Below are positions 1-64,000 of a DNA stretch of 64,000 nucleotides, piece by piece. The notes under the pieces were generated by a model. The model saw nothing but the letters and a program-made list of their open reading frames with translations, ran no database searches and was not told the DNA's origin. Where the stretch lies: positions 620,001 to 684,000 of the forward strand of contig NZ_MDVN01000022.1 of assembly GCF_002741945.1 (NCBI RefSeq), in the 5' to 3' direction. The translations under genes were made by a program, and so were the position numbers. The stretch comes from Gaetbulibacter sp. 4G1 (lineage in GTDB: Bacteria; Bacteroidota; Bacteroidia; Flavobacteriales; Flavobacteriaceae). Within the stretch, counting starts at the first letter, position 1; every line of letters begins with the position of its first letter.

Positions 1-1
1 C

Positions 2-103
2 GACATTAAATCTTTAAAAACCATAAATATTAATGGCGAAAAATCAGTGCTTGTTGGAAAAAACAATGACTCTTTGAAGGTTTTTCAATCGACTCAAAAA
101 TAA
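2..103 (+). CDS. C-terminal end of a gene cut by the window edge; possibly a GH31-type glycosidase
   Basis: An open frame enters from the left edge and stops with TAA at 101-103, leaving 33 residues. The tail contains INGEKSVLVG, which resembles the INGEKEKIKA stretch in the last 50 residues of the GH31 protein that follows on the same strand. This suggests, but does not prove, that the upstream gene is a related glycosidase in a tandem pair. The match is only a few residues in a beta-rich C-terminal domain, so other secreted carbohydrate enzymes are equally possible. Confidence 0.45.
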   Translation, partial: DIKSLKTININGEKSVLVGKNNDSLKVFQSTQK

Positions 104-178
104 AACATAAGCACTTATTCACGCCCTTGATTTTAAAGCAATCAAATAGTTTAACCAATTATAAATATTTAAAAGACA

Positions 179-2533
179 TTGATTACAAAAATTAAACCTC
201 AAGCTATATTAAATTCTTTTAAAGACTTTAATTCATTCAAAATAGTTACACTATTTATAGTGTTTCTAATGAGTAATTCTTTCTCCAGTCAAAATAATGT
301 GGGTGCACATGATGGGTATGTAACAAGAGTAACCATCAATCAAAATACAGAGATATCTTTTTATTCTTCTACAATGTTTCGTTTGCGTTATTCTAAACTA
401 AATAACGATAACTGCAAAAAAAAATATGCTATTCCATTTACAATAGGGCACACCAATCCATGGAAAGAAGTTTCTGTAAGTGTCATTCAAAAAGACAATA
501 TTTATTTTTTACATACTGAGAAGCTAACTGTTGAGGTTAATATAATAACTAAAGAAATGACTGTAAAACAAAAAAATTCTGGAACCCAAATACACCCTTC
601 AGATGGTCCTGTTTATGGTATGTTTAAGGATGGATATAGCATGTTTGATAGTGCCAGCTTTTTTAATGAAAAAAATGACAATAGTAGATACTCTCATTGG
701 TTTTATAATCCAGAAACTCAACTTTATGACATCTATCTTGAAGAAGATGCGCTTATGGATCAGTACTTTATTTACGGGCCGTCTTATCAAAAAATATATC
801 AGCAATTCAACCAGCTTATTGGGGCTGAACCTTTATTGCCAAAAAAGGCTTATGGTTTCTTCCAAACGCAACACTTAGCCTGTAACGGTGATCAAAAACA
901 ATTAATGGATGTCGCCAAAAAGCTAAGAGAGAGAAATATTCCTGCTGATAACTTGATAATAGATTTTGAATGGGGTGATGGCTGTATTGCAAGTAAAGAA
1001 ATTCAATGGGGAAGTATAATGGATTGGTCTGATAATTATAAAAAACCTCTTTCTCCAACGGCCATGATAGATAGTTTAAAAGCTATGAATTTTGATGTCA
1101 TGCTAATTCAGCATAACGCTCCAGATTATAAAAATCGAAATGGTCAAGGTTGGACAGAAACGATTCAACCCGAAGCCCTTTGGTGGGAAAAATGGAAAGA
1201 AAAATTAAATCAAGGTGTAAGGGGCACTTGGCAGGATACAAGACGTAACGACATAACTGATAGTAGAATATGGGCTGGGACACAAAAATATTTAGGTAAT
1301 AATAATCGTGTTCTTTTTATGGGTTGTAGAAAAATGCAAGCCGTAAACCCATGGGATTTTAGATATAGTGTAACACCTGTAAATAATTTAATTGGAGCTA
1401 GAAGGTATCCGTTTGACTGGACTGGAGATTGCTCGTTTAATTGGAACGAATTAAAATGGCAAATAAAGGCCATTACCAATTCTCATGGCTCATTAAAAGG
1501 TGTTTCGTATATATCTTCAGACGGTGTAGGCGAAACATGGCAAATTCAAGCAAGGTGGAATCAATTTTCTGATTTTTCTGCTATTTCAAGGTCTCACAAT
1601 CCAAAACCTTGGGCAGGCAATATAGATGTTGCAAACTTTCAGAATAAGATTAAAATAGAAGGCAGAGATTCTGTGGTAATAAAAGACACCAAAGAAAATA
1701 TAACTCATGCAGTAAGTGGTAATGAAAACACTGGATTATCAGCAGAAAGAAGCATCAGAAAACACAGAAAAGAACGATACAAGCTATTACCATACATATA
1801 TTCAACAGCCTACGAAAATTATTTAAAAGGAATGCCTATTTGCAGGCCCATGTTAGTTGCCTTTCCTGAAGATTATTTATGCTTTTCTGATACATGGCCA
1901 TATCAATATATGTTTGGTTCAAATATTTTAGTTGCGCCAGTGTATAGTGATTTTAAAACCATGGAAATTTATCTGCCTCGTGAAAATGACTGGATAGATT
2001 ACTGGAGTAAAGAAGTTTATAAAGGAGGGGGAATTATTAGTTATAATACAGAGGATGTTGAAAAGTTACCATTATTTATAAAAGCCGGAGCTATATTGCC
2101 AAAAACTTCAGAAAGGAATTGGATTGAGGAAGAAAAACAGGAAGAAAAATTGATTTTGGACATTTATCCAGTAGAAGGCAAAACATCATTTACTTTATAT
2201 GAGGATGATGGAAAAACCATAGCTTATCAAAATGGAGCATACTCTAGTATTGTTATCAGTCAAAATCAAACCAAAGAAGGAGAGTTAATTATTAATATTG
2301 ACAAAGCAAAAGGTAACTTTAAAAACAAATTGTCTTCTAGGGTTTGGCAAGTAAGAGTCTTTGATATTTTAAATGTATATAACTCTGTAAGCATTAATGG
2401 GGAAAAAGAAAAAATAAAAGCAAATTCTAACTCAAGCAAAACAGATTTAAAAAATGGAGAAAGGTTTAAAGAAGTTACTTTCAGCCAATCTTTAGATAAA
2501 AGCTCAACGCTCGTATTCAACAAAAATAATTAA
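179..2533 (+). CDS. Secreted glycoside hydrolase family 31 protein (alpha-glycosidase type)
   Basis: A 784-residue exported protein. The start is TTG at 179, which gives an N-terminal hydrophobic segment (about residues 21-37, IVTLFIVFLMSNSF) suited to a signal peptide. A galactose-mutarotase-like N domain is followed by a TIM barrel with the GH31 pattern: LIIDFEWGDG, then GTWQDTRRND at the position of the catalytic nucleophile (Asp in WxD), then DWTGDCSFNWNELKW at the position of the acid/base Asp, and a RWNQFSDF...SRSHN segment before the C-terminal beta domains. The canonical WNDMNEP is replaced by WQDTRRND, so it is a divergent subgroup and the substrate is unknown. It probably trims alpha-linked sugars outside the cytoplasm. 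Family assignment is firm; specificity is not. Confidence 0.85.
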   Translation: MITKIKPQAILNSFKDFNSFKIVTLFIVFLMSNSFSSQNNVGAHDGYVTRVTINQNTEISFYSSTMFRLRYSKLNNDNCKKKYAIPFTIGHTNPWKEVSVSVIQKDNIYFLHTEKLTVEVNIITKEMTVKQKNSGTQIHPSDGPVYGMFKDGYSMFDSASFFNEKNDNSRYSHWFYNPETQLYDIYLEEDALMDQYFIYGPSYQKIYQQFNQLIGAEPLLPKKAYGFFQTQHLACNGDQKQLMDVAKKLRERNIPADNLIIDFEWGDGCIASKEIQWGSIMDWSDNYKKPLSPTAMIDSLKAMNFDVMLIQHNAPDYKNRNGQGWTETIQPEALWWEKWKEKLNQGVRGTWQDTRRNDITDSRIWAGTQKYLGNNNRVLFMGCRKMQAVNPWDFRYSVTPVNNLIGARRYPFDWTGDCSFNWNELKWQIKAITNSHGSLKGVSYISSDGVGETWQIQARWNQFSDFSAISRSHNPKPWAGNIDVANFQNKIKIEGRDSVVIKDTKENITHAVSGNENTGLSAERSIRKHRKERYKLLPYIYSTAYENYLKGMPICRPMLVAFPEDYLCFSDTWPYQYMFGSNILVAPVYSDFKTMEIYLPRENDWIDYWSKEVYKGGGIISYNTEDVEKLPLFIKAGAILPKTSERNWIEEEKQEEKLILDIYPVEGKTSFTLYEDDGKTIAYQNGAYSSIVISQNQTKEGELIINIDKAKGNFKNKLSSRVWQVRVFDILNVYNSVSINGEKEKIKANSNSSKTDLKNGERFKEVTFSQSLDKSSTLVFNKNN

Positions 2534-2578
2534 AAGAAAAAGCTCTTACATAAAAATTGTAAGTCTTAATTTTTAATG

Positions 2579-2652
2579 TGGAGAAGACGGGATTCGAACC
2601 CGTGACCTCTTGACTGCCAGTCAAGCACTCTAGCCAACTGAGCTACATCCCC
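2579..2652 (-). tRNA. tRNA-Ala(GGC)
   Basis: Read on the minus strand the 74-nt sequence folds as a tRNA. The anticodon stem CTTGA/TCAAG encloses loop CTGGCAG with anticodon GGC. The T-loop is TTCGAAT, and the acceptor carries the G3:U70 pair that marks alanine tRNAs. There is one T-T mismatch at pair 6:67. CCA is not encoded, as for the other chromosomal tRNA in this window. Confidence 0.95.
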
Positions 2653-2658
2653 ATTAAT

Positions 2659-3453
2659 TTATTTTAATCCGCTTAATACTAAAACAGGGGTGTTACTATT
2701 AAAATCCTTTTTCAGGATTACATTTTTCTCCCATTTTTTTACAAAAAACCCTCGTTTTCTTCTAACTACGCATAACATGTCGGGGCTGTGTGATTGATAA
2801 TGTTCTAAAACGCCGTGAAATGTAGTTGCATTTTCTGATTTAGTTATGTTTTCAACAATACCTCCCAATTGTTCTTTAACATCAAAATCACCATCATTAT
2901 AATAAGGTGTTTTAACAAGTAAGAGGTTTACATTGGCCTTAAAATTATCTTTAATATCAATCAAAGGATTTAAAGCTTTTTCCTTTTTTATAATAGCAGA
3001 TTTAACAGCTAACAAAATGCTTGCAAAAGGTTTAAATTGATAGCCTTCAGGGACTATAAGCGCGGGGATTTGAGTTTGCTTAATAATTTTTCCCGATGTT
3101 TTCCCTAAAAACACCTCGTCTTTTATTGAATTTGTTCTAGGTTCAACCATTATTAAATCAATATTAGCAGCTTTACTTGCCAACTCTAATGTGTCAACTA
3201 GTTTTCCTTTTAAAGTTTTTACAACCACGTCAACACCTTTAGTGTCAATTTTAGAAACTAAATTGTCTAAAAAAGCTTTGCTTTCTTTTTCAATAATTTG
3301 ATCAACCTTAATCATAGTTCCAGCCTTTGTATACACATTATAAACTTGCACAACATAAAGTTTTGCGTTAAATGCTTTGGCAAAATCTACCGCATATTGC
3401 AAATGACTTAAAGCATTTTTTGATGACCCTACAGGAACTAAAATATTCTTCAT
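2659..3453 (-). CDS. Universal stress protein (UspA family, tandem domain)
   Basis: A 264-residue cytoplasmic protein. It begins MKNILVPVGSSKNALSHLQYAVDFAKAF, the standard first strand and helix of the Usp fold, and a second, less conserved Usp-like half starts near residue 145 (FASILLAVKS). The nucleotide-binding glycine motif after LIMVEPR is degenerate (LGKTSGKIIKQTQIPALIVPEG), so ATP binding is uncertain. Two-domain Usp proteins are common in flavobacteria and are linked to stress and energy limitation. It is a single gene, divergent from the GNAT gene at 3513, with the tRNA-Ala just downstream. Confidence 0.88.
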   Translation of the reverse strand: MKNILVPVGSSKNALSHLQYAVDFAKAFNAKLYVVQVYNVYTKAGTMIKVDQIIEKESKAFLDNLVSKIDTKGVDVVVKTLKGKLVDTLELASKAANIDLIMVEPRTNSIKDEVFLGKTSGKIIKQTQIPALIVPEGYQFKPFASILLAVKSAIIKKEKALNPLIDIKDNFKANVNLLLVKTPYYNDGDFDVKEQLGGIVENITKSENATTFHGVLEHYQSHSPDMLCVVRRKRGFFVKKWEKNVILKKDFNSNTPVLVLSGLK

Positions 3454-3472
3454 AATAAAAAGTTTAAAAGAC

Positions 3473-3480
3473 TAAATTTG
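3473..3480 (+). promoter_or_regulatory. Bacteroidota -7 promoter element
   Basis: TAAATTTG matches the TAnnTTTG -7 consensus of Bacteroidota sigma factors and lies 33 nt before the GNAT start codon. No clear -33 TTTG partner was seen. Confidence 0.5.
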
Positions 3481-3512
3481 TAGCAATATTTATGCAAAAG
3501 TAAACATTAAAA

Positions 3513-4013
3513 ATGATTCGTAAAGCAACACTAAAAGATATCGACAGAATTATAAGCATTACAAAAGCTTGTGCTAGCTTTATGATTGACAAAGGTATTT
3601 ATCAATGGAATGAACATTACCCCAATAAAGCAGCCTTTAAAAATGATGTTTTAAGAAACGAGTTATATGTCATCGAAGAAGATAAAACAATCGTTGGTTG
3701 TGTGGTAGTTTCATCATTCATGGACGAAGAATATATTCCTGTTTCTTGGTTAACGGAAAGCAATCGGAATATTTATATCCACCGTTTAGCTATTCACCCA
3801 AAATATCAAGGTAAAGGATACGCAAAAAAATTAATGGATTTTGCTGAAAAATTTGCTAAAGAAAACAACTATACTTCAGTAAGGTTAGATACATTTTCTC
3901 AAAACAAAAGAAATCAAAAATTTTACGAATTACGAAGTTATAAACGCTTAGGAGATATTTATTTTCCTAAGCAAAGCAATCATCCTTTTTACTGTTACGA
4001 ATTAATACTGTGA
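3513..4013 (+). CDS. GNAT family N-acetyltransferase
   Basis: A 166-residue protein with the GNAT fold. The acetyl-CoA-binding motif A is clear: IYIHRLAIHPKYQGKGYAKK (about residues 88-107, the Q/RxxGxG/A pyrophosphate loop), followed by SVRLDTFSQNKRNQKFYELRSYKRLGD, the usual motif B region. It transfers acetyl from acetyl-CoA to an amine; the acceptor cannot be predicted. It overlaps the MATE transporter start by 4 nt (stop TGA within GTGA), so the two are almost certainly co-transcribed and translationally coupled. Confidence 0.9.
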   Translation: MIRKATLKDIDRIISITKACASFMIDKGIYQWNEHYPNKAAFKNDVLRNELYVIEEDKTIVGCVVVSSFMDEEYIPVSWLTESNRNIYIHRLAIHPKYQGKGYAKKLMDFAEKFAKENNYTSVRLDTFSQNKRNQKFYELRSYKRLGDIYFPKQSNHPFYCYELIL

Positions 4014-5344
4014 GCACAAACATAAGTTTAAAACATATAAACAAATTAGCCATTCCAGCTCTAATATCTGGAATATCAGAACCCATACTATCATTAACTG
4101 ATGCCGCAATAGTTGGGAATATACAGTTTAATGCCACCGAATCTTTAGCGGCCGTTGGTATTGTAACCACTTTTTTATCCATGCTAATTTGGGTTTTGGG
4201 TCAAACTAGAAGTGCTATTTCATCAATAGTTTCTCAATATGTTGGTGCAAATAACCTTGATGAAATTAAAAACCTGCCAGCACAAGCTATATTTATTATT
4301 ACCTCGTTAAGTGTTTTAATAATAATTGGAACTTATCCTTTTGCAAACCATATTTTTAAGCTTTATAATGCCTCTGGTTTAATTTTAGAATATAGTGTAG
4401 ATTATTACAAAATTCGGGTTTTTGGTTTCCCTTTTACGTTATTTACCATAGCCGTTTTTGGTGCTTTTAGAGGCTTGCAAAACACTTATTATCCTATGCT
4501 TATTGCCATAATAGGAACCATTGCTAATATTATTTTAGATTTTATTCTAGTATATGGTATTGATGGTTATATTGAGCCTATGCATATTAAAGGCGCTGCT
4601 TACGCCAGTGTTATAGCACAATTGTTAATGGCTATTTGTGCAGTATATTATTTGCTTAAAAAGACCTCTATTCCATTAAAATTAAGCTTTCCATTTAACA
4701 AAGAGATTAACCGTTTTGTATTAATGATTCTCAATCTTTTTGTACGTACCATTGCTTTAAATGTTACCCTATATTATGCTAGTGCTTTTGCTACAAGTTA
4801 CGGTGCAACTTACATAGCTGCTTATACCATCGCCATTAATTTATGGTTTTTAGGCGCTTTTATTGTAGATGGTTATTCAAGTGCTGGAAACATTTTATCG
4901 GGTAAATTATACGGTGGAAAAGAATATAGTTTGCTTATTACATTAAGTAACAAACTAATAAAATATGGTATAGTTATAGGGATATTCATAGCTTTAGTTG
5001 GTGGCTTGTTGTATTACCCCTTAGGAAACATTTTCACTAATGATCCAGAAGTTTTAAAACAATTTTATAACATATTTTGGATCGTTTTAGCAATGCAACC
5101 TTTATGTACACTCGCTTTTATTTTTGATGGTATTTTTAAAGGCTTAGGCAAGATGGAGGTTTTACGTAACGTTCTTTTAGCCTCTACCTTTTTAGTATTT
5201 ATTCCTATTTTATTTTGGTTAGATTATCTCAATTATAAACTTTATGCCATTTTTATAGCCATAACATTCTGGATCATTGCAAGAGGATTTCCACTAATTT
5301 TAATATTCAGAAAAATATTTACGCCTCTATCAAAAAACAATTAA
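4010..5344 (+). CDS. MATE family efflux transporter (DinF/NorM type)
   Basis: A 444-residue integral membrane protein with about 12 hydrophobic segments and the two-lobed MATE layout. The N-terminal segment LAIPALISGISEPILSLTDAAIVG is the characteristic first helix with its conserved Pro and Asp. MATE proteins export drugs and organic cations using sodium or proton gradients. The start is GTG at 4010, overlapping the GNAT stop. The closest recognisable type is the DinF-like branch of flavobacteria. The substrate is unknown. Confidence 0.92.
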   Translation: MSTNISLKHINKLAIPALISGISEPILSLTDAAIVGNIQFNATESLAAVGIVTTFLSMLIWVLGQTRSAISSIVSQYVGANNLDEIKNLPAQAIFIITSLSVLIIIGTYPFANHIFKLYNASGLILEYSVDYYKIRVFGFPFTLFTIAVFGAFRGLQNTYYPMLIAIIGTIANIILDFILVYGIDGYIEPMHIKGAAYASVIAQLLMAICAVYYLLKKTSIPLKLSFPFNKEINRFVLMILNLFVRTIALNVTLYYASAFATSYGATYIAAYTIAINLWFLGAFIVDGYSSAGNILSGKLYGGKEYSLLITLSNKLIKYGIVIGIFIALVGGLLYYPLGNIFTNDPEVLKQFYNIFWIVLAMQPLCTLAFIFDGIFKGLGKMEVLRNVLLASTFLVFIPILFWLDYLNYKLYAIFIAITFWIIARGFPLILIFRKIFTPLSKNN

Positions 5345-5379
5345 CTTAGATGCATATTAAGCATCTAATATTATTTAAA

Positions 5380-5478
5380 ATGGACATCTTAGGTTTCATT
5401 AGCGGAAACGGATTATTTCTAGTACTAGGTTTAGTTTTAATAATCGTTTATTTTGTAAATAAAAGAAAAAGAAGATAG
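5380..5478 (+). CDS. 32-residue single-pass membrane microprotein
   Basis: ATG at 5380 opens a 33-codon frame ending TAG at 5476-5478. After MDILGFISGNG comes one hydrophobic helix (LFLVLGLVLIIVYFV) and a strongly basic end (NKRKRR), a typical N-out/C-in small membrane protein. It lies 35 nt after the MATE gene and just before queD, whose promoter overlaps its stop codon. No function is recognised. The clean hydrophobic-plus-basic design argues for a real gene. Confidence 0.55.
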   Translation: MDILGFISGNGLFLVLGLVLIIVYFVNKRKRR

Positions 5479-5486
5479 TATCTTTG
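5479..5486 (+). promoter_or_regulatory. Promoter element for queD
   Basis: TATCTTTG is a perfect TAnnTTTG -7 element 22 nt upstream of the queD start; a TTTG lies at 5452-5455, slightly further than the usual -33 spacing. Confidence 0.55.
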
Positions 5487-5507
5487 CATAGCAAATAACA
5501 TTACAAA

Positions 5508-5960
5508 ATGAGTAACATTCGCATTACAAAACAATTTTCTTTTGAAACTGGTCACGCACTTTATGGGTACGATGGTAAGTGTAAAAATGTACATGGTCAT
5601 AGCTACAAACTATCAGTAACTGTTTTTGGCAAACCCATAACAGACAACAATCATGTAAAATTTGGGATGGTTATCGATTTTAGTGATTTAAAAAAAATTG
5701 TAAAAGAAGAAATTGTAAATGTCTTCGATCATGCCACTGTTTTTAATAAAAATACACCACATGTCGAGCTTGCAAAAGAGCTTGAGAATCGTGGTCATAA
5801 CGTATTACTGGTAAATTACCAGCCAACCAGTGAAATGATGGTAATTGATTTTGCACAAAAAATAAAAAACCGCTTACCAAATCACATTGCATTGCATTCC
5901 TTAAAGCTTCAAGAAACCGATACCTCTTTTGCAGAGTGGTATGCCTCCGATAATATTTAG
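5508..5960 (+). CDS. queD: 6-carboxy-5,6,7,8-tetrahydropterin synthase / 6-pyruvoyltetrahydropterin synthase family
   Basis: A 150-residue cytoplasmic enzyme of queuosine biosynthesis that converts dihydroneopterin triphosphate to 6-carboxytetrahydropterin. The zinc ligands and catalytic Cys are in order: FSFETGHAL (first His), then CKNVHGHSYKL (catalytic Cys and the HGH pair). FDHATVFN and the C-terminal LQETDTSFAEW supply further active-site residues. Length is normal for bacterial QueD. No other queuosine gene is nearby. The C-x3-HGH pattern favours QueD over a mammalian-type PTPS. Confidence 0.88.
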   Translation: MSNIRITKQFSFETGHALYGYDGKCKNVHGHSYKLSVTVFGKPITDNNHVKFGMVIDFSDLKKIVKEEIVNVFDHATVFNKNTPHVELAKELENRGHNVLLVNYQPTSEMMVIDFAQKIKNRLPNHIALHSLKLQETDTSFAEWYASDNI

Positions 5961-6100
5961 AGGGTTACCATACCTTTCGACTCCACTCTAGGCAAGTGGT
6001 TAGGCTTTTGGTAGTCACTTTTTGTGTCGCATAGGTGCAACAACACAAAAAGAGCTTTAGCAATCCCTAACTCAAAACCAATAGTTCTAGGCTAAATATT
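5961..6100. repeat. Degenerate member of the dispersed intergenic repeat family, with a 10-bp hairpin
   Basis: The gap after queD carries an AGTGGTTAGG-CTTTTGG stretch and ends CAATCCCTAACT, fragments shared with the repeats near 14.25 and 45.8 kb. Inside is an inverted repeat, CTTTTTGTGT (6018-6027) with ACACAAAAAG (6043-6052), which could also terminate queD transcription. Not coding. Confidence 0.5.
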
Positions 6101-6135
6101 CGTGTATTAGTGGCTAATTTATTTATATTTACTTC

Positions 6136-6891
6136 ATGAATATTCCAGAAGGAAAAAAAATATATTTCGCATCCGATAATCATTTAGGAGCGCCAACACA
6201 AGATGCTTCTCGCCCACGCGAAAAAAGATTCGTAGCATGGTTAGACGAAGTAAAGCACGATGCTGCTGCTATTTTTTTATTAGGCGATTTGTTTGATTTT
6301 TGGATGGAATATAAAAAAGTAGTCCCGAAAGGATTTACACGTACGTTAGGAAAGCTTGCCGAAATATCAGATTCTGGAATTCCTATCTACTACTTTGTAG
6401 GCAATCACGACCTATGGATGAATGGCTATTTTGAAGAAGAACTTAACATTCCTGTTTATCATAAACCCAAAGAATTCACATTCAATAACAAATCCTTTTT
6501 TATTGGACATGGCGATGGCCTAGGGCCGGGAGACAAAGGTTATAAACGTATGAAAAAGGTATTTACAAACCCTATTTGTAAATGGTTATTTCAGCGCTTA
6601 TTACATCCAGATTTTGGCATGCGTATAGGGCATTACATGTCAGTAAAAAATAAGCTTATTTCTGGCGATGAAGACGCTAAATTTTTAGGCGAGGATAACG
6701 AATGGTTGGTACAATATTGTAAACGGAAATTAGAAAGTAAACATCGTGATTTTTTTGTTTTCGGACATAGGCACTTGCCTTTAAATATAGATCTCAACGA
6801 GCAATCAAAATACATCAATCTTGGTGATTGGATTTCATATTATACCTATGGTGTTTTCGATGGTCAGAATATGGAACTTAAAGAATATTAA
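6136..6891 (+). CDS. lpxH: UDP-2,3-diacylglucosamine hydrolase
   Basis: A 251-residue calcineurin-like metallophosphoesterase that cleaves UDP-2,3-diacylglucosamine to lipid X in lipid A synthesis at the cytoplasmic face of the inner membrane. The two-metal motifs appear in order: FASDNHLG (DxH, with Asn after Asp), LLGDLFDFW (GD), FVGNHDLW (GNHD), FIGHGDGLG (GH) and FVFGHRHLP (GHxH). Size matches LpxH. It ends convergently with the MFS gene, overlapping it by 4 nt. Confidence 0.9.
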   Translation: MNIPEGKKIYFASDNHLGAPTQDASRPREKRFVAWLDEVKHDAAAIFLLGDLFDFWMEYKKVVPKGFTRTLGKLAEISDSGIPIYYFVGNHDLWMNGYFEEELNIPVYHKPKEFTFNNKSFFIGHGDGLGPGDKGYKRMKKVFTNPICKWLFQRLLHPDFGMRIGHYMSVKNKLISGDEDAKFLGEDNEWLVQYCKRKLESKHRDFFVFGHRHLPLNIDLNEQSKYINLGDWISYYTYGVFDGQNMELKEY

Positions 6892-8156
6892 TCTTCAGCT
6901 TCATGCGCTTCAATATCTTTGGTTAAATCTAATTTTCTGAACGATGGCGATACTATTCCTGTGGTTACAACAGTCATTAAAGTCATAGTTCCGCCAAAAA
7001 CAACAGCATTTACTGTGCCCATAAGCTTTGCTGTTAAACCACTTTCAAAAGCACCTAACTCGTTCGAGGACCCAACAAACATAGAATTTACCGATGCTAC
7101 TCGACCTCTCATATGATCTGGTGTTTTTATTTGTAAAATGGTTTGTCGAATAACCATAGAGACACCATCGGTAACACCACTAAAGAATAGAGCAACTACT
7201 GAAATCCAAAAAACTGAAGACAGCCCAAAAACAATAATGCAAACCCCAAAACCAAAAATAGCAGCAAGCAATTTCATACCTGCGTTTTTACTAATTGGTA
7301 GATAAGCAGTAACCAGCATTGTTAAAAACGCCCCTATTGACGGGGCTGCAGCTAAAATTCCAAAGCCTTTAGGCCCTACTTTTAAAATATCCTCAGCAAA
7401 CACAGCCAATAATGCAACAGCTCCACCAAATAATACCGAAATCATATCTAAAGTCAAAGCTCCTAAAATAGCTTTAGTTTTAAATACAAAGCGAACACCT
7501 TCTTTTAAGCTTTGCATTACAGGCTCGCCTATTTTAGGATTTAAAATAGGTTTCCTTTTTATTTGAAACAATAAAAGCAGTGAAAATAAAACGAGGCCGA
7601 ATACAATACACAGAGCCCATTGAACACCAATCCATCCTATGGAAAAGCCAGCGAAGGCTACTCCTAACACACGAGCCATTTGCCATGTAGAACTATTCCA
7701 TGTGGCAGCATTAGGGTAAATTTTCTTAGGCACAATAAGTGCTACCAACGAAAAAATAGCTGGACCAAAAAACGAACGTAAAAAACCGCCAAAAAACACC
7801 AATGCATAAATGCAGTATAATATCGTGTTGGTTTTCCATTCTGACACTATTTTTGGGGATGTCAATAAAAACAACCCAAAACTGATTAATGAAAAAGCAG
7901 CAATACAAGTAGCTAGTAAATTTCGTTTCTCTTTTTGGTCTACAATATGCCCAGCAAATAATGCCATTGATAAAGCTGGAATAATTTCCATTAGGCCAAT
8001 TATCCCTAATGATAATGGATCTTTTGTTAAACTATAGACTTGCCACTCTATAATTATGAACTGCATAGACCAACCAAAAACTAATGCGAAACGCAGTAGT
8101 AAAAAGATATTGAATTCTTTAATGCGTAAAGCAGCATAAGGATCTTTTTTTGCCAT
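6888..8156 (-). CDS. MFS transporter
   Basis: A 422-residue protein with 12 predicted membrane helices of the major facilitator superfamily, closest in appearance to the EntS-like exporter branch (MFS_3). The N half carries LGIIGLMEIIPALSMALFAGHIVDQKEKRN, the loop 2-3 motif with D and basic residues. It starts 1 nt after the recJ stop in the same direction, so it is probably translated from the recJ message. The exported substrate is unknown. Confidence 0.87.
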   Translation of the reverse strand: MAKKDPYAALRIKEFNIFLLLRFALVFGWSMQFIIIEWQVYSLTKDPLSLGIIGLMEIIPALSMALFAGHIVDQKEKRNLLATCIAAFSLISFGLFLLTSPKIVSEWKTNTILYCIYALVFFGGFLRSFFGPAIFSLVALIVPKKIYPNAATWNSSTWQMARVLGVAFAGFSIGWIGVQWALCIVFGLVLFSLLLLFQIKRKPILNPKIGEPVMQSLKEGVRFVFKTKAILGALTLDMISVLFGGAVALLAVFAEDILKVGPKGFGILAAAPSIGAFLTMLVTAYLPISKNAGMKLLAAIFGFGVCIIVFGLSSVFWISVVALFFSGVTDGVSMVIRQTILQIKTPDHMRGRVASVNSMFVGSSNELGAFESGLTAKLMGTVNAVVFGGTMTLMTVVTTGIVSPSFRKLDLTKDIEAHEAED

Positions 8157-8157
8157 A

Positions 8158-9852
8158 CTATGCTTTAATATCTCTTAGTTTAAGTTGAAGCGTTACCTTG
8201 CCTTTCCATTCATTATCATCAATTGAATATACAGCATTGAATGGTTTTCTGCCTGAAATTAACTCTAGCTTATCACCCATACCAAACCCAATACAAACAA
8301 TACTTTTAGAAGTATCTGTTTGTGTTGCTGTTAAGCGCAAATGAGTTTTTTCTGCTCCTACACACTTTCCGTAACCTGTATCTATTAAGTTTTCAGTCAT
8401 AAACACGGGCGTCATATTTTCAGGCCCATAAGGAGCAAACTGCTTTAAAATTCTATAAAATTTTGGTGTAATATCATTTAACTCTATTTGAGCGTCAATT
8501 TTAATCTCTGGTGTTAATAAATTTCTATCAATCGTTTTTGTTACTTCATCTTCAAAAGCCTGCTTAAAAGCTTCATAATTTTCAGCTTCCAATGTTAATC
8601 CTGCTGCATATTTATGCCCTCCAAACTGTTCAATATGTTCGCTACAAGCCTCAATGGCATTATATACATCAAAACCACGAACAGAACGTGCTGAAGCTGC
8701 TAATTTTTCTCCACTTTTTGTAAATACTATCGTTGGTCTATAATAGGTTTCTGTTAATCTAGAAGCCACAATACCAATAACACCTTTATGCCAATTTTCG
8801 TCGTAAACAACAGTAGTAAGGCGGTTCTGTTCTTTTTGGTCTTCAATTTGTTTAAGAGCCTCTTCTGTAATTTGCTTATCTGTTTCACGTCTATCTAAAT
8901 TATATTCATCAATTTCAGAGGCATATTGATTCGCTTTATCATGCTCTTCTTCTGCTAATAAAGTTACCGCATAGTTACCGTGTTTCATACGTCCTGCTGC
9001 ATTAATCCTTGGTGCTACAATAAATACAACATCGGTAATGGTAAGCTCGGTTTTTTCTACTTTATCTAAAATAGCTTTTATTCCTGGTCGAGGGTTTGTA
9101 TTAATAACTTGCAAACCAAAATAAGCTAAAGCTCTATTTTCGCCGTTAATAGGAACAATATCTGCGCCAATGGCTGTAGCAACCAAATCTAAATATTCGG
9201 TTAAATCTTCAACTGTCTTTCCGTCTTTTGATGCTAATGCTTGAACCAATTTAAAGCCAACACCACAGCCACATAATTCCTTATATGGATAATTACAATC
9301 TTCTCGTTTTGGATCTAAAACCGCTGCTGCTTTTGGTATTTCGCTTCCTGGTCTGTGGTGATCGCATATAATAAAATCGATTCCTAGTTTTTTAGCATGG
9401 GCTACTTTTTCAACAGATTTAATGCCGCAATCCAAAGCTATAATAAGTGAAAAATCGTTCTCTAAAGCAAAGTTTATTCCTTTATATGATATACCGTAGC
9501 CTTCATCATATCTATTAGGAATATAAGTATGAATAAGTGGGTACTTTGTTTTCAAATAGGTAGACATTAAAGCTACAGATGTTGTCCCATCAACATCATA
9601 ATCACCATAAACCAAAATGTTTTCTTTATTGGCAATTGCTTTTTCTATTCGTGCAACAGCCAGATCCATATCTTTCATTAAAAAAGGATCGTGCAAATCG
9701 CTTAAACTTGGTCTAAAAAACGTTTTAGCTTCCTCAAAAGTTTCAACTCCACGCTGTAACAATAAATTAGCGATAGCAGCATCCACTTGAAGTGCTTTTT
9801 GCAACGCTTTAATTTTTTCGGCTTGTGGTTTAGGTTTTAAAGTCCAACGCAT
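8158..9852 (-). CDS. recJ: Single-stranded-DNA-specific exonuclease RecJ
   Basis: A 564-residue 5'-3' ssDNA exonuclease of recombination and mismatch repair. The DHH phosphoesterase motifs are present: VYGDYDVDGTTS (about residues 81-92), IIALDCGIKS, FIICDHHRPG (the DHH signature) and the DHHA1 segment FGGHKYAAGLTLE. A C-terminal OB-like domain follows (HLRLTATQTDTSKSIVCIGFG). Length is standard for RecJ. The MFS gene follows with 1 nt of spacing. Confidence 0.96.
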   Translation of the reverse strand: MRWTLKPKPQAEKIKALQKALQVDAAIANLLLQRGVETFEEAKTFFRPSLSDLHDPFLMKDMDLAVARIEKAIANKENILVYGDYDVDGTTSVALMSTYLKTKYPLIHTYIPNRYDEGYGISYKGINFALENDFSLIIALDCGIKSVEKVAHAKKLGIDFIICDHHRPGSEIPKAAAVLDPKREDCNYPYKELCGCGVGFKLVQALASKDGKTVEDLTEYLDLVATAIGADIVPINGENRALAYFGLQVINTNPRPGIKAILDKVEKTELTITDVVFIVAPRINAAGRMKHGNYAVTLLAEEEHDKANQYASEIDEYNLDRRETDKQITEEALKQIEDQKEQNRLTTVVYDENWHKGVIGIVASRLTETYYRPTIVFTKSGEKLAASARSVRGFDVYNAIEACSEHIEQFGGHKYAAGLTLEAENYEAFKQAFEDEVTKTIDRNLLTPEIKIDAQIELNDITPKFYRILKQFAPYGPENMTPVFMTENLIDTGYGKCVGAEKTHLRLTATQTDTSKSIVCIGFGMGDKLELISGRKPFNAVYSIDDNEWKGKVTLQLKLRDIKA

Positions 9853-9901
9853 TGAGGGGATGTAAAGTTTGAATTAAAAGTTCAACGAAATTTGTTACTC
9901 T

Positions 9902-10324
9902 TTATTTCTTATGAAAATAAGTTTCTATTTTTAATTCTGAAAACTGACGAAACATTTCCATAACACCACAGTATTTTTCTATAGATAAGTCAACTGCTTT
10001 TTGAAGCTTTTTTTCATTCAATTTGGCACCATAAAAATGAAAATGCATTTCTAATTTGTCATAATATTTAGGGTGCTCATCAGTTAAATTTGCATCAATA
10101 TCTATATTAAAATCATCAACATCTAACTTCATTTTTTTAATAAGAGACGCAACATCTAAACCTGAGCATCCTGCCAAAGCAGAAAGCATTAAAGCTTTTG
10201 GGCGGTAACCTTCACTTTTCCCTCCATTTTCTTCACCAGCATCAATAAATAAATTATGCCCTGACGGATTGGTGCTTTCAAATCGCATATTCCCTAACCA
10301 TTTTGTACTAACTTGATTCCCCAT
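9902..10324 (-). CDS. OsmC/Ohr family protein
   Basis: A 140-residue peroxiredoxin-like OsmC fold. The two conserved thiols are visible: MLSALAGCSGLDVASL (about residue 54) and KYCGVMEMFRQ (about residue 119). Such proteins reduce organic hydroperoxides or inorganic peroxide in the cytoplasm. The branch cannot be separated (OsmC, Ohr or YhfA-like); the sequence looks most like the YhfA-type group. It is divergent from an AhpD-like gene, so the pair may form a small peroxide-stress module. Confidence 0.85.
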   Translation of the reverse strand: MGNQVSTKWLGNMRFESTNPSGHNLFIDAGEENGGKSEGYRPKALMLSALAGCSGLDVASLIKKMKLDVDDFNIDIDANLTDEHPKYYDKLEMHFHFYGAKLNEKKLQKAVDLSIEKYCGVMEMFRQFSELKIETYFHKK

Positions 10325-10384
10325 TTTTATGAATTATTTTTTGTTTCTTGCAAGTATCAAAAATACTATTAAAAAAATAAAACT

Positions 10385-10975
10385 ATGCCTTTAGTAACAC
10401 CATTATCTGCTGATCATGATCTAGAAACCAAAGAACTCGCAGAATTCTTTAATGAAACCTTAGGGTTTTGTCCAAATTCAGTATTGACTATGCAACGCCG
10501 ACCAGCAATTAGTAAAGCATTTATAAATTTAAATAAAGCTGTTATGGCTAATGAGGGTAGGGTTACTTCGGCTTTAAAGCGCATGATTGCTTGGGTTAGT
10601 AGTAACTCAACTGGTTGTCGCTATTGTCAAGCACATGCAATACGAGCTGCCGAACGTTATGGAGCTGAACAAGAACAACTTGATAACATTTGGGAATACA
10701 GAACTCATCCTGCTTTTAGTGAAGCAGAACGTGCTGCGTTAGATTTTTCGTTACAAGCTAGTCAAGTGCCAAATGGTGTTGATGAAGAAATAAAAAAGCG
10801 TTTATACGAACACTGGAATGAAGGTGAAATTGTTGAAATGCTAGGTGTTGTTTCATTATTTGGATACTTAAATCGTTGGAACGACAGTATGGGGACTTCT
10901 ATTGAAGATGGGGCTGTAGAAAGTGGCAACCAGTATTTAGGAAAACATGGTTGGGAGAAGGGGAAGCATGTTTAA
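10385..10975 (+). CDS. AhpD-like carboxymuconolactone decarboxylase family protein
   Basis: A 196-residue all-helical protein of the peroxidase-related AhpD-like subfamily. The hallmark redox motif is seen in STGCRYCQAHAIRAAER (CxxC plus His, about residues 79-95), preceded by MIAWVSS. AhpD-like proteins use the CxxC/His site for thiol-dependent peroxide reduction. Its divergent neighbour is OsmC. It ends just before the leader-peptide region. Confidence 0.87.
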   Translation: MPLVTPLSADHDLETKELAEFFNETLGFCPNSVLTMQRRPAISKAFINLNKAVMANEGRVTSALKRMIAWVSSNSTGCRYCQAHAIRAAERYGAEQEQLDNIWEYRTHPAFSEAERAALDFSLQASQVPNGVDEEIKKRLYEHWNEGEIVEMLGVVSLFGYLNRWNDSMGTSIEDGAVESGNQYLGKHGWEKGKHV

Positions 10976-10987
10976 GAAAAAATTAAA

Positions 10988-11020
10988 TTTGCATTATATA
11001 AGATAAAAATTACATATTTG
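10988..11020 (+). promoter_or_regulatory. Promoter of the first leader (pan-amino-acid) unit
   Basis: TTTG at 10988-10991 and CATATTTG at 11013-11020 form a -33/-7 pair with 21-nt spacing, one base off the TAnnTTTG consensus. The predicted start lies only a few nucleotides before the ATG at 11030. The second leader uses the same one-base variant (CATCTTTG). Confidence 0.55.
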
Positions 11021-11029
11021 CAGCTAGAA

Positions 11030-11143
11030 ATGAAAAACACAATAGAACATATTGTACCTAAAGCACTGTTTTGCCAGTGGGATTATCGAGGAATGAACGA
11101 ATTATTCTCTCGATCAAGGACGTTATGTAGTGGTTTCAACTGA
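11030..11143 (+). CDS. 37-residue leader peptide containing all 20 amino acids
   Basis: ATG at 11030, stop TGA at 11141-11143. The first 21 codons specify 19 different amino acids, and only Ser is missing. It appears at codon 27, so the whole set of 20 is sampled. No domain is possible at this size. The frame sits between a promoter and an intrinsic terminator (11185-11215) and overlaps RNA segments able to form competing hairpins, as expected for a regulatory leader whose translation is what matters, not the product. Inference: it senses shortage of any charged tRNA, in contrast to classical leaders that are rich in one amino acid. Confidence 0.7.
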   Translation: MKNTIEHIVPKALFCQWDYRGMNELFSRSRTLCSGFN

Positions 11144-11215
11144 TTTTATATAAAATAAAAACTAAGAAAATCTATAATTATAATAAGCGTCCAAGAAACT
11201 GGACGCTTTTTTTAT
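11085..11215 (+). terminator. Attenuator 1: competing hairpins ending in an intrinsic terminator
   Basis: The terminator is AAGCGTCC (11185-11192) with GGACGCTT (11201-11208), followed by a T run. The left arm can instead pair with GGACGTT (11118-11124), opposite AGCGTCC (11186-11192): 7 bp including one G-U, an antiterminator. That segment abuts a further hairpin, ATCGAG (11085-11090) with CTCGAT (11109-11114). All of the competing left-hand segments lie inside the leader reading frame, so ribosome position should choose the fold. The terminator is clear; the regulatory reading is inferred. Confidence 0.7.
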
Positions 11216-11399
11216 GAAAAAAATTAAAATAATTTGAATATAAATTTTAAAAACTAAAATAATAAGTATTGAAGGATAAGCAACTGGTGGACAGACTTTT
11301 GCCATTAATCTTGATAATCTGCAAAAATGCGGGCAGGAAATTCTTTGTTTAAATTTTAACACAACTAATTGATTATCAATAAATTAAATTAAAATTTTA
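11216..11399. other. Unassigned spacer between the two attenuator units
   Basis: Very AT-rich apart from about 11270-11345. That island contains a possible 27-residue frame from TTG 11269 to TAA 11352 and a hairpin TTTTGC/GCAAAA around 11298-11325. It could be a third short peptide, part of a small RNA that is expressed when terminator 1 is read through, or a remnant. I cannot assign it. Confidence 0.3.
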
Positions 11400-11430
11400 T
11401 TTGTTTATTTAAAAAATGTTTTCATCTTTG
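11400..11430 (+). promoter_or_regulatory. Promoter of the second leader / TPR-tRNA array operon
   Basis: TTTG at 11400-11403 and CATCTTTG at 11423-11430, spacing 19 nt, fit the Bacteroidota -33/-7 layout with one mismatch in the -7 element. Transcription would begin near 11437, about 50 nt before the second leader start codon. Confidence 0.6.
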
Positions 11431-11481
11431 CACCGCAGTTTTAAATAACTACTGCACAAAAAATTTAATAATTAAAAACAA

Positions 11482-11618
11482 GAAGCCATGTTAAAACATA
11501 ATGTACCCTTTCAGAGTATATATAGTGATCTTGAATCACTCATGAGGCTTCGGTGTTTTCTGTAGATTAACTTTCCAGAAAAAAAATCCGAAGCATACAA
11601 ACTGTTTCGGATTTTTTT
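11482..11618 (+). terminator. Attenuator 2: three-state leader RNA with intrinsic terminator
   Basis: Segments: 1 GAAGCC (11482-11487), 2 GGCTTCGG (11546-11553), 3 CCGAAGC (11588-11594), 4 TTCGGATTTT (11606-11615). Pairing 1:2 is 6 bp and 2:3 (GCTTCGG with CCGAAGC) is 7 bp. Pairing 3:4 (AAAATCCGAA with TTCGGATTTT, extending to 12 A-T/G-C pairs, then T's) is the terminator. The 2:3 and 3:4 pairings exclude each other. Downstream in the same direction are the TPR gene, the tRNA array and the slipin gene, the presumed regulated operon. Confidence 0.8.
11488..11565 (+). CDS. 25-residue leader peptide, second unit
   Basis: ATG at 11488, stop TAG at 11563-11565. Its 25 codons cover 16 different amino acids (Met, Leu, Lys, His, Asn, Val, Pro, Phe, Gln, Ser, Ile, Tyr, Asp, Glu, Arg, Cys). 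The start codon lies directly after segment 1 of the attenuator (GAAGCC) and the antiterminator segment lies in its last codons. A ribosome reaching the stop codon would cover that segment, while one stalled earlier would leave it free. This is the logic of a transcription-attenuation leader, here with broad rather than single amino-acid content. It is probably not a functional polypeptide. Confidence 0.68.
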   Translation: MLKHNVPFQSIYSDLESLMRLRCFL

Positions 11619-11714
11619 ATTCCAAAAATTTAAGAATACATAAATCTGATTTGGTTTTAAGAGCCCGCAAAATGTGTGCCTTTAAAACAGAATAATTTAT
11701 TGAATAAAACGAAA

Positions 11715-12245
11715 ATGGAAAATAATTTACATAACAACTATTTGTTTAAGGCTTTAGACGCTTATCCGTATGAGTTAGAAGAAACTCTAGAGGCTTTACA
11801 CTATGCTTTATCATACAACGCTAAAGACGCACAGGCTCTTTGTTTAATGGGACGTGTGTATTCTGAGCAACTGAAAGACTACGAGACTGCGAAACAATAT
11901 TTCGCAGAAGCTGTGGCTCAACATATGGAAATGCCAAAAACATATCCATTCTATGTTCAAACACTTTTATGGAATAATGACTATGATGAAGCTGATAAGT
12001 TGATTGCTTTTGCACTAACTGTAAAAGGTACTGATAAGGCTTTGTTGCAATTATTACAAGGTATTTTACTTGAAAAACAAGACAAATACAAAGCAGCGAT
12101 TAAACTATTAAAGGCGGCTAATAAAACAGCAACAAACAACTGTTTTATTGAGTACGTAAATAATGAAATATCTAGAGTTAAAAAGAAAATAAAGCCTAGA
12201 AAGAAAAAGAAAAGAAAGTCTAATAAAAAAAGAAAGGAGAAGTAA
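11715..12245 (+). CDS. TPR-repeat protein with a strongly basic C-terminal tail
   Basis: I start it at ATG 11715 (176 residues); a GTG frame from 11676 is open but adds a non-TPR stretch. About three tetratricopeptide helix pairs are visible: ALDAYPYELEETLEALHYAL, AKDAQALCLMGRVYSEQLKD with YETAKQYFAEAV, and ALLQLLQGILLEKQDKYKAA. The last 24 residues are mostly Lys and Arg (KKKIKPRKKKKRKS and so on), which suggests binding to RNA or the ribosome. No signal peptide, so cytoplasmic. It is the first gene after attenuator 2, and its stop lies 31 nt before tRNA-Tyr. Inference: an RNA-binding partner or chaperone for the array tRNAs. The function is not known from family data. Confidence 0.8.
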   Translation: MENNLHNNYLFKALDAYPYELEETLEALHYALSYNAKDAQALCLMGRVYSEQLKDYETAKQYFAEAVAQHMEMPKTYPFYVQTLLWNNDYDEADKLIAFALTVKGTDKALLQLLQGILLEKQDKYKAAIKLLKAANKTATNNCFIEYVNNEISRVKKKIKPRKKKKRKSNKKRKEK

Positions 12246-12246
12246 A

Positions 12247-12273
12247 AAATCGGCAAACTTGGTTTGCCGATTT
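12247..12273 (+). terminator. Perfect 12-bp hairpin between the TPR gene and the tRNA array
   Basis: AATCGGCAAAC and GTTTGCCGATT flank a 3-nt loop (TTG). The following T tract is only three T's, so termination would be weak. It ends 3 nt before tRNA-Tyr and could instead protect the mRNA 3' end or guide processing of the first tRNA. Confidence 0.6.
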
Positions 12274-12276
12274 AAT

Positions 12277-12360
12277 GGGAATTCGTCAACGTTGGAGAGT
12301 TGATGCAGATTGTAAACCTGCCGCTTAAATGCTAAGAAAGTTCGAATCTTTCAGTTCCCA
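12277..12360 (+). tRNA. Array tRNA 1: tRNA-Tyr(GTA)
   Basis: 84 nt. Acceptor GGGAATT/AGTTCCC, D-stem TCAAC/GTTGA, anticodon loop TTGTAAA (GTA), a longer variable region as expected for tyrosine, and T-arm GAAAG-TTCGAAT-CTTTC. The top anticodon-stem pair is A-C. Discriminator A. Confidence 0.85.
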
Positions 12361-12372
12361 CAAGTATATGTT

Positions 12373-12445
12373 GACAAGGTGGCTGAATGGCTAAGGCTAC
12401 AGATTGCAAATCTGTTATTTATGAGTTCGATTCTCATCCTTGTCT
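12373..12445 (+). tRNA. Array tRNA 2: tRNA-Cys(GCA)
   Basis: Acceptor GACAAGG/CCTTGTC, anticodon arm ACAGA-TTGCAAA-TCTGT with anticodon GCA, T-loop TTCGATT. The discriminator base T is the identity base of cysteine tRNAs, which supports a functional origin. Confidence 0.88.
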
Positions 12446-12452
12446 CAAAAAT

Positions 12453-12524
12453 GATATTGTAGCTCAATGGTAGAGCAAGTAGCTGTTAACTACTAGGCTG
12501 AAAGTTCGAATCTTTCCAATATCG
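12453..12524 (+). tRNA. Array tRNA 3: tRNA-Asn(GTT)
   Basis: Acceptor GATATTG/CAATATC, D-stem GCTC/GAGC, anticodon arm AGTAG-CTGTTAA-CTACT (GTT), T-arm GAAAG-TTCGAAT-CTTTC. Discriminator G as in asparagine tRNAs. Confidence 0.88.
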
Positions 12525-12532
12525 CAAATTAT

Positions 12533-12605
12533 AGTACCGTAGTTCAATGGCTAGAATGCTCGACTGTCTATCGAGAAGTTGCGAGTTCGAATCTCGTCGG
12601 TACTG
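12533..12605 (+). tRNA. Array tRNA 4: tRNA-Asp(GTC)
   Basis: Acceptor AGTACCG/CGGTACT (first pair A-T), D-stem GTTC/GAAT, anticodon arm CTCGA-CTGTCTA-TCGAG (GTC), T-loop TTCGAAT. Discriminator G, the aspartate identity base. Confidence 0.87.
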
Positions 12606-12610
12606 CAAAT

Positions 12611-12683
12611 GCTCTATTAGCATAGTGGTTTAGTGCATCTGGTTTTCTCCCAGAAGACAAGGGTTCGATTCCCTTATAGAGTA
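12611..12683 (+). tRNA. Array tRNA 5: tRNA-Glu(TTC)
   Basis: Acceptor GCTCTAT/ATAGAGT with a G1-U72 wobble, anticodon arm TCTGG-TTTTCTC-CCAGA, anticodon TTC. Positions 37 and 38 are T and C, unusual for this isotype. D-stem is only 3 bp (GCA/TGC). T-loop TTCGATT. Confidence 0.82.
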
Positions 12684-12689
12684 CAATAA

Positions 12690-12762
12690 TGAGGCATAGC
12701 TCAGTGGTAAGAGTGTCACGTTTACATCGTGAAAGTCATAGGTTCGAATCCTATTGTCTCAA
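12690..12762 (+). tRNA. Array tRNA 6: tRNA-Val(TAC)
   Basis: Acceptor TGAGGCA/TGTCTCA (one G-U), D-stem GCTC/GAGT, anticodon arm TCACG-TTTACAT-CGTGA (TAC), T-arm ATAGG-TTCGAAT-CCTAT. Discriminator A. Confidence 0.85.
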
Positions 12763-12768
12763 CAAAAT

Positions 12769-12841
12769 TGAGGTATAGCTTAATTGTTAAAGCACCGAGC
12801 TTTTAACTCGGGTGATTTAGGTTCAACTCCTAATACCTCAA
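12769..12841 (+). tRNA. Array tRNA 7: tRNA-Lys(TTT)
   Basis: Acceptor TGAGGTA/TACCTCA, anticodon arm CCGAG-CTTTTAA-CTCGG (TTT). The D-loop AATTGTTA lacks the GG pair and the T-loop is TTCAACT, so the usual D-loop/T-loop contact is altered on both sides. Confidence 0.82.
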
Positions 12842-12847
12842 CAACAT

Positions 12848-12920
12848 GCAGGAATGGCGAAATGGCAAACGCACTCGACTTAGAATTGAGAAACTGGGAG
12901 TTCGAATCTCTCTTCCTGTA
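12848..12920 (+). tRNA. Array tRNA 8: tRNA-Leu(TAG) with a short variable loop
   Basis: Acceptor GCAGGAA/TTCCTGT (G1-U72), D-stem GCG/CGC, anticodon arm CTCGA-CTTAGAA-TTGAG (TAG), T-loop TTCGAAT. The variable region is only AAACT (5 nt), whereas bacterial leucine tRNAs normally have a long variable arm. Confidence 0.8.
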
Positions 12921-12921
12921 C

Positions 12922-12985
12922 GAAGTAAGGAAGAAGATAAGAAGTTTATGCTGAGCGAAGTCGAAGTAAATCTCTCTTCCTGTAC
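12922..12985 (+). repeat. Insertion that duplicates the 3' end of tRNA-Leu(TAG)
   Basis: Between tRNAs 8 and 9, about 60 nt ends with a second copy of ATCTCTCTTCCTGTAC, the 3' end of tRNA 8. The inserted part contains GCTGAGCGAAGTCGAAG, which I recognise as a short dispersed flavobacterial repeat. It looks like a small insertion at the tRNA 3' end. Confidence 0.6.
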
Positions 12986-12991
12986 CATGAT

Positions 12992-13065
12992 GCTCCACTA
13001 GCCCAACTGGGAGAGGCAACAGTTTTAAGCGCTGTTAAGTCCAAGTTCGAATCTTGGGTGGAGTA
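12992..13065 (+). tRNA. Array tRNA 9: tRNA-Leu(TAA) with a short variable loop
   Basis: Acceptor GCTCCAC/GTGGAGT (G1-U72), D-stem GCC/GGC, anticodon arm ACAGT-TTTAAGC-GCTGT (TAA, G37), T-arm CCAAG-TTCGAAT-CTTGG. Variable region TAAGT, 5 nt, again atypical for leucine. Confidence 0.8.
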
Positions 13066-13070
13066 CACAT

Positions 13071-13143
13071 AAGCTTATGGTGTAATTGGATAGCACTCAA
13101 GAATACGACTCTTGAAGTATGGGTTCGAGTCCTGTTAAGCTTA
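13071..13143 (+). tRNA. Array tRNA 10: tRNA-Arg(ACG)
   Basis: Acceptor AAGCTTA/TAAGCTT, D-stem GTG/CAC, anticodon arm CAAGA-ATACGAC-TCTTG (ACG), T-loop TTCGAGT. Positions 32 and 38 (A and C) differ from the usual pyrimidine/A. Discriminator A. Confidence 0.8.
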
Positions 13144-13155
13144 CTAAAATAAAGA

Positions 13156-13225
13156 GTATCTATAGTGTAATGGCTCGCACGGGAGGTAAATCCACCCAGA
13201 TCAAGTTCGAATCTTGATAGATACT
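13156..13225 (+). tRNA. Array tRNA 11: tRNA-like, anticodon not assignable
   Basis: Acceptor GTATCTA/TAGATAC (extendable by two pairs), D-stem GTG/CAC, T-arm TCAAG-TTCGAAT-CTTGA. The anticodon arm GGGAGG-TAAAT-CCACCC has an internal A-A mismatch. Depending on the register it reads AAA, TCC or no normal loop. The T discriminator would suit glycine. 70 nt long. Confidence 0.7.
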
Positions 13226-13234
13226 CAAAAAACT

Positions 13235-13361
13235 GGAACAGTAGCAAAGTTGGTCAATGCACCAGATTGAAATGAGTTTACGAATTCAACGAAACCTATT
13301 TATTAAATAGAATTCAGTGAGTTAAACTCTGGCGATATAGGTTCGAATCCTGTCTGTTCCA
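13235..13361 (+). tRNA. Array tRNA 12: tRNA-Phe(GAA) interrupted by about 54 nt in the anticodon loop
   Basis: Acceptor GGAACAG/CTGTTCC, D-stem GCA/TGC, anticodon stem CCAGA/TCTGG, T-arm ATAGG-TTCGAAT-CCTGT and discriminator A are all intact. The loop begins TTGAAA (anticodon GAA) and continues for about 54 extra nt (13273-13326) before closing. The insert folds on itself: GAGTTTA with TAAACTC, GAATTC with GAATTC, CTATTT with AAATAG. It is far too short for a group I intron. Either it is removed by an unknown route or the RNA is used as an elongated hairpin. Confidence 0.75.
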
Positions 13362-13367
13362 CAACAT

Positions 13368-13573
13368 ACCTCTTTAGCTTAAAAGGAAGAGCTGCGGAAA
13401 AAGATTTTGATTCGTTACCGTGGAGTGATAGGATGATGTGGTTGGTGGCGCGCCTGCCAATGACTAGGTTTTGCAGAAGCACCGAAATACACAGGATGTA
13501 AAGTAGGGAAGCGCATTTAGAGCCTATCTGTTCGCGTCCTGCGAAAGTGCCAGTTCGAATCTGGTAAGAGGTA
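13368..13573 (+). tRNA. Array tRNA 13: tRNA-like RNA with about 140 nt inserted in the anticodon region
   Basis: Acceptor ACCTCTT/AAGAGGT (7 bp), D-stem GCTT/GAGC and T-arm GCCAG-TTCGAAT-CTGGT are complete, discriminator A. From about 13394 to 13542 the anticodon arm is replaced by a more GC-rich segment. Possible stems there are TTGG-GGC/GCC-CCAA (13442-13460), GATAGG (13427-13432) with CCTATC (13523-13528), and CAGGA (13492-13496) with TCCTG (13537-13541). The anticodon cannot be read. No group I intron core was recognised. Confidence 0.65.
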
Positions 13574-13579
13574 CAATAT

Positions 13580-13730
13580 CATCTCCTCGTTTGAGGGGGT
13601 AAAATATCAAGCTAGTCTTGTTGGGTGTTTCGGTATAGCACTATTGTATAAAACGTTGCAGAAATGCATCATGTTTTTATGTTCAACTAGACTTGAAGGT
13701 TTTGACTGTTAACCAAAAAATGGTCTCGGC
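13580..13730 (+). other. Degenerate tRNA-like stretch with an orphan Asn-type anticodon arm
   Basis: There is no recognisable T-arm of its own. Features: hairpin CTCCTC/GAGGGG near 13583-13598; a long pairing of CTAGTCTTGTTG (13612-13623) with CAACTAGACTTG (13684-13695), 10 of 12 positions; a D-arm-like GTG-TTTCGGTATAG-CAC (13625-13641); and an anticodon-arm-like segment with loop CTGTTAA (GTT) at 13706-13712, stem TTTG/CAAA. Probably one or two decayed or highly derived tRNA-like units. Confidence 0.45.
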
Positions 13731-13803
13731 TCAATAGGTCGTGGGTTCGATTCCCACTTATCCCTTTTTAGGATAATAGTTCAGTAGGCTAGAACAATTG
13801 ATT
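13731..13803 (+). tRNA. Candidate permuted tRNA A (3' half before 5' half)
   Basis: The 3' half comes first: TCAAT (13731-13735), AGGTC, T-arm GTGGG-TTCGATT-CCCAC, then TTATCC (13758-13763). After a 7-nt linker comes the 5' half: GGATAA (13771-13776), TA, D-arm GTTC...GAAC (13779-13795), A, ATTGA (13797-13801). TTATCC pairs with GGATAA and ATTGA pairs with TCAAT. Every spacing (positions 8-9, base 26, 5-nt variable loop) is exactly that of a normal tRNA once the halves are swapped. The break is in the anticodon loop, so the anticodon is unknown. Confidence 0.65.
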
Positions 13804-13810
13804 AAATGTT

Positions 13811-13881
13811 GCAGGTTCGAGTCCTGCCAAGGTTTCATTTCCTTGTAACTCAACTGGTAGAGTACTACACTGTTAATGTAG
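13811..13881 (+). tRNA. Candidate permuted tRNA B, tRNA-Asn(GTT)-like
   Basis: T-arm GCAGG-TTCGAGT-CCTGC is followed by CAAGG (13828-13832), an 8-nt linker and CCTTG (13841-13845). Then come TA, D-arm ACTC-AACTGGTA-GAGT, A, and a complete anticodon arm CTACA-CTGTTAA-TGTAG with anticodon GTT. CAAGG/CCTTG supply five acceptor pairs at the right distance from both T- and D-stems; the outer two pairs would be T-T. The break would lie in the variable region. Confidence 0.58.
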
Positions 13882-14230
13882 AAGAAGGATTTAGGAGATC
13901 CACCAAAGCTTATCATCTTGTAAAACTGATAGCCAGTAGTCTGTCACACTACTCAAATAAAAATGACTAAGATAGTGGATTGTAAATCGGCTTAATAATT
14001 AACAATATTAGTGTGATTAAGCAATCTGAAAAGTACTTTGAAATACTGATTTTTAATAGCTAAACATAACTACTGTTTTGTTTTCAAGACTTAAAATAAC
14101 GTATCATTTATTTTGATGCCAACTTTTATTTCTAAAGAACTTAATACTACTTATAGAGGCTTTTAATATGAGTATTTCCGTACCAGAAAGATGATTTGCA
14201 ATCTGCTGTTTTTAAAAAAACGAGAGTTCC
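13882..14230 (+). other. Decaying tail of the tRNA array, about 350 nt without a gene
   Basis: Two orphan anticodon arms are visible: GTAGT-CTGTCAC-ACTAC (GTC, Asp-like, 13936-13952), preceded by a D-like stem TATC/GATA, and GTGGA-TTGTAAA-TCGGC (GTA, Tyr-like, one mismatch, 13975-13991). No TTCGA T-loop remains. From about 14040 to 14230 I see no gene or clear structure. Confidence 0.45.
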
Positions 14231-14233
14231 GCG

Positions 14234-14330
14234 TTAGGGATAGAAGTGGTTAGCTTTTGGCGAGGCGAGCATCGAGCCAAAACTAGTAACAAATAGCCCG
14301 ACCCCCTTTTTTGGGGTAACGCTCAAAATA
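14234..14330. repeat. Dispersed intergenic repeat, copy near the slipin gene
   Basis: A 46-nt core (14245-14290) is identical to 45822-45867. It contains TTTTGGC...GCCAAAA as an inverted repeat and begins AGTGGTTAGC. Adjacent ACCCC-CTTTTT-GGGGT and GTAACGC resemble, in reverse orientation, the hairpin end of the repeat at 15.55 kb. Confidence 0.8.
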
Positions 14331-14331
14331 T

Positions 14332-14370
14332 ACTTTAAATGGTAACAAACTCGTAGTTACTACTTAAAGT
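14332..14370 (+). promoter_or_regulatory. 15-bp imperfect hairpin upstream of the slipin gene
   Basis: ACTTTAA-ATGGTAAC (14332-14346) pairs with GTTACTAC-TTAAAGT (14356-14370), with one A-C mismatch, one G-U pair and a 9-nt loop. It lies 76 nt before the slipin start and has no T tract. A second small hairpin, GGCAA/TTGCC, follows. The role is unknown: a processing site, or control of slipin translation. Confidence 0.45.
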
Positions 14371-14446
14371 TGGCAACCCTTCCGTTACAGGTTTTGCCGC
14401 GCCTATAGAAGGCAACAATTAATGTTTAATTTAAAAATTAGAAACA

Positions 14447-15544
14447 ATGAAACGAGTAAGAATTAATGCAGGAAAAGTAGGTTTGGTATTCAAAAAAGGA
14501 GATTACGTAAAGGTAATTACTAAAGGAATACATTGGTTAAGTTTTAATAAACGTGTTTTAACCTATGACTTAGCAAATACCTTTGTGGCTCCAGTAGCGT
14601 TAGAAATCTTACTACAAGACAAAACGTTAGAAGCCATGTTAGATATTGTTGAAGTTAAAGACAGTGAACTTGTTTTGGTTTACGAAAAAGGTGTTTTTAA
14701 AACCATACTTACTGCTGGACGTTATGTGTACTGGAAGGGTTTAATTGAGCGTGAGTTTACACGTGCAGATTTAAGTAAAATTTATATTACTGAAAAAATT
14801 GACAAGACATTATTTAGTAAATATGAATTGAGTAAGTACATCAGAGCTTTTGAAGTAGCAACCTATGAAAAAGCTGTCCTTTTAGTAGATGATGTGTACA
14901 CAAAGACGCTTGACGGCGGTACTTACAGATTCTGGAGAAATGACACGACAATTAAAATTGCAAAGGCCGATTTACGTCAGTTGCAATTAGAAATTGCTGG
15001 ACAAGAATTGTTAACTAAAGATAAAGCTGCAATTCGTATCAATTTTTATACACAGTATAAAGTAACCGATATTGAAAAGGCTTTATTAGAAAACAAAGAT
15101 TACGAAAAGCAATTATACATTACTATGCAATTGGTATTGCGTGCTTATGTTGGTGCTTATACTTTAGATGAATTGTTAGAGCGTAAAGAAAATATTGCCG
15201 AGGCAGTATTTGAAGACGTGAAAACAAGCGCAACTAAATTAGGTGTTACCGTTTTAAACTGTGGTATTAGAGATGTGATTTTAACTGGAGAAATGAAAGA
15301 GATTATGAATCAGGTTTTAGTAGCACAAAAAAAAGCACAAGCCAATACTATTACAAGACGAGAAGAAACAGCTTCTACACGTAGCTTGCTAAATACGGCA
15401 AAGTTGATGGAAGAGAATAACATGCTGTACAAGCTAAAAGAAATGGAGTATGTTGAAAAAATCGCTGATAAAATTGGCGAAATCACAATCTCTGGTAATG
15501 GAAGTGTTGTAACACAATTAAAAGAGATTTTCTCTGGAAAATAA
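14447..15544 (+). CDS. SPFH/band-7 (slipin-like) protein, soluble form
   Basis: 365 residues. The C-terminal two-thirds is an SPFH/band-7 domain: LRQLQLEIAGQELLTKDKAAIRINFYTQYKV, LRAYVGAYTLDELLERKENIAE, GVTVLNCGIRDVILTGEMKEIMN, then a helical tail (QVLVAQKKAQANTITRREE). Unlike membrane slipins there is no N-terminal membrane helix. Instead the first 170 residues show three related beta units (GLVFKKGDYVKVITKGIHWL; LVLVYEKGVFKTILTAGRYVYW; AVLLVDDVYTKTLDGGTYRFW). SPFH proteins form rings or cages. Band-7 proteins are, to my knowledge, found in bacterial RNA-repair neighbourhoods. Its place after the tRNA array suggests that it scaffolds or sequesters array RNAs. Confidence 0.85.
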   Translation: MKRVRINAGKVGLVFKKGDYVKVITKGIHWLSFNKRVLTYDLANTFVAPVALEILLQDKTLEAMLDIVEVKDSELVLVYEKGVFKTILTAGRYVYWKGLIEREFTRADLSKIYITEKIDKTLFSKYELSKYIRAFEVATYEKAVLLVDDVYTKTLDGGTYRFWRNDTTIKIAKADLRQLQLEIAGQELLTKDKAAIRINFYTQYKVTDIEKALLENKDYEKQLYITMQLVLRAYVGAYTLDELLERKENIAEAVFEDVKTSATKLGVTVLNCGIRDVILTGEMKEIMNQVLVAQKKAQANTITRREETASTRSLLNTAKLMEENNMLYKLKEMEYVEKIADKIGEITISGNGSVVTQLKEIFSGK

Positions 15545-15548
15545 GTGG

Positions 15549-15765
15549 GTGTTTTGGGCGTAACCCCGCCAAAAAAAGGCGGGGTCGCGCTTTACGCTAT
15601 ATCTTTCTGCGGAGCAGTCCCGAACTTGTTTCGGGATCTCATACTTGAATTGCCAATTAGTTTTTACTTAAAAAATTATCACTCATGGCTCCACACAAAG
15701 GATGCCGCTGCAATCGCTTACGCGGGTGTACTTGCTCGCAGCGTAATTAATGCCAAAGGTTTTTA
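15549..15765. repeat. Dispersed intergenic repeat after the slipin gene
   Basis: Starts GGGTGTTTTGGGCGTAACCC and has a perfect hairpin ACCCCGCC-A7-GGCGGGGT (15563-15585), then TCGCGCTTTACGCTATATCT, and further on AAGGATGCCGCT-GCAATC. The same blocks occur in reverse order and orientation at 21.66-21.82 kb. A 73-codon open frame here is incidental. The hairpin may also stop slipin transcription. Confidence 0.8.
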
Positions 15766-15840
15766 GGTGTCAAAAAATAATAGACCAAGTCAATTGGATG
15801 AAAGGAGAAATCACATAATTTAGTAAGAGATAAAAAAACT

Positions 15841-16284
15841 ATGTTTTCAATAGAATATAAAATTACTGGTGCAGGTTGGGCTACGGTAAAAATCAGTAAT
15901 AACGAAAAAACCGTAACTATGGATGTTTCCTATTTGTACGATTCTTTAAAAGAATTAACACAATCGGCTATAGATATAAAAACAAAACAAATGAGAAAAG
16001 TTCTCTTTATGGAAGAACCTGGAGAGTTTTTACTTCTTCTTAATCGAAGTGATACCAAGATAATTGATTATGAATTGCGGTGGTATGAAGACTGGAATGA
16101 ATGGAATCTAATAGATGAAAATAATTTTAAACTTGTTTTAAAAGGAGAAACAACTATAGCAAAATATATAAATCAAGTTAAAAATGTGCTAAAAGGTATT
16201 TTAAATGAATTAACACCTGAAGAGTACAAAGAAAAATGGATTAATCACGAATTCCCAATAGAAGAGTACAAGCTATTAGGATAA
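15841..16284 (+). CDS. Unknown protein of 147 residues
   Basis: Starts MFSIEYKITGAGWATVKISN and is rich in beta strands followed by a helical acidic end (ILNELTPEEYKEKWINHEF). No signal peptide or membrane segment. I do not recognise the family; the FSIEYKITGAGWATVKI opening and the WYEDWNEWN aromatic block resemble small bacterial proteins of the immunity or YxiJ-like type, but this is only an impression. It follows the slipin gene on the same strand across a repeat and precedes a tiny ORF and a terminator, so it may be the end of the tRNA-array operon. Confidence 0.7.
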   Translation: MFSIEYKITGAGWATVKISNNEKTVTMDVSYLYDSLKELTQSAIDIKTKQMRKVLFMEEPGEFLLLLNRSDTKIIDYELRWYEDWNEWNLIDENNFKLVLKGETTIAKYINQVKNVLKGILNELTPEEYKEKWINHEFPIEEYKLLG

Positions 16285-16292
16285 AAGAAATC

Positions 16293-16382
16293 ATGAAAAC
16301 AACAGGTAAAACCCAAATCGATTTAGGATTTAAACTAGCCAAATGGTTTAAAGACACCATTACGCTTATAAACGAAAAATAG
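16293..16382 (+). CDS. Possible 29-residue ORF at the end of the operon
   Basis: ATG 16293 to TAG 16380-16382 encodes a short, amphipathic, basic peptide (MKTTGKTQIDLGFKLAKWFK and so on). It lies 8 nt after the 147-residue gene and just before a terminator. It may be a real microprotein or the end of a decayed gene. Confidence 0.35.
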   Translation: MKTTGKTQIDLGFKLAKWFKDTITLINEK

Positions 16383-16397
16383 ACGTTAGATTATAGA

Positions 16398-16431
16398 AAG
16401 TAGGTAAGTAAAATACTTCCCTACTTTTTTT
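16398..16431 (+). terminator. Intrinsic terminator closing the slipin/unknown-protein unit
   Basis: AAGTAGG and CCTACTT flank a 17-nt loop, followed by a run of T's. Confidence 0.65.
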
Positions 16432-16462
16432 GTTAAAAAATAAATTTTGTGTTGATGGAAAA

Positions 16463-17284
16463 TTAGTCTTTCACAATAAAGGTCTCCCAACCATCATATT
16501 TACCATTGTACTTTTTAGAAATTTCTCTTAAAAAAGAGGTTATGGGATAAATAGAATCAATGTCAACTTTATCTTCCCTATAAAACTGCAAACCATATGG
16601 CAAATCATAGTCTTCATTTTCGTTAGATATTTCTATTTTGAAATTATTCTCTAATATTTCCTTTTTAAACTTCTCAATATCACTCTTACTTTTAAAATAC
16701 GACCAATGATCTACGCGTCTAGATTTTGTTAAATTGTCTCCTCCTCTTTGAATTGCCTCAACAATGCTTTGGTCTGACATATAATTTCTCGTCGCTTCAT
16801 TTGGATATAAAAACTCAGTATAGTATTCCCATTTTTTATCTTCCTTGATATTTAAATAATATTTTTTTGAAGGATAATTTATTTTATAAAACGTTTCAAT
16901 CTTTTCTTTAATTCCGTCATCAGACTTAAGATAAAAATATTCTAAGCGCTCAAAGTCATACATAAAAGATCCCACAAGAACACTTTCCCCACCCTTCTTC
17001 AACAAAACTTCTAATTCATCACCAATTTTATGCAAAAGTTTAAAAGTTGAATCTTCACTTGGAAAACCATCATCTCTTTCGCTTTCATAAGTAATTCCAG
17101 TTACCAAAACAAAGTTATAATCAGCTAAGGGAGCAAGATCAATTAAATCCATCCGAACAGTAGTTGATCCTGGTTTATTATCATCATATGCAGCCATATA
17201 TACCTGCCAATTCTCTTCGCTTTTTTGAGCATATAATGAAGAAAAAATTATAGAAAAGAATAATAAAAATATTTGATTTTTCAT
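16463..17284 (-). CDS. Exported protein with DUF695-like and RraB-like parts
   Basis: I start at ATG 17284, which puts a clean signal peptide (MKNQIFLLFFSIIFSSLYAQ) at the N-terminus; the open frame extends 22 codons further without one. After the signal come a DUF695-type domain (ENWQVYMAAYDDNKPGSTTV) and, near the C-terminus, a region like the RraB/DUF1260 fold (SKSDIEKFKKEILENNFKIE, then YGLQFYREDKVD). DUF695-RraB fusions are known, mostly cytosolic, so a signal peptide is notable. Function unknown. Confidence 0.72.
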   Translation of the reverse strand: MKNQIFLLFFSIIFSSLYAQKSEENWQVYMAAYDDNKPGSTTVRMDLIDLAPLADYNFVLVTGITYESERDDGFPSEDSTFKLLHKIGDELEVLLKKGGESVLVGSFMYDFERLEYFYLKSDDGIKEKIETFYKINYPSKKYYLNIKEDKKWEYYTEFLYPNEATRNYMSDQSIVEAIQRGGDNLTKSRRVDHWSYFKSKSDIEKFKKEILENNFKIEISNENEDYDLPYGLQFYREDKVDIDSIYPITSFLREISKKYNGKYDGWETFIVKD

Positions 17285-17389
17285 GTAATTGAAATTATGA
17301 TTTATTAAGATAACTAACAAATTACAGAGTCTTATTTTTATTGTAGTCATAAATAAGATGGATCAAGTATTCAGAAAACCACAATTTCC

Positions 17390-17397
17390 TACCTTTG
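17390..17397 (+). promoter_or_regulatory. -7 element giving a nearly leaderless message
   Basis: TACCTTTG is a perfect TAnnTTTG; the start codon at 17405 is only 8 nt away, so the 5' untranslated region would be almost absent. Confidence 0.6.
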
Positions 17398-17404
17398 ACA
17401 CTCT

Positions 17405-18352
17405 ATGAACAACCATTTCAAATCCATCATTTTACAAAGCACAGGAGCATCTTCTTTAGTTGAAAAAGAAATCATTCAGGAATTATGGAGTGGTTATGGT
17501 AAAATTATCCGTGTTGCATTAGAAAACGCCTCATTAGAAAGCGTAGTTGTAAAACATGTACAATTACCTAGAAAGAATCATCATCCAAAAGGATGGAATA
17601 CCGATATAGGCCATCAAAGAAAATTAAAATCTTATGAGGTTGAAACCACTTGGTACAACATCTATAGCAAACATAGTATGGCGCGTTTACCAAAATGTTT
17701 TGCTATTGAAAGAAAGGATGATGAAGTTCTTATAGTACTTGAAGATTTGGACAAAGCAGGTTTCCCATTACGAAAACAAAGTGTAGAATGGAAAGATATA
17801 GATAGATGCTTAGAGTGGCTGGCACAATTTCATGCAAGTTTTTTAGGAAAAGTTCCTGACGGACTTTGGGACGTTGGCACCTATTGGCATTTAGAAACCA
17901 GACCTCAAGAACTGGAAGTTTTAGAAGACAACCCATTAAAAAGCGCCGCAGCCGCAATTGACAAAAAACTAAATAACTGTAGCTTTAAAACATTTGTGCA
18001 TGGCGATGCAAAATTGGCAAACTTTTGTTTTTCGGAAAACGAACAAGTTGCTGGTGTAGATTTTCAATATGTAGGTGGTGGATGTGGCATGAAAGATGTC
18101 ACCTATTTTATTGGAAGTTGCCTTAATGAAAGTGATTGTGAACGTTTAGAATCGAAAATATTAGACACCTACTTTACACATTTACATAAAGCACTTGGCA
18201 AAATAAATGAAGCGCTTGAAAACGAATGGCGATCGTTATACCGTGTGGCTTGGGCAGATTTTCATCGGTTTTTAAAAGGTTGGAGTCCTGGCCATTGGAA
18301 AATCAACAGTTATAGCGAACGTATCACTGCTGAAGTCATTAAAAACCTATAG
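17405..18352 (+). CDS. Aminoglycoside/choline kinase-like phosphotransferase
   Basis: 315 residues with the protein-kinase-like fold of small-molecule kinases. An ATP-site Lys lies in [12 protein letters not shown] (about residue 50), the catalytic loop is [14 protein letters not shown] (HGDxxxxN, about 200) and the metal-binding Asp is in [19 protein letters not shown]. The GGG-CGMKD stretch is typical of the choline-kinase/ecdysteroid-kinase-like group. The substrate is unknown. The phosphatase gene that follows starts 2 nt after its stop, so the pair probably acts on one metabolite. Confidence 0.82.
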
Positions 18353-18354
18353 TA

Positions 18355-19185
18355 ATGGACCTACAACATTTAGCAAATATTGCTATTGAAGCTGCACTTT
18401 CAGCTGGAAAAATCATTCAGAAACATATGAATGATAACATTGTTGTGGAACAAAAAGAAGGAGGATACAACTATGCCTCTCAAGTAATAACGAAAGTAGA
18501 TCGTGAATGCGAAAATAGTATCATTTCACATTTAATGCCAACTTGCAAAGCATTTGATATTGGTTTGTTATCTGAAGAAACCAAAGATGATGGCACCCGA
18601 TTTGAAAAAGATGTCTTTTGGTGTATCGATCCTATGGACGGCACATTAGCATTTATCAATAAACACCCTGGGTTTTCTGTTGCTATTGCTTTAATTGCCA
18701 GAGATGGCACTCCTATAATTGGCGTTGTATTTGATCCTAGCACCGAAACACTATACCATGCTATAAAAGGCAACGGAGCATATAAAAACAGAAGTACTTG
18801 GAACATTAAAAATACTAATGACTACTTAACCTACGCTACAGATAAAACATTAAGTGATACACCAAAGTCAAATGAAATACGAGTAATACTAAATAATCAT
18901 AAAGCTAATTTAGGGTTAAAAGGCATTAAAGAAATGTCAGGATCAGGCGCAGTAATGTGTGCCATTTTAGTTTTAGAAAACGGTCCTGCATGTTTTTTAA
19001 AACTTCCTAAAAAAGACCTTGGTGGAGGTAGTATTTGGGATTATGCTGCAACTACTTGTATCTACCATGAACTTGATTTACCTGCAACAGATTTTAATGG
19101 TGAAATACTAGACTTAAACAAAAAGGATGGTACGTTTATGAATCATCAAGGGGTTTATTATTCTAACTTTAAAAAACGAAATTGA
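18355..19185 (+). CDS. Inositol monophosphatase family phosphatase
   Basis: 276 residues of the lithium-sensitive Mg-dependent phosphatase fold. Metal ligands: LLSEETKDD (Glu), CIDPMDGTLAF (DPxDGT) and, near the C-terminus, GGGSIWDYAATTCI (WD). Members dephosphorylate inositol phosphates, 3'-phosphoadenosine 5'-phosphate or sugar phosphates; which one cannot be told. It is coupled to the upstream kinase. Confidence 0.87.
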   Translation: MDLQHLANIAIEAALSAGKIIQKHMNDNIVVEQKEGGYNYASQVITKVDRECENSIISHLMPTCKAFDIGLLSEETKDDGTRFEKDVFWCIDPMDGTLAFINKHPGFSVAIALIARDGTPIIGVVFDPSTETLYHAIKGNGAYKNRSTWNIKNTNDYLTYATDKTLSDTPKSNEIRVILNNHKANLGLKGIKEMSGSGAVMCAILVLENGPACFLKLPKKDLGGGSIWDYAATTCIYHELDLPATDFNGEILDLNKKDGTFMNHQGVYYSNFKKRN

Positions 19186-19227
19186 TTATCAATATTCAAT
19201 TTCTTGAAAAGAAATAATGATGCTTAA

Positions 19228-19797
19228 TTACATCGTTTTTTTGATTCTTTTTCTCAGCTCCGGCAAAACCTCAACCTCAAACCAAGGGTTTTTAGTTAAC
19301 CAAAATCGATTTCGTGGCGATGGATGTGGTAAAGGCAAATATTTTGGCAAATACTGATTGTAATTCTTTACCGTTTCTGTTAATGTTTTTTTTGATTCTT
19401 TTTGTAAATAATATTTCTGAGCATACATGCCAATTAAAATAACCAGCTCTACATTTTTAAATTCATCAAATAATGGTTTATGCCACTCTGGTGCACATTC
19501 TGGACGTGGAGGTAAATCGCCTGTTTTTCCTTTTCCGGGGTAGCAAAATCCCATAGGAATAAGTGCTATTTTAGTTTCATCATAAAACACCTCATCTGTA
19601 ACACCTAACCATTTCCGCAACTGCTTTCCACTTGGATCGTCCCAAGGAACTCCTGTTTTATGTACTTTAGTCCCTGGTGCTTGACCAATAATTACAATTT
19701 TAGAATCTGGATGTGCCGATACTATGGGTCGTGGCCCTAATGCTAAATGCTCTTGACAAATAGTACATTGTTTTATTTTGCGTAATAAGGCATCCAT
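19228..19797 (-). CDS. Uracil-DNA glycosylase family protein
   Basis: 189 residues with the UDG-superfamily motifs KIVIIGQAPGTKVHKTGVPW (motif 1, GQAPG) and LPHPSPRNRF (motif 2, HPSPRN). There is no obvious four-cysteine iron-sulfur cluster, although CTICQEHLAL occurs at the N-terminus. It removes uracil or related bases from DNA in base-excision repair. Motif 1 has no Asp in the family-1 position, so it is not classical Ung. It begins 4 nt after the alkaline phosphatase gene. Confidence 0.83.
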   Translation of the reverse strand: MDALLRKIKQCTICQEHLALGPRPIVSAHPDSKIVIIGQAPGTKVHKTGVPWDDPSGKQLRKWLGVTDEVFYDETKIALIPMGFCYPGKGKTGDLPPRPECAPEWHKPLFDEFKNVELVILIGMYAQKYYLQKESKKTLTETVKNYNQYLPKYLPLPHPSPRNRFWLTKNPWFEVEVLPELRKRIKKTM

Positions 19798-19801
19798 TTA
19801 A

Positions 19802-20920
19802 TTACAAATCATCTGTTTTCTTACTTCCCCAGTTAGTTAATTGAATAATTTTATTGTAAATAAGATTGTTTTCATAAATCCCTTGAAAATTTTCAGAACC
19901 TGGTCCGTATGCAAATACTGGAATTAAAGTTGCCGAATGCCCTCCAGTAGAAAAACTACCTTTAATTTTATTATAATTTCCATTCTCTGAAGCAAGCGTA
20001 TAGCCTCCAGTTTCATGATCTGCAGTAACAACAACCAGTGTGTTTCCATCTTTCTCAGCAAAATCTAGAGCTTCTCCAATAGCTTTGCTAAAATCTTTTA
20101 CTTCTTCAACAATATAGTCAGAATCATTTTCATGTCCTCCCCAATCTATTTGAGAGCCTTCAACCATTAGGAAAAACCCATGTTCGTTTTTAGATAAATA
20201 TTCCACCCCCAAACGCGTTGCATCACTTAAAAAGTCACCACGTCCCTCACTCATTCTAGGCATTTGTATTGGTGCTAACAAATACCCATATTTTTTATTT
20301 AAATCAAAATTTTGAGGCTTCTTCAAAGAAATCGTGTCAACAATAAAATCGTTTTTAGAAAAAACGACTCCTAAATCAACACTATCTTTTCGTTTAAAAA
20401 AGAAATCGTTTCCTGCTCCCGCAAAGAAATCTATTGTAGACTCTGGTAACTGAGCAGCAATTTCCTCTTGCATATTTCTACTTTTAACATGGGAGAAAAA
20501 AGAAGCTGGTGTGGCATGCGTTATTGACGAAGTACTTATTACCCCTGTAGCTAACTGTGATTCTGAAGCCTTATCTGTTATTAATGGTACAGATAAAGTG
20601 TCTTGATCTACACCTATCGCTCCATTATAAGTTTTTATACCTGCAGAAAAAGCTGTAGCTCCAGCTGCAGAATCGGTAATCAAATCACTTTGGGAAGATG
20701 TTTTTATAAAACCTATCTGCTTGAATCTCTCAAAACTTGAGTTTTCATTCCCAAAATAAAAGCTGCTAGAAACTTGGGATACTCCCATACCATCTCCTAT
20801 TAAAAGTATGACATTTTTAGGTGCTTTTTGTACTTCTTTCTTTTCTGCTTCAATAGGTTTACAACCTGATATTAACATAAAAGCACTTAATAAGGTAAAT
20901 GATATTTTAAAATATTTCAT
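19802..20920 (-). CDS. Alkaline phosphatase, lipoprotein
   Basis: 372 residues. The N-terminus has a lipoprotein signal (LLSAFMLISGC, cleavage before Cys20), so it is anchored outside the cytoplasm. Catalytic and metal motifs: VILLIGDGMGVSQ (Asp), ITDSAAGATAFSAG (nucleophilic Ser in DSAAxA), MVEGSQIDWGGHEND, and VVTADHETGGY. Hydrolyses phosphate monoesters. Co-directional with the UDG gene. Confidence 0.92.
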   Translation of the reverse strand: MKYFKISFTLLSAFMLISGCKPIEAEKKEVQKAPKNVILLIGDGMGVSQVSSSFYFGNENSSFERFKQIGFIKTSSQSDLITDSAAGATAFSAGIKTYNGAIGVDQDTLSVPLITDKASESQLATGVISTSSITHATPASFFSHVKSRNMQEEIAAQLPESTIDFFAGAGNDFFFKRKDSVDLGVVFSKNDFIVDTISLKKPQNFDLNKKYGYLLAPIQMPRMSEGRGDFLSDATRLGVEYLSKNEHGFFLMVEGSQIDWGGHENDSDYIVEEVKDFSKAIGEALDFAEKDGNTLVVVTADHETGGYTLASENGNYNKIKGSFSTGGHSATLIPVFAYGPGSENFQGIYENNLIYNKIIQLTNWGSKKTDDL

Positions 20921-20973
20921 GAACTACTTTGTTTTTGATTGGTTTAATATTCTTTCTAACTATCTTTTAGTGT

Positions 20974-21645
20974 TTATTTCTTTCCTCCAACAACAACAAC
21001 TATCTCGCCTTTTGGTGGTTTATTGGTATAATATTCTAAAACTTCTTTAGCTGTACCTCGAATGGTTTCTTCGTAAAGTTTAGTGAGTTCTCGAGATACT
21101 GATACTTGTCTGTCTTCACCAAAGTATTCGCAAAAATGCCCTAAGGTTTTTACTAATTTATGCGGGCTTTCGTAAAAAATTATAGTTCTAGTTTCTTCTG
21201 CTAATAATAAAAGTCGGGTTTGACGTCCTTTTTTTACTGGCAAAAACCCTTCGAATACAAACTTATCGTTTGGCAATCCCGAGTTTACCAAAGCGGGTAC
21301 AAATGCTGTAGCTCCTGGTAAACAGTCTACTTCAATATTATTTTCTATACAGGCTCGTGTTAGCAAAAACCCAGGATCTGATATAGCTGGTGTTCCGGCA
21401 TCACTAATTAATGCTACGGTTATGCTTCCTTTTATTTTTTGAATTATGCTTTCCACCGTTTTATGCTCGTTGTGCATATGATGCGATTGCATATGGGTAT
21501 AAATTTCGAAATGTTTTAACAGTTTGCCAGAAGTACGTGTGTCTTCAGCTAGAATTAAATCGGCTTCTTTTAAAACCTCTATAGCTCGAAAAGTGATATC
21601 TTTTAAATTTCCTATGGGTGTTGGTACTATGTAGAGTTTACTCAT
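20974..21645 (-). CDS. rsmI: 16S rRNA (cytidine-1402-2'-O)-methyltransferase
   Basis: 223 residues of the tetrapyrrole-methylase fold. Signature segments: LYIVPTPIGNLKDITFRAI, ILAEDTRTSGKLLKHF, ISDAGTPAISDPGF and IIFYESPHKL. RsmI methylates the 2'-OH of C1402 in the ribosomal decoding centre. This copy is short at the C-terminus, ending after PPKGEIVVVVGGKK, as is usual in Bacteroidota. Confidence 0.94.
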   Translation of the reverse strand: MSKLYIVPTPIGNLKDITFRAIEVLKEADLILAEDTRTSGKLLKHFEIYTHMQSHHMHNEHKTVESIIQKIKGSITVALISDAGTPAISDPGFLLTRACIENNIEVDCLPGATAFVPALVNSGLPNDKFVFEGFLPVKKGRQTRLLLLAEETRTIIFYESPHKLVKTLGHFCEYFGEDRQVSVSRELTKLYEETIRGTAKEVLEYYTNKPPKGEIVVVVGGKK

Positions 21646-21661
21646 GTATTAATCGTTACTA

Positions 21662-21820
21662 CTGTGTTAGGGATTGAAGCGGCATCCTTTTTAAAATTAA
21701 ATGTAAAACACTTGTTGATAGCTAATATTAATAGATTGCCACGTCGTTTCTCTCCTCGCAATGACATTTAAAAAGATATAGCGGAAAGCGCGACCACGCT
21801 TTTTGCATGGGAACACCCAA
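21662..21820. repeat. Dispersed intergenic repeat, reverse-oriented copy
   Basis: Forward strand: TTAGGGATTGAAGCGGCATC at the left end, and AAAGATATAGCGGAAAGCGC followed by GGGAACACCC at the right end. The reverse complement matches the repeat at 15.55 kb (CGCGCTTTxCGCTATATCTTT, AAAGGATGCCGCT). The middle contains a different filler sequence. Confidence 0.75.
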
Positions 21821-21823
21821 ATT

Positions 21824-22561
21824 TTAAAGGAATTTACTTTCTATAATTTGTATAAAGCGTTCTTCAAACTCTTCTTTATCTGCCCAATCGTTATAATCTG
21901 GTTTTACAATATCTTCTATAAATCGTTTGGCATCGCTAAAAGACATCGATGTATTTAATTGAGATACTACCCGATCGTAATCTTCGCTTTTTCCGTTAAA
22001 CAAATGCTTTATAAATGCTATTTTATCGTTAAGTCCTATATTGAGTTCGCCTTTTTTTAGTTTATCGTTAAGTGTCTTTTTTTCGTTACCGTTTTGGGAT
22101 TTAGAAACGGGTTCGAAAACTGGCATGTCTTCAAAACCAGAAGTAATAGATTCCAAGTCATTTTTACGTTGTTTTTGTTTTGGAATGGCTTCTTCAAAAA
22201 CCGAATCGACTTGCAGTGTTTCTTGCGGCATTTGAGCTACCATGTCTTTAATTGTTTCCATTAAAGGCTCGGTAATCTCATCTTCTTCAACATCATCAAG
22301 GTTTATATATACTTTATCTTCAACCTCTATATTATCACTTACTTTATTATTGAAAGCTGTATCCAACATGTCGAAAAAAGAAGAATCGTTACCAATAGAT
22401 GGAATATCATCCTCAAAATTTTCGTGAGCAAACTTTAGTACCGACAGCTTTTCATAAAGCTCTGCAGATTCTGCATGCAGTTTAATAACATCTTCTTTCC
22501 CTTTTAATTTAAGAATTCTATGTGCTATACTAATAAGTTCGGCCTCTAACTTCTTCTTCAT
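21824..22561 (-). CDS. Conserved flavobacterial protein of unknown function
   Basis: 245 residues, acidic and mainly helical, without a signal peptide. The N-terminus (KKKLEAELISIAHRILKLKGKEDVIKLHAESAELYEKLSVL) is a likely coiled coil. The middle is low-complexity. The C-terminal part (LNDKIAFIKHLFNGKSEDYDRVVSQLNTSMSFSDAKRFIEDIVKPDYNDW, here cited in part) is typical of a widely shared Flavobacteriia family that I can recognise but for which I know no function. Confidence 0.75.
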   Translation of the reverse strand: MKKKLEAELISIAHRILKLKGKEDVIKLHAESAELYEKLSVLKFAHENFEDDIPSIGNDSSFFDMLDTAFNNKVSDNIEVEDKVYINLDDVEEDEITEPLMETIKDMVAQMPQETLQVDSVFEEAIPKQKQRKNDLESITSGFEDMPVFEPVSKSQNGNEKKTLNDKLKKGELNIGLNDKIAFIKHLFNGKSEDYDRVVSQLNTSMSFSDAKRFIEDIVKPDYNDWADKEEFEERFIQIIESKFL

Positions 22562-22667
22562 TATTTATAATTTAAAATTATTGCTATTTAGGCTTTTGAT
22601 TTTTAATAAATTTACGCCACCTTTATACAAACGAAAATTTCCTTTGTTTTAGTGTTAAAATTACGAA

Positions 22668-23315
22668 ATGTTTCTTGAAAATACAGTAAATCATAAAGAA
22701 CAATTTGGATGGATTGAAGTTATTTGCGGTTCCATGTTTTCTGGAAAAACCGAAGAACTCATCCGAAGACTCAAACGCGCTCAATTTGCAAGGCAAAAAG
22801 TTGAGATTTTTAAACCTGCTATAGATGTGCGCTATGATGAGGATATGGTAGTCTCTCACGATGCTAACGAAATTCGCTCTACTCCTGTACCCGCAGCAGC
22901 AAACATCCCTATTTTAGCTGATGGTTGTGATGTTGTTGGTATTGATGAAGCTCAGTTTTTTGATGACGAAATTGTACGTGTTTGTAACGATTTAGCCAAT
23001 AAGGGTATACGCGTTATTGTAGCTGGATTAGATATGGATTTTAAAGGAAACCCTTTTGGGCCAATGCCTAACTTAATGGCAACTGCCGAATATGTTACCA
23101 AAGTACATGCGGTATGTACAAGAACTGGGAATTTAGCGCAATATAGTTACCGTAAATCTAAAAGTGATAATTTGGTGCTTTTAGGCGAAGTTGACGAATA
23201 CGAGCCCTTAAGTAGAGCCGCTTACTATAAGGCAATGATGCGTGATAAAGTAAGAAGTATGAAAGTTAACGACGCCGAAGAAATTACCTCTAAACCAAAG
23301 AATTCTGATGCCTAA
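22668..23315 (+). CDS. tdk: Thymidine kinase
   Basis: 215 residues, type II thymidine kinase of the salvage pathway. The P-loop is [15 protein letters not shown], the Walker B-like segment is [11 protein letters not shown], and the lasso region is [16 protein letters not shown], where one zinc-binding CxxC is reduced to a single Cys. It overlaps the alanine racemase start by 8 nt. Confidence 0.93.
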
Positions 23316-24408
23316 AGCGCAAGAGACGGTACTTGAAATTGATTTAAAAGCACTTAAACATAATTTTGAGCATTTAAAATCGAAGCTTAAAAACAACACT
23401 AAATTTTTAGCCGTTGTTAAAGCTTTTGGGTATGGAAGTGATGCTTCCGAAATTGCTGTTTATCTACAAGAGTTAAACGTCGACTATTTTGCAGTTGCCT
23501 ATACTAACGAAGGTGTTGCATTAAGACGTGCAGGTATTACAAAGCCAATTTTAGTATTACATCCACAGGCTGTAAACTTTAAAGCTTTAATTGAAAACTG
23601 CTTAGAACCTAGTTTGTATAACGCTAAGATTTTAAATGAATTTATTACTATCGCTTCCGCGGAAAAACAAAACGATTTTCCCATTCATATTAAATTTAAT
23701 ACTGGTTTAAACCGACTTGGGTTTTGGGAAAACGATGTTGATTATATAATTTCAAAACTAAAAAGCACTAACGCTATAAAAGTAGAATCTATCTTTTCTC
23801 ATTTAGCAGCTAGTGAAGATTTAAATGAAAAAGAATTCTCTTTAAATCAAATTGCAAGCTTCAAAGCTATTTATACAAACTTTACAAAAGCTATTGATTA
23901 TAAACCGTTACTACATATGTGTAACACTTCTGGAATATTAAATTATCCTGATGCACATTTTGATATGGTTCGTAGTGGCATTGGCCTATATGGTTTTGGA
24001 AATTCGATAAAAGAAAACCAGCATTTAAAACCTATTGGAACTTTAAAAACTATTATTTCGCAAATTCACCTTATTGAAAAAGATGAAACTGTTGGTTATA
24101 ATCGGGCTTTTAAAAGCAATGGGGTTTTAAAAACAGCAACACTTCCTATTGGTCATGCCGATGGTATTGGCAGACAATATGGTAATGGCTTTGTAACTAT
24201 TAATGGTCAAAAAGCCCATATTATTGGCAATGTTTGTATGGATATGATTATGATAAACATAACTGGTATAGATTGTAAAGAAGGAGACGAAGTTATTATT
24301 TTTGATGCAAATCATACTGCTGAAACCCTAGCCGAAACCTCTGGCACAATTTCTTACGAACTTATAACGGCTATTTCCCAGCGTGTAAAGCGTGTGCTTT
24401 TAAAATAG
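23308..24408 (+). CDS. alr: Alanine racemase
   Basis: 366 residues, PLP-dependent enzyme converting L- to D-alanine for peptidoglycan. The PLP lysine is in [14 protein letters not shown] (about residue 38), the catalytic Tyr is in VGYNRAF, and VCMDMIMI lies in the C-terminal beta domain. Residue Phe after AVVKA replaces the more common Asn/Asp, as in related flavobacterial enzymes. Translationally coupled to tdk. Confidence 0.94.
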
Positions 24409-24478
24409 TTATTTTAACAAATGTTAACATTTAATTTTTTTAACTAAATTAGTATCCTACTAACTAAAATTTAAAATT

Positions 24479-24880
24479 ATGCTTAAAGAGTTTAAAGAAT
24501 TTGCAATGAAGGGCAACCTTGTAGACATTGCTGTAGGTTTTGTAATGGGTGCAGCTTTCAACAAGGTAGTTGCTTCTTTTACAGGAGGTATTGTATCTCC
24601 ACTAATTGGTTTGATTTTCGATTCAGACCTTAAAGCTTTGAAATACAAATTAAAAGATGGAACATTGAATGATGCTGGGGAAATGGTTGGCGAAGTATTT
24701 TTAGAATATGGTACATTTTTAACCAATGTTATCGATTTTATTATTGTAGCATTTGTAATGTTTATGGTAGTAAAAGGAGTTAACAAAATGAAAAAGAAAG
24801 AAGAGCCTGCGCCAGAAGCTCCTGCAGGACCATCTCAAGAAGATTTATTAGCAGAGATAAGAGATTTGCTTAAAAAATAA
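24479..24880 (+). CDS. mscL: Large-conductance mechanosensitive channel
   Basis: 133 residues. The amphipathic N-terminus and first membrane helix are canonical (FKEFAMKGNLVDIAVGFVMG), the second helix is FIIVAFVMFMVVKGVNKM, and the charged C-terminal bundle ends EEDLLAEIRDLLKK-like. It is a homopentameric inner-membrane safety valve for hypo-osmotic shock. Single-gene unit, followed by a terminator. Confidence 0.95.
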   Translation: MLKEFKEFAMKGNLVDIAVGFVMGAAFNKVVASFTGGIVSPLIGLIFDSDLKALKYKLKDGTLNDAGEMVGEVFLEYGTFLTNVIDFIIVAFVMFMVVKGVNKMKKKEEPAPEAPAGPSQEDLLAEIRDLLKK

Positions 24881-24917
24881 CTGTTTGTTAAATAAATAAC
24901 ATTTTGTTATTTGTTGT

Positions 24918-24955
24918 CAAAAAGCCTTTGTTTTCTAAAAATGAAGGCTTTTTTT
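24918..24955 (+). terminator. Terminator after mscL
   Basis: AAAGCCTT and AAGGCTTT flank a loop and are followed by a T run. Confidence 0.75.
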
Positions 24956-24979
24956 ATGCACTAAAATATAATTAATACT

Positions 24980-24987
24980 TAGTTTTG
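24980..24987 (+). promoter_or_regulatory. -7 element for asd
   Basis: TAGTTTTG matches TAnnTTTG and lies 28 nt before the asd start codon. Confidence 0.55.
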
Positions 24988-25014
24988 TTGCAGTAATTTT
25001 ATAAATATATAAAA

Positions 25015-26004
25015 ATGAAAGTAGCAGTTGTTGGAGCCACAGGAATGGTTGGCGAAGTGATGTTAAAAGTATTAGCAGAACGAAATTTTCCTATTACTGA
25101 ATTATTATTAGTTGCCTCAGAGCGTTCTGTTGGTAAAAGATTAACCTTTAAAGATAAAGAACACACTGTTATTGGTCTAGCTGATGCAGTTGCAGCAAAA
25201 CCAGAGATTGCTATTTTTTCTGCCGGTGGTGGCACGTCATTAGAATGGGCTCCAAAATTTGCCGAAGTTGGAACTACAGTTATTGATAACTCTTCTGCAT
25301 GGAGAATGGATCCATCTAAAAAATTAGTTGTTCCAGAAATTAACGCAAATGAGTTAACTAAAACCGATAAAATTATTGCTAACCCTAATTGTTCAACCAT
25401 ACAAATGGTTATGGCACTGGCGCCACTTCATGAAAAATACAAAATGAAACGTGTGGTAGTTTCAACTTACCAATCGGTTTCTGGCACAGGAGTTAAGGCG
25501 GTAAAACAACTAGAAAATGAAATTGCAGGAATCGATGGCGAAATGGCTTACCCATATCCAATTGGCCGAAATGCTTTGCCTCATTGCGATGTTTTTGAAG
25601 ACAATGGTTATACAAAAGAAGAAATGAAATTGGCTCGTGAGCCACAAAAAATATTTAACGATAGAACCTTTTCTGTTACTGCTACTGCTGTTAGAATTCC
25701 TACTGCTGGTGGTCATTCAGAATCTGTAAATGTTGAATTTGAAAACGATTTCAATTTGTCAGATGTTAGAAAGCTACTTCATGAAACTTCAGGGATTGTA
25801 GTTCAAGACAATACGGATACAAATACTTACCCTATGCCAATTTATGCACACGATAAAGATGATGTTTTTGTTGGAAGGCTTAGGCGAGACGAGACACAGC
25901 CAAATACATTAAATATGTGGATAGTTGCAGACAACTTGCGTAAAGGAGCAGCAACCAATGCGGTTCAAATTGGTGAATATTTAATAGAAAATAAATTGGT
26001 TTAG
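25015..26004 (+). CDS. asd: Aspartate-semialdehyde dehydrogenase
   Basis: 329 residues. NADPH-dependent reduction of aspartyl phosphate to aspartate semialdehyde, feeding Lys/DAP, Thr and Met synthesis. NADP-binding start VAVVGATGMVGEVML, substrate/cofactor loop SAGGGTSLEWAP, and catalytic Cys in IANPNCSTIQMVMAL (about residue 129). Standard length. Followed by a terminator at 26035-26068. Confidence 0.96.
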   Translation: MKVAVVGATGMVGEVMLKVLAERNFPITELLLVASERSVGKRLTFKDKEHTVIGLADAVAAKPEIAIFSAGGGTSLEWAPKFAEVGTTVIDNSSAWRMDPSKKLVVPEINANELTKTDKIIANPNCSTIQMVMALAPLHEKYKMKRVVVSTYQSVSGTGVKAVKQLENEIAGIDGEMAYPYPIGRNALPHCDVFEDNGYTKEEMKLAREPQKIFNDRTFSVTATAVRIPTAGGHSESVNVEFENDFNLSDVRKLLHETSGIVVQDNTDTNTYPMPIYAHDKDDVFVGRLRRDETQPNTLNMWIVADNLRKGAATNAVQIGEYLIENKLV

Positions 26005-26034
26005 CTTTTTTAACTTAAAATTAGAATAACTATA

Positions 26035-26068
26035 AAAAAGTCCTTGTATCTTAACAAGGGCTTTTTTT
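26035..26068 (+). terminator. Terminator after asd
   Basis: AAGTCCTTGT pairs with ACAAGGGCTT and is followed by a T run. Confidence 0.75.
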
Positions 26069-26182
26069 GCTTAAAACAATATCATAAACAAAGTTTATTT
26101 GAAAAATTAGTTCAAAGCATAGCTATAAAAACGGCATGATTTTTGTGGTATAAAGACTACATGTAACCAAAAAACACTTTTT

Positions 26183-28564
26183 ATGAAACCAATCTTCACT
26201 TCTTTAAGTTCAGCATGGATTAATCTGATTTTTGTTTTATTATCACTATCCGCTTTTTCATATAATACAGATTCATTCATTAATAATAATGAATCAAAAA
26301 ATATTTCTTTTTCAAAAGAAAAAATTTACATTCATTTTGATAAAACATTTTACAATCAAGGGGATGATATATGGTATAAAATATACTTAGTTAATGCTAT
26401 AAATCATGAACCAGAATCTTTAAGCAAAGTCGTTTATGTCGATTTAATTGGCCCAAATCATACAATAATAGAAACTAAAACAATTAAGATTAATGCAGGC
26501 ACTGGGAATGGCGATTTTAAATTGCCTACAGCATTACCAAATGGTGAATATACTATAAGAGCCTATACCAATTTTATGAGAAATTTTGATGACTCTTATT
26601 TCTTTGTGAAAAAAATTTATCTGAATACCGTAAAATCAAATCACAGTTTTAATACCAATACAACTCCTTTAAAACCGCATATTAGTTTTTCGCCTGAAGG
26701 TGGTAATCTAGTTAGTGGTTTTTTAAATAGAATAGTTGTTAAAGCAACAAAACCTTTAAGAAAAGGGGAAATTGCAACTGGTGAAGTTTTTGATGACACC
26801 AATAATAAAGTCCTCCATTTTGAAACTTCTGAATTAGGTTTAGGGAGCTTTCAATTTATTCCTCAAAAAGGCAGAACATATACCGCAATTGTTTCTCTTA
26901 ATGGAGAAAAAAATACTTACTCCTTACCTCCGGTTAAAGATAATAGTGCCACAATTAGAATTGATAAAACATATAATGGATACAGAGTAAATGTGTACTC
27001 CTCTTTGCTTAATGGCATGGATAACTTTGAGTTATTAGGGATGCAAAAAGGAGATATTGTTTGTCGTGCTAAATTGAATGGAGAAAATGCTGAGGTTGCT
27101 ATAGATATACCTAAATCCGATTTAGAACAGGGGCTAATACAATTTCAACTTTTAAATAAAAACGGCACTATATTAAGTGATGAAATTGCCTTTATTGACA
27201 CTAATAATTTAGATCAAAAAGTAACCCTAACCCCATTAAAAGAAACTTTTGAGAAGAATGACATAGCTGAAATTGAAATTAATTTTGACCAACTATTAGA
27301 AGAAAACATAAAAGCAAACATGTCAATATCTGTTACACAAGTTAATCCTTCAAAGAATGATGCTAGTGATTTAGACATAAAATCTCATTTGCTTTTAAAC
27401 CCTGAAATAAGAGATAATATTGAACAGTTTGATATTTATTCTTCAAATGATTTAAACAGAAAAAAAATATTAAACCAATTATTAATTTCTCAGGATGGCA
27501 AACTCATTTTAAGTGAAGACACCCCAAAAAATAATGAATTAAAGTTTTCGCCTGAATCTGGTTTAAACTTAAAAGGAACAGTTAAAGAAATACATAAAGG
27601 CAAACCTGTAAAAGCCAGTGTAACGGTTACATATAAAAACGGCAATGAAATTGGGCATGATAAAACGGTAACCGATGATTTAGGTCGTTTTAGTTTTGAT
27701 GGGCTTAATTTTGACGAAAGAACTTTTGTAGCAATTAAAGCTAAAAGATTAAAAGCTAGCTATTATAGTAAAGATTTTATTATTGTGTTAGACTCCACTA
27801 TTCCGCCTCAACACAAATACGCTAGTACTTCTAATGGTAATATAGTTTTAGATTCTAAAATAGAGCAAAATAAGAATATAGGGTTTGCACCTCAAAAAGG
27901 CGAAGTTAAGTTAGACAAAGTAAAGATTAATGCTATTAAAAAACGTTTAGATAGGTTTTCAAAAAAAAGAAAAGCATCATTATATTTAAGCCCATCTCAT
28001 ACTTTAGATTTTAAAAATTTACGCATTTCTCCATCGGCTAATAATCCTATTCAAGCTTTACAAGGTAAGTTTCCTGGGGTTCATGTAATAGGAGATAATA
28101 TAACATTAAGAGGGAGGAATTCATTAACAGGAAATAATGAACCTTTATTTTTGCTTGATGGCTTACCTACTGATCGTGATCAAATTCTTTCATTACCAAT
28201 TTTTGATATAGATTTCATTGATGTTATACAAGCTGTAAGAGCATCTGTTTATGGGTCTAGAGGAGGAGGTGGTATTATAGCTGTTTATACAGTAGATGGT
28301 TCAGAAGAAAATGAGGAAAAAAACAATAGGAATGTAACTACTAGTTTTTATCACCCAGGGTTTTACCAAGCAAGAAAATTTAATCAAGATGAAAATAACT
28401 CCTCAACACTCTATTGGAATCCCGATTTGAAACTAAACCCATCTGAAAACACGAAAATAACATTTAACACTGCCAATAAATCGGCTACCTATAAAGTTTT
28501 GCTAGAAGGCATTACTTCCAATGGAACACCTTTTAAATCTGTAGCCTATTTTGATGTAAATTAG
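26183..28564 (+). CDS. Surface/periplasmic protein: MG2-like domain plus TonB-receptor plug domain without a barrel
   Basis: 793 residues with an N-terminal signal (AWINLIFVLLSLSAFSYN). An MG2-type macroglobulin domain follows (KIYIHFDKTFYNQGDDIWYK, residues 46-65), then beta-sandwich repeats, a carboxypeptidase-regulatory-like domain (LKGTVKEIHKGKPVKASVTV, about 470) and a TonB plug-like domain near the end (NPIQALQGKFPGVHVIGDNI, NEPLFLLDGLPTD, VYGSRGGGGIIAVYT). The protein ends about 90 residues later, so there is no beta-barrel. Such proteins are frequent in Bacteroidota. They may partner separate outer-membrane channels, but no function is established. Confidence 0.8.
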   Translation: MKPIFTSLSSAWINLIFVLLSLSAFSYNTDSFINNNESKNISFSKEKIYIHFDKTFYNQGDDIWYKIYLVNAINHEPESLSKVVYVDLIGPNHTIIETKTIKINAGTGNGDFKLPTALPNGEYTIRAYTNFMRNFDDSYFFVKKIYLNTVKSNHSFNTNTTPLKPHISFSPEGGNLVSGFLNRIVVKATKPLRKGEIATGEVFDDTNNKVLHFETSELGLGSFQFIPQKGRTYTAIVSLNGEKNTYSLPPVKDNSATIRIDKTYNGYRVNVYSSLLNGMDNFELLGMQKGDIVCRAKLNGENAEVAIDIPKSDLEQGLIQFQLLNKNGTILSDEIAFIDTNNLDQKVTLTPLKETFEKNDIAEIEINFDQLLEENIKANMSISVTQVNPSKNDASDLDIKSHLLLNPEIRDNIEQFDIYSSNDLNRKKILNQLLISQDGKLILSEDTPKNNELKFSPESGLNLKGTVKEIHKGKPVKASVTVTYKNGNEIGHDKTVTDDLGRFSFDGLNFDERTFVAIKAKRLKASYYSKDFIIVLDSTIPPQHKYASTSNGNIVLDSKIEQNKNIGFAPQKGEVKLDKVKINAIKKRLDRFSKKRKASLYLSPSHTLDFKNLRISPSANNPIQALQGKFPGVHVIGDNITLRGRNSLTGNNEPLFLLDGLPTDRDQILSLPIFDIDFIDVIQAVRASVYGSRGGGGIIAVYTVDGSEENEEKNNRNVTTSFYHPGFYQARKFNQDENNSSTLYWNPDLKLNPSENTKITFNTANKSATYKVLLEGITSNGTPFKSVAYFDVN

Positions 28565-28574
28565 CTACATGCTT

Positions 28575-29531
28575 TTAATCTTGTTTAATGAACTCCATTT
28601 CATAATTGGTAGCTGCAAGCTTCATAATGGTTTTATAAATATATTCGCAAACCTGTTTTTGTCCATTAATATTTATTAAATCAACTGTGTCTTCAGGTGT
28701 ATGGTATTGAGGATGGCCTCCAGTATGCATCCCCAAAACCGAAATCCCTTTTCTGTAAAAGGATACATGGTCAGAGCCGCCAACTGAACCTGCATGCACA
28801 ATAGGGTTTAGATCTAATGATTTTCCTAAGGTTTGCATAAAATTTACGCCATCAGGGAAAGTGCCAGCCCCACCCATATAAACATGCTTTTCTTTATTTA
28901 ATCTGCCAACCATATCCATATTAATCATTAACTTAATCTGCGATAATGGCACTAAAGGATTTTCAACAAAATATTTACTTCCTAATAAGCCTTGCTCTTC
29001 TGCCCCAAAGGCAATAAAAATAATGCTTCGTTTTAGTAGGCTTTTATTAGAAGCTATTTTTTCAGCAATTTCTAATAAAGCTGCTGTTCCACTAGCATTG
29101 TCATCTGCTCCATAATGAATTGTATTTTTCTTATCAGATTTTGACGATGGTCCGCCTAACCCTAAATGGTCATAATGTGCGCCTAGAACAATATATTCGT
29201 TTTTAAGAACCGTATCATTACCTTCAATAAACCCTACAACATTACAGGTTTTTACAACAGGTTTTTTATCAGCTCCTTTTTCTATTCTAAGTGTTGCTTT
29301 AAAGACTTGCTTATACCCTAAGTCAAAAGGTATAATTCTTATTTTTTTAAATTCATTTTTTAAATACTTAACAACACGTTTGTTTTCTTTTCCACCAGGG
29401 TATCGCCCTGCATTTGTTTCTGAAGTTAAAAATAATAAGTGATCTTTTAATTCGCTCTCTGTAATATCAGATTGAGAATACATATTATGGTTAATAATAA
29501 TTAACAGCAAAAACAAAAAAAACTTACTCAT
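28575..29531 (-). CDS. Secreted M28 family metallopeptidase
   Basis: 318 residues with a signal peptide (FFLFLLLIIINHNMYSQ). Zinc ligands of M28 aminopeptidases are visible: VLGAHYDHLG (His), YGADDNASGTAALLE (Asp), FGAEEQGLLGSKYF (Glu-Glu), MDMVGRL (Asp) and GMHTGGHPQYHTPED (His). The last is the metal-binding His region. It probably removes N-terminal residues from peptides in the periplasm. Convergent with the MG2/plug gene. Confidence 0.88.
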   Translation of the reverse strand: MSKFFLFLLLIIINHNMYSQSDITESELKDHLLFLTSETNAGRYPGGKENKRVVKYLKNEFKKIRIIPFDLGYKQVFKATLRIEKGADKKPVVKTCNVVGFIEGNDTVLKNEYIVLGAHYDHLGLGGPSSKSDKKNTIHYGADDNASGTAALLEIAEKIASNKSLLKRSIIFIAFGAEEQGLLGSKYFVENPLVPLSQIKLMINMDMVGRLNKEKHVYMGGAGTFPDGVNFMQTLGKSLDLNPIVHAGSVGGSDHVSFYRKGISVLGMHTGGHPQYHTPEDTVDLININGQKQVCEYIYKTIMKLAATNYEMEFIKQD

Positions 29532-29595
29532 AAACTCACCGTTTTTATAATCTCAAATATATAATATGTTAACTACAACTTTCATCGGTTTTGTT

Positions 29596-29603
29596 TATTT
29601 TTG
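29596..29603 (+). promoter_or_regulatory. -7 element for the prolyl oligopeptidase gene
   Basis: TATTTTTG matches TAnnTTTG, 19 nt before the start codon. Confidence 0.5.
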
Positions 29604-29622
29604 AGGAATAAATTTATCAATC

Positions 29623-31782
29623 ATGAAAAAAATAATACTTAATCTTTTAGTACTTACCATTATTATGGCGTGCAAAAATGATAAAAAAGAAAAAAATGTA
29701 GTAATTGTGAATTATCCCGAAACGAAAACAGTAGATACTGTAGACACATATTTTGATGTAGAAGTAAAAGACCCTTACCGCTGGTTAGAAGATGATAGAA
29801 GTAAAGAAACTGAAGCATGGGTGAAATTACAAAATAAAAGTACCTATGGCTATTTAGATAGTATTCCATTTAGAAGCGAGCTTAAAGAGCGTCTATCAAA
29901 ACTATGGAATTATGAAAAAGTAGGCTCACCGTTTATTGAAGGTGAGTACACGTATTTTTCAAAAAATGATGGTTTACAGAATCAAAATGTTTATTACAGA
30001 AAAAAGGGAGATGAAGAAGCTGAAGTGTTTTTAGATCCCAACACTTTTTCTGAGGACGGTACAATTTCTATGGGCAGTGGTTTAAATTTCTCAAAAGATA
30101 GTAACATGCTGGCGTATTCAATTTCTGAAGGCGGAAGCGATTGGAGAAAAATTATTGTTATGAATCCTGAAACTCGAGAAGTTGTTGAAGACACACTTAA
30201 AGACATAAAATTCAGTGGTATTTCTTGGTATAAAAACGAAGGGTTTTATTATTCTAGTTATGATAAACCGAAAGGAAGTGAGCTTTCTGCAAAAACCGAT
30301 CAGCATAAAGTCTATTATCATAAATTAGGGACTCCTCAAAAAGAAGATGTATTAGTTTATGGTGGAACACCTGAAGAAAAACATCGTTACATTTTTGCTA
30401 GTGTAACCGAAGACAATCGCTATTTAATAGTTTCTGCCAAAAAATCTACATCTGGAAACAAGCTATTTATAAAAGATTTATCTGTTCCAGATAGCGAACT
30501 AGTAACTATTTTAGATCACACTGATAGCGATACTTATGTTATTGAAAACGAAGGAAGCAAGTTGTTTTTAGTAACCAATTTAAATGCTCCAAATAAAAAA
30601 GTTGTAACCGTGGATGCCTCAAATCCAACACCAGAGGTTTGGGAAGATTTTATTCAAGAAACTGAAAACGTTTTAAGCCCCTCAACTGGAGGTGGGTTTT
30701 TCTTTGCTAAGTATATGGTTGATGCGATTTCCCAAGTTAAACAATACGATTATAAAGGAGCTTTAGTGAGAGACGTATCGCTTCCTGGATTAGGAACCGC
30801 AAATGGTTTTGGAGGTAAAAAAGAAGAAAAAACAGATTACTTTTCTTTTACCAACTACAATACACCTACTAGTATTTATAAATATAATGTCGAAACTGGC
30901 GAATCTGAATTATACTGGAAACCTAGTATCAATTTCAACAGTGATGCTTTTGAAAGTAATCAAGTATTTTACACATCAAAAGATGGTACCAAAATACCAA
31001 TGATGATTACACATAAAAAAGGCTTAGAGCTTAATGGAAAAAACCCAACAATTTTATACGGCTATGGTGGTTTTAACATAAGCCTAACTCCTTCGTTTAG
31101 CATAACCAATGCTGTTTGGATGGAGCAAGGTGGTATATTGGCCGTCCCTAACTTACGTGGTGGTGGTGAATACGGTAAAATATGGCACGATGCAGGAACT
31201 CAGATGAAGAAACAAAATGTATTTGATGATTTTATTGCGGCAGGTGAATATTTGATTGAAAAGAATTATACGTCTTCAGATTATCTAGCTATCAGAGGTG
31301 GTTCTAATGGTGGTTTATTAGTTGGGGCTGTAATGACTCAACGTCCAGATTTAGCCAAAGTTGCATTGCCCGCTGTTGGTGTTTTAGATATGCTTCGCTA
31401 CCATACTTTTACAGCTGGAGCAGGTTGGGCTTACGATTATGGTACTGCCGAGCAAAGCAAAGAAATGTTTGAATATCTAAAAGGATACTCTCCTGTACAT
31501 AATGTAAAAGAAGGTGTTGAATACCCTGCGACTTTAGTAACTACTGGAGATCACGATGATAGAGTAGTACCTGCGCATAGTTTTAAGTTTGCTGCCGAAT
31601 TACAGAGTAAACAAACAGGAACTAACCCAACATTAATACGCATTGAAACTGATGCTGGTCATGGTGCTGGAACACCGGTAAGTAAAACTATTGAGCAATA
31701 TGCTGACATCTTTGGTTTTACCCTTTATAACATGGGGTTTGATGTATTACCAAGTAAAACAAAAGAAAAAATAAAAGGGTAA
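29623..31782 (+). CDS. Prolyl oligopeptidase (S9A), lipoprotein
   Basis: 719 residues. A lipoprotein signal ([17 protein letters not shown], lipidated Cys17) places it outside the cytoplasm. The N part ([20 protein letters not shown]) and a seven-blade propeller precede the alpha/beta hydrolase domain with nucleophile [12 protein letters not shown], the Asp loop [11 protein letters not shown] and the His in DAGHGAG. It cleaves after proline in peptides under about 30 residues. A terminator follows at 31804. Confidence 0.94.
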
Positions 31783-31803
31783 TATCCTACTTAAAGAATA
31801 TTT

Positions 31804-31835
31804 AAAAATTCGCTCATTTAGGGCGAATTTTTTTT
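31804..31835 (+). terminator. Terminator after the prolyl oligopeptidase gene
   Basis: AAATTCGC and GCGAATTT flank a short loop, then a T run. Confidence 0.75.
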
Positions 31836-31839
31836 ATAC

Positions 31840-31847
31840 TATTTTTG
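31840..31847 (+). promoter_or_regulatory. -7 element for the ABC ATPase gene
   Basis: TATTTTTG matches TAnnTTTG, 17 nt before the start codon. Confidence 0.5.
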
Positions 31848-31863
31848 CAATTCTTAAAACTTT

Positions 31864-32787
31864 ATGCTTCAAGTTAAAAACATACTATTTAGTTATAAAA
31901 AAACACCCGTTTTAAAAGCTGTTTCTTTTAACGTAAATCAAGGTGAACACTATTCAATTATAGGGGAAAGCGGTTCAGGAAAAAGCACACTTCTAAAATT
32001 ATTATACGGAACATATGATTTAAGTGAGGGGCAAATATTCTGGAAACATGAAGAAATTCTTGGGCCAAAACACAACCTTATTATTGGTCCAGAATACATG
32101 AAATATGTTGCTCAAGAATTTGATTTGATGCCTTTTATTACGGTAGCTGAAAATATTGGAGCTTTCCTATCCAACTTTTATCCTGAAGAAAAAAAAGAAC
32201 GCATTAAAGAGCTTTTAAATGTAGTTGAGCTAATGCCTTTTGCTAATACAAAAGTAAAGTATCTTAGCGGTGGACAAAAACAAAGAGTAGCTTTAGCTAG
32301 AGCAATAGCTAAACAACCAGAAATAATTTTATTGGACGAGCCGTTTAGTCACATAGATAATTTTAAAAAGCAATCTTTACGACGAAGCCTGTTTAAATAT
32401 CTTAAAGAAAAAAACATTACTTGCATAGTAGCCACACACGACAAAGAAGATGTATTACCGTTTTCTGATCAAATGATTGTTTTACACGATGCAGAAATTA
32501 TAGCAAATGGCAAACCTGAAGACATATATAATAATCCAAAAACACCTTTAATTGCTTCGTTTTTTGGAGAGTTTAATACTATAAATGATAAAATTGTTTA
32601 TGCTCATCAACTTGAAATTGTTGAAAAATCAGAACTTAAAGTAACTGTAGTTAAATGTTATTTTAAAGGTAATTACTATTTGGTTGAGGCAGATTTAGAT
32701 GGCAAATCTATCTTTTTTGAGCATTTTAAGCCTTTAAAACCTGGTTTAAAAACATCTCTTATTATCAAGAAAAATAAATTACAATAG
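31864..32787 (+). CDS. ABC transporter ATP-binding protein
   Basis: 307 residues. Walker A GESGSGKSTLLK (about 36-47), Q-loop YVAQEFDLMPF, signature LSGGQKQRVALARA, Walker B IILLDEPFSHID and switch His VATHDKED. After the ATPase domain (about residue 215) comes an extra C-terminal region like the regulatory domains of import ATPases. No permease is adjacent; it ends convergently with the GreA-like gene, overlapping by 9 nt. The substrate is unknown. Confidence 0.88.
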   Translation: MLQVKNILFSYKKTPVLKAVSFNVNQGEHYSIIGESGSGKSTLLKLLYGTYDLSEGQIFWKHEEILGPKHNLIIGPEYMKYVAQEFDLMPFITVAENIGAFLSNFYPEEKKERIKELLNVVELMPFANTKVKYLSGGQKQRVALARAIAKQPEIILLDEPFSHIDNFKKQSLRRSLFKYLKEKNITCIVATHDKEDVLPFSDQMIVLHDAEIIANGKPEDIYNNPKTPLIASFFGEFNTINDKIVYAHQLEIVEKSELKVTVVKCYFKGNYYLVEADLDGKSIFFEHFKPLKPGLKTSLIIKKNKLQ

Positions 32788-33228
32788 TTTTTTAATTTTA
32801 AATTTTTGATTTCTAAAAACAATCTCATCATCTATTGTTTTTCCAATTAGTAATTGTCCTATTGGAGTGCTCGGAGAAATAGCATAAAACTTATCATTAG
32901 TTGTCCTTAGCTCTCCTGCACTAATTGCTAAATAATAATTAGCTACAGTAGTGTAAATTACACTTCCCAACCCAACTGTTTTAATAGATTTATCTATATC
33001 TATTCTTGAAAGTGTCTCTTTTATTTTGATAATTTCGGCTAATTGATTTCCTGCCTTTTCTCTTTCTAACTGTAGCATCGCACGACCAGTTTCATGCTTA
33101 TCTCCAGCACTACTTTTGGTTTCAGATGTTAATGATTCTTGAATTTCAGCTATAGTCTTTTGAATAGTTTGTAATCTGCTGTCTGTAAATTCAAGACATA
33201 GATTGAATAATTCTTTTTTGATTGCCAT
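32779..33228 (-). CDS. GreA/GreB-like protein
   Basis: 149 residues. An N-terminal helical hairpin (ETKSSAGDKHETGRAMLQLEREKAGNQLAEI) resembles the coiled coil of transcript-cleavage factors. The C-terminus (ISPSTPIGQLLIGKTIDDEI) resembles the FKBP-like GreA/B domain. It is not a full GreA and may act at the RNA polymerase secondary channel in another way. Relatives are sometimes labelled 3-oxoacyl-ACP synthase in databases, which the sequence does not support. Last gene of the sulfatase-oxidoreductase operon. Confidence 0.7.
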   Translation of the reverse strand: MAIKKELFNLCLEFTDSRLQTIQKTIAEIQESLTSETKSSAGDKHETGRAMLQLEREKAGNQLAEIIKIKETLSRIDIDKSIKTVGLGSVIYTTVANYYLAISAGELRTTNDKFYAISPSTPIGQLLIGKTIDDEIVFRNQKFKIKKLL

Positions 33229-33230
33229 TA

Positions 33231-34340
33231 TTATATTAGTTCTGCTAATTCTTTTCCAACTAAACTGCCTATAGCAACCCCCATTCCTCCAAGTCTAACA
33301 CCACAAAACACATTATTGTTTAATTGCTTAACTATAGCTTTTTTTTGGCTTCCTACGCCCATAATGCCACTCCATCTAGAATCAATTTCAAAAGGGATGT
33401 TTGGTAGAATAGTCATTTTTAAAAGACCTTCTAGCTTATTTTGAACAAGCTCTGTCTGCCCAAACACTGACGTCTCTTCTGCTTTAAAATCCAAATTCCT
33501 CCCGCCACCCAGTAAAATCCGATTATTAATATTTCGAAAATAATAATAACCTTTATCTAAATGAAACGTCCCCTTTATGTGTAAGTTTCTAATTGGTTTT
33601 GTAATTAAAACTTGTGCGCGAGCTGGTTTTACATTTTCTTCTAAAAGCTGTGATGCAAAGCCATTTGTAGCAATTAATAATTTTGAAGTTGAAAACTCAA
33701 ACTGATTAGTTTTTACTTTTACAGCATTTAGGTCTTCTGAAAAACTCTTAACAGCTATATTATTTAGTATTTTAATACCCAGTAGTTGTACTTTATTAAG
33801 CAAGGCCTCCATCATTTTTCCAGTATCTATCTGCCCTTCAAATTGATTGAAAATATAATTAGCTTTTATGTTCTGAAAGTGGAAAGTGTTTTCTTTTAAA
33901 CTATAAACATCGTTAGCAAAAAAGGGCTTCAACAAAGTGTTTATTTGTTCTTTTTTTGATAAACATTCTTCTAATAAATCATCATTATTAGAAAACAACT
34001 CATAACCCCCAAGTTGATAGTAATCAATCGTTTTATCTCCTAAAGTTTGACGCATTAATTGTAATCCATCAATTCTTTTTTTAACAAGCTGAATAATCTC
34101 TTCTTCAGAATGTGACTTTAAATCATCTACAATTTCGCTTAAACTACCAAAACATGCAAATCCAGCATTTTTAGTACTAGCCCCTTGTGGTAAAACACCC
34201 TTTTCTAAAACTAAAATATTGGATTTGGGAAAACGCTTTTTAAGCTGTAGTGCGCAATTTAAACCAACAATACCACTACCAACAATAGTATAATCTAAAT
34301 TAGTAAGCCATGATTTAATTTCCCAATAAGATAAGTTCAA
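33231..34340 (-). CDS. FAD-dependent oxidoreductase (DAO family)
   Basis: 369 residues. The dinucleotide-binding motif is YTIVGSGIVGLNCALQLKKR (about 18-37, GxGxxG), followed by VLEKGVLPQGASTKNAGFAC, the second FAD contact typical of D-amino-acid oxidase-like enzymes, and a C-terminal LGGMGVAIGSLVGKELAEL. It oxidises an amine or amino acid; the substrate is unknown. It begins 4 nt after the sulfatase stop and precedes the GreA-like gene by 2 nt. Confidence 0.85.
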   Translation of the reverse strand: MNLSYWEIKSWLTNLDYTIVGSGIVGLNCALQLKKRFPKSNILVLEKGVLPQGASTKNAGFACFGSLSEIVDDLKSHSEEEIIQLVKKRIDGLQLMRQTLGDKTIDYYQLGGYELFSNNDDLLEECLSKKEQINTLLKPFFANDVYSLKENTFHFQNIKANYIFNQFEGQIDTGKMMEALLNKVQLLGIKILNNIAVKSFSEDLNAVKVKTNQFEFSTSKLLIATNGFASQLLEENVKPARAQVLITKPIRNLHIKGTFHLDKGYYYFRNINNRILLGGGRNLDFKAEETSVFGQTELVQNKLEGLLKMTILPNIPFEIDSRWSGIMGVGSQKKAIVKQLNNNVFCGVRLGGMGVAIGSLVGKELAELI

Positions 34341-34344
34341 AGTA

Positions 34345-35868
34345 TTATTTTTTTTCTTGCTCTAAAGCCAACTTTAATGCTTCTAACTTATCTGGATAAG
34401 ATAACGCTAAATTATGTTGCTGTGCTCTATCTTCTTTTAAATTATATAGCTGATATATAGTATCTCTGCCTGTTTCTATATTTACCCATTTATTAGTCAT
34501 TTTCGACCCTTTATGAGGTGGAATCAAAACCCAATCTCCTTGTCTGTATGTTGTAATACCATTCTGCCCCAAAATAAGACCCTGTCGCCCTGTCGAAGAT
34601 TTTCCTAAAAATGCATCTAATATATTTTCACTATCAGGAGTTGTATTGGTTTGTCCTGTTAAAGATGCAAAAGACGCCGTAAAATCCATTTGAGACACCA
34701 ATGCATCAGAAACTCCTGGTTTTATTGTTCCTTTCCACCTAACCATAAAAGGCACGTGAGTTCCTGCATCAAAAAGACTATACTTTCCTCCTCTCAGCCC
34801 TCCTCTAGGGGTGTGCTTTCCTATTTTAACAACAGCATCGTCTTTATAACCATCATCTAAAACAGGGCCATTATCACTAGAAAAAACAACTATGGTGTTT
34901 TCAGAAAGCCCTAACTTATCTAACTCATCCAAAAATTGACCTATGGCCCAATCCGCTTCAACAATAACATCGCCTCTTGGTCCTTGTCCAGACGAACCTA
35001 CAAAACGAGGATGTGGGACTCTAGGTACATGGGGCTGATGTAATGCATAAAATAGAAAAAACGGATTGTCTTTATTTTTATTAATATACTTAATAGATTC
35101 CTTTAAAAAATCATCACCCATATTTTCATCAATAAATAAAGCCGATTTTCCACCCTTCATATAACCAATTCTTGAAATTCCATTGTGAATACTCATATCG
35201 TGGCCATGGCTTGGGTGTACTTTCAATAATTCTGGGTTTTCTCTACCAGTAGGCTCCCCTTCAAAATTCTTTTGATAACTTACATAAATAGAGTCTTTAT
35301 CGGTTAAGCCAACAACTTTATGGTTCTCGACATATACAGATGGTACTCTGTCATTAGTAGAGGCCATAATATATGCATAATCAAACCCTATTTCCAACGG
35401 TCCAGGAGCGACCTTTTTATTCCAATTCATATTGGCATCTCCCAAACCTAAATGCCATTTACCTACAACTCCTGTTTGATATCCGGCTTCTTGTAGCATT
35501 GAAGGTAGTGTCTGTTTTCCTAATTCAAAAAGTAAAGGAGCATTTCCTGGTAAAACTTTTGCTCTTTTTGTTCTAAAAGGATATGTCCCAGATAATAACG
35601 AATATCTACTAGGTGTACAAGTTGGTGATGTTGCATATCCGTTTGTAAATCTAATCCCTTCATTAGCTATACGGTCGATGTTTGGGGTTAACAACTCTGT
35701 GGAGCCATAACTACTTACATCTCCAAAACCCAAATCATCTGCATAAATTATAACGATATTTGGATGGTTTTTCTTTTTGTTTATTTCTGAATCTTTTTTA
35801 GAATCATCTTTACAACTCACAAAAACAATTAAAAAAATTATACTCAAAATTTTGCTGTAAGTCTTCAT
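34345..35868 (-). CDS. Sulfatase (S1 family), lipoprotein
   Basis: 507 residues. A lipoprotein signal (IIFLIVFVSCKDD) exports it. Metal-binding IIYADDLGFGDVSSYG, the formylglycine motif SPTCTPSRYSLLSG (CxPSR, Cys about 82), GVVGKWHLG, FYALHQPHVPR and FSSDNGPVLDD mark an arylsulfatase-type S1 enzyme that removes sulfate from polysaccharides or sugars. Cys is present, so maturation by a formylglycine enzyme is required. No sulfatase-maturing enzyme is in the window. Confidence 0.93.
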   Translation of the reverse strand: MKTYSKILSIIFLIVFVSCKDDSKKDSEINKKKNHPNIVIIYADDLGFGDVSSYGSTELLTPNIDRIANEGIRFTNGYATSPTCTPSRYSLLSGTYPFRTKRAKVLPGNAPLLFELGKQTLPSMLQEAGYQTGVVGKWHLGLGDANMNWNKKVAPGPLEIGFDYAYIMASTNDRVPSVYVENHKVVGLTDKDSIYVSYQKNFEGEPTGRENPELLKVHPSHGHDMSIHNGISRIGYMKGGKSALFIDENMGDDFLKESIKYINKNKDNPFFLFYALHQPHVPRVPHPRFVGSSGQGPRGDVIVEADWAIGQFLDELDKLGLSENTIVVFSSDNGPVLDDGYKDDAVVKIGKHTPRGGLRGGKYSLFDAGTHVPFMVRWKGTIKPGVSDALVSQMDFTASFASLTGQTNTTPDSENILDAFLGKSSTGRQGLILGQNGITTYRQGDWVLIPPHKGSKMTNKWVNIETGRDTIYQLYNLKEDRAQQHNLALSYPDKLEALKLALEQEKK

Positions 35869-35912
35869 AAGTTTTAAAGTCTTGGCTTTTTATTAGGTTA
35901 AAAAATCTAAAT

Positions 35913-35943
35913 TAAAAAAAAACTCCGAAATTGCTTTCGGAGT
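35913..35943 (-). terminator. Terminator of the fatty-acid operon after accC
   Basis: ACTCCGAAA and TTTCGGAGT pair; on the minus strand a T run follows. Confidence 0.75.
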
Positions 35944-35951
35944 CCTATTAT

Positions 35952-37304
35952 TTATTCTTCAATTTGTTTTTCTATTACAAAATCTTCCATAAATTTAGTA
36001 GTATAATTTCCTGCTAAATAATCTGGATGATCCATTAGTTGCCTATGAAATGGAATAGTGGTTTTGATACCTTCAATTACAAATTCATCTAAAGCACGTT
36101 TCATCTTGTTAATGGCCTCTTCTCTAGTTTGCGCCGTTGTAATTAACTTAGCAATCATAGAATCATAATTTGGAGGAATAGAATAGCCCGCATAAACATG
36201 AGTATCTAAACGAACACCATGACCGCCAGGAGCATGTAAAGTTGTTATTTTTCCTGGTGATGGTCTAAAGTCATTAAACGGGTCTTCAGCATTTATTCTG
36301 CACTCAATTGAATGCAAGTTTGGTGTATAATTTTTACCTGAAATTGGAACCCCGGCTGCTACAAGAATTTGCTCTCGAATTAAATCGAAATCTATTACTT
36401 GTTCAGTTATTGGGTGTTCTACTTGAATACGTGTATTCATTTCCATAAAGTAGAAGTTTCTATGTTTATCGACTAAAAACTCTACTGTTCCTGCACCTTC
36501 ATATTTAATATATTCTGATGCCTTAACTGCAGCTTCTCCCATTTTTTTACGAAGGGCTGCTGTCATAAATGGAGAAGGAACTTCCTCTGTTAGTTTTTGA
36601 TGACGACGTTGTACAGAACAATCTCTTTCTGATAAATGGCATGCTTTACCAGTAGAGTCTCCAACAATTTGAATTTCGATATGCCTAGGCTCTTCAATAA
36701 GCTTTTCCATGTACATATCATCATTTCCGAATGCTGCTTTGGATTCTTGACGCGCTGAGTCCCAAGCATCTTTAAGATCTTCTGGTTTCCAAACAGCACG
36801 CATTCCCTTTCCACCACCACCAGCGGATGCTTTAAGCATAACTGGGTAACCTGTTTCTTTTGCTGTTTTTTCACATTCTTCGAAAGACTCAATAATGCCT
36901 TCGCTTCCTGGTACACAAGGTACACCTGCAGCAAGCATAGTTGCTTTGGCGTTAGCTTTGTCTCCCATTCTGTCAATCATCTCAGGTGAAGCACCAATAA
37001 ATTTAATATCGTGCTCTTCGCAAATTTTAGAAAACTTTGCATTTTCTGATAAGAACCCATATCCAGGGTGAATAGCGTCTGCATTTGTTATTTCAGCAGC
37101 AGCTATAACATTAGACATTTTTAAATATGATTCACTACTTGCTGGTGGACCAATACATACGGCTTCATCAGCAAACTTGACATGTAAACTATCTGCATCA
37201 GCTGTAGAGTATACTGCTACGGTTTTAATGCCCATTTCTTTACAGGTTCTAATAACACGTAATGCTATTTCTCCTCTGTTGGCAATTAATATTTTTTTAA
37301 ACAT
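35952..37304 (-). CDS. accC: Acetyl-CoA carboxylase, biotin carboxylase subunit
   Basis: 450 residues. ATP-dependent carboxylation of biotin on AccB, the first step of fatty-acid synthesis. N domain [21 protein letters not shown]-grasp glycine loop [15 protein letters not shown], metal and bicarbonate site [16 protein letters not shown] and the catalytic Arg in that segment. Last gene of pdxA-DUF177-rpmF-fabH-accB-accC. Confidence 0.97.
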
Positions 37305-37379
37305 AACTTTTAAATATTTAAAATCTCAAATTCCAAACTCCTATAAATCAGAAATTGTATTTTGGAATTTTAAATTTGG

Positions 37380-37865
37380 TTATGATGGATCTACTAAAAA
37401 TAATGGTTGATCGAATTCTACAGGCGAAGAGTCATCAACTAAAATCTTAACTACCTTTCCTGAAACCTCAGATTCTATTTCATTGAAAAGTTTCATAGCT
37501 TCAATAATACATAACACATCTCCTTCTGCTATAGTTTGCCCCACCTCAACAAATAGAGGTTTATCTGGTGATGGCTTTCTATAAAATGTTCCTATTATTG
37601 GTGATTTTATAGTTATATATTTTGAATCTTCTGTTGCTGCTGGAGCTTCAGGTTGTTGAGCTGCTGCTGGAGCACTAGCTTCGACTACTACAGGTGCTGC
37701 TGCTACTTGAGGAATTTGAGTAGCTGGTACTTGATGTACAATTGTAGTATCAGATTCTGATCCTGTTTTAATAGTGATCTTTATATCATCCATTTCCAAT
37801 TTAACTTCGCTAGCACCAGACTTGGCAACAAACTTAATTAAATTTTGAATTTCTTTAATATCCAT
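37380..37865 (-). CDS. accB: Acetyl-CoA carboxylase, biotin carboxyl carrier protein
   Basis: 161 residues. N-terminal helical part, then a flexible Ala/Pro-rich linker (about 50-80), then the biotinyl domain with the modified Lys in [14 protein letters not shown] (EAMK, about 127). Carries carboxybiotin between AccC and the transferase subunits. Upstream of accC, downstream of fabH. Confidence 0.96.
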
Positions 37866-37893
37866 AATTTTGCTTATTAGTTAGTGGTTAGTT

Positions 37894-38889
37894 TTATGAA
37901 TTATATGCCCATTTTAAATAAATAGACCCCCAATTAAATCCGCCTCCAAAAGCGGCAAATATTAAATTGTCTCCTTTCTTTAATTGTGATTCGTAGTCAC
38001 TTAAAAGTAAAGGCAAGGTCGCTGATGTTGTATTACCATACTTATGTATATTCATCATTACCTTTTCTTCTTCCAACTCTATTCTGTTGGCTGTAGCATC
38101 AATAATGCGTTTATTAGCTTGATGTGCTACTAACCAATCAACGTCATTTTTGGTTAAATTATTTCGTTCTAAAATTTTAACGGTTGCATCTGCCATATTA
38201 AACACGGCATTCTTAAATACGGTTCTTCCTTCTTGAAAAGCACAATGCTCCCCTTTTTCAATCGCTTCTGCTGTTATTGGAAATGATGAGCCTCCGTATG
38301 TTGCCTGCAAAAATTCTCTGCCTGTTCCATCACTTCTAAGGTATTCATCTCTTAATCCAACATTTTCTTCTGTTGGTTCAAACAAAACAGCTCCGGCACC
38401 ATCTCCAAATATAATGCACGTAGCTCTATCCTTATAATTAATCATTGAAGACATTTTGTCTGCACCAATTAAAAGTACATTTTTATAACTTCCTGATTCT
38501 ATATATTTCGCCGCGACCGACATTCCGAAAAGAAAACTTGAGCAAGCAGCGTCTAAATCAAAAGAAAAAGCATTAACAGCTCCAATGTTGCTCGCTGTAA
38601 AAGCCGCAGTTGATGCTGCTTTCATATCTGGTGTTGCTGTTGCAACAATTACAAGCTCTATATCTTTGGGATCTATTCCTCTTTTTTTAATAAGGTCTTT
38701 AGCTGCATTAATAGCTAAAAAAGAAGTTCCTTTGCCTTCGCCCTTAAGTATACGACGTTCTTTTATTCCTGTTCTACTAGTTATCCATTCGTCGTTTGTA
38801 TCAACCATTGTCTCAAGAATTTGATTGGTTAATACATATTCTGGCACATACGCGCCTACAGCTGTAATCGCCGCTGAGGTTTTACTCAT
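37894..38889 (-). CDS. fabH: 3-oxoacyl-ACP synthase III
   Basis: 331 residues of the thiolase fold. Catalytic triad: Cys in DLDAACSSFLFG (about 115), His in WLVAHQANKRIID and Asn in KYGNTTSATLPL. It condenses acetyl-CoA with malonyl-ACP to initiate fatty-acid synthesis. TSRTGIKERR near the N-terminus is the CoA-binding loop. In the standard operon with rpmF and accBC. Confidence 0.96.
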   Translation of the reverse strand: MSKTSAAITAVGAYVPEYVLTNQILETMVDTNDEWITSRTGIKERRILKGEGKGTSFLAINAAKDLIKKRGIDPKDIELVIVATATPDMKAASTAAFTASNIGAVNAFSFDLDAACSSFLFGMSVAAKYIESGSYKNVLLIGADKMSSMINYKDRATCIIFGDGAGAVLFEPTEENVGLRDEYLRSDGTGREFLQATYGGSSFPITAEAIEKGEHCAFQEGRTVFKNAVFNMADATVKILERNNLTKNDVDWLVAHQANKRIIDATANRIELEEEKVMMNIHKYGNTTSATLPLLLSDYESQLKKGDNLIFAAFGGGFNWGSIYLKWAYNS

Positions 38890-39021
38890 AACTTTATAGT
38901 TAATTTGACCAAAAAAACATTAAAATTGGACAAAAACGTTCAAAATTTCGTGAAAACTACTAAATTTTAGCTAAATAACACACAAATTATACATTTTTGT
39001 CTTTTAGAAAACACATATCAT

Positions 39022-39049
39022 AAAAAAAACGCTCACAGGTGAGCGTTTT
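39022..39049 (-). terminator. Hairpin between rpmF and fabH
   Basis: AAAACGCTCA-CAGG-TGAGCGTTTT is a perfect stem with A/T tracts on both sides. It may reduce read-through from the ribosomal protein gene into fabH. Confidence 0.7.
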
Positions 39050-39069
39050 ATAATATGCGTGCATAGTAT

Positions 39070-39273
39070 TTATGCTACGTTTTCTACTTCTTCTGAGTTG
39101 TCAATTAAAACTTGACCTCTGTAATATAGTTTCCCTTCATGCCAGTGTGCTCTGTGATATAAGTGAGCTTCACCTGTTGTTGGGCATGTAGCAATCTGTG
39201 GCGCAGTTGCTTTATAATGTGTTCTTCTTTTATCTCTTCTTGTTTTAGAGATTTTTCTTTTAGGATGTGCCAT
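39070..39273 (-). CDS. rpmF: 50S ribosomal protein L32
   Basis: 67 residues, starting [20 protein letters not shown], the canonical L32 N-terminus, with [17 protein letters not shown] in the middle. The zinc-ribbon cysteines of some L32 forms are reduced to one. It lies 8 nt after the DUF177 gene, the normal arrangement. Confidence 0.97.
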
Positions 39274-39281
39274 TTTTTATA

Positions 39282-39827
39282 TTATTTATCCGTTAATAAT
39301 TTCTTTAATGTATTCCATCGAGGGTCAATTTCCTCGTTAGTGTCTTTATTTTCTTTAAGCTTTGGGCTTAATTCTTCTAGTTTTTCAAGTATTTCTGAGT
39401 TTAGTGTACCATCTTCAATTCCAGGGTGTACACGCTTGATTGGTACAGAAAGTACAATTAATTCGTATATATATTGTTGGATACTAATCTCGTAAGTTCC
39501 ATGAGGAACAATTAGAATATCAATGTTTTCATCATTATATTCATCTCCAAACTTAACCACTAAATCAAATTCATTTTTAATAGTTTGATTAAATGGTTCG
39601 TTTGTTAAATCGCAATTAATATTAACATACCCTGAAGCTTTAAAGTGTAACTCTAGTAGTGTTGTTTTTTTTTCTAATTCAACATCAACTTGAATGTTTA
39701 CATCATTAAACTCCTCATACTCAAAATGCTCAAAGAACGTTTGCTCAATTTTATACTCAAAATGATGCTTCCCTATCTTTAACCCTACAAATGGAATTGT
39801 AAACTCTTTCAATGGCTTCATTATCAC
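39282..39827 (-). CDS. DUF177 (YceD-like) protein
   Basis: 181 residues, acidic. It has the conserved central element NINCDLTNEPFNQTIKNEFD (normally CxRCL-like; here one Cys is kept) and ends with DPRWNTLKKLL, a strongly conserved tail of the family. YceD-type proteins always precede rpmF and are linked to large-subunit rRNA/ribosome assembly. Confidence 0.88.
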   Translation of the reverse strand: MIMKPLKEFTIPFVGLKIGKHHFEYKIEQTFFEHFEYEEFNDVNIQVDVELEKKTTLLELHFKASGYVNINCDLTNEPFNQTIKNEFDLVVKFGDEYNDENIDILIVPHGTYEISIQQYIYELIVLSVPIKRVHPGIEDGTLNSEILEKLEELSPKLKENKDTNEEIDPRWNTLKKLLTDK

Positions 39828-39895
39828 ATCTATTTTGAGCCTGCAAATATATAACTTTTTTATTTACTCAACTCTACTTATAAACATTTTTTTGT

Positions 39896-40942
39896 TTACA
39901 TCTTTTTTGGTGCTTTTTTTAACGGATTTGAAGTAAGTTGCTCGTAATCAAACCTGTTATTAAATATCTTTATGGCAGTAAACATGGCTTCTTTAAATGA
40001 GTTTTCATCAGCTAATCCTTTTCCTGCTATCTCATATGCTGTACCATGATCTGGAGATGTTCTAACTTTATTTAAGCCAGCTGTATAATTAACACCTTGT
40101 CCAAAAGATAATGTTTTAAATGGTATTAACCCTTGATCGTGATACGCTGCTATTATGGCATCAAAATTTTTGTAGTTGTTTGATCCAAAAAAACTATCGG
40201 CTGCATAAGGCCCGTAAACTAACTTGCCTTCATTTTTAATTTTTTCAAGTGTTGGTCTTAACACATCATCATCTTCACTACCAATTACTCCATTATCACC
40301 TGTATGAGGGTTAATACCTAAAACGGCAATTTTTGGTTTTCTTATTTTAAAATCTTTCTCAAGAGATTTATAAACAGTCTCTATTTTTTTAATAATTAAT
40401 TCTTCTGAGATATGCTCTACAATATCCTTTACAGGAACATGATCTGTCAACAATCCTACTCTTAAAGTATCATTTACCATAAACATTAGGCTTTCTCCTT
40501 CCAGTTCTTTAGCTAAATAATCGGTGTGCCCTGGGAAATTAAATACATCAGATTGTATATTGTGCTTATTAATAGGTGCGGTTACTAATACATCAATGGC
40601 ATTGTTTTTTAATGCTTTTGTTGCCGCTTGTAATGATTTAATAGCAAACTCACCTATTTTAACGTCTTCTTTTCCAAATTGTATTTCTACATGTTCGTTC
40701 CAACAATTCAATACATTAACTTTTCCATGAGCTAATTGCTCTATGTTTTTAATGTTATTTAAACTTATTGTCGATTTAAAATGCGTTTTTAAAAACCCAA
40801 TAGTTTTCGAAGAAGCAAATATTATTGGTGTGCAAAAATCTAAAATCCTATTATCTTCAAATGTTTTTAAAACAATTTCGCCACCAATACCATTTAAGTC
40901 TCCTATAGATATACCTACAATTATATTTTCTGCTTTCTTCAT
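39896..40942 (-). CDS. pdxA: 4-hydroxythreonine-4-phosphate dehydrogenase
   Basis: I start at ATG 40942 (348 residues, MKKAENIIVGISIGDLNGIG); the longer open frame adds 13 residues that do not fit the family. Metal ligands are recognisable in FPGHTDYLAKE (His), IAAYHDQGLIPFK (His) and RTSPDHGTAYEIAGK (His/Asp). It oxidises 4-phosphohydroxy-L-threonine in pyridoxal phosphate synthesis. Head of the operon with DUF177 and rpmF; divergent from ribE. Confidence 0.95.
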   Translation of the reverse strand: MKKAENIIVGISIGDLNGIGGEIVLKTFEDNRILDFCTPIIFASSKTIGFLKTHFKSTISLNNIKNIEQLAHGKVNVLNCWNEHVEIQFGKEDVKIGEFAIKSLQAATKALKNNAIDVLVTAPINKHNIQSDVFNFPGHTDYLAKELEGESLMFMVNDTLRVGLLTDHVPVKDIVEHISEELIIKKIETVYKSLEKDFKIRKPKIAVLGINPHTGDNGVIGSEDDDVLRPTLEKIKNEGKLVYGPYAADSFFGSNNYKNFDAIIAAYHDQGLIPFKTLSFGQGVNYTAGLNKVRTSPDHGTAYEIAGKGLADENSFKEAMFTAIKIFNNRFDYEQLTSNPLKKAPKKM

Positions 40943-40964
40943 AAAAAATGACAACTTTTGTTTG

Positions 40965-40972
40965 TAATTTTG
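40965..40972 (+). promoter_or_regulatory. -7 element for ribE
   Basis: TAATTTTG matches TAnnTTTG, 36 nt before the ribE start. Confidence 0.5.
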
Positions 40973-41007
40973 ATGTTGCAAATTTAACCAAATAAACAGA
41001 TAATATT

Positions 41008-41607
41008 ATGTTTACAGGAATTATTGAAGACGTAGGTGTTATTACCTCTTTAAATAAAGAATTAAATAATCTTCATATTTCAATAAAGAGTTCAATCTCT
41101 TCTGAATTAAAAATAGATCAAAGTGTCGCACATAATGGAGTTTGTTTAACTGTTGTTGAGATTAATGACGATGAATACACAGTTACTGCTATTAAAGAGA
41201 CTTTGGACAAAACTAATTTAGAAACTTTAAGGGTTAACGATATGGTAAACCTTGAACGTGCTATGAAACTAGGAGATAGGCTTGACGGACATATTGTACA
41301 AGGACATGTTGACCAAACTGCTATTTGTACCAAAATTGAAGAGGATAACGGGAGTTGGGTGTTTACTTTTAATTATGATTCTAAACTAAATAATTTAACT
41401 ATTGAAAAAGGTTCAATAACTATTAACGGAACTAGTTTAACTGTTGTAAACTCAAAAAAAGATAGTTTTAGTGTTGCCATAATACCTTATACTTATGAGC
41501 ATACTAATTTTAACACCTTTATGGTTGGAACCGAGGTGAATTTAGAATTTGATGTTTTAGGAAAATATGTTACAAAGCTCTTAGAGTCAAACTTTTTTAA
41601 CAAATAA
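41008..41607 (+). CDS. ribE: Riboflavin synthase alpha chain
   Basis: 199 residues with two tandem lumazine-binding barrels. The N-terminus MFTGIIEDVGVI is diagnostic and is mirrored by GHIVQGHVDQTAICTKIE at the start of the second barrel. VAHNGVCLTVVEI and ITINGTSLTVV are the paired substrate loops. It dismutates 6,7-dimethyl-8-ribityllumazine to riboflavin. Confidence 0.96.
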   Translation: MFTGIIEDVGVITSLNKELNNLHISIKSSISSELKIDQSVAHNGVCLTVVEINDDEYTVTAIKETLDKTNLETLRVNDMVNLERAMKLGDRLDGHIVQGHVDQTAICTKIEEDNGSWVFTFNYDSKLNNLTIEKGSITINGTSLTVVNSKKDSFSVAIIPYTYEHTNFNTFMVGTEVNLEFDVLGKYVTKLLESNFFNK

Positions 41608-41802
41608 CTAGCTTCTTTTTAGTAGCTTTTTAGCTCCATAAAATAGCGCAAAACAAGCACCTGCTATTAGCCCTCCATCTATGGGAGTACCAGGTGGAAC
41701 TGGCGGTGCAGGTGGTGGAGGTCCACTTCCTTGAGAGACACACACAAAACTTATTAATACAAATAAGATTGAGGCAAATATTCTTTTATTTTGTATTGTC
41801 AT
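41608..41802 (-). CDS. Small exported protein with a PID-CTERM-like sorting tail
   Basis: 64 residues from the ATG at 41802 (MTIQNKRIFASILFVLISFV, a signal peptide); the longer frame adds 19 codons. Very little mature sequence remains: a proline-rich GSGPPPPAPPVPPGTPIDGG, then a hydrophobic segment and a basic end (AKKLLKRS). PIDGG plus helix plus basic end is the PID-CTERM pattern, which I recall as a flavobacterial sorting signal. The stop immediately abuts the ribE stop, convergent. Confidence 0.72.
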   Translation of the reverse strand: MTIQNKRIFASILFVLISFVCVSQGSGPPPPAPPVPPGTPIDGGLIAGACFALFYGAKKLLKRS

Positions 41803-42066
41803 TGGTACGCAAATGTATGAAAAAAAGCGAGTTAGCAAAACAAATATATAATATTTCATTAAAAAACATCTATGAAACGTTATATTTTATCGATGAAATG
41901 CAATATTCTTGTTTTAAAATACCTATTAAAAAACGCGCTTTTTTCTATAAAATTATATGAATTAAAAAAATGATCCCTCAATTTTTTTTCACAAAACAAA
42001 TATATATAATTTGGGAAGAATATAAAATTAAAATATAGGTATGATTTTTAGATTGTTACAAGCTAA

Positions 42067-42094
42067 AAAAAGCCTCGCATTTCTGCAAGGCTTT
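42067..42094. terminator. Hairpin next to tRNA-Met/Ile
   Basis: AAAGCCT and AGGCTTT flank a short loop. It lies just downstream of the minus-strand tRNA and could terminate it. Confidence 0.6.
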
Positions 42095-42108
42095 ACAATT
42101 TCTAAAAG

Positions 42109-42182
42109 TGGTCCCACTTGGGCTCGAACCAAGGACCACCTGATTATGAGTCAGGTGCTCTAACCAACTGAGCTATGGGACC
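42109..42182 (-). tRNA. tRNA with anticodon CAT (Met, or Ile2 if lysidine-modified)
   Basis: 74 nt on the minus strand. Acceptor GGTCCCA/TGGGACC, D-stem GCTC/GAGC, anticodon arm CCTGA-CTCATAA-TCAGG (CAT), T-arm CTTGG-TTCGAGC-CCAAG. Not the initiator: the acceptor first pair G-C is matched and the anticodon stem lacks three G-C pairs. Confidence 0.93.
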
Positions 42183-42231
42183 GAAATTGGAGTGCAATAT
42201 TACTACTTATTTTAATTGTTAGCAAGAAAAA

Positions 42232-42636
42232 TTATTTCTTTATCTCTTGGCACAACTCAATTAAAACACCATTTGAAGATTTAGGATGCAAAAAAGCCAC
42301 CAACTTATTATCTGCTCCTTTTTTTGGAGTTTCGTTTAAAACTTTAAAACCTTCCTTTTTTAAGCGTTTTATCTCCGCCTTAATATCGTTTACATCAAAA
42401 GCTATGTGGTGTATCCCTTCTCCTTTTTTCGCAATAAATTTAGTAATAGGGCTCTCATCATTGGTTCCTTCTAACAATTCTATCTTGTTTTCTCCTACTT
42501 TAAAAAACGATGTGTTTACACCTTCGCTAGCAACTTCTTCTATTTTATAATGTGTTTCTCCAAACAACTTAGCAAACAACTTATTAGAATCATCAAGGCT
42601 TTTTACCGCTATACCAATATGTTCAATCTTATTCAT
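42232..42636 (-). CDS. mce: Methylmalonyl-CoA epimerase
   Basis: 134 residues of the vicinal-oxygen-chelate fold. Begins IEHIGIAVKSLDDSNKLFAK and repeats the pattern at GIHHIAFDVNDIKAEIKRL; the metal ligands are His in IEHIGIAV and HHIAFDV and Glu in VLIELCQ. It interconverts (R)- and (S)-methylmalonyl-CoA in propionate metabolism. Confidence 0.9.
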   Translation of the reverse strand: MNKIEHIGIAVKSLDDSNKLFAKLFGETHYKIEEVASEGVNTSFFKVGENKIELLEGTNDESPITKFIAKKGEGIHHIAFDVNDIKAEIKRLKKEGFKVLNETPKKGADNKLVAFLHPKSSNGVLIELCQEIKK

Positions 42637-42703
42637 TAATGCTTCTTTTGGTTTAATATATAAATTTTACAAATCAAAAGTAAGATAATCTTTAAATATC
42701 CTT

Positions 42704-42711
42704 TATTTTTG
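42704..42711 (+). promoter_or_regulatory. -7 element for rbfA
   Basis: TATTTTTG matches TAnnTTTG, 67 nt upstream of the rbfA start. Confidence 0.5.
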
Positions 42712-42778
42712 CACTGTAAAAAAGCACAAATATTTATTTTAACTTATTTAAAACATGTGCTTTATAAAAAATAATTAA

Positions 42779-43174
42779 TTGGAAGAAAGTCAAAGACAAA
42801 AAAAAATAGGATCTGTATTACAACGCGATTTGGTTGATGTTTTACAAAATGCTGCTACGCAAGGTGGCATGCAAGGTGTTTTAATCTCGGTAACCAAGGT
42901 GAAAGTAACGGTTGATCTTTCTGTTGCTAAAGTGTATTTAAGTATTTTTCCTAATAATAAAGGTGCTGCACTTATTGAAGGCATAAAGTCTAACGCGCCT
43001 TTAATTAAGCACGAATTAGCACAACGCACTAAGCATCAATTAAGGCGTATGCCTAAATTGGAATTTTTTATTGATGACTCTTTAGAATATATTGATCAAA
43101 TTGATAAGTCCTTAAAAAGAACCGAAAACCCAATAAAAGACCCATCATTTCTTGACAAACGAAAAAAATCGTAA
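42779..43174 (+). CDS. rbfA: Ribosome-binding factor A
   Basis: 131 residues with a TTG start (EESQRQKKIGSVLQRDLVDV, the family's normal N-terminus). KH-like fold: VLISVTKVKVTVDLSVAKVYL, then IKHELAQRTKHQLRRMPKLE and FFIDDSLEYIDQIDKSL. Binds the 30S subunit during late 16S maturation. Followed by an FtsX-type permease, a usual flavobacterial order. Confidence 0.94.
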   Translation: MEESQRQKKIGSVLQRDLVDVLQNAATQGGMQGVLISVTKVKVTVDLSVAKVYLSIFPNNKGAALIEGIKSNAPLIKHELAQRTKHQLRRMPKLEFFIDDSLEYIDQIDKSLKRTENPIKDPSFLDKRKKS

Positions 43175-43241
43175 TTGGTTTAATATCCTCAAAAGCAAAA
43201 TGCTTTAAATTAAAACTCATTTTTCTTTTTATATTTAAAGC

Positions 43242-44444
43242 ATGAATGTTTCCTTATATATCGCAAAACGTTATCTGCGTTCAAAAAGCAGTAACAATGC
43301 TATCAACATTATTAGCATCATTGCTGTTGTAGGGGTTGTATTAGGTGCTGCAGCATTATTTATAGTGCTATCTGGTTTTGCAGGGTTAAAAGACTTTACA
43401 CTACAATTTTCTACAGTTGTAGACCCCGATTTGAAAGCCGAAGCTTCTATCGGGAAATCTTTTTTTATTACAGACGAAAACATCAATAAGCTAAATAATT
43501 TAGAAGATGTTGCTGTGTTTTCTAAAGTTATTGAAGAGCGTGTTATTGTTGCTTTAAACGATAAAAACTATTTAGCCTCAATAAAAGGTGTCGACGCTCA
43601 ATTTAAAAAAGTAGTTGATATAGATTCTGTAATCACTCAAGGCAGTTGGTTTGATCAAAAAACTAATCAGATAGTAGTTGGTTGGGGCATATCAAACAAT
43701 CTGTCTTTTGGCGTATTAGATTACGCCAAAGCCATAAATTTATATGTTCCCAAACCAGGAAAAGGTCAAATTACTTCGATTGAGAATGCGTTTAACTCTG
43801 TTAACGCTATTAATGTTGGCGTTTTTGACATTAACGAGAATTTAAACGACACCTATGTTTTTGCTCCTATTGGTTTAGCGCAAAACCTTCTAAACTATAA
43901 ACCCAACCAAGTATCTGCCATAGAATTTAAGCTAAAAAAAGGTGCTGATGAGTTTAAAGTAAAAGAAGATATTCAAGCCATTTTGGGCGATAACATTATT
44001 TTAAAAAACAGAGCTCAACTTAACGATGCTCTATATAAAATGTTAAACAGCGAAAACCTTTTGGTTTATTTACTACTAACCTTAGTCTCTGGTTTATTAA
44101 TTTTTAATGTTATTGGCTCAATAATAATGATGATATTAGAAAAAAAGCAATCCTTAAAAACACTTTTTAGTCTAGGGCATCCCATAAAAAAAATACGAAA
44201 TATATTCTTTATTCATGGCTCAATAATGACCATTGTTGGGTGTATAATTGGTTTACTAATAGCTTTATTGATTGTGGTTTTGCAAAAAATATTTGGCTTT
44301 GTACCTATTACTCCATCATTAGCTTATCCTATGAGTATTTTATTAGAAAACTTTATAATTGTATTTTTTACAATAACTGTTTTAGGTGTTATCGCCTCTA
44401 AAGTGGCATCAAGTAGAGTTACAAAAAAACTAATCCAATCTTAA
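43242..44444 (+). CDS. FtsX/LolC-E type ABC transporter permease
   Basis: 400 residues. One membrane helix near the N-terminus (NAINIISIIAVVGVVLGAAAL, within residues 18-40), a periplasmic domain of about 230 residues and three more helices towards the C-terminus (LLTLVSGLLIFNVIGSIIMM; IMTIVGCIIGLLIALLIVV; FIIVFFTITVLGVIAS), the LolC/E architecture. Its ATPase is not adjacent. Probably involved in lipoprotein release or a related export. Confidence 0.88.
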   Translation: MNVSLYIAKRYLRSKSSNNAINIISIIAVVGVVLGAAALFIVLSGFAGLKDFTLQFSTVVDPDLKAEASIGKSFFITDENINKLNNLEDVAVFSKVIEERVIVALNDKNYLASIKGVDAQFKKVVDIDSVITQGSWFDQKTNQIVVGWGISNNLSFGVLDYAKAINLYVPKPGKGQITSIENAFNSVNAINVGVFDINENLNDTYVFAPIGLAQNLLNYKPNQVSAIEFKLKKGADEFKVKEDIQAILGDNIILKNRAQLNDALYKMLNSENLLVYLLLTLVSGLLIFNVIGSIIMMILEKKQSLKTLFSLGHPIKKIRNIFFIHGSIMTIVGCIIGLLIALLIVVLQKIFGFVPITPSLAYPMSILLENFIIVFFTITVLGVIASKVASSRVTKKLIQS

Positions 44445-44506
44445 CATTTTGGACTAGTTTGATGCATTTAACATTCACTCAATTTCAAACTATAATCGTA
44501 GCATAG

Positions 44507-45739
44507 ATGAAAAAACTGTTTTTAAATTTAATTATGCTTTTAAGTTTTTCTTGCATTAATTCGCAAGAAAGCAGTATTGATCAAAATAAAATCAAAGAAG
44601 ATTTAAACGAAATCTTAAATGATATATCGCTAAATTATGTTTACCTACAGGATAAAAACGTAGACCTAAAATGCATCAAAAATTATTATGCTAATCAAAT
44701 AAAAAATATAAAAACTGAAGAAGAAACAGTATTGTTTTTTGAATATTTACTTAATGAGTTCTATGATAATCACCTTACTTTACGAACCAACAGAAATTCT
44801 TCATATCGCCTTTTCTCACCTATTTATTCTATAATAGAAAGAGGGAAACCTATAATTTCAAATGTTTGGCAAACTCAAATAGAAAACCTGAGTGAAGATA
44901 TAATTGGAGCTGAAATTATAAAATTTAATGGTATTGATTTTGAACAAGTCATCAAAGATTTTCCAACACATTGTAGCAACAAAAGTGTTCCTGAAATCAA
45001 AGAATGGATTGCTAATAAAGTTTTAGCTGGCCGCTATAATGAGCCCCGAGTATTAACCCTAAAGTTATCCAATAAAAAAGAAATTGAGCTTGATATTGAT
45101 AAAATCAAAATAAAGAACAACCATGGTTTACTAACTACCCAAACTATTAACGATGTTGGAATAATAAGAATAAACAACTCACTTGGAAACGACAACTTGG
45201 TAAGTGAATTTGATAACGCCTTAAATGATTTATCAAACACAAAAGGTTTAATTATTGATTTAAGAAACACAATATTTGGTGGAGACTCATACGAAGCTCG
45301 TGGTATTATGAGTAGGTTTATAGATGAGCCAAAACCATATCAAAAGCATTCGTACATTGCAAAATCAGAAAACAATCCAGATGTTGAAAGAAGTTGGATT
45401 GAATATGTTAGTCCACGTTATGAACAGTATAAAAACCCAGTAGTAATATTAGTTGGCCGATGGACAGGGAGTATGGGCGAAGGACTCGCTATTGGTTTTG
45501 AAGGAATGGGGAGAGCAGATGTTGTAGGCTCTGAAATGAGACGGTTAGCAGGCGAGGTTTATGATTTTGGTTTTAAGCACCAAAAGTATGGTTACAAACT
45601 TTCAACAGCAAAATTATATCATGTAAACGGAACAATAAGAGAAAGGTATGTTCCAACAAATTATGTAAAGCAATCAACAAACAAAAAGGACGAAGTGCTT
45701 GAAAAAGGCATTGAGCTAATTAACAAAATGACCGAATAA
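44507..45739 (+). CDS. S41 family peptidase, exported
   Basis: 410 residues with a lipoprotein-like signal (FLNLIMLLSFSCINSQ). The S41 core is seen at GLIIDLRNTIFGGDSYEARG and the nucleophile region VVILVGRWTGSMGEGLAIGF (Ser in GSMGE). No clear PDZ domain. It probably degrades peptides or misfolded proteins outside the cytoplasm. Monocistronic. Confidence 0.84.
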   Translation: MKKLFLNLIMLLSFSCINSQESSIDQNKIKEDLNEILNDISLNYVYLQDKNVDLKCIKNYYANQIKNIKTEEETVLFFEYLLNEFYDNHLTLRTNRNSSYRLFSPIYSIIERGKPIISNVWQTQIENLSEDIIGAEIIKFNGIDFEQVIKDFPTHCSNKSVPEIKEWIANKVLAGRYNEPRVLTLKLSNKKEIELDIDKIKIKNNHGLLTTQTINDVGIIRINNSLGNDNLVSEFDNALNDLSNTKGLIIDLRNTIFGGDSYEARGIMSRFIDEPKPYQKHSYIAKSENNPDVERSWIEYVSPRYEQYKNPVVILVGRWTGSMGEGLAIGFEGMGRADVVGSEMRRLAGEVYDFGFKHQKYGYKLSTAKLYHVNGTIRERYVPTNYVKQSTNKKDEVLEKGIELINKMTE

Positions 45740-45813
45740 AACAAAACTGTAGGCCTTTCTAAATTTTATCTACATTCGGAATAACATTAAAGTCTTGGCA
45801 AACACATGCAAAA

Positions 45814-45885
45814 GCGATAGTAGTGGTTAGCTTTTGGCGAGGCGAGCATCGAGCCAAAACTAGTAACGAATAGCGCGGTGGCTTG
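45814..45885. repeat. Dispersed intergenic repeat, second copy of the 46-nt core
   Basis: Positions 45822-45867 are identical to 14245-14290, including TTTTGGC/GCCAAAA ends. It lies between the convergent S41 peptidase and dusB genes. The following AATAGCGCGGTGGC differs from the other copy. Confidence 0.8.
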
Positions 45886-45904
45886 CCATTTGCCAAACCA
45901 TAAA

Positions 45905-46900
45905 TTATTCTGTAAACTGATGTCCTGCAAACTTTTCGAGCACCTCATCAAACGCAGCAAATACATCTTTTGAGTCGTCGCTTGTTACCATTTTCATTCG
46001 GTATTCTTTAAAATGCGGAATCCCTTTAAAGTAATTAGTATAATGTCTTCTGGTTTCAAAGACACCTAAAATTTCGCCTTTCCAATCGATAGCCATTTGT
46101 AAATGCCTACGAGCAGCATCAACGCGTTCTTCTAAAGTAATAGGCGCTAAATGTTCTCCTGTTTTAAAAAAGTGCTTTACTTGTTTGAAAAACCAAGGGT
46201 TTCCAATACTTGCACGCCCAATCATAGCGCCATCAAGTCCATAACTATCACGCATTTCCATAGCTTTTTCTGGAGAAGTTATGTCGCCATTTCCAAATAC
46301 AGGAATATGCATTCGAGGATTATTTTTAACCTCGGCAATAGGCTTCCAATCGGCATCACCTTTATACATTTGCGCTCGTGTGCGTCCATGAATAGCAATC
46401 GCTTTACAACCTACATCTTGTAATCGCTCTGCAACCTCAACTATTTTTATAGAATCATGATCCCAGCCTAAACGTGTTTTTACTGTAACTGGAATATTGG
46501 TGCGTTTAACCATTTCGGCAGTAAGTTGTTCCATTAAGCAGATATCTTTTAAAATACCAGCCCCGGCACCTTTACTTACTACTTTTTTTACAGGACAGCC
46601 AAAATTAATATCGATAATGTCTGGTTTTGAAGCCGAAACAATATCAATAGTCTGTAGCATGCTATCTAAGTTTGCACCGAATATTTGAATTCCAACAGGA
46701 CGCTCTTTTTCGTAAATATCAAGTTTCATAACGCTTTTAGCTGCATTACGAATAAGGCCTTCACTTGAAACAAATTCAGTATACACCACATCTGCACCTT
46801 GCTCCTTACATAAAGCACGAAACGGGGGATCACTAACATCTTCCATTGGAGCTAATAGCAATGGGAAATCTGGTAGTTCTATGTTATCTATTTTTACCAA
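45905..46900 (-). CDS. dusB: tRNA-dihydrouridine synthase
   Basis: 331 residues, FMN-dependent TIM barrel. LLAPMEDVSDPPFRALC begins the barrel; the catalytic Cys is in DINFGCPVKKVVSKGAGAG (about 103); VTVKTRLGW and AIHGRTRAQMYKG are FMN and tRNA contacts; PVFGNGDI follows. Reduces uridines in the tRNA D-loop. The family branch looks like DusB. Confidence 0.92.
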   Translation of the reverse strand: MVKIDNIELPDFPLLLAPMEDVSDPPFRALCKEQGADVVYTEFVSSEGLIRNAAKSVMKLDIYEKERPVGIQIFGANLDSMLQTIDIVSASKPDIIDINFGCPVKKVVSKGAGAGILKDICLMEQLTAEMVKRTNIPVTVKTRLGWDHDSIKIVEVAERLQDVGCKAIAIHGRTRAQMYKGDADWKPIAEVKNNPRMHIPVFGNGDITSPEKAMEMRDSYGLDGAMIGRASIGNPWFFKQVKHFFKTGEHLAPITLEERVDAARRHLQMAIDWKGEILGVFETRRHYTNYFKGIPHFKEYRMKMVTSDDSKDVFAAFDEVLEKFAGHQFTE

Positions 46901-46923
46901 GTAGATTCAATTTTGGCGCAAAA

Positions 46924-47310
46924 TTACCATTTTTTTCTTGTTAACACCCAAATACTGCAAAATCCCAATATTAATTCACCTATTGTACCATACACATAAG
47001 TATCTGTTGGCATACCATCAATTATTATACTTATAAGTCTTCCAGAACCTAAACCAAACATAAAAATCATATTGGTTATCAACGCAATTTTTAAATATTT
47101 TGCATTAAAAACACCGAGTATCCAGAGTAATGAAAACCCAATATATAAACCCATAACTGCTTTAAAAGCATTAAACTCATCGACGGTACTTAAGTGAATA
47201 TCAAATTCAGAATCGGGTGCAAATCCATAAATGAAAGCAACAGGAACTACAATAATTACCGAAATGATTAAATGTATTTTATAAATGAAGTTTTGTTTTT
47301 TAGAAGTCAT
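46924..47310 (-). CDS. Small four-helix membrane protein, DUF4345-like
   Basis: 128 residues with four hydrophobic segments (IISVIIVVPVAFIYGF; FKAVMGLYIGFSLLWILGVF; IALITNMIFMFGLGSGRLIS; YGTIGELILGFCSIWVL). The pattern resembles DUF4345. Function unknown. Divergent from the Lgt-like gene. Confidence 0.68.
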   Translation of the reverse strand: MTSKKQNFIYKIHLIISVIIVVPVAFIYGFAPDSEFDIHLSTVDEFNAFKAVMGLYIGFSLLWILGVFNAKYLKIALITNMIFMFGLGSGRLISIIIDGMPTDTYVYGTIGELILGFCSIWVLTRKKW

Positions 47311-47391
47311 ATTAAACCTACAGTTTCATCAAAAGTAAGAAAGATATTATTAGCATATAAAAATCCGTTATATTTATAAAAAATTCATGCC

Positions 47392-48135
47392 TTGCTCATT
47401 CCATTCGAACCACAACTCTTTGGTTTCAATATCAATATTCATTTAGTTTTAGAATACTTAGCTTTTTTTATTGCCTATAGATATTATGTGGTTTTAAGAC
47501 GAAATAGTAATGATACTATTTCTTCAAATAATAGATTATCTATCATTCTGGGTGCTGCTTTAGGTGCTTTAGTAGGCTCACGGTTAATTGGTTTTTTAGA
47601 AAACCCAATGATTGAATTTTCTAAAGAAACCTTTATTCATTTACTCAACACCAAAACCATTATGGGTGGGCTGTTTGGTGGGTTGTTAGGCGTAGAGTTT
47701 GCTAAAAAGCGCATTAATGAAGCGCAATCTTCTGGTGATCTATTTGTGTTTCCAATTATTCTAGGCATTTTCATTGGTAGAATTGGTTGCTTTCTTTCTG
47801 GAACCAATGAGTTTACTTACGGCATAGAAACCACTTCCGTTTTTGGTATGAACCTAGGAGATGGTGTATTACGCCATCCAACATCCTTATATGAATTAGC
47901 ATTCCTTATTATTCTGTTTTTTAGTTTAAAACACATACAAAAACGTAATAGCTTAAAAAGTGGAGACTTATTTAAGTGGTTTATGGTTCTATACTTCGGC
48001 TTTAGGTTCTTTATAGAATTTCTAAAACCAAATGTGTTTTACATTCTAGGACTAAGCACTATTCAACTTTTATGTGTAATTTGTTGGTTCTATTATTCAA
48101 AATTTATCATTCAAAACATAAAATATGCCCGTTAG
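47392..48135 (+). CDS. Prolipoprotein diacylglyceryl transferase (Lgt) family protein, probably a paralogue
   Basis: 247 residues, TTG start, about seven membrane helices. Lgt signatures: LGALVGSRLIGFLE, GRIGCFLSGTNEFTYGIETT (the GRxGCFxxGxxxG/T loop), LRHPTSLYELAF (HPTxLYE) and YFGFRFFIEFLKPN (FRFxxE). True Lgt moves diacylglyceryl from phosphatidylglycerol to a Cys of lipoproteins. This copy is divergent and sits in an operon with a radical-SAM enzyme and two microproteins, so its acceptor may differ. It may not be the housekeeping copy. Confidence 0.8.
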   Translation: MLIPFEPQLFGFNINIHLVLEYLAFFIAYRYYVVLRRNSNDTISSNNRLSIILGAALGALVGSRLIGFLENPMIEFSKETFIHLLNTKTIMGGLFGGLLGVEFAKKRINEAQSSGDLFVFPIILGIFIGRIGCFLSGTNEFTYGIETTSVFGMNLGDGVLRHPTSLYELAFLIILFFSLKHIQKRNSLKSGDLFKWFMVLYFGFRFFIEFLKPNVFYILGLSTIQLLCVICWFYYSKFIIQNIKYAR

Positions 48136-49519
48136 AAAATATACCTATTATGATTTTACTTTAAGCCTATGTCCTGAATGCTTAAAACGGGTTGATGCCA
48201 AAATAGTTTTTGAAAACGATAAGGTTTATATGTTAAAACGATGTAATGATCATGGTAATTCTAAAGTGTTAATTGCCGATGATGTTGAATATTATAAAAA
48301 CATGCGAAACTACAATAAACCAAGTGAAACGCCTTATACATTCAATACCAAAACACATTATGGTTGCCCTTACGATTGTGGTTTGTGCCCAGACCATGAG
48401 CAACATTCTTGCTTAACAGTTGTGGAAGTAACCGATCGTTGCAATTTAACATGCCCAACTTGTTATGCTGGTTCTTCTCCAACCTATGGAAGGCACCGTA
48501 CTTTGGATGAAATAAAAATCATGCTCGATACTATTGTGAAAAACGAAAAAGAGCCTGATGTGGTTCAAATTTCTGGAGGAGAACCTACCATACACCCTCA
48601 GTTTTTTGAGATTTTAGATTATGCTAAATCGCTACCTATTCGGCATTTAATGTTGAACACAAACGGGATTAAAATCGCTAAAGACTTTGCTTTCGCAGAA
48701 CGACTTAAAAGTTATGCTCCTGATTTTGAAATTTATTTACAGTTTGATTCTTTTGAAAACAAAGTGCTACAAGAATTACGAGGTGCAGACTTGAATGATA
48801 TTCGCAAACAAGCGTTAAAAAACCTTAATAAACTGAACTTGTCTACAACCTTAGTTATAACTCTTCAAAAAGGTTTGAATGACCACGAAATTGGAAAAAC
48901 AATTAACTATGCGCTCCAACAGAAATGTGTTCGAGGTGTTACACTTCAGCCTACACAAATTGCAGGGCGATTAGATAATTTTAATCCAGAAACCGATCGC
49001 ATGACCTTAACCGAAGTACGCAGAAAAATATTAGAGCAAACCTCTATTTTTAATCCAGACGATTTGTTACCTGTACCCTGTAACCCCGATGCTTTAGTTA
49101 TGGGATATGCTCTAAAATTAGACGGTGAAGTATTTCCTTTAACACGATATATAAATCCGAATGATTTATTAGATAATAGCAAAAACACCATTATTTACGA
49201 ACAAGATGAAAACCTTCATGGAAAGATGATTGAACTGTTTAGTACAGGGAATTCTGTTGAAGTGGCTGAAGAAAACTTAAAATCTATCATGTGTTGTCTT
49301 CCAAATATTGATGCTCCAAATCTGGGTTACGACAATTTATTTCGTATTATTATAATGCAATTCATTGATGCTTATAATTTTGATGTACGGGCAATTAAAA
49401 AATCGTGTGTACATATTGTAGATAAAGACAATAAAATTATTCCGTTTGAAACGATGAATTTGTTTTATCGGGATGATAAGAAGGAGCGATTAGAGGAATT
49501 AAGAAATGAAGTCATATGA
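48125..49519 (+). CDS. Radical SAM protein, tetraether-synthase-like (MJ0619 type)
   Basis: 464 residues. The N-terminal part has a rubredoxin-like pair (SLCPECLKRVDA, then MLKRCNDHG), followed by the hallmark YGCPYDCGLCPDHEQHSC, and then the radical-SAM cluster CNLTCPTCYAGS (CxxxCxxC). VQISGGEPTIHP is the SAM-binding GGEP. A C-terminal CC and Cys pair (KSIMCCLPNID; KKSCVHIVD) could bind another cluster. This layout is that of the MJ0619 family, whose archaeal members couple lipid tails (tetraether synthase). Overlaps the Lgt-like gene by 11 nt. Inference: it modifies a lipid or lipoprotein acyl chain. Confidence 0.82.
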   Translation: MPVRKYTYYDFTLSLCPECLKRVDAKIVFENDKVYMLKRCNDHGNSKVLIADDVEYYKNMRNYNKPSETPYTFNTKTHYGCPYDCGLCPDHEQHSCLTVVEVTDRCNLTCPTCYAGSSPTYGRHRTLDEIKIMLDTIVKNEKEPDVVQISGGEPTIHPQFFEILDYAKSLPIRHLMLNTNGIKIAKDFAFAERLKSYAPDFEIYLQFDSFENKVLQELRGADLNDIRKQALKNLNKLNLSTTLVITLQKGLNDHEIGKTINYALQQKCVRGVTLQPTQIAGRLDNFNPETDRMTLTEVRRKILEQTSIFNPDDLLPVPCNPDALVMGYALKLDGEVFPLTRYINPNDLLDNSKNTIIYEQDENLHGKMIELFSTGNSVEVAEENLKSIMCCLPNIDAPNLGYDNLFRIIIMQFIDAYNFDVRAIKKSCVHIVDKDNKIIPFETMNLFYRDDKKERLEELRNEVI

Positions 49520-49722
49520 CGCACTTTTTAGAAATAGGTAATGGTATTATATGGATGATTCTAATTTTTTTAATTTTAGCATTAAGTCCTGCAATAATAA
49601 TGACAATTATAGGTTTTGCAATTAAAAAGAACAAGCCTAAATCTGCCAAAGTATTATTTATAATTGCTACCGCTTACACCATCATAGGACTAGGGGTTTG
49701 TGGCGCAATATTATCTAGTTAA
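49516..49722 (+). CDS. 68-residue membrane microprotein, paralogue 1
   Basis: ATG overlaps the radical-SAM stop (ATGA). Two hydrophobic helices (IIWMILIFLILALSPAIIMTIIGFAI and VLFIIATAYTIIGLGVCGAIL, cited in part) are separated by KKNKPKSAK. Closely similar to the next gene, indicating a tandem duplication. Unknown function; it may anchor or assist the enzymes of this operon. Confidence 0.72.
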   Translation: MTHFLEIGNGIIWMILIFLILALSPAIIMTIIGFAIKKNKPKSAKVLFIIATAYTIIGLGVCGAILSS

Positions 49723-49723
49723 T

Positions 49724-49924
49724 ATGATTCTTTTAAGCCCAAATATGAATTTAGATGGTTTAATTTATTTAATTATTGCCATTATGTTTGGTCCAGCTAT
49801 TCTATTAACTATTGTTGGGTTTGCCATACTCAAAAAAAACAAAAAAGCAGCAAAAGTGCTGTTTATTCTTGCTGCCGTATACGTAATAATAAGCCTGGGC
49901 ATTTGCGGCAGCATGATGATGTAA
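49724..49924 (+). CDS. 66-residue membrane microprotein, paralogue 2
   Basis: ATG at 49724, 1 nt after the previous stop. Shares GFAI-KKNK-AKVLFI-A-Y-II-LG-CG with paralogue 1 in the same order. Two membrane helices. Last gene of the Lgt-like/radical-SAM operon. Confidence 0.72.
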   Translation: MILLSPNMNLDGLIYLIIAIMFGPAILLTIVGFAILKKNKKAAKVLFILAAVYVIISLGICGSMMM

Positions 49925-49987
49925 TCATATTCAGTAATCCATTAGTTTTTATTAGGCTTAACAGCTTTAAACTTCACTAAATTCCTC

Positions 49988-49995
49988 TATATTTG
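49988..49995 (+). promoter_or_regulatory. -7 element for lepA
   Basis: TATATTTG matches TAnnTTTG, 28 nt before the start codon. Confidence 0.55.
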
Positions 49996-50023
49996 CAAAT
50001 TAAATCTAGGTATAGATTCACTT

Positions 50024-51820
50024 ATGAAGCACATCAGAAATTTTTGCATCATTGCACATATAGATCATGGTAAGAGTACGCTTGCAGATCGTTTATTAGA
50101 TTACACTGGCTCTGTAACTGCCAGAGAAAAGCAAGACCAATTACTGGATAGTATGGATTTGGAACGCGAACGTGGTATTACTATTAAATCGCACGCTATT
50201 CAAATGGATTATGAGTATAATGGCGAACAATATGTTTTAAACTTAATAGACACCCCTGGTCACGTAGATTTTTCTTATGAAGTGTCACGTTCTATTGCTG
50301 CCTGCGAAGGCGCACTATTAATTGTTGATGCTGCACAAAGTATACAAGCTCAAACCATTTCTAATTTATATTTAGCTTTAGAAAACGATTTAGAAATTAT
50401 TCCAGTTCTTAATAAAGTCGATTTACCAAGCGCTAATCCAGAAGAAGTTACCGACGATATTGTTGACCTCTTAGGCTGTGACCCAGAAGAGGTTATTCAT
50501 GCCAGTGGAAAAACAGGCTTTGGTGTTGATAATATTTTAGCTGCTATTATTGAGCGTGTTCCAGCACCAGAAGGTGATCCTAATGCACCATTACAAGCTT
50601 TAATTTTTGATTCGGTTTATAACACATTTAGAGGAATAGAAACTTATTTTCGTGTTTTTAATGGCGAAATTAAAAAAGGGCAAAAAATTAAATTCGTAGC
50701 CACAGATAAAGAGTACTTTGCTGATGAAGTTGGAACTTTAAAACTAAATCAAGTTGCAAAACAAAGCGTAAAAGCTGGCGATGTTGGCTATTTAATTACT
50801 GGCATAAAAACCGCTAAAGAAGTTAAGGTTGGTGATACCATTACCGATTTTGCTAAACCAACAACCAATATTGTTGAAGGTTTTGAAGATGTGAAGCCAA
50901 TGGTTTTTGCTGGTATTTATCCAGTGGATACTGAAGATTATGAAGAGCTCCGTAACTCTATGGAAAAATTACAACTAAACGATGCTTCGTTGGTTTTTGC
51001 TCCAGAAAGTTCTGCAGCATTAGGTTTTGGTTTCCGTTGTGGGTTTCTAGGCATGCTTCACATGGAAATTATTCAAGAACGTTTAGAGCGTGAGTTTGAT
51101 ATGACTGTTATTACTACAGTTCCCAATGTATCGTACCACGCATTCACTAATAAAAACCCTGATGAAGCTTTTATAGTAAACAACCCTTCCGATTTACCAG
51201 AGCCTTCAACCGTAAACCGAGTTGAAGAACCTTATATAAAAGCTACTATTATTACAAAAGCTGATTTTGTGGGCAATGTTATGTCGCTTTGTATTGAAAA
51301 GCGTGGTATTATTACAAATCAAACCTATTTAACAACAGAGCGTGTTGAATTGACTTTTGAAATGCCTTTAGCAGAAATTGTTTTCGATTTTTATGATCGT
51401 TTAAAAACCGTTTCAAAAGGTTATGCTTCTTTTGATTATCATCCAATAGGTATGAAAGTATCAAAATTAGTGCGTTTAGATATTCTACTAAACGCATTAC
51501 CTGTTGATGCGCTTTCTGCATTAATACATGCTGATAACGCCCAATCAATTGGTAAAAAGATGTGTGAAAAATTAAAAGAGCTTATTCCTCGCCAGCAATT
51601 TGATATACCAATTCAAGCTGCTATTGGTGCTAAAATTGTATCGCGCGAAACTATTAAAGCACTTCGTAAAGATGTAACTGCAAAATGTTACGGTGGTGAT
51701 ATTTCTCGTAAACGCAAGTTGCTTGAGAAACAGAAAAAAGGTAAAAAGCGTATGCGACAAGTAGGTAATGTTGAAATTCCACAGCAAGCATTTATGGCTG
51801 TTTTAAAGTTGAATGATTAG
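50024..51820 (+). CDS. lepA: Elongation factor 4 (LepA)
   Basis: 598 residues. GTPase motifs [20 protein letters not shown] (G1), ERGITIK (G2), [13 protein letters not shown] (G3) and [11 protein letters not shown] (G4). Domain II, the EF-G-like domain with [20 protein letters not shown], and the LepA-specific C-terminal domain ([20 protein letters not shown]) are complete. Acts on ribosomes under stress and in subunit maturation. Confidence 0.98.
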
Positions 51821-51821
51821 A

Positions 51822-52604
51822 TTATTGTTCCAACCATTTTCTAAAATCTGAAGTTGTTGAAGAGCTTGTCATTGCTTTTTCTTTAACACCTGTCATGGTA
51901 ATGAGTAGCCGGTTTTTAAAATGATTTTCTATATTTTCGATATAATCAATACTAACAATTTCGCTTCTGTTTATTTTAAAGAATTTGCTGGGTTGTAATT
52001 GTTGATGAATGGTTCCTAGGTTTTGAGAAATAGTATGCCGTTTTCCTTTAAAATCTGTTGCAATACAAAAATCTCCCGATGCTTCAATAGCGCTTATATC
52101 AGAAACATTTAATAGCTGGATACCTTTGGTTTTTTTTATTACAAATCGTTTTTTATAGTTATTATGTTCTTCTTTTATCGCCGATTTTAACTCAGAAATA
52201 GTTTGTTGATTTAAGGTGTTGTAATCTCCTTGTTTAAATAACGATTGATACTTTTCTATAGCCTTTTTAAAATCTGATTGTGTATATGGTTTTAAAATAT
52301 AAGCAATCCCATTTGTGTTGAAAGCCTGGAATAAATACTCATCGTGTGCCGAACAAAAAATGATTGGAGATTCGATAGAAATATCGCTATACAAATCGAA
52401 CGATATACCGTCTAATAATTGAATATCTGATAAAATAAAGTCATATTTATTTTGTTGAAGCAATGCTTTTCCGTCTCTATTTGAACGTGCCCAATCATGA
52501 GGTATTTTGTCCTCAAAATAATCATTTACAAAAGAAACTAATTTATTATACGCAGGTATTTCGTCCTCTAATATTAAAATTTTCATCGTATTAGTTTTCA
52601 TCAA
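51822..52604 (-). CDS. LytTR-type response regulator
   Basis: 260 residues. Receiver domain: acidic pair in ILILEDEIPAYNKL, phospho-acceptor Asp in FILSDIQLLDGISF, Lys in AYILKPYTQSDF. LytTR DNA-binding domain from about residue 150: VIKKTKGIQLLNVSDISAIE and FFKINRSEIVSIDYIENI. Overlaps the kinase gene by 14 nt; together they form a two-component system. The target genes are unknown, but the TonB receptor upstream is the obvious candidate. Confidence 0.9.
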   Translation of the reverse strand: MMKTNTMKILILEDEIPAYNKLVSFVNDYFEDKIPHDWARSNRDGKALLQQNKYDFILSDIQLLDGISFDLYSDISIESPIIFCSAHDEYLFQAFNTNGIAYILKPYTQSDFKKAIEKYQSLFKQGDYNTLNQQTISELKSAIKEEHNNYKKRFVIKKTKGIQLLNVSDISAIEASGDFCIATDFKGKRHTISQNLGTIHQQLQPSKFFKINRSEIVSIDYIENIENHFKNRLLITMTGVKEKAMTSSSTTSDFRKWLEQ

Positions 52605-53601
52605 TTAACTTAATAATTGGAATTGAAATGTTAAACTCTTTATCTGTATTAATAATAATCATTTCTTTATCCGAAAGCAGCTTGTATCTGGCTTTTAAGT
52701 TTTCTAATCCTGTACCAAAAGACTCATTTTTAGAATGAATACTCGACTTTGTATTTGTTACTTTTAGCAAAGTATCATCTATTAAAATAGTGGCTTTTAT
52801 GGCGCTCCTATTTTGTGGTTTATTGTGTTTTACTACATTTTCTAAAAGTGTTTGCAAGGCACCTGTTGGAATAAATTTATCTTCAATTGTGGTTTTTATA
52901 TCTATTTTAAAATCATAGTCGTTTTCAAAACGTGTTTTAATTAAAAATATATAATTTTCTGCCAACTCAATCTCTTCAGACAGCTCCATAACCTCAGCAT
53001 CTTTTGTTTTAATTAAATAACGATAAATTAAAGACAACCTATTAATGTATTCTTTTGCTTTTTCAGTATTGCTATCTATTAAGGAATCTAAAGTATTTAG
53101 GTTGTTAAACAAAAAGTGAGGGTCTATTTGTGACCGTAATAGCTTGAGCTCATTTTCTTTTTGTTGTTTCTCTATCTTTAATAATTCGTTTTGCCCTTCA
53201 TAGAATTTTTTGGTAAGCAATAATGCAAAAGGAAATGCCGTTTGCTGTGACCCTCGGTTTATCATTCTTAAAACAAAATCTAATCCTTTAGGGTATTTAC
53301 TCCAATCATTTTCTCCAGACCAAAACCCAACGGTATACTCAATTGCTGTGAAAAAAATTATTGAAAATACACCAAGCAAAATAAATAAAAGGTATTTTTT
53401 TTCGTTTACAAATTTTGGAATCAACCAAAAAACAAACAAAAAAATGGTAGCGCATATAGTGATTAATTCTGTTGGAAAATCTAATATATACTCTTTTAAC
53501 ATTGCTCCTCTATCATAGTAATCTTTGCCTTGAATAGCATAGGATACTGCAAAGTAAACGGCTAAAATAATAAAGTCTGATTTGTTAAGTTTTTTATTCA
53601 T
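52591..53601 (-). CDS. LytS-type sensor histidine kinase
   Basis: 336 residues. Four hydrophobic segments in the first 130 residues (FIILAVYFAVSYAIQ; LITICATIFLFVFWLI; YLLFILLGVFSIIFFTAI; and a weaker fourth), then a coiled coil (EGQNELLKIEKQQKENELKLLRSQ, cited in part) with the phospho-accepting His in IDPHFLFNNLNTLDSL, and an ATPase with ALQTLLENVVKHN (N box) and FGTGLENLKARY (G box). Follows the TonB receptor by about 30 nt. Confidence 0.9.
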   Translation of the reverse strand: MNKKLNKSDFIILAVYFAVSYAIQGKDYYDRGAMLKEYILDFPTELITICATIFLFVFWLIPKFVNEKKYLLFILLGVFSIIFFTAIEYTVGFWSGENDWSKYPKGLDFVLRMINRGSQQTAFPFALLLTKKFYEGQNELLKIEKQQKENELKLLRSQIDPHFLFNNLNTLDSLIDSNTEKAKEYINRLSLIYRYLIKTKDAEVMELSEEIELAENYIFLIKTRFENDYDFKIDIKTTIEDKFIPTGALQTLLENVVKHNKPQNRSAIKATILIDDTLLKVTNTKSSIHSKNESFGTGLENLKARYKLLSDKEMIIINTDKEFNISIPIIKLIDEN

Positions 53602-53632
53602 GGCTTGTTATTAAAACAAATGTATTGAGAAA

Positions 53633-55996
53633 TTAATTATTATCATCAATTCTATTTTCTTCATCTCTAGATGAGTTTCTTCTGCTTTTCTTTTTACCAA
53701 ATTTAGAGCCAAAACTATATGCTAATCTTAATTGTACATTTTGCCTTGATCCATTGCTTTCAATATCCGCGTTAATATTATCATAGTTTACAGTTCCTAC
53801 AAAACCTCTATTTAACACCTTGCTAATGCCTAAATTTACTTTTAGTTTATCGTCTAAAAACTTTCTTCCAAAAGAGAACTCTAAATTTCCAATCCAACCT
53901 ACATCTATTTGCCCTTCTAAAGCACCAGACCCAAAGTAACTAGACATTTCAGCATTAATTTTCCATGGTAATTCATAGCTAGCTTGTGTGTACCAACCGT
54001 AATTCCATTTTGATAATTTTAGTTGAGGGTTTAAATCGTTTGATTGAAATACATTATAATCAACAATAAAACCTGTAAATCCTTCTAAACCTTTAATAAA
54101 ATCTAATGGTCCAAACAATCTAAAATTCCAATTTTTTCTTTCTGATAAATTAATTGTAGAACGACTAACTTGTGCGGTAGCATCATCTTGCGAAATAAAT
54201 TGAAATAAATCATCTTTAGTCTCGCTATAAGCTATGGTGAAAAATGGTTGTCTATCAAAAGTTAAATTAAACTGATAATTATTAGTAAACGATGGTCTTA
54301 AATTAGGGTTTCCAACTTCAGATGTAAGTGGGTCGTAAAATTGCACAAACGAATTAAGGCTATTATAAGAAGGTCTTCTAATACGGTAACTATAGGCTAC
54401 ATTAGCTCCTAAATTTTCGTTTATTTTTCTACTGATAGAGGCGCTAGGGAAAAGTTTTGATATTTTTCTTGATCTGCTATCGTTTGCATTTGTTGAAACA
54501 CCTTCTGTATCGCTATCTTCATAACGCAAGCCTCCAGAAAAAGACCACTTTCCAAAATTGGCATTTAGTTTTGAGTATACAGCAAAAATAGTTTCATCTA
54601 TTAAAAACCTATTACTGTTATTAGCTTGAAAATCGAAGTTATTAGTAGTAGCGTTTTGGGTAAATGATTTTAAATCGCTATCTGTATTTACAACAGAGTA
54701 TTTACTACCAAAACTTAACTTTATGTCGTCTGAAAACATTCTAGAATAATCTACTTTATACGTTTTTATTGTAAATTTTCCGTCTTGTAAGTAGCGTTGA
54801 TTTGTAATAGGAACCGTGTTTCCTGAAGCGGCATAAACATTATCAATATTGTCGTTGGTAAAATTTACGTAATTGAAATCTGCTACTAATTTGTGTGCAT
54901 CAGATTTAAACTCATAATACGGGTTAACGCTTATGGTGTTTCTATCTCTATCAAATGAATTTTCAGAAACTAATTTTTCAGTAGTGCTAGAAGAAATAAT
55001 ATCTGTGCTACTTTTAGATATTCTATTTGATGTTGAATTATTGTAACGTATTCCAAAACCAATGGTGTGCTTATCGCTTATATAATAATCTAAACTTCCG
55101 CCTAGCCTAAGGCTTTTAGGGTTATAAGGCTCAATAGTGGCTTGGTTATAAGTGTCTGCACCAACAGTTCTTTTAATAAATAAATCATCTCTCCATGTTA
55201 AGCTAGCATAACCCGCACTGGCTTGCCAATTTAATTTGTTTTTATAACTCGCAACAGATGCACTAGTGCCAGATTCAAAGCCTTCGTCTTCACCAAACCA
55301 AGTTGCTATATTTCCATGTGTTCCAAGCTTTACGTTTTTCTTTAAAATAATATTAATTATTGGTCCAGAACCTTCGGCATCAAATTCTGCACCTGGTTGC
55401 TCAACCAGTTCTACTCTTGCAATATTATCTGCTGGTAAATCTTGTAAAAGCGTTGTTATGTCCATGTAGCTTGTAGTCTTGCCATTTATCAAAATTCTAA
55501 CATCGCTTCTCCCTGCAAAATTAATTCCGTTATTTGTTACAAAAATACCAGGAACACGTTTTATAACATCCTTTAAACTAGAGTTAATCATTTCAGATTT
55601 TTCTAAATCTACTACCAATTTTTCTGCAGTTTGCCTTATTACCGGGCGTTTGCTTTTAACAACAACTTCATTTAACATTTGCGATTCTTCCTTTAAAACA
55701 AAGTCTAAATTTTTGCTACCTAACAATTCAAAGGTTTCAGATTTTTTAGTTTCGAAGCCTAACGTGGAAACTTCAATGTAATATTTACCTTTTAAAATAT
55801 CTTTAAACATATAAGAGCCTTTTTCATTAGAAATAACACCCGTTATAACCTCATTTGATTCGGCATTGTATAACACAACATTTGCAAATTCTAAAGATTG
55901 ACTGTTTTCGTCTGTGATTTTTCCAGAGATATTCTGCGAAAAGCTTAGCGCTATACTAAAAAGAATAAAGAAATAACTTAGTGATTTAAATTTCAT
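53633..55996 (-). CDS. TonB-dependent outer-membrane receptor family protein
   Basis: 787 residues. Signal peptide (YFFILFSIALSFSQN), carboxypeptidase-regulatory-like domain (ISGKITDENSQSLEFANVVL), plug domain (KDVIKRVPGIFVTNNGINFA, DVRILINGK, RVELVEQPGAEFDAEGSGPI), then a beta-barrel of the OMP_b-brl_3 type, ending in a basic low-complexity tail. The tail past the last strand (KKKSRRNSSRDEENRIDDNN) is unusual. Ligand unknown. Upstream of the kinase/regulator pair on the same strand, so it may be both sensor input and target. Confidence 0.86.
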   Translation of the reverse strand: MKFKSLSYFFILFSIALSFSQNISGKITDENSQSLEFANVVLYNAESNEVITGVISNEKGSYMFKDILKGKYYIEVSTLGFETKKSETFELLGSKNLDFVLKEESQMLNEVVVKSKRPVIRQTAEKLVVDLEKSEMINSSLKDVIKRVPGIFVTNNGINFAGRSDVRILINGKTTSYMDITTLLQDLPADNIARVELVEQPGAEFDAEGSGPIINIILKKNVKLGTHGNIATWFGEDEGFESGTSASVASYKNKLNWQASAGYASLTWRDDLFIKRTVGADTYNQATIEPYNPKSLRLGGSLDYYISDKHTIGFGIRYNNSTSNRISKSSTDIISSSTTEKLVSENSFDRDRNTISVNPYYEFKSDAHKLVADFNYVNFTNDNIDNVYAASGNTVPITNQRYLQDGKFTIKTYKVDYSRMFSDDIKLSFGSKYSVVNTDSDLKSFTQNATTNNFDFQANNSNRFLIDETIFAVYSKLNANFGKWSFSGGLRYEDSDTEGVSTNANDSRSRKISKLFPSASISRKINENLGANVAYSYRIRRPSYNSLNSFVQFYDPLTSEVGNPNLRPSFTNNYQFNLTFDRQPFFTIAYSETKDDLFQFISQDDATAQVSRSTINLSERKNWNFRLFGPLDFIKGLEGFTGFIVDYNVFQSNDLNPQLKLSKWNYGWYTQASYELPWKINAEMSSYFGSGALEGQIDVGWIGNLEFSFGRKFLDDKLKVNLGISKVLNRGFVGTVNYDNINADIESNGSRQNVQLRLAYSFGSKFGKKKSRRNSSRDEENRIDDNN

Positions 55997-56349
55997 AACT
56001 GTTCGTTTTAAATTGATGAGGTAAATGTATCCTCATTCTTTTTTTTATTAAAACAGTTTCTGATGAATTGGGTTAAAAAAGGGTTGAATTAATACTTTAA
56101 TTCTATAAAACAAAATGACATTTAGCAGCAAACGATTAAACCAATCTTAATGTAAAAGCGTTTTTATTAAAACAAAGTTCATAATTCAATTGCATAATTA
56201 CGATTTTATCAACCTTTTTGTTATTAACATCAAATTTTTACTAATATTATTAATCAATCAGGTAAAAGACTGCATTTTCTTCAAAAATTGAGTTTCAATA
56301 AAAATGTAAAGTATAATTTTGTATGTTTATTAAAACGCATAAAATATAA
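55997..56349. other. Intergenic region between the TonB receptor and glgA, divergent promoters
   Basis: 353 nt, very AT-rich, with no ORF of note. A perfect -7 element TAATTTTG at 56314-56321 (28 nt before glgA) presumably drives the glycogen operon. The left part should carry the minus-strand receptor promoter, for which no clear match was seen. Confidence 0.5.
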
Positions 56350-57756
56350 ATGAAAATTATTCATCTAAGTGCAGAATGCTACCCAATTGCTAAAGTTGGC
56401 GGACTTGCAGATGTTGTAGGTGCTTTACCAAAATACCAAAATAATTCTGACATTTCTTCTCAGGTTATTATGCCTTTTTATGATATAAAATTTACTAAAG
56501 AAAACACCTTTTCTTCAGTATTTGAATCTGTGTTGACTTTAGGTGAGAAAACATATAAATATCGCATTCTAACTTTAAAGAGTCAATCATTAGATTTTGA
56601 TATCTTTTTTGTTGATGTACCCGATTTAATTTTTAAAGAGTATGTTTATTCTTTTGATGACACTGAGCGTTTTTTAGCTTTTCAAATCGCTGCCCTAGAT
56701 TGGATGCTCACATGGGAAAAACTACCAGATATAATTCATTGTCATGATCATCATACAGGGTTAGTACCATTTATGCTTCAAGAAAGTTTTAAATATAAAG
56801 CTTTTAGAAAAACACCAAACATTTTAACTATCCATAATGCTCAATACCAAGGATGGTTTTCACATGATAAAGTAAACTTAATACCTGCTTTTAATTTTAA
56901 TAACGTTGGTTTATTAGATTGGGGCGGTACAATTAACCCGTTGGCGGCAGCCATAAAATGTGCTTGGAGAGTGACTACCGTGTCGCCTAGTTATATGGAA
57001 GAGATGAAAGTATCTGCTAATGGTTTAGAAAGCTTGCTATCTAGCGAAAGTGATAAGTGTGTTGGTATTTTAAATGGTATAGACTGGAAAGTTTGGAATC
57101 CTGAAACTGACAATTATATAGAAAAAACCTACAACGAAAAAACCATTGTTTCTGGCAAAAAAGCTAATAAAAAACAATTATGCGATACGTTTAATCTAGA
57201 TATTAACAAGCCACTTTTTGCATTTATAGGGCGTTTAGTTGGCGAGAAAGGGTCTGATTTATTTCCAGAAGCTTTTAAAGTTGCATTACAAAACCCAAAT
57301 ATTTCCATTCTACTTTTAGGTTCAGGAAACAAAGAAACAGAAGAACAACTAGAAACTTTGAAAAAAGATTTTGGTGGACAATACAATGCCTTTATTGGTT
57401 ATGATGAAAAACTGTCGCATATTATCTACGCAGGAGCAGATTTTCTTTTAATGCCTTCGCGGGTTGAGCCTTGTGGCCTAAATCAAATGTATGCTTTACG
57501 CTACGGCACCATACCTATTGTGCGAAGTATTGGTGGTTTAAAAGATACGGTTACAGACATCTCTGAAGAAGATGGTTTTGGTATTTGTCATGACAACGTT
57601 ACGGTCTCAGAAATAACCGATGCCATTGAAAGAGGTGCCAGTCTTTATGAGAATCAAACCAAGTTCAAAAAAATAAGAACGCAAATTATGAAGATAGACC
57701 ATTCGTGGGATGCTTCTGCAAAACAATACATCAATTTATATAAATCTATAAACTAA
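56350..57756 (+). CDS. glgA: Glycogen synthase (ADP-glucose dependent)
   Basis: 468 residues, GT5. N-terminal ADP-glucose-binding loop IAKVGGLADVVGALP (KVGGL, Lys15-16), HCHDHHTGLVPFML, IHNAQYQGWFSHDKV, and the C-lobe loop FIGRLVGEKGSDLFPEAF plus MPSRVEPCGLNQMYALRYGT. Extends alpha-1,4-glucan chains. First gene of glgA-glgC-glgB. Confidence 0.96.
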   Translation: MKIIHLSAECYPIAKVGGLADVVGALPKYQNNSDISSQVIMPFYDIKFTKENTFSSVFESVLTLGEKTYKYRILTLKSQSLDFDIFFVDVPDLIFKEYVYSFDDTERFLAFQIAALDWMLTWEKLPDIIHCHDHHTGLVPFMLQESFKYKAFRKTPNILTIHNAQYQGWFSHDKVNLIPAFNFNNVGLLDWGGTINPLAAAIKCAWRVTTVSPSYMEEMKVSANGLESLLSSESDKCVGILNGIDWKVWNPETDNYIEKTYNEKTIVSGKKANKKQLCDTFNLDINKPLFAFIGRLVGEKGSDLFPEAFKVALQNPNISILLLGSGNKETEEQLETLKKDFGGQYNAFIGYDEKLSHIIYAGADFLLMPSRVEPCGLNQMYALRYGTIPIVRSIGGLKDTVTDISEEDGFGICHDNVTVSEITDAIERGASLYENQTKFKKIRTQIMKIDHSWDASAKQYINLYKSIN

Positions 57757-57761
57757 GAACT

Positions 57762-59024
57762 ATGATTAACAACAGTGTTTTAGCCATAATACTAGGAGGA
57801 GGCCAAGGCTCCAGATTACATCCGTTAACAGAGCAAAGATCAAAACCAGCGGTTCCTATTGCTGGAAAATATAGGTTAGTAGATATCCCCATATCAAACT
57901 GTATTAATTCGGATATAAAACGTATGTATGTATTAACTCAGTTTAATTCTGCGTCGTTAAATAGGCATATAAAAAACACATATCACTTTAGTTTTTTTAG
58001 CTCTGCTTTTGTTGATGTTCTTGCAGCGGAACAAACACCGGACAATAAAGGTTGGTTTCAAGGCACTGCTGATGCAGTTCGTCAAAGCATGCATCATTTT
58101 GTAAGACATGAATTTGATTATGTTTTAATTCTTTCTGGTGATCAATTATATCAAATGGATTATGCAGAAATGATTAATGCTCATGTAAAAAGTAAAGCTA
58201 AAATATCTATTGCTACCATTCCTGTTAATGCTAAAGATGCCACTTCTTTTGGGATATTAAAATCTGATGATAAAAATGTAATTACCTCTTTTATTGAAAA
58301 ACCAGATGCTAGCTTATTGCCAGATTGGACATCAGATGTTAGTGATGATATGAAATCTCAAGGGCGTAATTATTTAGCCTCAATGGGTATTTATATTTTT
58401 AATAGAGATTTATTGATAAAGTTGATGAAAGACGATTCAACCATTGATTTTGGTAAAGAAATTATTCCTCAAAATATTGAAAAACATAAAACACTTAGTT
58501 ATCAATATGAAGGCTATTGGACAGACATTGGAACTATTGACTCCTTTTTTGAAGCTAATTTAAGGCTAACCAAAGACATTCCTGATTTTGACCTTTACGA
58601 TAAGAAAAAACGAATTTATACTAGAGCCAGAATGCTACCAACTACCAAAATAGCAGGAACTATACTAGATGAAACTGTTATTGCTGAAGGCTGTATTATT
58701 AGTGCTGGTAAAATTGAAAAGTCTGTTATTGGTATTAGATCCAGAATTGGAGATGAATCTACAGTAATTAAAACCTATATGATGGGTAACGACTATTATC
58801 AACCTCTAAGCGATGTAGAAAATTCTAACATAAGTACACTTGGTATTGGAGCTCGGTGTTTTATAAAAAATGCCATCTTAGATAAAAATTGCTGTATTGG
58901 TGATGATGTAAGAATAAATGGAGGGAGGCACCTTGAGGATACCGAAACTGAAACTTATGCTGTAAGAGATGGTATTGTAGTAATTAAAAAAAATGCAGTT
59001 ATTCCTAACGGAACTGTAATTTAA
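57762..59024 (+). CDS. glgC: Glucose-1-phosphate adenylyltransferase
   Basis: 420 residues. Nucleotidyltransferase start AIILGGGQGSRLHPLTEQRS, KPAVPIAGKYRLVDIPISNC, QGTADAVRQSMHHF and LILSGDQLYQMDYAEM, then a left-handed beta-helix (AEGCIISAGKIEKSVIGIRS). Makes ADP-glucose from glucose-1-phosphate and ATP. Starts 5 nt after glgA. Confidence 0.96.
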   Translation: MINNSVLAIILGGGQGSRLHPLTEQRSKPAVPIAGKYRLVDIPISNCINSDIKRMYVLTQFNSASLNRHIKNTYHFSFFSSAFVDVLAAEQTPDNKGWFQGTADAVRQSMHHFVRHEFDYVLILSGDQLYQMDYAEMINAHVKSKAKISIATIPVNAKDATSFGILKSDDKNVITSFIEKPDASLLPDWTSDVSDDMKSQGRNYLASMGIYIFNRDLLIKLMKDDSTIDFGKEIIPQNIEKHKTLSYQYEGYWTDIGTIDSFFEANLRLTKDIPDFDLYDKKKRIYTRARMLPTTKIAGTILDETVIAEGCIISAGKIEKSVIGIRSRIGDESTVIKTYMMGNDYYQPLSDVENSNISTLGIGARCFIKNAILDKNCCIGDDVRINGGRHLEDTETETYAVRDGIVVIKKNAVIPNGTVI

Positions 59025-59027
59025 TAT

Positions 59028-60938
59028 ATGACAAACACAATTGTTCACAGTCTTTTTACCGATTTTGACATAAGTCTTTTTAAAGCAGGTAAGCACTACC
59101 GCTTATACGAAAAATTTGGTTCGCATCCATTAGCTGTTAATGGTATTGAAGGTACTTATTTTGCAGTATGGGCACCTAGTGCAAAACAAGTATCAGTAAT
59201 AGGTGACTTTAATTATTGGAATGGTGAAAACCACCAACTTAATGTGAGATGGGATTCCTCAGGTATTTGGGAAGGCTTTATTCCTCATGTTGGCAAAGGC
59301 AATCTTTATAAATATAAAATTCATTCTAACAATAACGGGTACATTTCTGAAAAAGCTGATCCTTATGCTAGACGCTGTGAACATCCCCCAAAAACAGCAT
59401 CAATAGTTTGGGGCGACACCTATAAATGGAAAGACACCAAATGGATGAAGAAGCGTAAAAAACACAACGCTTTAGATGCGCCTTACTCCGTTTACGAAGT
59501 TCATTTAGGATCATGGAAAAAACAAATAGAAGAAAACCGTTTTTTATCTTATTTTGAATTAGCCGATGATTTAGTAAATTACGTTAAGGATATGAATTTT
59601 ACTCATGTAGAACTCATGCCTATTATGGAGTTTCCATACGATCCTTCTTGGGGTTATCAATTAACAGGTTATTTTGCACCTACATCTCGATTTGGTTATC
59701 CTGAAGAGTTTAAATATTTAGTAGATAAATTACATCAAAACGATATAGGTATTATTTTAGACTGGGTGCCATCACACTTTCCTGAAGATGCTCATGGTTT
59801 AGGCTTTTTTGACGGCTCTGCTTTGTACGAACACCCAGACAAAAGAAAAGGTTACCACCAAGATTGGAAAAGCTTAATTTTTAATTATGGCCGAAACGAA
59901 GTAAAATCCTTTTTAATAAGCAACGCCGTTTTTTGGCTCGAACAATATCATGCTGATGGATTACGAGTAGATGCTGTAGCGTCTATGTTGTTTTTAGATT
60001 ATTCGCGCGAGGACGGTGAGTGGGAGCCTAATGAGTTTGGCGGAAGAGAAAATCTTGAAGCTATTGCGTTTCTAAAAGAATTAAACGAAGAAGTTTACAG
60101 ATCATTTCCAGATGTGCAAACCATAGCTGAAGAATCAACTGCATTTCCTGGAGTTTCTAAACCTGTATTTTTAGGAGGCTTAGGGTTTGGTATGAAATGG
60201 ATGATGGGTTGGATGCATGATACCTTAGAGTATTTTTCAAAAGATCCTATTTACAGAAAGTATCATCAAAACGATATTACTTTTAGTTTAGCCTACGCTT
60301 TTACCGAAAATTTTATGCTCCCACTTTCTCATGATGAGGTTGTGTATGGCAAAAATTCTATTTTAGGAAGGATGCCAGGAGACGAGTGGCAACGCTTTGC
60401 TAATCTTCGTCTTTTATACTGCTACATGTTTACTCACCCAGGCACAAAATTATTGTTTATGGGTGGCGAATTTGCACAATATAACGAATGGAATTTTCAA
60501 GAAAGTTTAGATTGGAATTTATTGGAGTTTGAACCTCATAAAAACTTTCAGGATTTTTTCAAATCGCTAAATAGCTTATATAAATCTACGCCTGCTTTAT
60601 ACGAAAAAGGGTTTAGCAATGATGGGTTTGAATGGATAAGTTATGATGATCATGAAAACTGTGTAATGTCGTACATTCGAAAAGGAAAAAAGACTGAAGA
60701 CAATGTTGTTGTTGTTTGTAATTTAGCTCCAACTATTAGAGAAAACTATCGTATAGGAATACCTTCAAAAGGAAAATTAAAAGAGGTTTTTAATAGTGAT
60801 ACTAAAACATTTGGAGGAAGTGGTGTTGTTAATAAGAGCCAAATAACAATAAAGAAAACATCTTGGAACGGAAAAGATTATTCAGCAGAAATTACATTAC
60901 CCCCATTAGCTGTTACCATTTTTAAAATTAAGCAATAA
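59028..60938 (+). CDS. glgB: 1,4-alpha-glucan branching enzyme
   Basis: 636 residues, GH13. CBM48-like N domain (YFAVWAPSAKQVSVIGDFNY), barrel motifs IILDWVPSHFP, nucleophile Asp in ADGLRVDAVASMLF, acid Glu in TIAEESTAFPG, and MLPLSHDEVVYGK. Transfers alpha-1,4 segments to alpha-1,6 positions. Starts 3 nt after glgC. Confidence 0.96.
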   Translation: MTNTIVHSLFTDFDISLFKAGKHYRLYEKFGSHPLAVNGIEGTYFAVWAPSAKQVSVIGDFNYWNGENHQLNVRWDSSGIWEGFIPHVGKGNLYKYKIHSNNNGYISEKADPYARRCEHPPKTASIVWGDTYKWKDTKWMKKRKKHNALDAPYSVYEVHLGSWKKQIEENRFLSYFELADDLVNYVKDMNFTHVELMPIMEFPYDPSWGYQLTGYFAPTSRFGYPEEFKYLVDKLHQNDIGIILDWVPSHFPEDAHGLGFFDGSALYEHPDKRKGYHQDWKSLIFNYGRNEVKSFLISNAVFWLEQYHADGLRVDAVASMLFLDYSREDGEWEPNEFGGRENLEAIAFLKELNEEVYRSFPDVQTIAEESTAFPGVSKPVFLGGLGFGMKWMMGWMHDTLEYFSKDPIYRKYHQNDITFSLAYAFTENFMLPLSHDEVVYGKNSILGRMPGDEWQRFANLRLLYCYMFTHPGTKLLFMGGEFAQYNEWNFQESLDWNLLEFEPHKNFQDFFKSLNSLYKSTPALYEKGFSNDGFEWISYDDHENCVMSYIRKGKKTEDNVVVVCNLAPTIRENYRIGIPSKGKLKEVFNSDTKTFGGSGVVNKSQITIKKTSWNGKDYSAEITLPPLAVTIFKIKQ

Positions 60939-61067
60939 AAAATATTAAATTATATAGCTGATATATTGCATTTTATACAATTATCTTTATGTTTTTTTAA
61001 TAAATAGTAACCACTCAATACTGCTATTTTTACTATTTTCGTCGATTAATTAAATTGCTAATCATTT

Positions 61068-63467
61068 ATGATTTTAAATACTGAACTAGAATACAAAGGA
61101 AACCTGTTTCCCTCAAATATAATAGATTACAAAAAAGATGTAGATGTACTACATTTTTCAACCTCAAACAATATCATTCTTCAACTTACTGTTTTAAGAG
61201 ATAGTGTGCTTCGGTTTCGATATACTACTGTAGGAAAGTTTAATAAAGATTTTTCTTATGCTATCGATGAAAAAGCTAGTAGAGGGTATAATCATTTAGA
61301 AATCTCCGATGATAAAGAAAAATACATTATCACAACATCAAAACTCATTTGTCATATTTTTAAAACAGATTTAAGAAAATCTATATTTGATGCTAAAGAC
61401 AATACTATAATTTGTGAAGACGAATTAGGCTTCCATTGGGAAGAAAGTTATGAGCTAGGTGGTGATATTGTTAAAATGAGTAAAGCGGCTCAAAACGGAG
61501 AAAGCTATTATGGACTAGGAGACAAACCAAATCATTTAAACTTAAAAGGAAAACGATTTGAAAATTGGGCAACAGATTCTTATGCCTATGGGAAAGACAC
61601 TGACCCTATTTACAAAGCCATTCCGTTTTATACGGGGTTACACAACAATAAGTCATACGGTATCTTTTTCGATAATACTTTCAAAACCTACTTTGATTTT
61701 TGTCAAGAAAGAAGAAACGTAACTAGTTTTTGGGCGCAAGGAGGCGAAATGAATTATTATTTCATTTATGGTCCAAAAATGCAAGATGTGGTAACTAGCT
61801 ATACCGACTTAACAGGAACACCAGAATTACCGCCATTATGGGCCTTAGGTTATCATCAATGTAAATGGAGTTACTACCCAGAATCAAATGTAAAAGAAGT
61901 CACTGCAAAATTTAGAGAGTTAAAAATTCCTTGTGATGCTATTTATTTAGATATTGATTATATGGAAGGTTTTCGCTGTTTCACTTGGAGCAAGGACTAC
62001 TTTCCAAATCCAAAACGCATGGTAAAAGAACTTGCTGATGATGGGTTTAAAACAGTAGTTATTATCGATCCAGGAATTAAGATTGATATGGATTATGATG
62101 TGTTTCGTGAGGGCTTAGAAAAAGATTATTTCTGTAAACGTGCTGATGGCCCTTACATGAAAGGGAAGGTTTGGCCTGGGGAGTGTTACTTTCCAGATTT
62201 TACAAGACCAGAAGTAAGAACATGGTGGGCTGGTTTATTTAAAGAGCTTATAGAAGAGATTGGCGTAAAAGGTGTTTGGAACGATATGAATGAACCTGCG
62301 GTAATGGATGTTCCTGGAAAAACATTTCCTTCTGACGTAAGACACGATTACGACGGAAATCCTTGTAGTCACCAAAAAGCACACAATATTTATGGGATGC
62401 AAATGGCACGCGCCACATACCATGGGTTGAAAAAGTTTAATTACCCTAAACGTCCATTTGTTATTACACGATCTGCGTATTCTGGTACACAACGCTATAC
62501 ATCTACTTGGATGGGCGATAATGTTGCTACTTGGGAGCATTTACAAATTGCTAACATTCAAGCTCAACGATTAGCACTATCTGGATTCTCTTTTACTGGA
62601 TCTGATATTGGTGGGTTTGCTGAGCAGCCTAACGGCGAATTGTATGCGCGCTGGATTCAGCTTGGTGTTTTCCATCCGTTTTGTAGAACACATTCGTCTG
62701 GTGATCATGGCGATCAAGAACCTTGGGCTTTTGATGAAGAAATAACTAATGTAGTACGTAAGTTTATTGAAATTAGATATCAGTTATTACCATACTTATA
62801 TACTTCATTTTATCAGTATTCACAAGATAATGTTCCAATGCTAAAATCGTTGGTATTATTTGACCAAGAAGACTCTCAAACACATTATAGAACAGATGAG
62901 TTTATTTGTGGGAATCAACTTTTAATTTGCCCTATAAACGAACCAAATGCTAAAGGAAGACGCATGTATATTCCTAAGGGGGACTGGTATAATTTCTGGA
63001 CTAATAATATGGTTTCTGGCGGTAAAGAAACTTGGGTTGATGCCGATATAGATAGTATGCCAATTTTTATAAAAGCCGGTGCTATTATACCAAAATACCC
63101 AGTACAACAATATGTGGGCGAAAAAATAATTGAAGAGTTAACTTTAGATGTGTATTATAAAAATGGTAAAGAAGACTCTGAACTATATGAAGATGCTGAT
63201 GATGGCTACGATTATACCAAAGGGCGCTATAGTTTGAAAAAATTTAACTTAGCAGGGTCAGACGATAAGTTAATTATTAGAATTCACAAAAGAGGAAAAT
63301 ATGTGACCTCTTATAATACATTCAAAATTAATTTAATTGGATTGCCTTTTAAGGTAAAGTCTATAAAAGTGGATAACGAATATGTTGATTTAAAAGATGT
63401 TAAATTTAATGGTGATAACTCCCTTATTATCTCTAAAGAGTTTACAAATCTTCAAATAAAAGGATAG
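61068..63467 (+). CDS. GH31 alpha-glucosidase, cytoplasmic
   Basis: 799 residues, no signal peptide. N-terminal mutarotase-like domain, barrel with GYHQCKWSYYPESNV, IYLDIDYMEGFRCFTW, nucleophile Asp in KGVWNDMNEPAVMDV (about 412), acid/base Asp in TSTWMGDNVATWEHL and FSGSDIGGF-like LSGFSFTGSDIGGF, PFCRTHSS. It is a canonical GH31 alpha-glucosidase, unlike the divergent one at 0.2 kb. It follows the glycogen operon with a 129-nt gap and probably hydrolyses glycogen-derived or imported alpha-glucosides. Confidence 0.93.
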   Translation: MILNTELEYKGNLFPSNIIDYKKDVDVLHFSTSNNIILQLTVLRDSVLRFRYTTVGKFNKDFSYAIDEKASRGYNHLEISDDKEKYIITTSKLICHIFKTDLRKSIFDAKDNTIICEDELGFHWEESYELGGDIVKMSKAAQNGESYYGLGDKPNHLNLKGKRFENWATDSYAYGKDTDPIYKAIPFYTGLHNNKSYGIFFDNTFKTYFDFCQERRNVTSFWAQGGEMNYYFIYGPKMQDVVTSYTDLTGTPELPPLWALGYHQCKWSYYPESNVKEVTAKFRELKIPCDAIYLDIDYMEGFRCFTWSKDYFPNPKRMVKELADDGFKTVVIIDPGIKIDMDYDVFREGLEKDYFCKRADGPYMKGKVWPGECYFPDFTRPEVRTWWAGLFKELIEEIGVKGVWNDMNEPAVMDVPGKTFPSDVRHDYDGNPCSHQKAHNIYGMQMARATYHGLKKFNYPKRPFVITRSAYSGTQRYTSTWMGDNVATWEHLQIANIQAQRLALSGFSFTGSDIGGFAEQPNGELYARWIQLGVFHPFCRTHSSGDHGDQEPWAFDEEITNVVRKFIEIRYQLLPYLYTSFYQYSQDNVPMLKSLVLFDQEDSQTHYRTDEFICGNQLLICPINEPNAKGRRMYIPKGDWYNFWTNNMVSGGKETWVDADIDSMPIFIKAGAIIPKYPVQQYVGEKIIEELTLDVYYKNGKEDSELYEDADDGYDYTKGRYSLKKFNLAGSDDKLIIRIHKRGKYVTSYNTFKINLIGLPFKVKSIKVDNEYVDLKDVKFNGDNSLIISKEFTNLQIKG

Positions 63468-63488
63468 TTTTTATAAACACCTAAACCA

Positions 63489-63522
63489 TAAAGCTCTTTA
63501 AAAACAAGCTTAAAGGGCTTTA
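63489..63522. terminator. Bidirectional terminator between GH31 and the antiporter gene
   Basis: AAAGC-CTTTA and TAAAG-GCTTT (each with a 1-nt bulge) form a stem with A/T tracts on both sides, between convergent genes. Confidence 0.6.
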
Positions 63523-64000
63523 TACTTTTTCTACATCAAACGGTTTTCCCAAATATATTAATTGGAAACCCTCTTTTATGGTATTTACCTCTAAATTATA
63601 AGACGAGATAATATGTAACTCTCCACCATTGTCTTTAATAAATAAAGGAATGATATCCTTGTCTTCATTGGTTTTCTTAATTAAGCTTTCATAATGTGCT
63701 TTATCTTGCATCTCAATTTCTTGAATTGAAGGATACTTTTTAGTTAATTCTGTTAAAGAGTTAAAATCATCTGTATGAGAAAACAAACCTTCTTTAGGGT
63801 TATTGTTTTCATCCAACATTTCTTCTGTACTAACCAATCTAAAAGAACCATTCTCTCCAAACTGCTTACCAAATTTATTAATAGCATATTTATTTATATC
63901 GGAATTACCCGTTAGAGCCATTAAATAACCCACATCATTTAGTTCAATGTTATCCATTAATGTATCAGAATAAATATTATTACTCATAGCTTCTAAACCG
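63520..64000 (-). CDS. C-terminal part of a cation:proton antiporter-like protein (cut by the window edge)
   Basis: The frame stays open through the right edge (GLEAMSNN-), so the visible 160 residues are the C-terminus of a longer protein. It carries NIELNDVGYLMALTGNSDIN and NKFGKQFGENGSFRL, which resemble the TrkA-like cytoplasmic C-terminal region of flavobacterial CPA-type sodium/proton antiporters, with a final beta domain (FQLIYLGKPFDVEKV). The transport domain lies beyond the window, so the family is inferred from the tail only. Confidence 0.6.
   Translation of the reverse strand, partial: GLEAMSNNIYSDTLMDNIELNDVGYLMALTGNSDINKYAINKFGKQFGENGSFRLVSTEEMLDENNNPKEGLFSHTDDFNSLTELTKKYPSIQEIEMQDKAHYESLIKKTNEDKDIIPLFIKDNGGELHIISSYNLEVNTIKEGFQLIYLGKPFDVEKV

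Follow-up and report, generated by a model that had tools for sequence, protein, structure and literature searches.

A four-gene module in Gaetbulibacter sp. 4G1 encodes a divergent prolipoprotein diacylglyceryl transferase paralog (Lgt2), a radical SAM protein (rSAM) related to tetraether synthase (Tes) and TrsS, and two microproteins with a conserved cysteine near the C-terminus. This tail cysteine was the strongest mechanistic lead. In the reading that we favour, tentatively and at a little under even confidence, the tail cysteine receives diacylglyceryl from Lgt2, a transferase dedicated to it, and modification of the lipid falls to the rSAM. Through the module, one branch of the bacterial Tes relatives is linked with a particular partner enzyme and with a candidate target protein, in which just one cysteine is fixed.

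The module was located in the window (the whole stretch of 64,000 nucleotides that was analysed), and the genes that an earlier note on this DNA had placed there were all recovered, as follows:
47392-48135, + strand: Lgt2, divergent prolipoprotein diacylglyceryl transferase paralog, 247 aa, TTG start (PF01790 match, fold, clade)
48125-49519, + strand: Tes/TrsS-related radical SAM protein (rSAM), 464 aa (Radical_SAM and Zn_ribbon_HMPTM matches)
49516-49722, + strand: microprotein 1, 68 aa, two predicted TM helices, ending ..YTIIGLGVC-GAILSS (sequence)
49724-49924, + strand: microprotein 2, 66 aa, two predicted TM helices, ending ..YVIISLGIC-GSMMM (sequence)

The Lgt2 and rSAM genes overlap by 11 nt. 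For microprotein 2, the in-frame ATG at 49724 was preferred over the GTG at 49700 of the mechanical ORF list. The microproteins, which the note had called duplicated, share 41% identity. In most related loci, Lgt2 lies 5' of the rSAM gene and the microproteins lie 3' of it; the flanking genes vary (ABC permease, Dus, DUF4345, LepA).

Lgt2 matched Pfam PF01790 (LGT) with 91.8 bits (gathering cut-off 24.9) and scored below the curated equivalog cut-offs of TIGR00544 (43.4 bits, cut-off 118.9) and NF000778 (51.1 bits, cut-off 334). The search for a second, canonical lgt proposed in the note was successful: a canonical copy lies elsewhere in the genome (G000, contig C12, 39123-39992) and scored 184.9 bits, against 91.2 for the operon copy, which is thus not the sole lgt. 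The predicted Lgt2 model (mean pLDDT 74.6) matched E. coli Lgt (5azb) with Z 12.4 and rmsd 5.2 over 238 residues; Z values below about 13 can be common among helical proteins, and the informative feature is the gap to the next row (6.3). In the Lgt tree, the Lgt2 proteins formed a separate clade (support 98/98). The active-site positions were assigned by alignment:
47440-47442, + strand: His17 of Lgt2, in place of Tyr26, which is essential in E. coli Lgt
47779-47781, + strand: Arg130 of Lgt2, equivalent to the phospholipid-site residue Arg143 in E. coli Lgt
47788-47790, + strand: Cys133 of Lgt2, in place of Asn146, which is essential in E. coli Lgt
48004-48006, + strand: Arg205 of Lgt2, equivalent to Arg239 in E. 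coli Lgt (97/97 rows)

Residues were counted in 97 of the 103 Lgt2 matches (94 distinct), with the window's own gene entering twice (L002, L083); three fragments were left out under the length rule (L035, L066, L075) and three matches (L105, L106 and L107, from genomes G121, G156 and G096) were inspected separately. Tyr26, His103 and Asn146 are each required in E. coli Lgt (PMC13251419). All 97 rows carried His at the Tyr26 site and Cys at the Asn146 site; in the wider set, the Tyr26 site was Tyr in G121 and G156 and Gln in G017. No Lgt2 row had His at the His103 site in either of the two alignments made, and the residue found there depended on the alignment (F/L/A in the 97 rows, M/V/L/A/T in the wider set). 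The Gly154 position of Lgt was also alignment-dependent. With these three residues missing, the Lgt2 of this lineage could be inactive or could have a different substrate. Of the residues that make up the second phospholipid site in the E. coli enzyme (PMC4728403), the essential Arg143 and Arg239 were Arg, and Glu202 and Tyr235 were kept, in 97/97 rows; Arg143 was retained throughout the wider set. The Glu243 position was Glu in 92 rows and Asp in the other five. Tyr26 and Glu151 contact the first phospholipid site (PMC4728403); Glu151 is lost in Lgt2 and the head region is shorter, and the donor may differ because both contacts are altered. The Asn146 to Cys change was rejected as a mark of Lgt2, because Cys is also found in Lgts from G152, G168, G172 and G267, four genomes in which PF01790 matches only once. 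The Tyr26 to His change is the better mark, with exceptions in G121 and G156 (Tyr) and in G017 (Gln).

The rSAM matched Radical_SAM (91.8 bits, cut-off 29.5) and Zn_ribbon_HMPTM (69.7 bits, cut-off 27). The HMPTM name in Pfam goes back to an earlier view of MJ0619 as a pterin-methylating enzyme. Membership of the wider MJ0619/HMPTM superfamily was supported by PF23545 and by PDB 7tol (E=1.7e-70). The cysteine patterns given in the note were exact (C16/C19, CPYDCGLCP at 81-89, CNLTCPTC at 106-113), and the positions of interest were as follows:
48170-48253, + strand: rubredoxin-type motif C16-x2-C19-x20-C40-x2-H43, spaced as C9-x2-C12-x20-C33-x2-H36 of Tes (PMC9433317)
48365-48388, + strand: N-terminal auxiliary cluster motif C81-x3-C85-x2-C88 (alignment)
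48440-48463, + strand: radical SAM cluster motif C106-x3-C110-x2-C113 (alignment)
49355-49357, + strand: Met411, aligned with the labile cluster ligand Met439 of Tes
49415-49417, + strand: Ile431, Tyr459 in Tes (alignment)
49448-49450, + strand: Glu442, the Cys of IPFC in Tes (alignment)

The radical SAM cluster motif was present in all 27 rows of the rSAM alignment. The window's protein has both the Tes rubredoxin motif and the N-auxiliary CX3CX2C followed by His; the N-auxiliary motif is missing from the Actinomycetota/G096 branch, and the methionine equivalent to Met439 is lost in that branch and in G121 and G156. Tyr459 is reported as completely conserved in 1000 archaeal Tes homologues (PMC9433317). 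The IPFC cysteine of Tes is probably a cluster ligand. The description "tetraether-synthase-like" held for the layout of the protein and failed for membership: the rSAM scored 290.7 bits against the Tes equivalog NF045702 (cut-off 450), has Ile at the Tyr459 position and lies outside the Tes branch. That separation had support 100/99, in a tree with long branches and only two Tes rows. The highest-scoring curated family was TrsS (NF045646, 327.9 bits), also below its cut-off of 490. Across 22 module rSAMs, the best E-value of the Tes profile was 6.7e-91, and of the 26 rSAMs surveyed a single one exceeded the Tes cut-off (493.8 bits); it comes from G066, a genome without Lgt2. The structure predicted from 13 sequences (the window's and 12 at 89-94% identity) had a mean pLDDT of 47.6, and the domain assignments rest on sequence. 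A candidate role in anti-phage defence (pVip/viperin, PADLOC) was set aside as a reading, the match of 47.7 bits over residues 102-241 covering the general radical core alone.

Co-occurrence was surveyed in 296 genomes of the phylum (Bacteroidota). The rSAM was present in 25 of the 26 genomes with Lgt2, the exception being G017, and Lgt2 was present in all 25 genomes whose rSAM fell under the Tes cut-off. Both genes were kept in G272 and G034 despite lying on separate contigs, and the pair was also found in three actinobacterial records. Among marine flavobacteria, carriers of the module include Olleya, Winogradskyella and Algibacter type strains. The rSAM and Lgt2 trees had two deep groups in common: {G096, Actinomycetota}, with support 100/100 and 99/95, and {{G121,G156}, rest}, with support 87/81 and 93/82.

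Two cysteines in the window's microproteins were identified in the sequence as proposed acceptors:
49699-49701, + strand: Cys62, tail cysteine of microprotein 1
49904-49906, + strand: Cys61, tail cysteine of microprotein 2

In 28 of 29 modules there was a small membrane protein whose last helix is followed by a cysteine, usually within G/S-x-C, and then by a short C-terminal tail: 23/27 by the first rule, plus G096 (by eye), M. avium (looser rule), G212 (contig C147), Nonomuraea and Persicobacter. The sole miss was G034, where none was found near either the rSAM or the Lgt2 gene. The 27-module screen also returned spurious ORFs from the C-terminal part of Lgt2 (window 47662-48135, L201 3488-3961, L209 3504-3977) and a probably spurious one (L196 1559-1705); the genomes of all four each had another match. 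In 80 loci that are close relatives of one another, the tail cysteine was present in 123/129 small TM ORFs within 450 nt 3' of the rSAM gene and in 12/171 small TM ORFs elsewhere in the same loci. At least five of these 12 control matches are module parts (two microproteins in L009; Lgt2 sub-ORFs in L036, L066 and L075). The control match L050 7020-7226 resembles a microprotein. Counted over loci L003-L082, every locus (80/80) had at least one small TM ORF, and [GS]-x-C occurred in the last 20 residues of 123/132 ORFs. A profile of the flavobacterial microproteins matched in 10/296 genomes, all 10 module-bearing. With the looser rule, a 45-aa match was obtained at the Tes-type locus of G066 and was judged to be chance. 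Tail-cysteine proteins were not found at three methyltransferase-paired loci. This control is weak: G096 was also missed under that rule, although it has such a protein.

Tail properties were scored in 20 tails picked by hand across the branches (not a random sample). The cysteine lay behind the final helix in every tail (5-15 residues from the end of the protein, cysteine counted) and was never part of an N-terminal signal peptide; position -2 was G or S in 18/20 tails. The region before the last helix had a net positive charge in 19/20, and the net charge of the tail was between -1 and +1. This charge pattern suggests that the cysteine is placed on the side of the membrane where Lgt works. 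The published lipobox [LV][ASTVI][GAS]C (PMC8048626) was not matched by the microproteins (LGVC, LGIC), and 14 of the 20 tails depart from it at -1. Release of a short lipopeptide by signal peptidase II was set aside, because the residue at -1 was small in six tails and not small in the other 14.

In the favoured reading, the four genes would form one membrane module of acceptor, transferase and radical enzyme. The microproteins would be integral membrane proteins, and the last helix would mimic a lipoprotein signal peptide at the C-terminus, with its positive start inside, a hydrophobic stretch, and the cysteine at the outer face. Lgt2 would transfer diacylglyceryl from a phospholipid to the tail cysteine; as the -1 residue is not small in most tails, signal peptidase II would probably leave the protein uncut, so that an intact TM microprotein would retain the lipid. 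The rSAM would act on an acyl chain of the lipid from the cytoplasmic face, and this step would most likely precede flipping of the lipid and its use by Lgt2. Such a flip would be needed to link the steps, because the rSAM is predicted on the cytoplasmic side and the cysteine on the periplasmic side. An improbable extension has the rSAM welding acyl chains, either of the donor lipid or of the two lipidated twin microproteins, on a new class of lipoprotein made by the dedicated Lgt on an uncleaved C-terminal cysteine; the product would be a protein-bound lipid linked carbon to carbon with another chain, and may span the membrane.

The envelope lipid or lipoprotein modification pathway proposed in the earlier note agrees with these findings, and neither result named there as refuting it was obtained: the genome has another lgt, and the rSAM belongs to the wider MJ0619/HMPTM superfamily. 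It is possible, though unlikely, that the pathway is one of lipids only, with Lgt2 and the rSAM making an unusual lipid (e.g. with joined or branched chains) and the microproteins merely scaffolding the enzymes, their cysteine being structural or metal-binding. Tes (PMC9433317) and Mss (PMC13274423) are lipid-coupling rSAM enzymes, Lgt2 has lost residues of the acceptor/head-group region and so may not serve proteins, and the gene sets of G121 and G156 include an ICMT/PEMT-type membrane methyltransferase. Such a pathway would leave unexplained the fixed tail cysteine in very different small proteins of two phyla, and gives no reason for a transferase of a protein-lipidating family. A RiPP-like system, which we consider distinctly doubtful, would have the rSAM alter the microprotein itself, at its cysteine or its helix, with Lgt2 anchoring or completing the product. 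Small ORFs adjoining rSAM genes are often precursors, and the microproteins are short with a single fixed cysteine. Against this, the Pfam matches of the rSAM include no peptide-binding or SPASM domain, its best-studied relative, Tes, works on lipids (PMC9433317), and the microproteins are predicted membrane proteins whose cysteine probably faces outwards, on the opposite side to a cytoplasmic enzyme.

In a further, quite improbable reading, Lgt2 would serve lipoproteins in general as a second diacylglyceryl transferase, with an altered range of donors or acceptors and with loosely linked neighbours. Lipoprotein lipidation would seem to survive the Asn146 to Cys change, which also occurs in four genomes where PF01790 matches only once, and at least two Lgts were found in 41/270 rSAM-less genomes (hand count); the separate Lgt2 clade, without an rSAM in 1/26 genomes only, speaks against a general role. 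That the module is an ordinary bacterial Tes locus making membrane-spanning tetraethers is very unlikely. The cofactor motifs at the N-terminus and the radical domain are as in Tes, but the rSAM misses the Tes cut-off, branch, Tyr459 and IPFC cysteine, and the sole surveyed protein above the cut-off comes from a genome without Lgt2.

No earlier description of the module was found in the published papers searched, PMC10470005 and PMC8939145 among them, and the role of bacterial Tes relatives is left open in both papers describing Tes (PMC9433317, PMC8941075). The usual bacterial lipoprotein has an N-terminal lipobox and is then cleaved (PMC8048626). If the tail cysteine is lipidated, the microproteins would be a second form of bacterial lipoprotein, invisible to N-terminal lipobox searches, and the module an unusual route for joining lipid to protein.

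Compared with known systems, Lgt2 shares with canonical Lgt (E. coli 5azb) the fold and the second-site residues Arg143, Glu202, Tyr235 and Arg239, and differs in Tyr26 to His, Asn146 to Cys, the loss of His103 and Glu151, the shorter head region, its scores below the equivalog cut-offs and its presence in addition to a canonical copy. The combination Y26H and N146C has been reported for MSMEG_5408, the second Lgt of Mycobacterium smegmatis (PMC13251419). The rSAM resembles Tes/GDGT-MAS (MJ0619, 7tol) in the rubredoxin, N-auxiliary and radical cluster motifs, the Met439 position and the HMPTM zinc ribbon, and differs in lacking Tyr459, in Glu for the IPFC cysteine, in an extra CC motif and in its separate branch. 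TrsS, a radical SAM (seleno)protein listed in PMC13188914, is closest by curated score, with its cut-off missed. In methyltransferase-paired relatives (haloarchaea, M. vanbaalenii), an Lgt was not annotated in the stretches examined. Mss, the bacterial membrane-spanning lipid synthase, is alike by description as an rSAM enzyme coupling fatty acyl chains (PMC13274423, PMC11868695). The MYXO-CTERM/myxosortase system shares with the microproteins a C-terminal helix, an invariant cysteine and predicted lipidation, but the order is cysteine, helix, arginines in MYXO-CTERM (PMC11980579) and lysines/arginines, helix, cysteine in the microproteins.

The four genes described in the earlier note, encoding an Lgt-like protein (Lgt2), a radical SAM protein (rSAM) and two membrane microproteins, were all found as noted. 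In the window, the Lgt2 and rSAM genes overlap by 11 nt, and an overlap of some length was present in 60/99 related loci; the closest named genomes are marine Flavobacteriaceae (e.g. Winogradskyella, Ichthyenterobacterium), so the host is probably a member of this family and the surveyed phylum probably Bacteroidota. The Lgt2 gene (window position 47392) appears to use a TTG start. In-frame ATG or GTG codons are absent upstream, and TTG was the start picked by script for Lgt2 in 69/79 related loci, 57 of which lack an ATG/GTG alternative. Elsewhere in the window, a cluster of ten tRNA genes lies at 12373-13226.

Co-occurrence was assessed in 296 genomes of this phylum. PF23545 was matched above its cut-off in 26/296 genomes, including the Tes-type genome G066, and the Lgt2 profile was matched in 26/296 genomes at ≥146 bits, with a clean gap to the next genome (130 bits). 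Lgt2 was present in all 25 rSAM genomes other than G066 (Fisher's test with G066 scored as rSAM without Lgt2, p ~5e-34, a value that overstates independence given the kinship of the genomes). The two genes were adjacent or within ~1.2 kb in 23/25 genomes and were on separate contigs in G272 and G034. By hand count, at least two Lgts were present in 25/26 rSAM genomes versus 41/270 others. The sole Lgt2 genome without rSAM (1/26) was G017: its lone Lgt2 (L191, 7653-8498) has Gln at site 26 (E. coli Lgt numbering, used for all Lgt sites), neither an rSAM nor a tail-cysteine protein was found in its neighbourhood, and the gene may be decaying.

The rSAM contains an HMPTM zinc ribbon and a radical SAM core. 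The N-terminal cysteine pattern of the archaeal tetraether synthase (Tes, MJ0619), claimed earlier, was borne out, as the Tes N-terminal Cys/His motifs (PMC9433317) are present. The description as tetraether-synthase-like held for these motifs and did not extend to Tes membership: the top curated family was TrsS (327.9 bits, cut-off 490) and the second was Tes (290.7 bits, cut-off 450). The Tes cut-off was reached by none of the 25 module rSAMs of the survey, all of which were scored (best E-value 6.7e-91 among 22 of them; 305.8, 281.8 and 149.1 bits for the remaining G121, G156 and G096). Separately, the rSAM of G066 (L150, 6864-8321) scored above the NCBIfam Tes cut-off (493.8 bits, E 4.8e-148), marking this genome as a candidate producer of tetraether-type lipids in bacteria.

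In a tree of 27 rSAM proteins, rooted on two Tes rows, all the Lgt-paired rSAMs were on the same side of one branch (95/82) and three methyltransferase-paired rSAMs were outside; the branches are long, and the tree is taken as support, not proof. The latter loci (L141, L144 and L145, from M. vanbaalenii and two haloarchaea) carry a related rSAM gene followed by a methyltransferase gene, with no adjoining Lgt. The nearest curated family for these methyltransferases was DVU_1556, under its cut-off (two of three run).

The operon lgt is not the only one in the genome: a second, canonical copy was found on contig C12 (PF01790, 184.9 bits, versus 91.2 bits for Lgt2). In the alignment, this copy has Tyr, His, Arg, Asn, Glu, Gly, Arg and Glu at sites 26, 103, 143, 146, 151, 154, 239 and 243. 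E. coli Lgt needs Tyr26, His103, Arg143, Asn146, Gly154 and Arg239 (PMC13251419). The Lgt2 alignment comprised 97 of 103 operon-type matches, omitting three fragments (L035, L066, L075) and the loci of G121, G156 and G096 (L105, L106 and L107). All 97 have His instead of Tyr at site 26 and Cys instead of Asn at site 146; His103 and Glu151 were found in 0/97. Arg143, Glu202, Tyr235 and Arg239 were conserved in 97/97, and site 243 was Glu (92/97) or Asp (5/97). The four E. coli residues kept in all 97 proteins line the second phospholipid site of the E. coli structure, in which the first-site phospholipid is contacted by Tyr26 and Glu151, and lipobox binding was proposed for the His103 motif (PMC4728403). 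Lgt2 thus retains the second phospholipid site but differs at residues that contact the first-site lipid or the acceptor.

The predicted Lgt2 model matched E. coli Lgt in a fold comparison (Z 12.4; next-best row 6.3), and Lgt2 formed a single clade (98/98) separate from six other Lgts. Asn146 to Cys was also seen in four Lgts (L187-L190; G168, G267, G172, G152), each from a genome in which PF01790 was matched only once, so this change by itself does not mean loss of function. These four have Tyr or Phe at the His103 site, so a non-standard main Lgt seems to be tolerated in some relatives.

Among 137 small TM ORFs following rSAM in close relatives, Tyr, Gly, Cys and Gly of the C-terminal motif Y-x-I-I-(S/G)-L-G-(I/V)-C-G are among the best-conserved positions (91 to 93% each). 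When restricted to 80 correctly oriented loci, [GS]-x-C was found near the end of 123/132 ORFs. A tail-cysteine protein was present within 450 nt after rSAM in 80/80 loci, and the cysteine tail occurred in 123/129 small TM ORFs at this distance versus 12/171 in other parts of these loci. This tail shape recurs in distant modules, whose small membrane proteins differ in their other residues:

Tails of small membrane proteins from distant modules
G012, ..FIAGGCIC-GFNL
G133, ..LLQGLC-ALGIFVN
G138, ..VIGLGAC-AVILANG
G156, ..LIFGSC-LSILFNPK
M. branderi, ..ITVGVC-TGLNPAMYTGA
G096, ..LLSGGMC-IFLPQPL

In 20 tails hand-picked across branches, the distance from the cysteine to the C-terminus is 5 to 15 residues, the cysteine included, with G or S at -2 in 18/20, net positive charge before the last helix in 19/20 and a tail net charge between -1 and +1. 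Overall, 28/29 modules have a tail-cysteine small membrane protein, with more than one copy in the window, G138, G091, G231, G212, M. branderi and M. avium. At locus L009, two more such microproteins (12173-12574) lie ~5 kb downstream of the module. The flavobacterial microprotein profile matched 10/296 genomes, all of them module genomes, and gave no match in the other 15 module genomes. Under a looser rule, a tail-cysteine protein was found in 4/6 Lgt-type modules (M. avium, M. branderi, Nonomuraea, Persicobacter), with none in G096 or G034 (taken as two stretches) and none in the three methyltransferase-paired loci.

In a plasmid collection, the M. branderi rSAM had four other matches at E ≤1e-30, and the M. 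branderi Lgt2 matched three records at E ≤1e-10 (M. branderi itself, M. avium and Nonomuraea). In each of the three, rSAM is within ~1 kb of Lgt2, and the Lgt again carries His at site 26 and Cys at site 146 (read by eye for Nonomuraea). The rSAM and Lgt2 trees both grouped G096 with Actinomycetota (100/100; 99/95) and G121 with G156 (99/99; 98/95), the latter group lying beside the main group (87/81; 93/82), whose internal order is poorly resolved and differs between trees. From the pairing across phyla and the shared deep groups, Lgt2 and rSAM seem to have moved and diverged together. G121 (L147, 7001-10588) and G156 (L148, 3435-6941) carry a bigger set: rSAM, an ICMT/PEMT-type membrane methyltransferase, a DUF4395 protein, Lgt2 and a small tail-cysteine protein. 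The added methyltransferase and DUF4395 protein hint at further tailoring in that branch.

The literature search returned no paper joining a second Lgt with an rSAM and none describing the microproteins; the parts are of known kinds, and no prior description of the module or of the proposed acceptor was found. Published lists include bacterial Tes homologues, for which brGDGT production was a guess (PMC8941075, PMC11868695), and for M. smegmatis an additional Lgt carrying Y26H and N146C has been mentioned (PMC13251419). The last helix of the microprotein has the same order of parts as a lipoprotein signal peptide, and for this reason the microprotein would be the acceptor and Lgt2 its transferase, whose changed active site would match the changed motif, or else a changed donor lipid. 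We hold this acceptor half tentatively, doubting it slightly more than we credit it, and the rSAM step with lower confidence. Since Tes, the best-studied member of the family, acts on lipid chain ends, the most likely role of the rSAM would be to alter the donor-lipid chain, at the inner face of the membrane. Compared with Tes, the C-terminal part of the window rSAM has Ile in place of Tyr459 and Glu in place of the IPFC cysteine, carries an extra CC motif and retains Met439.
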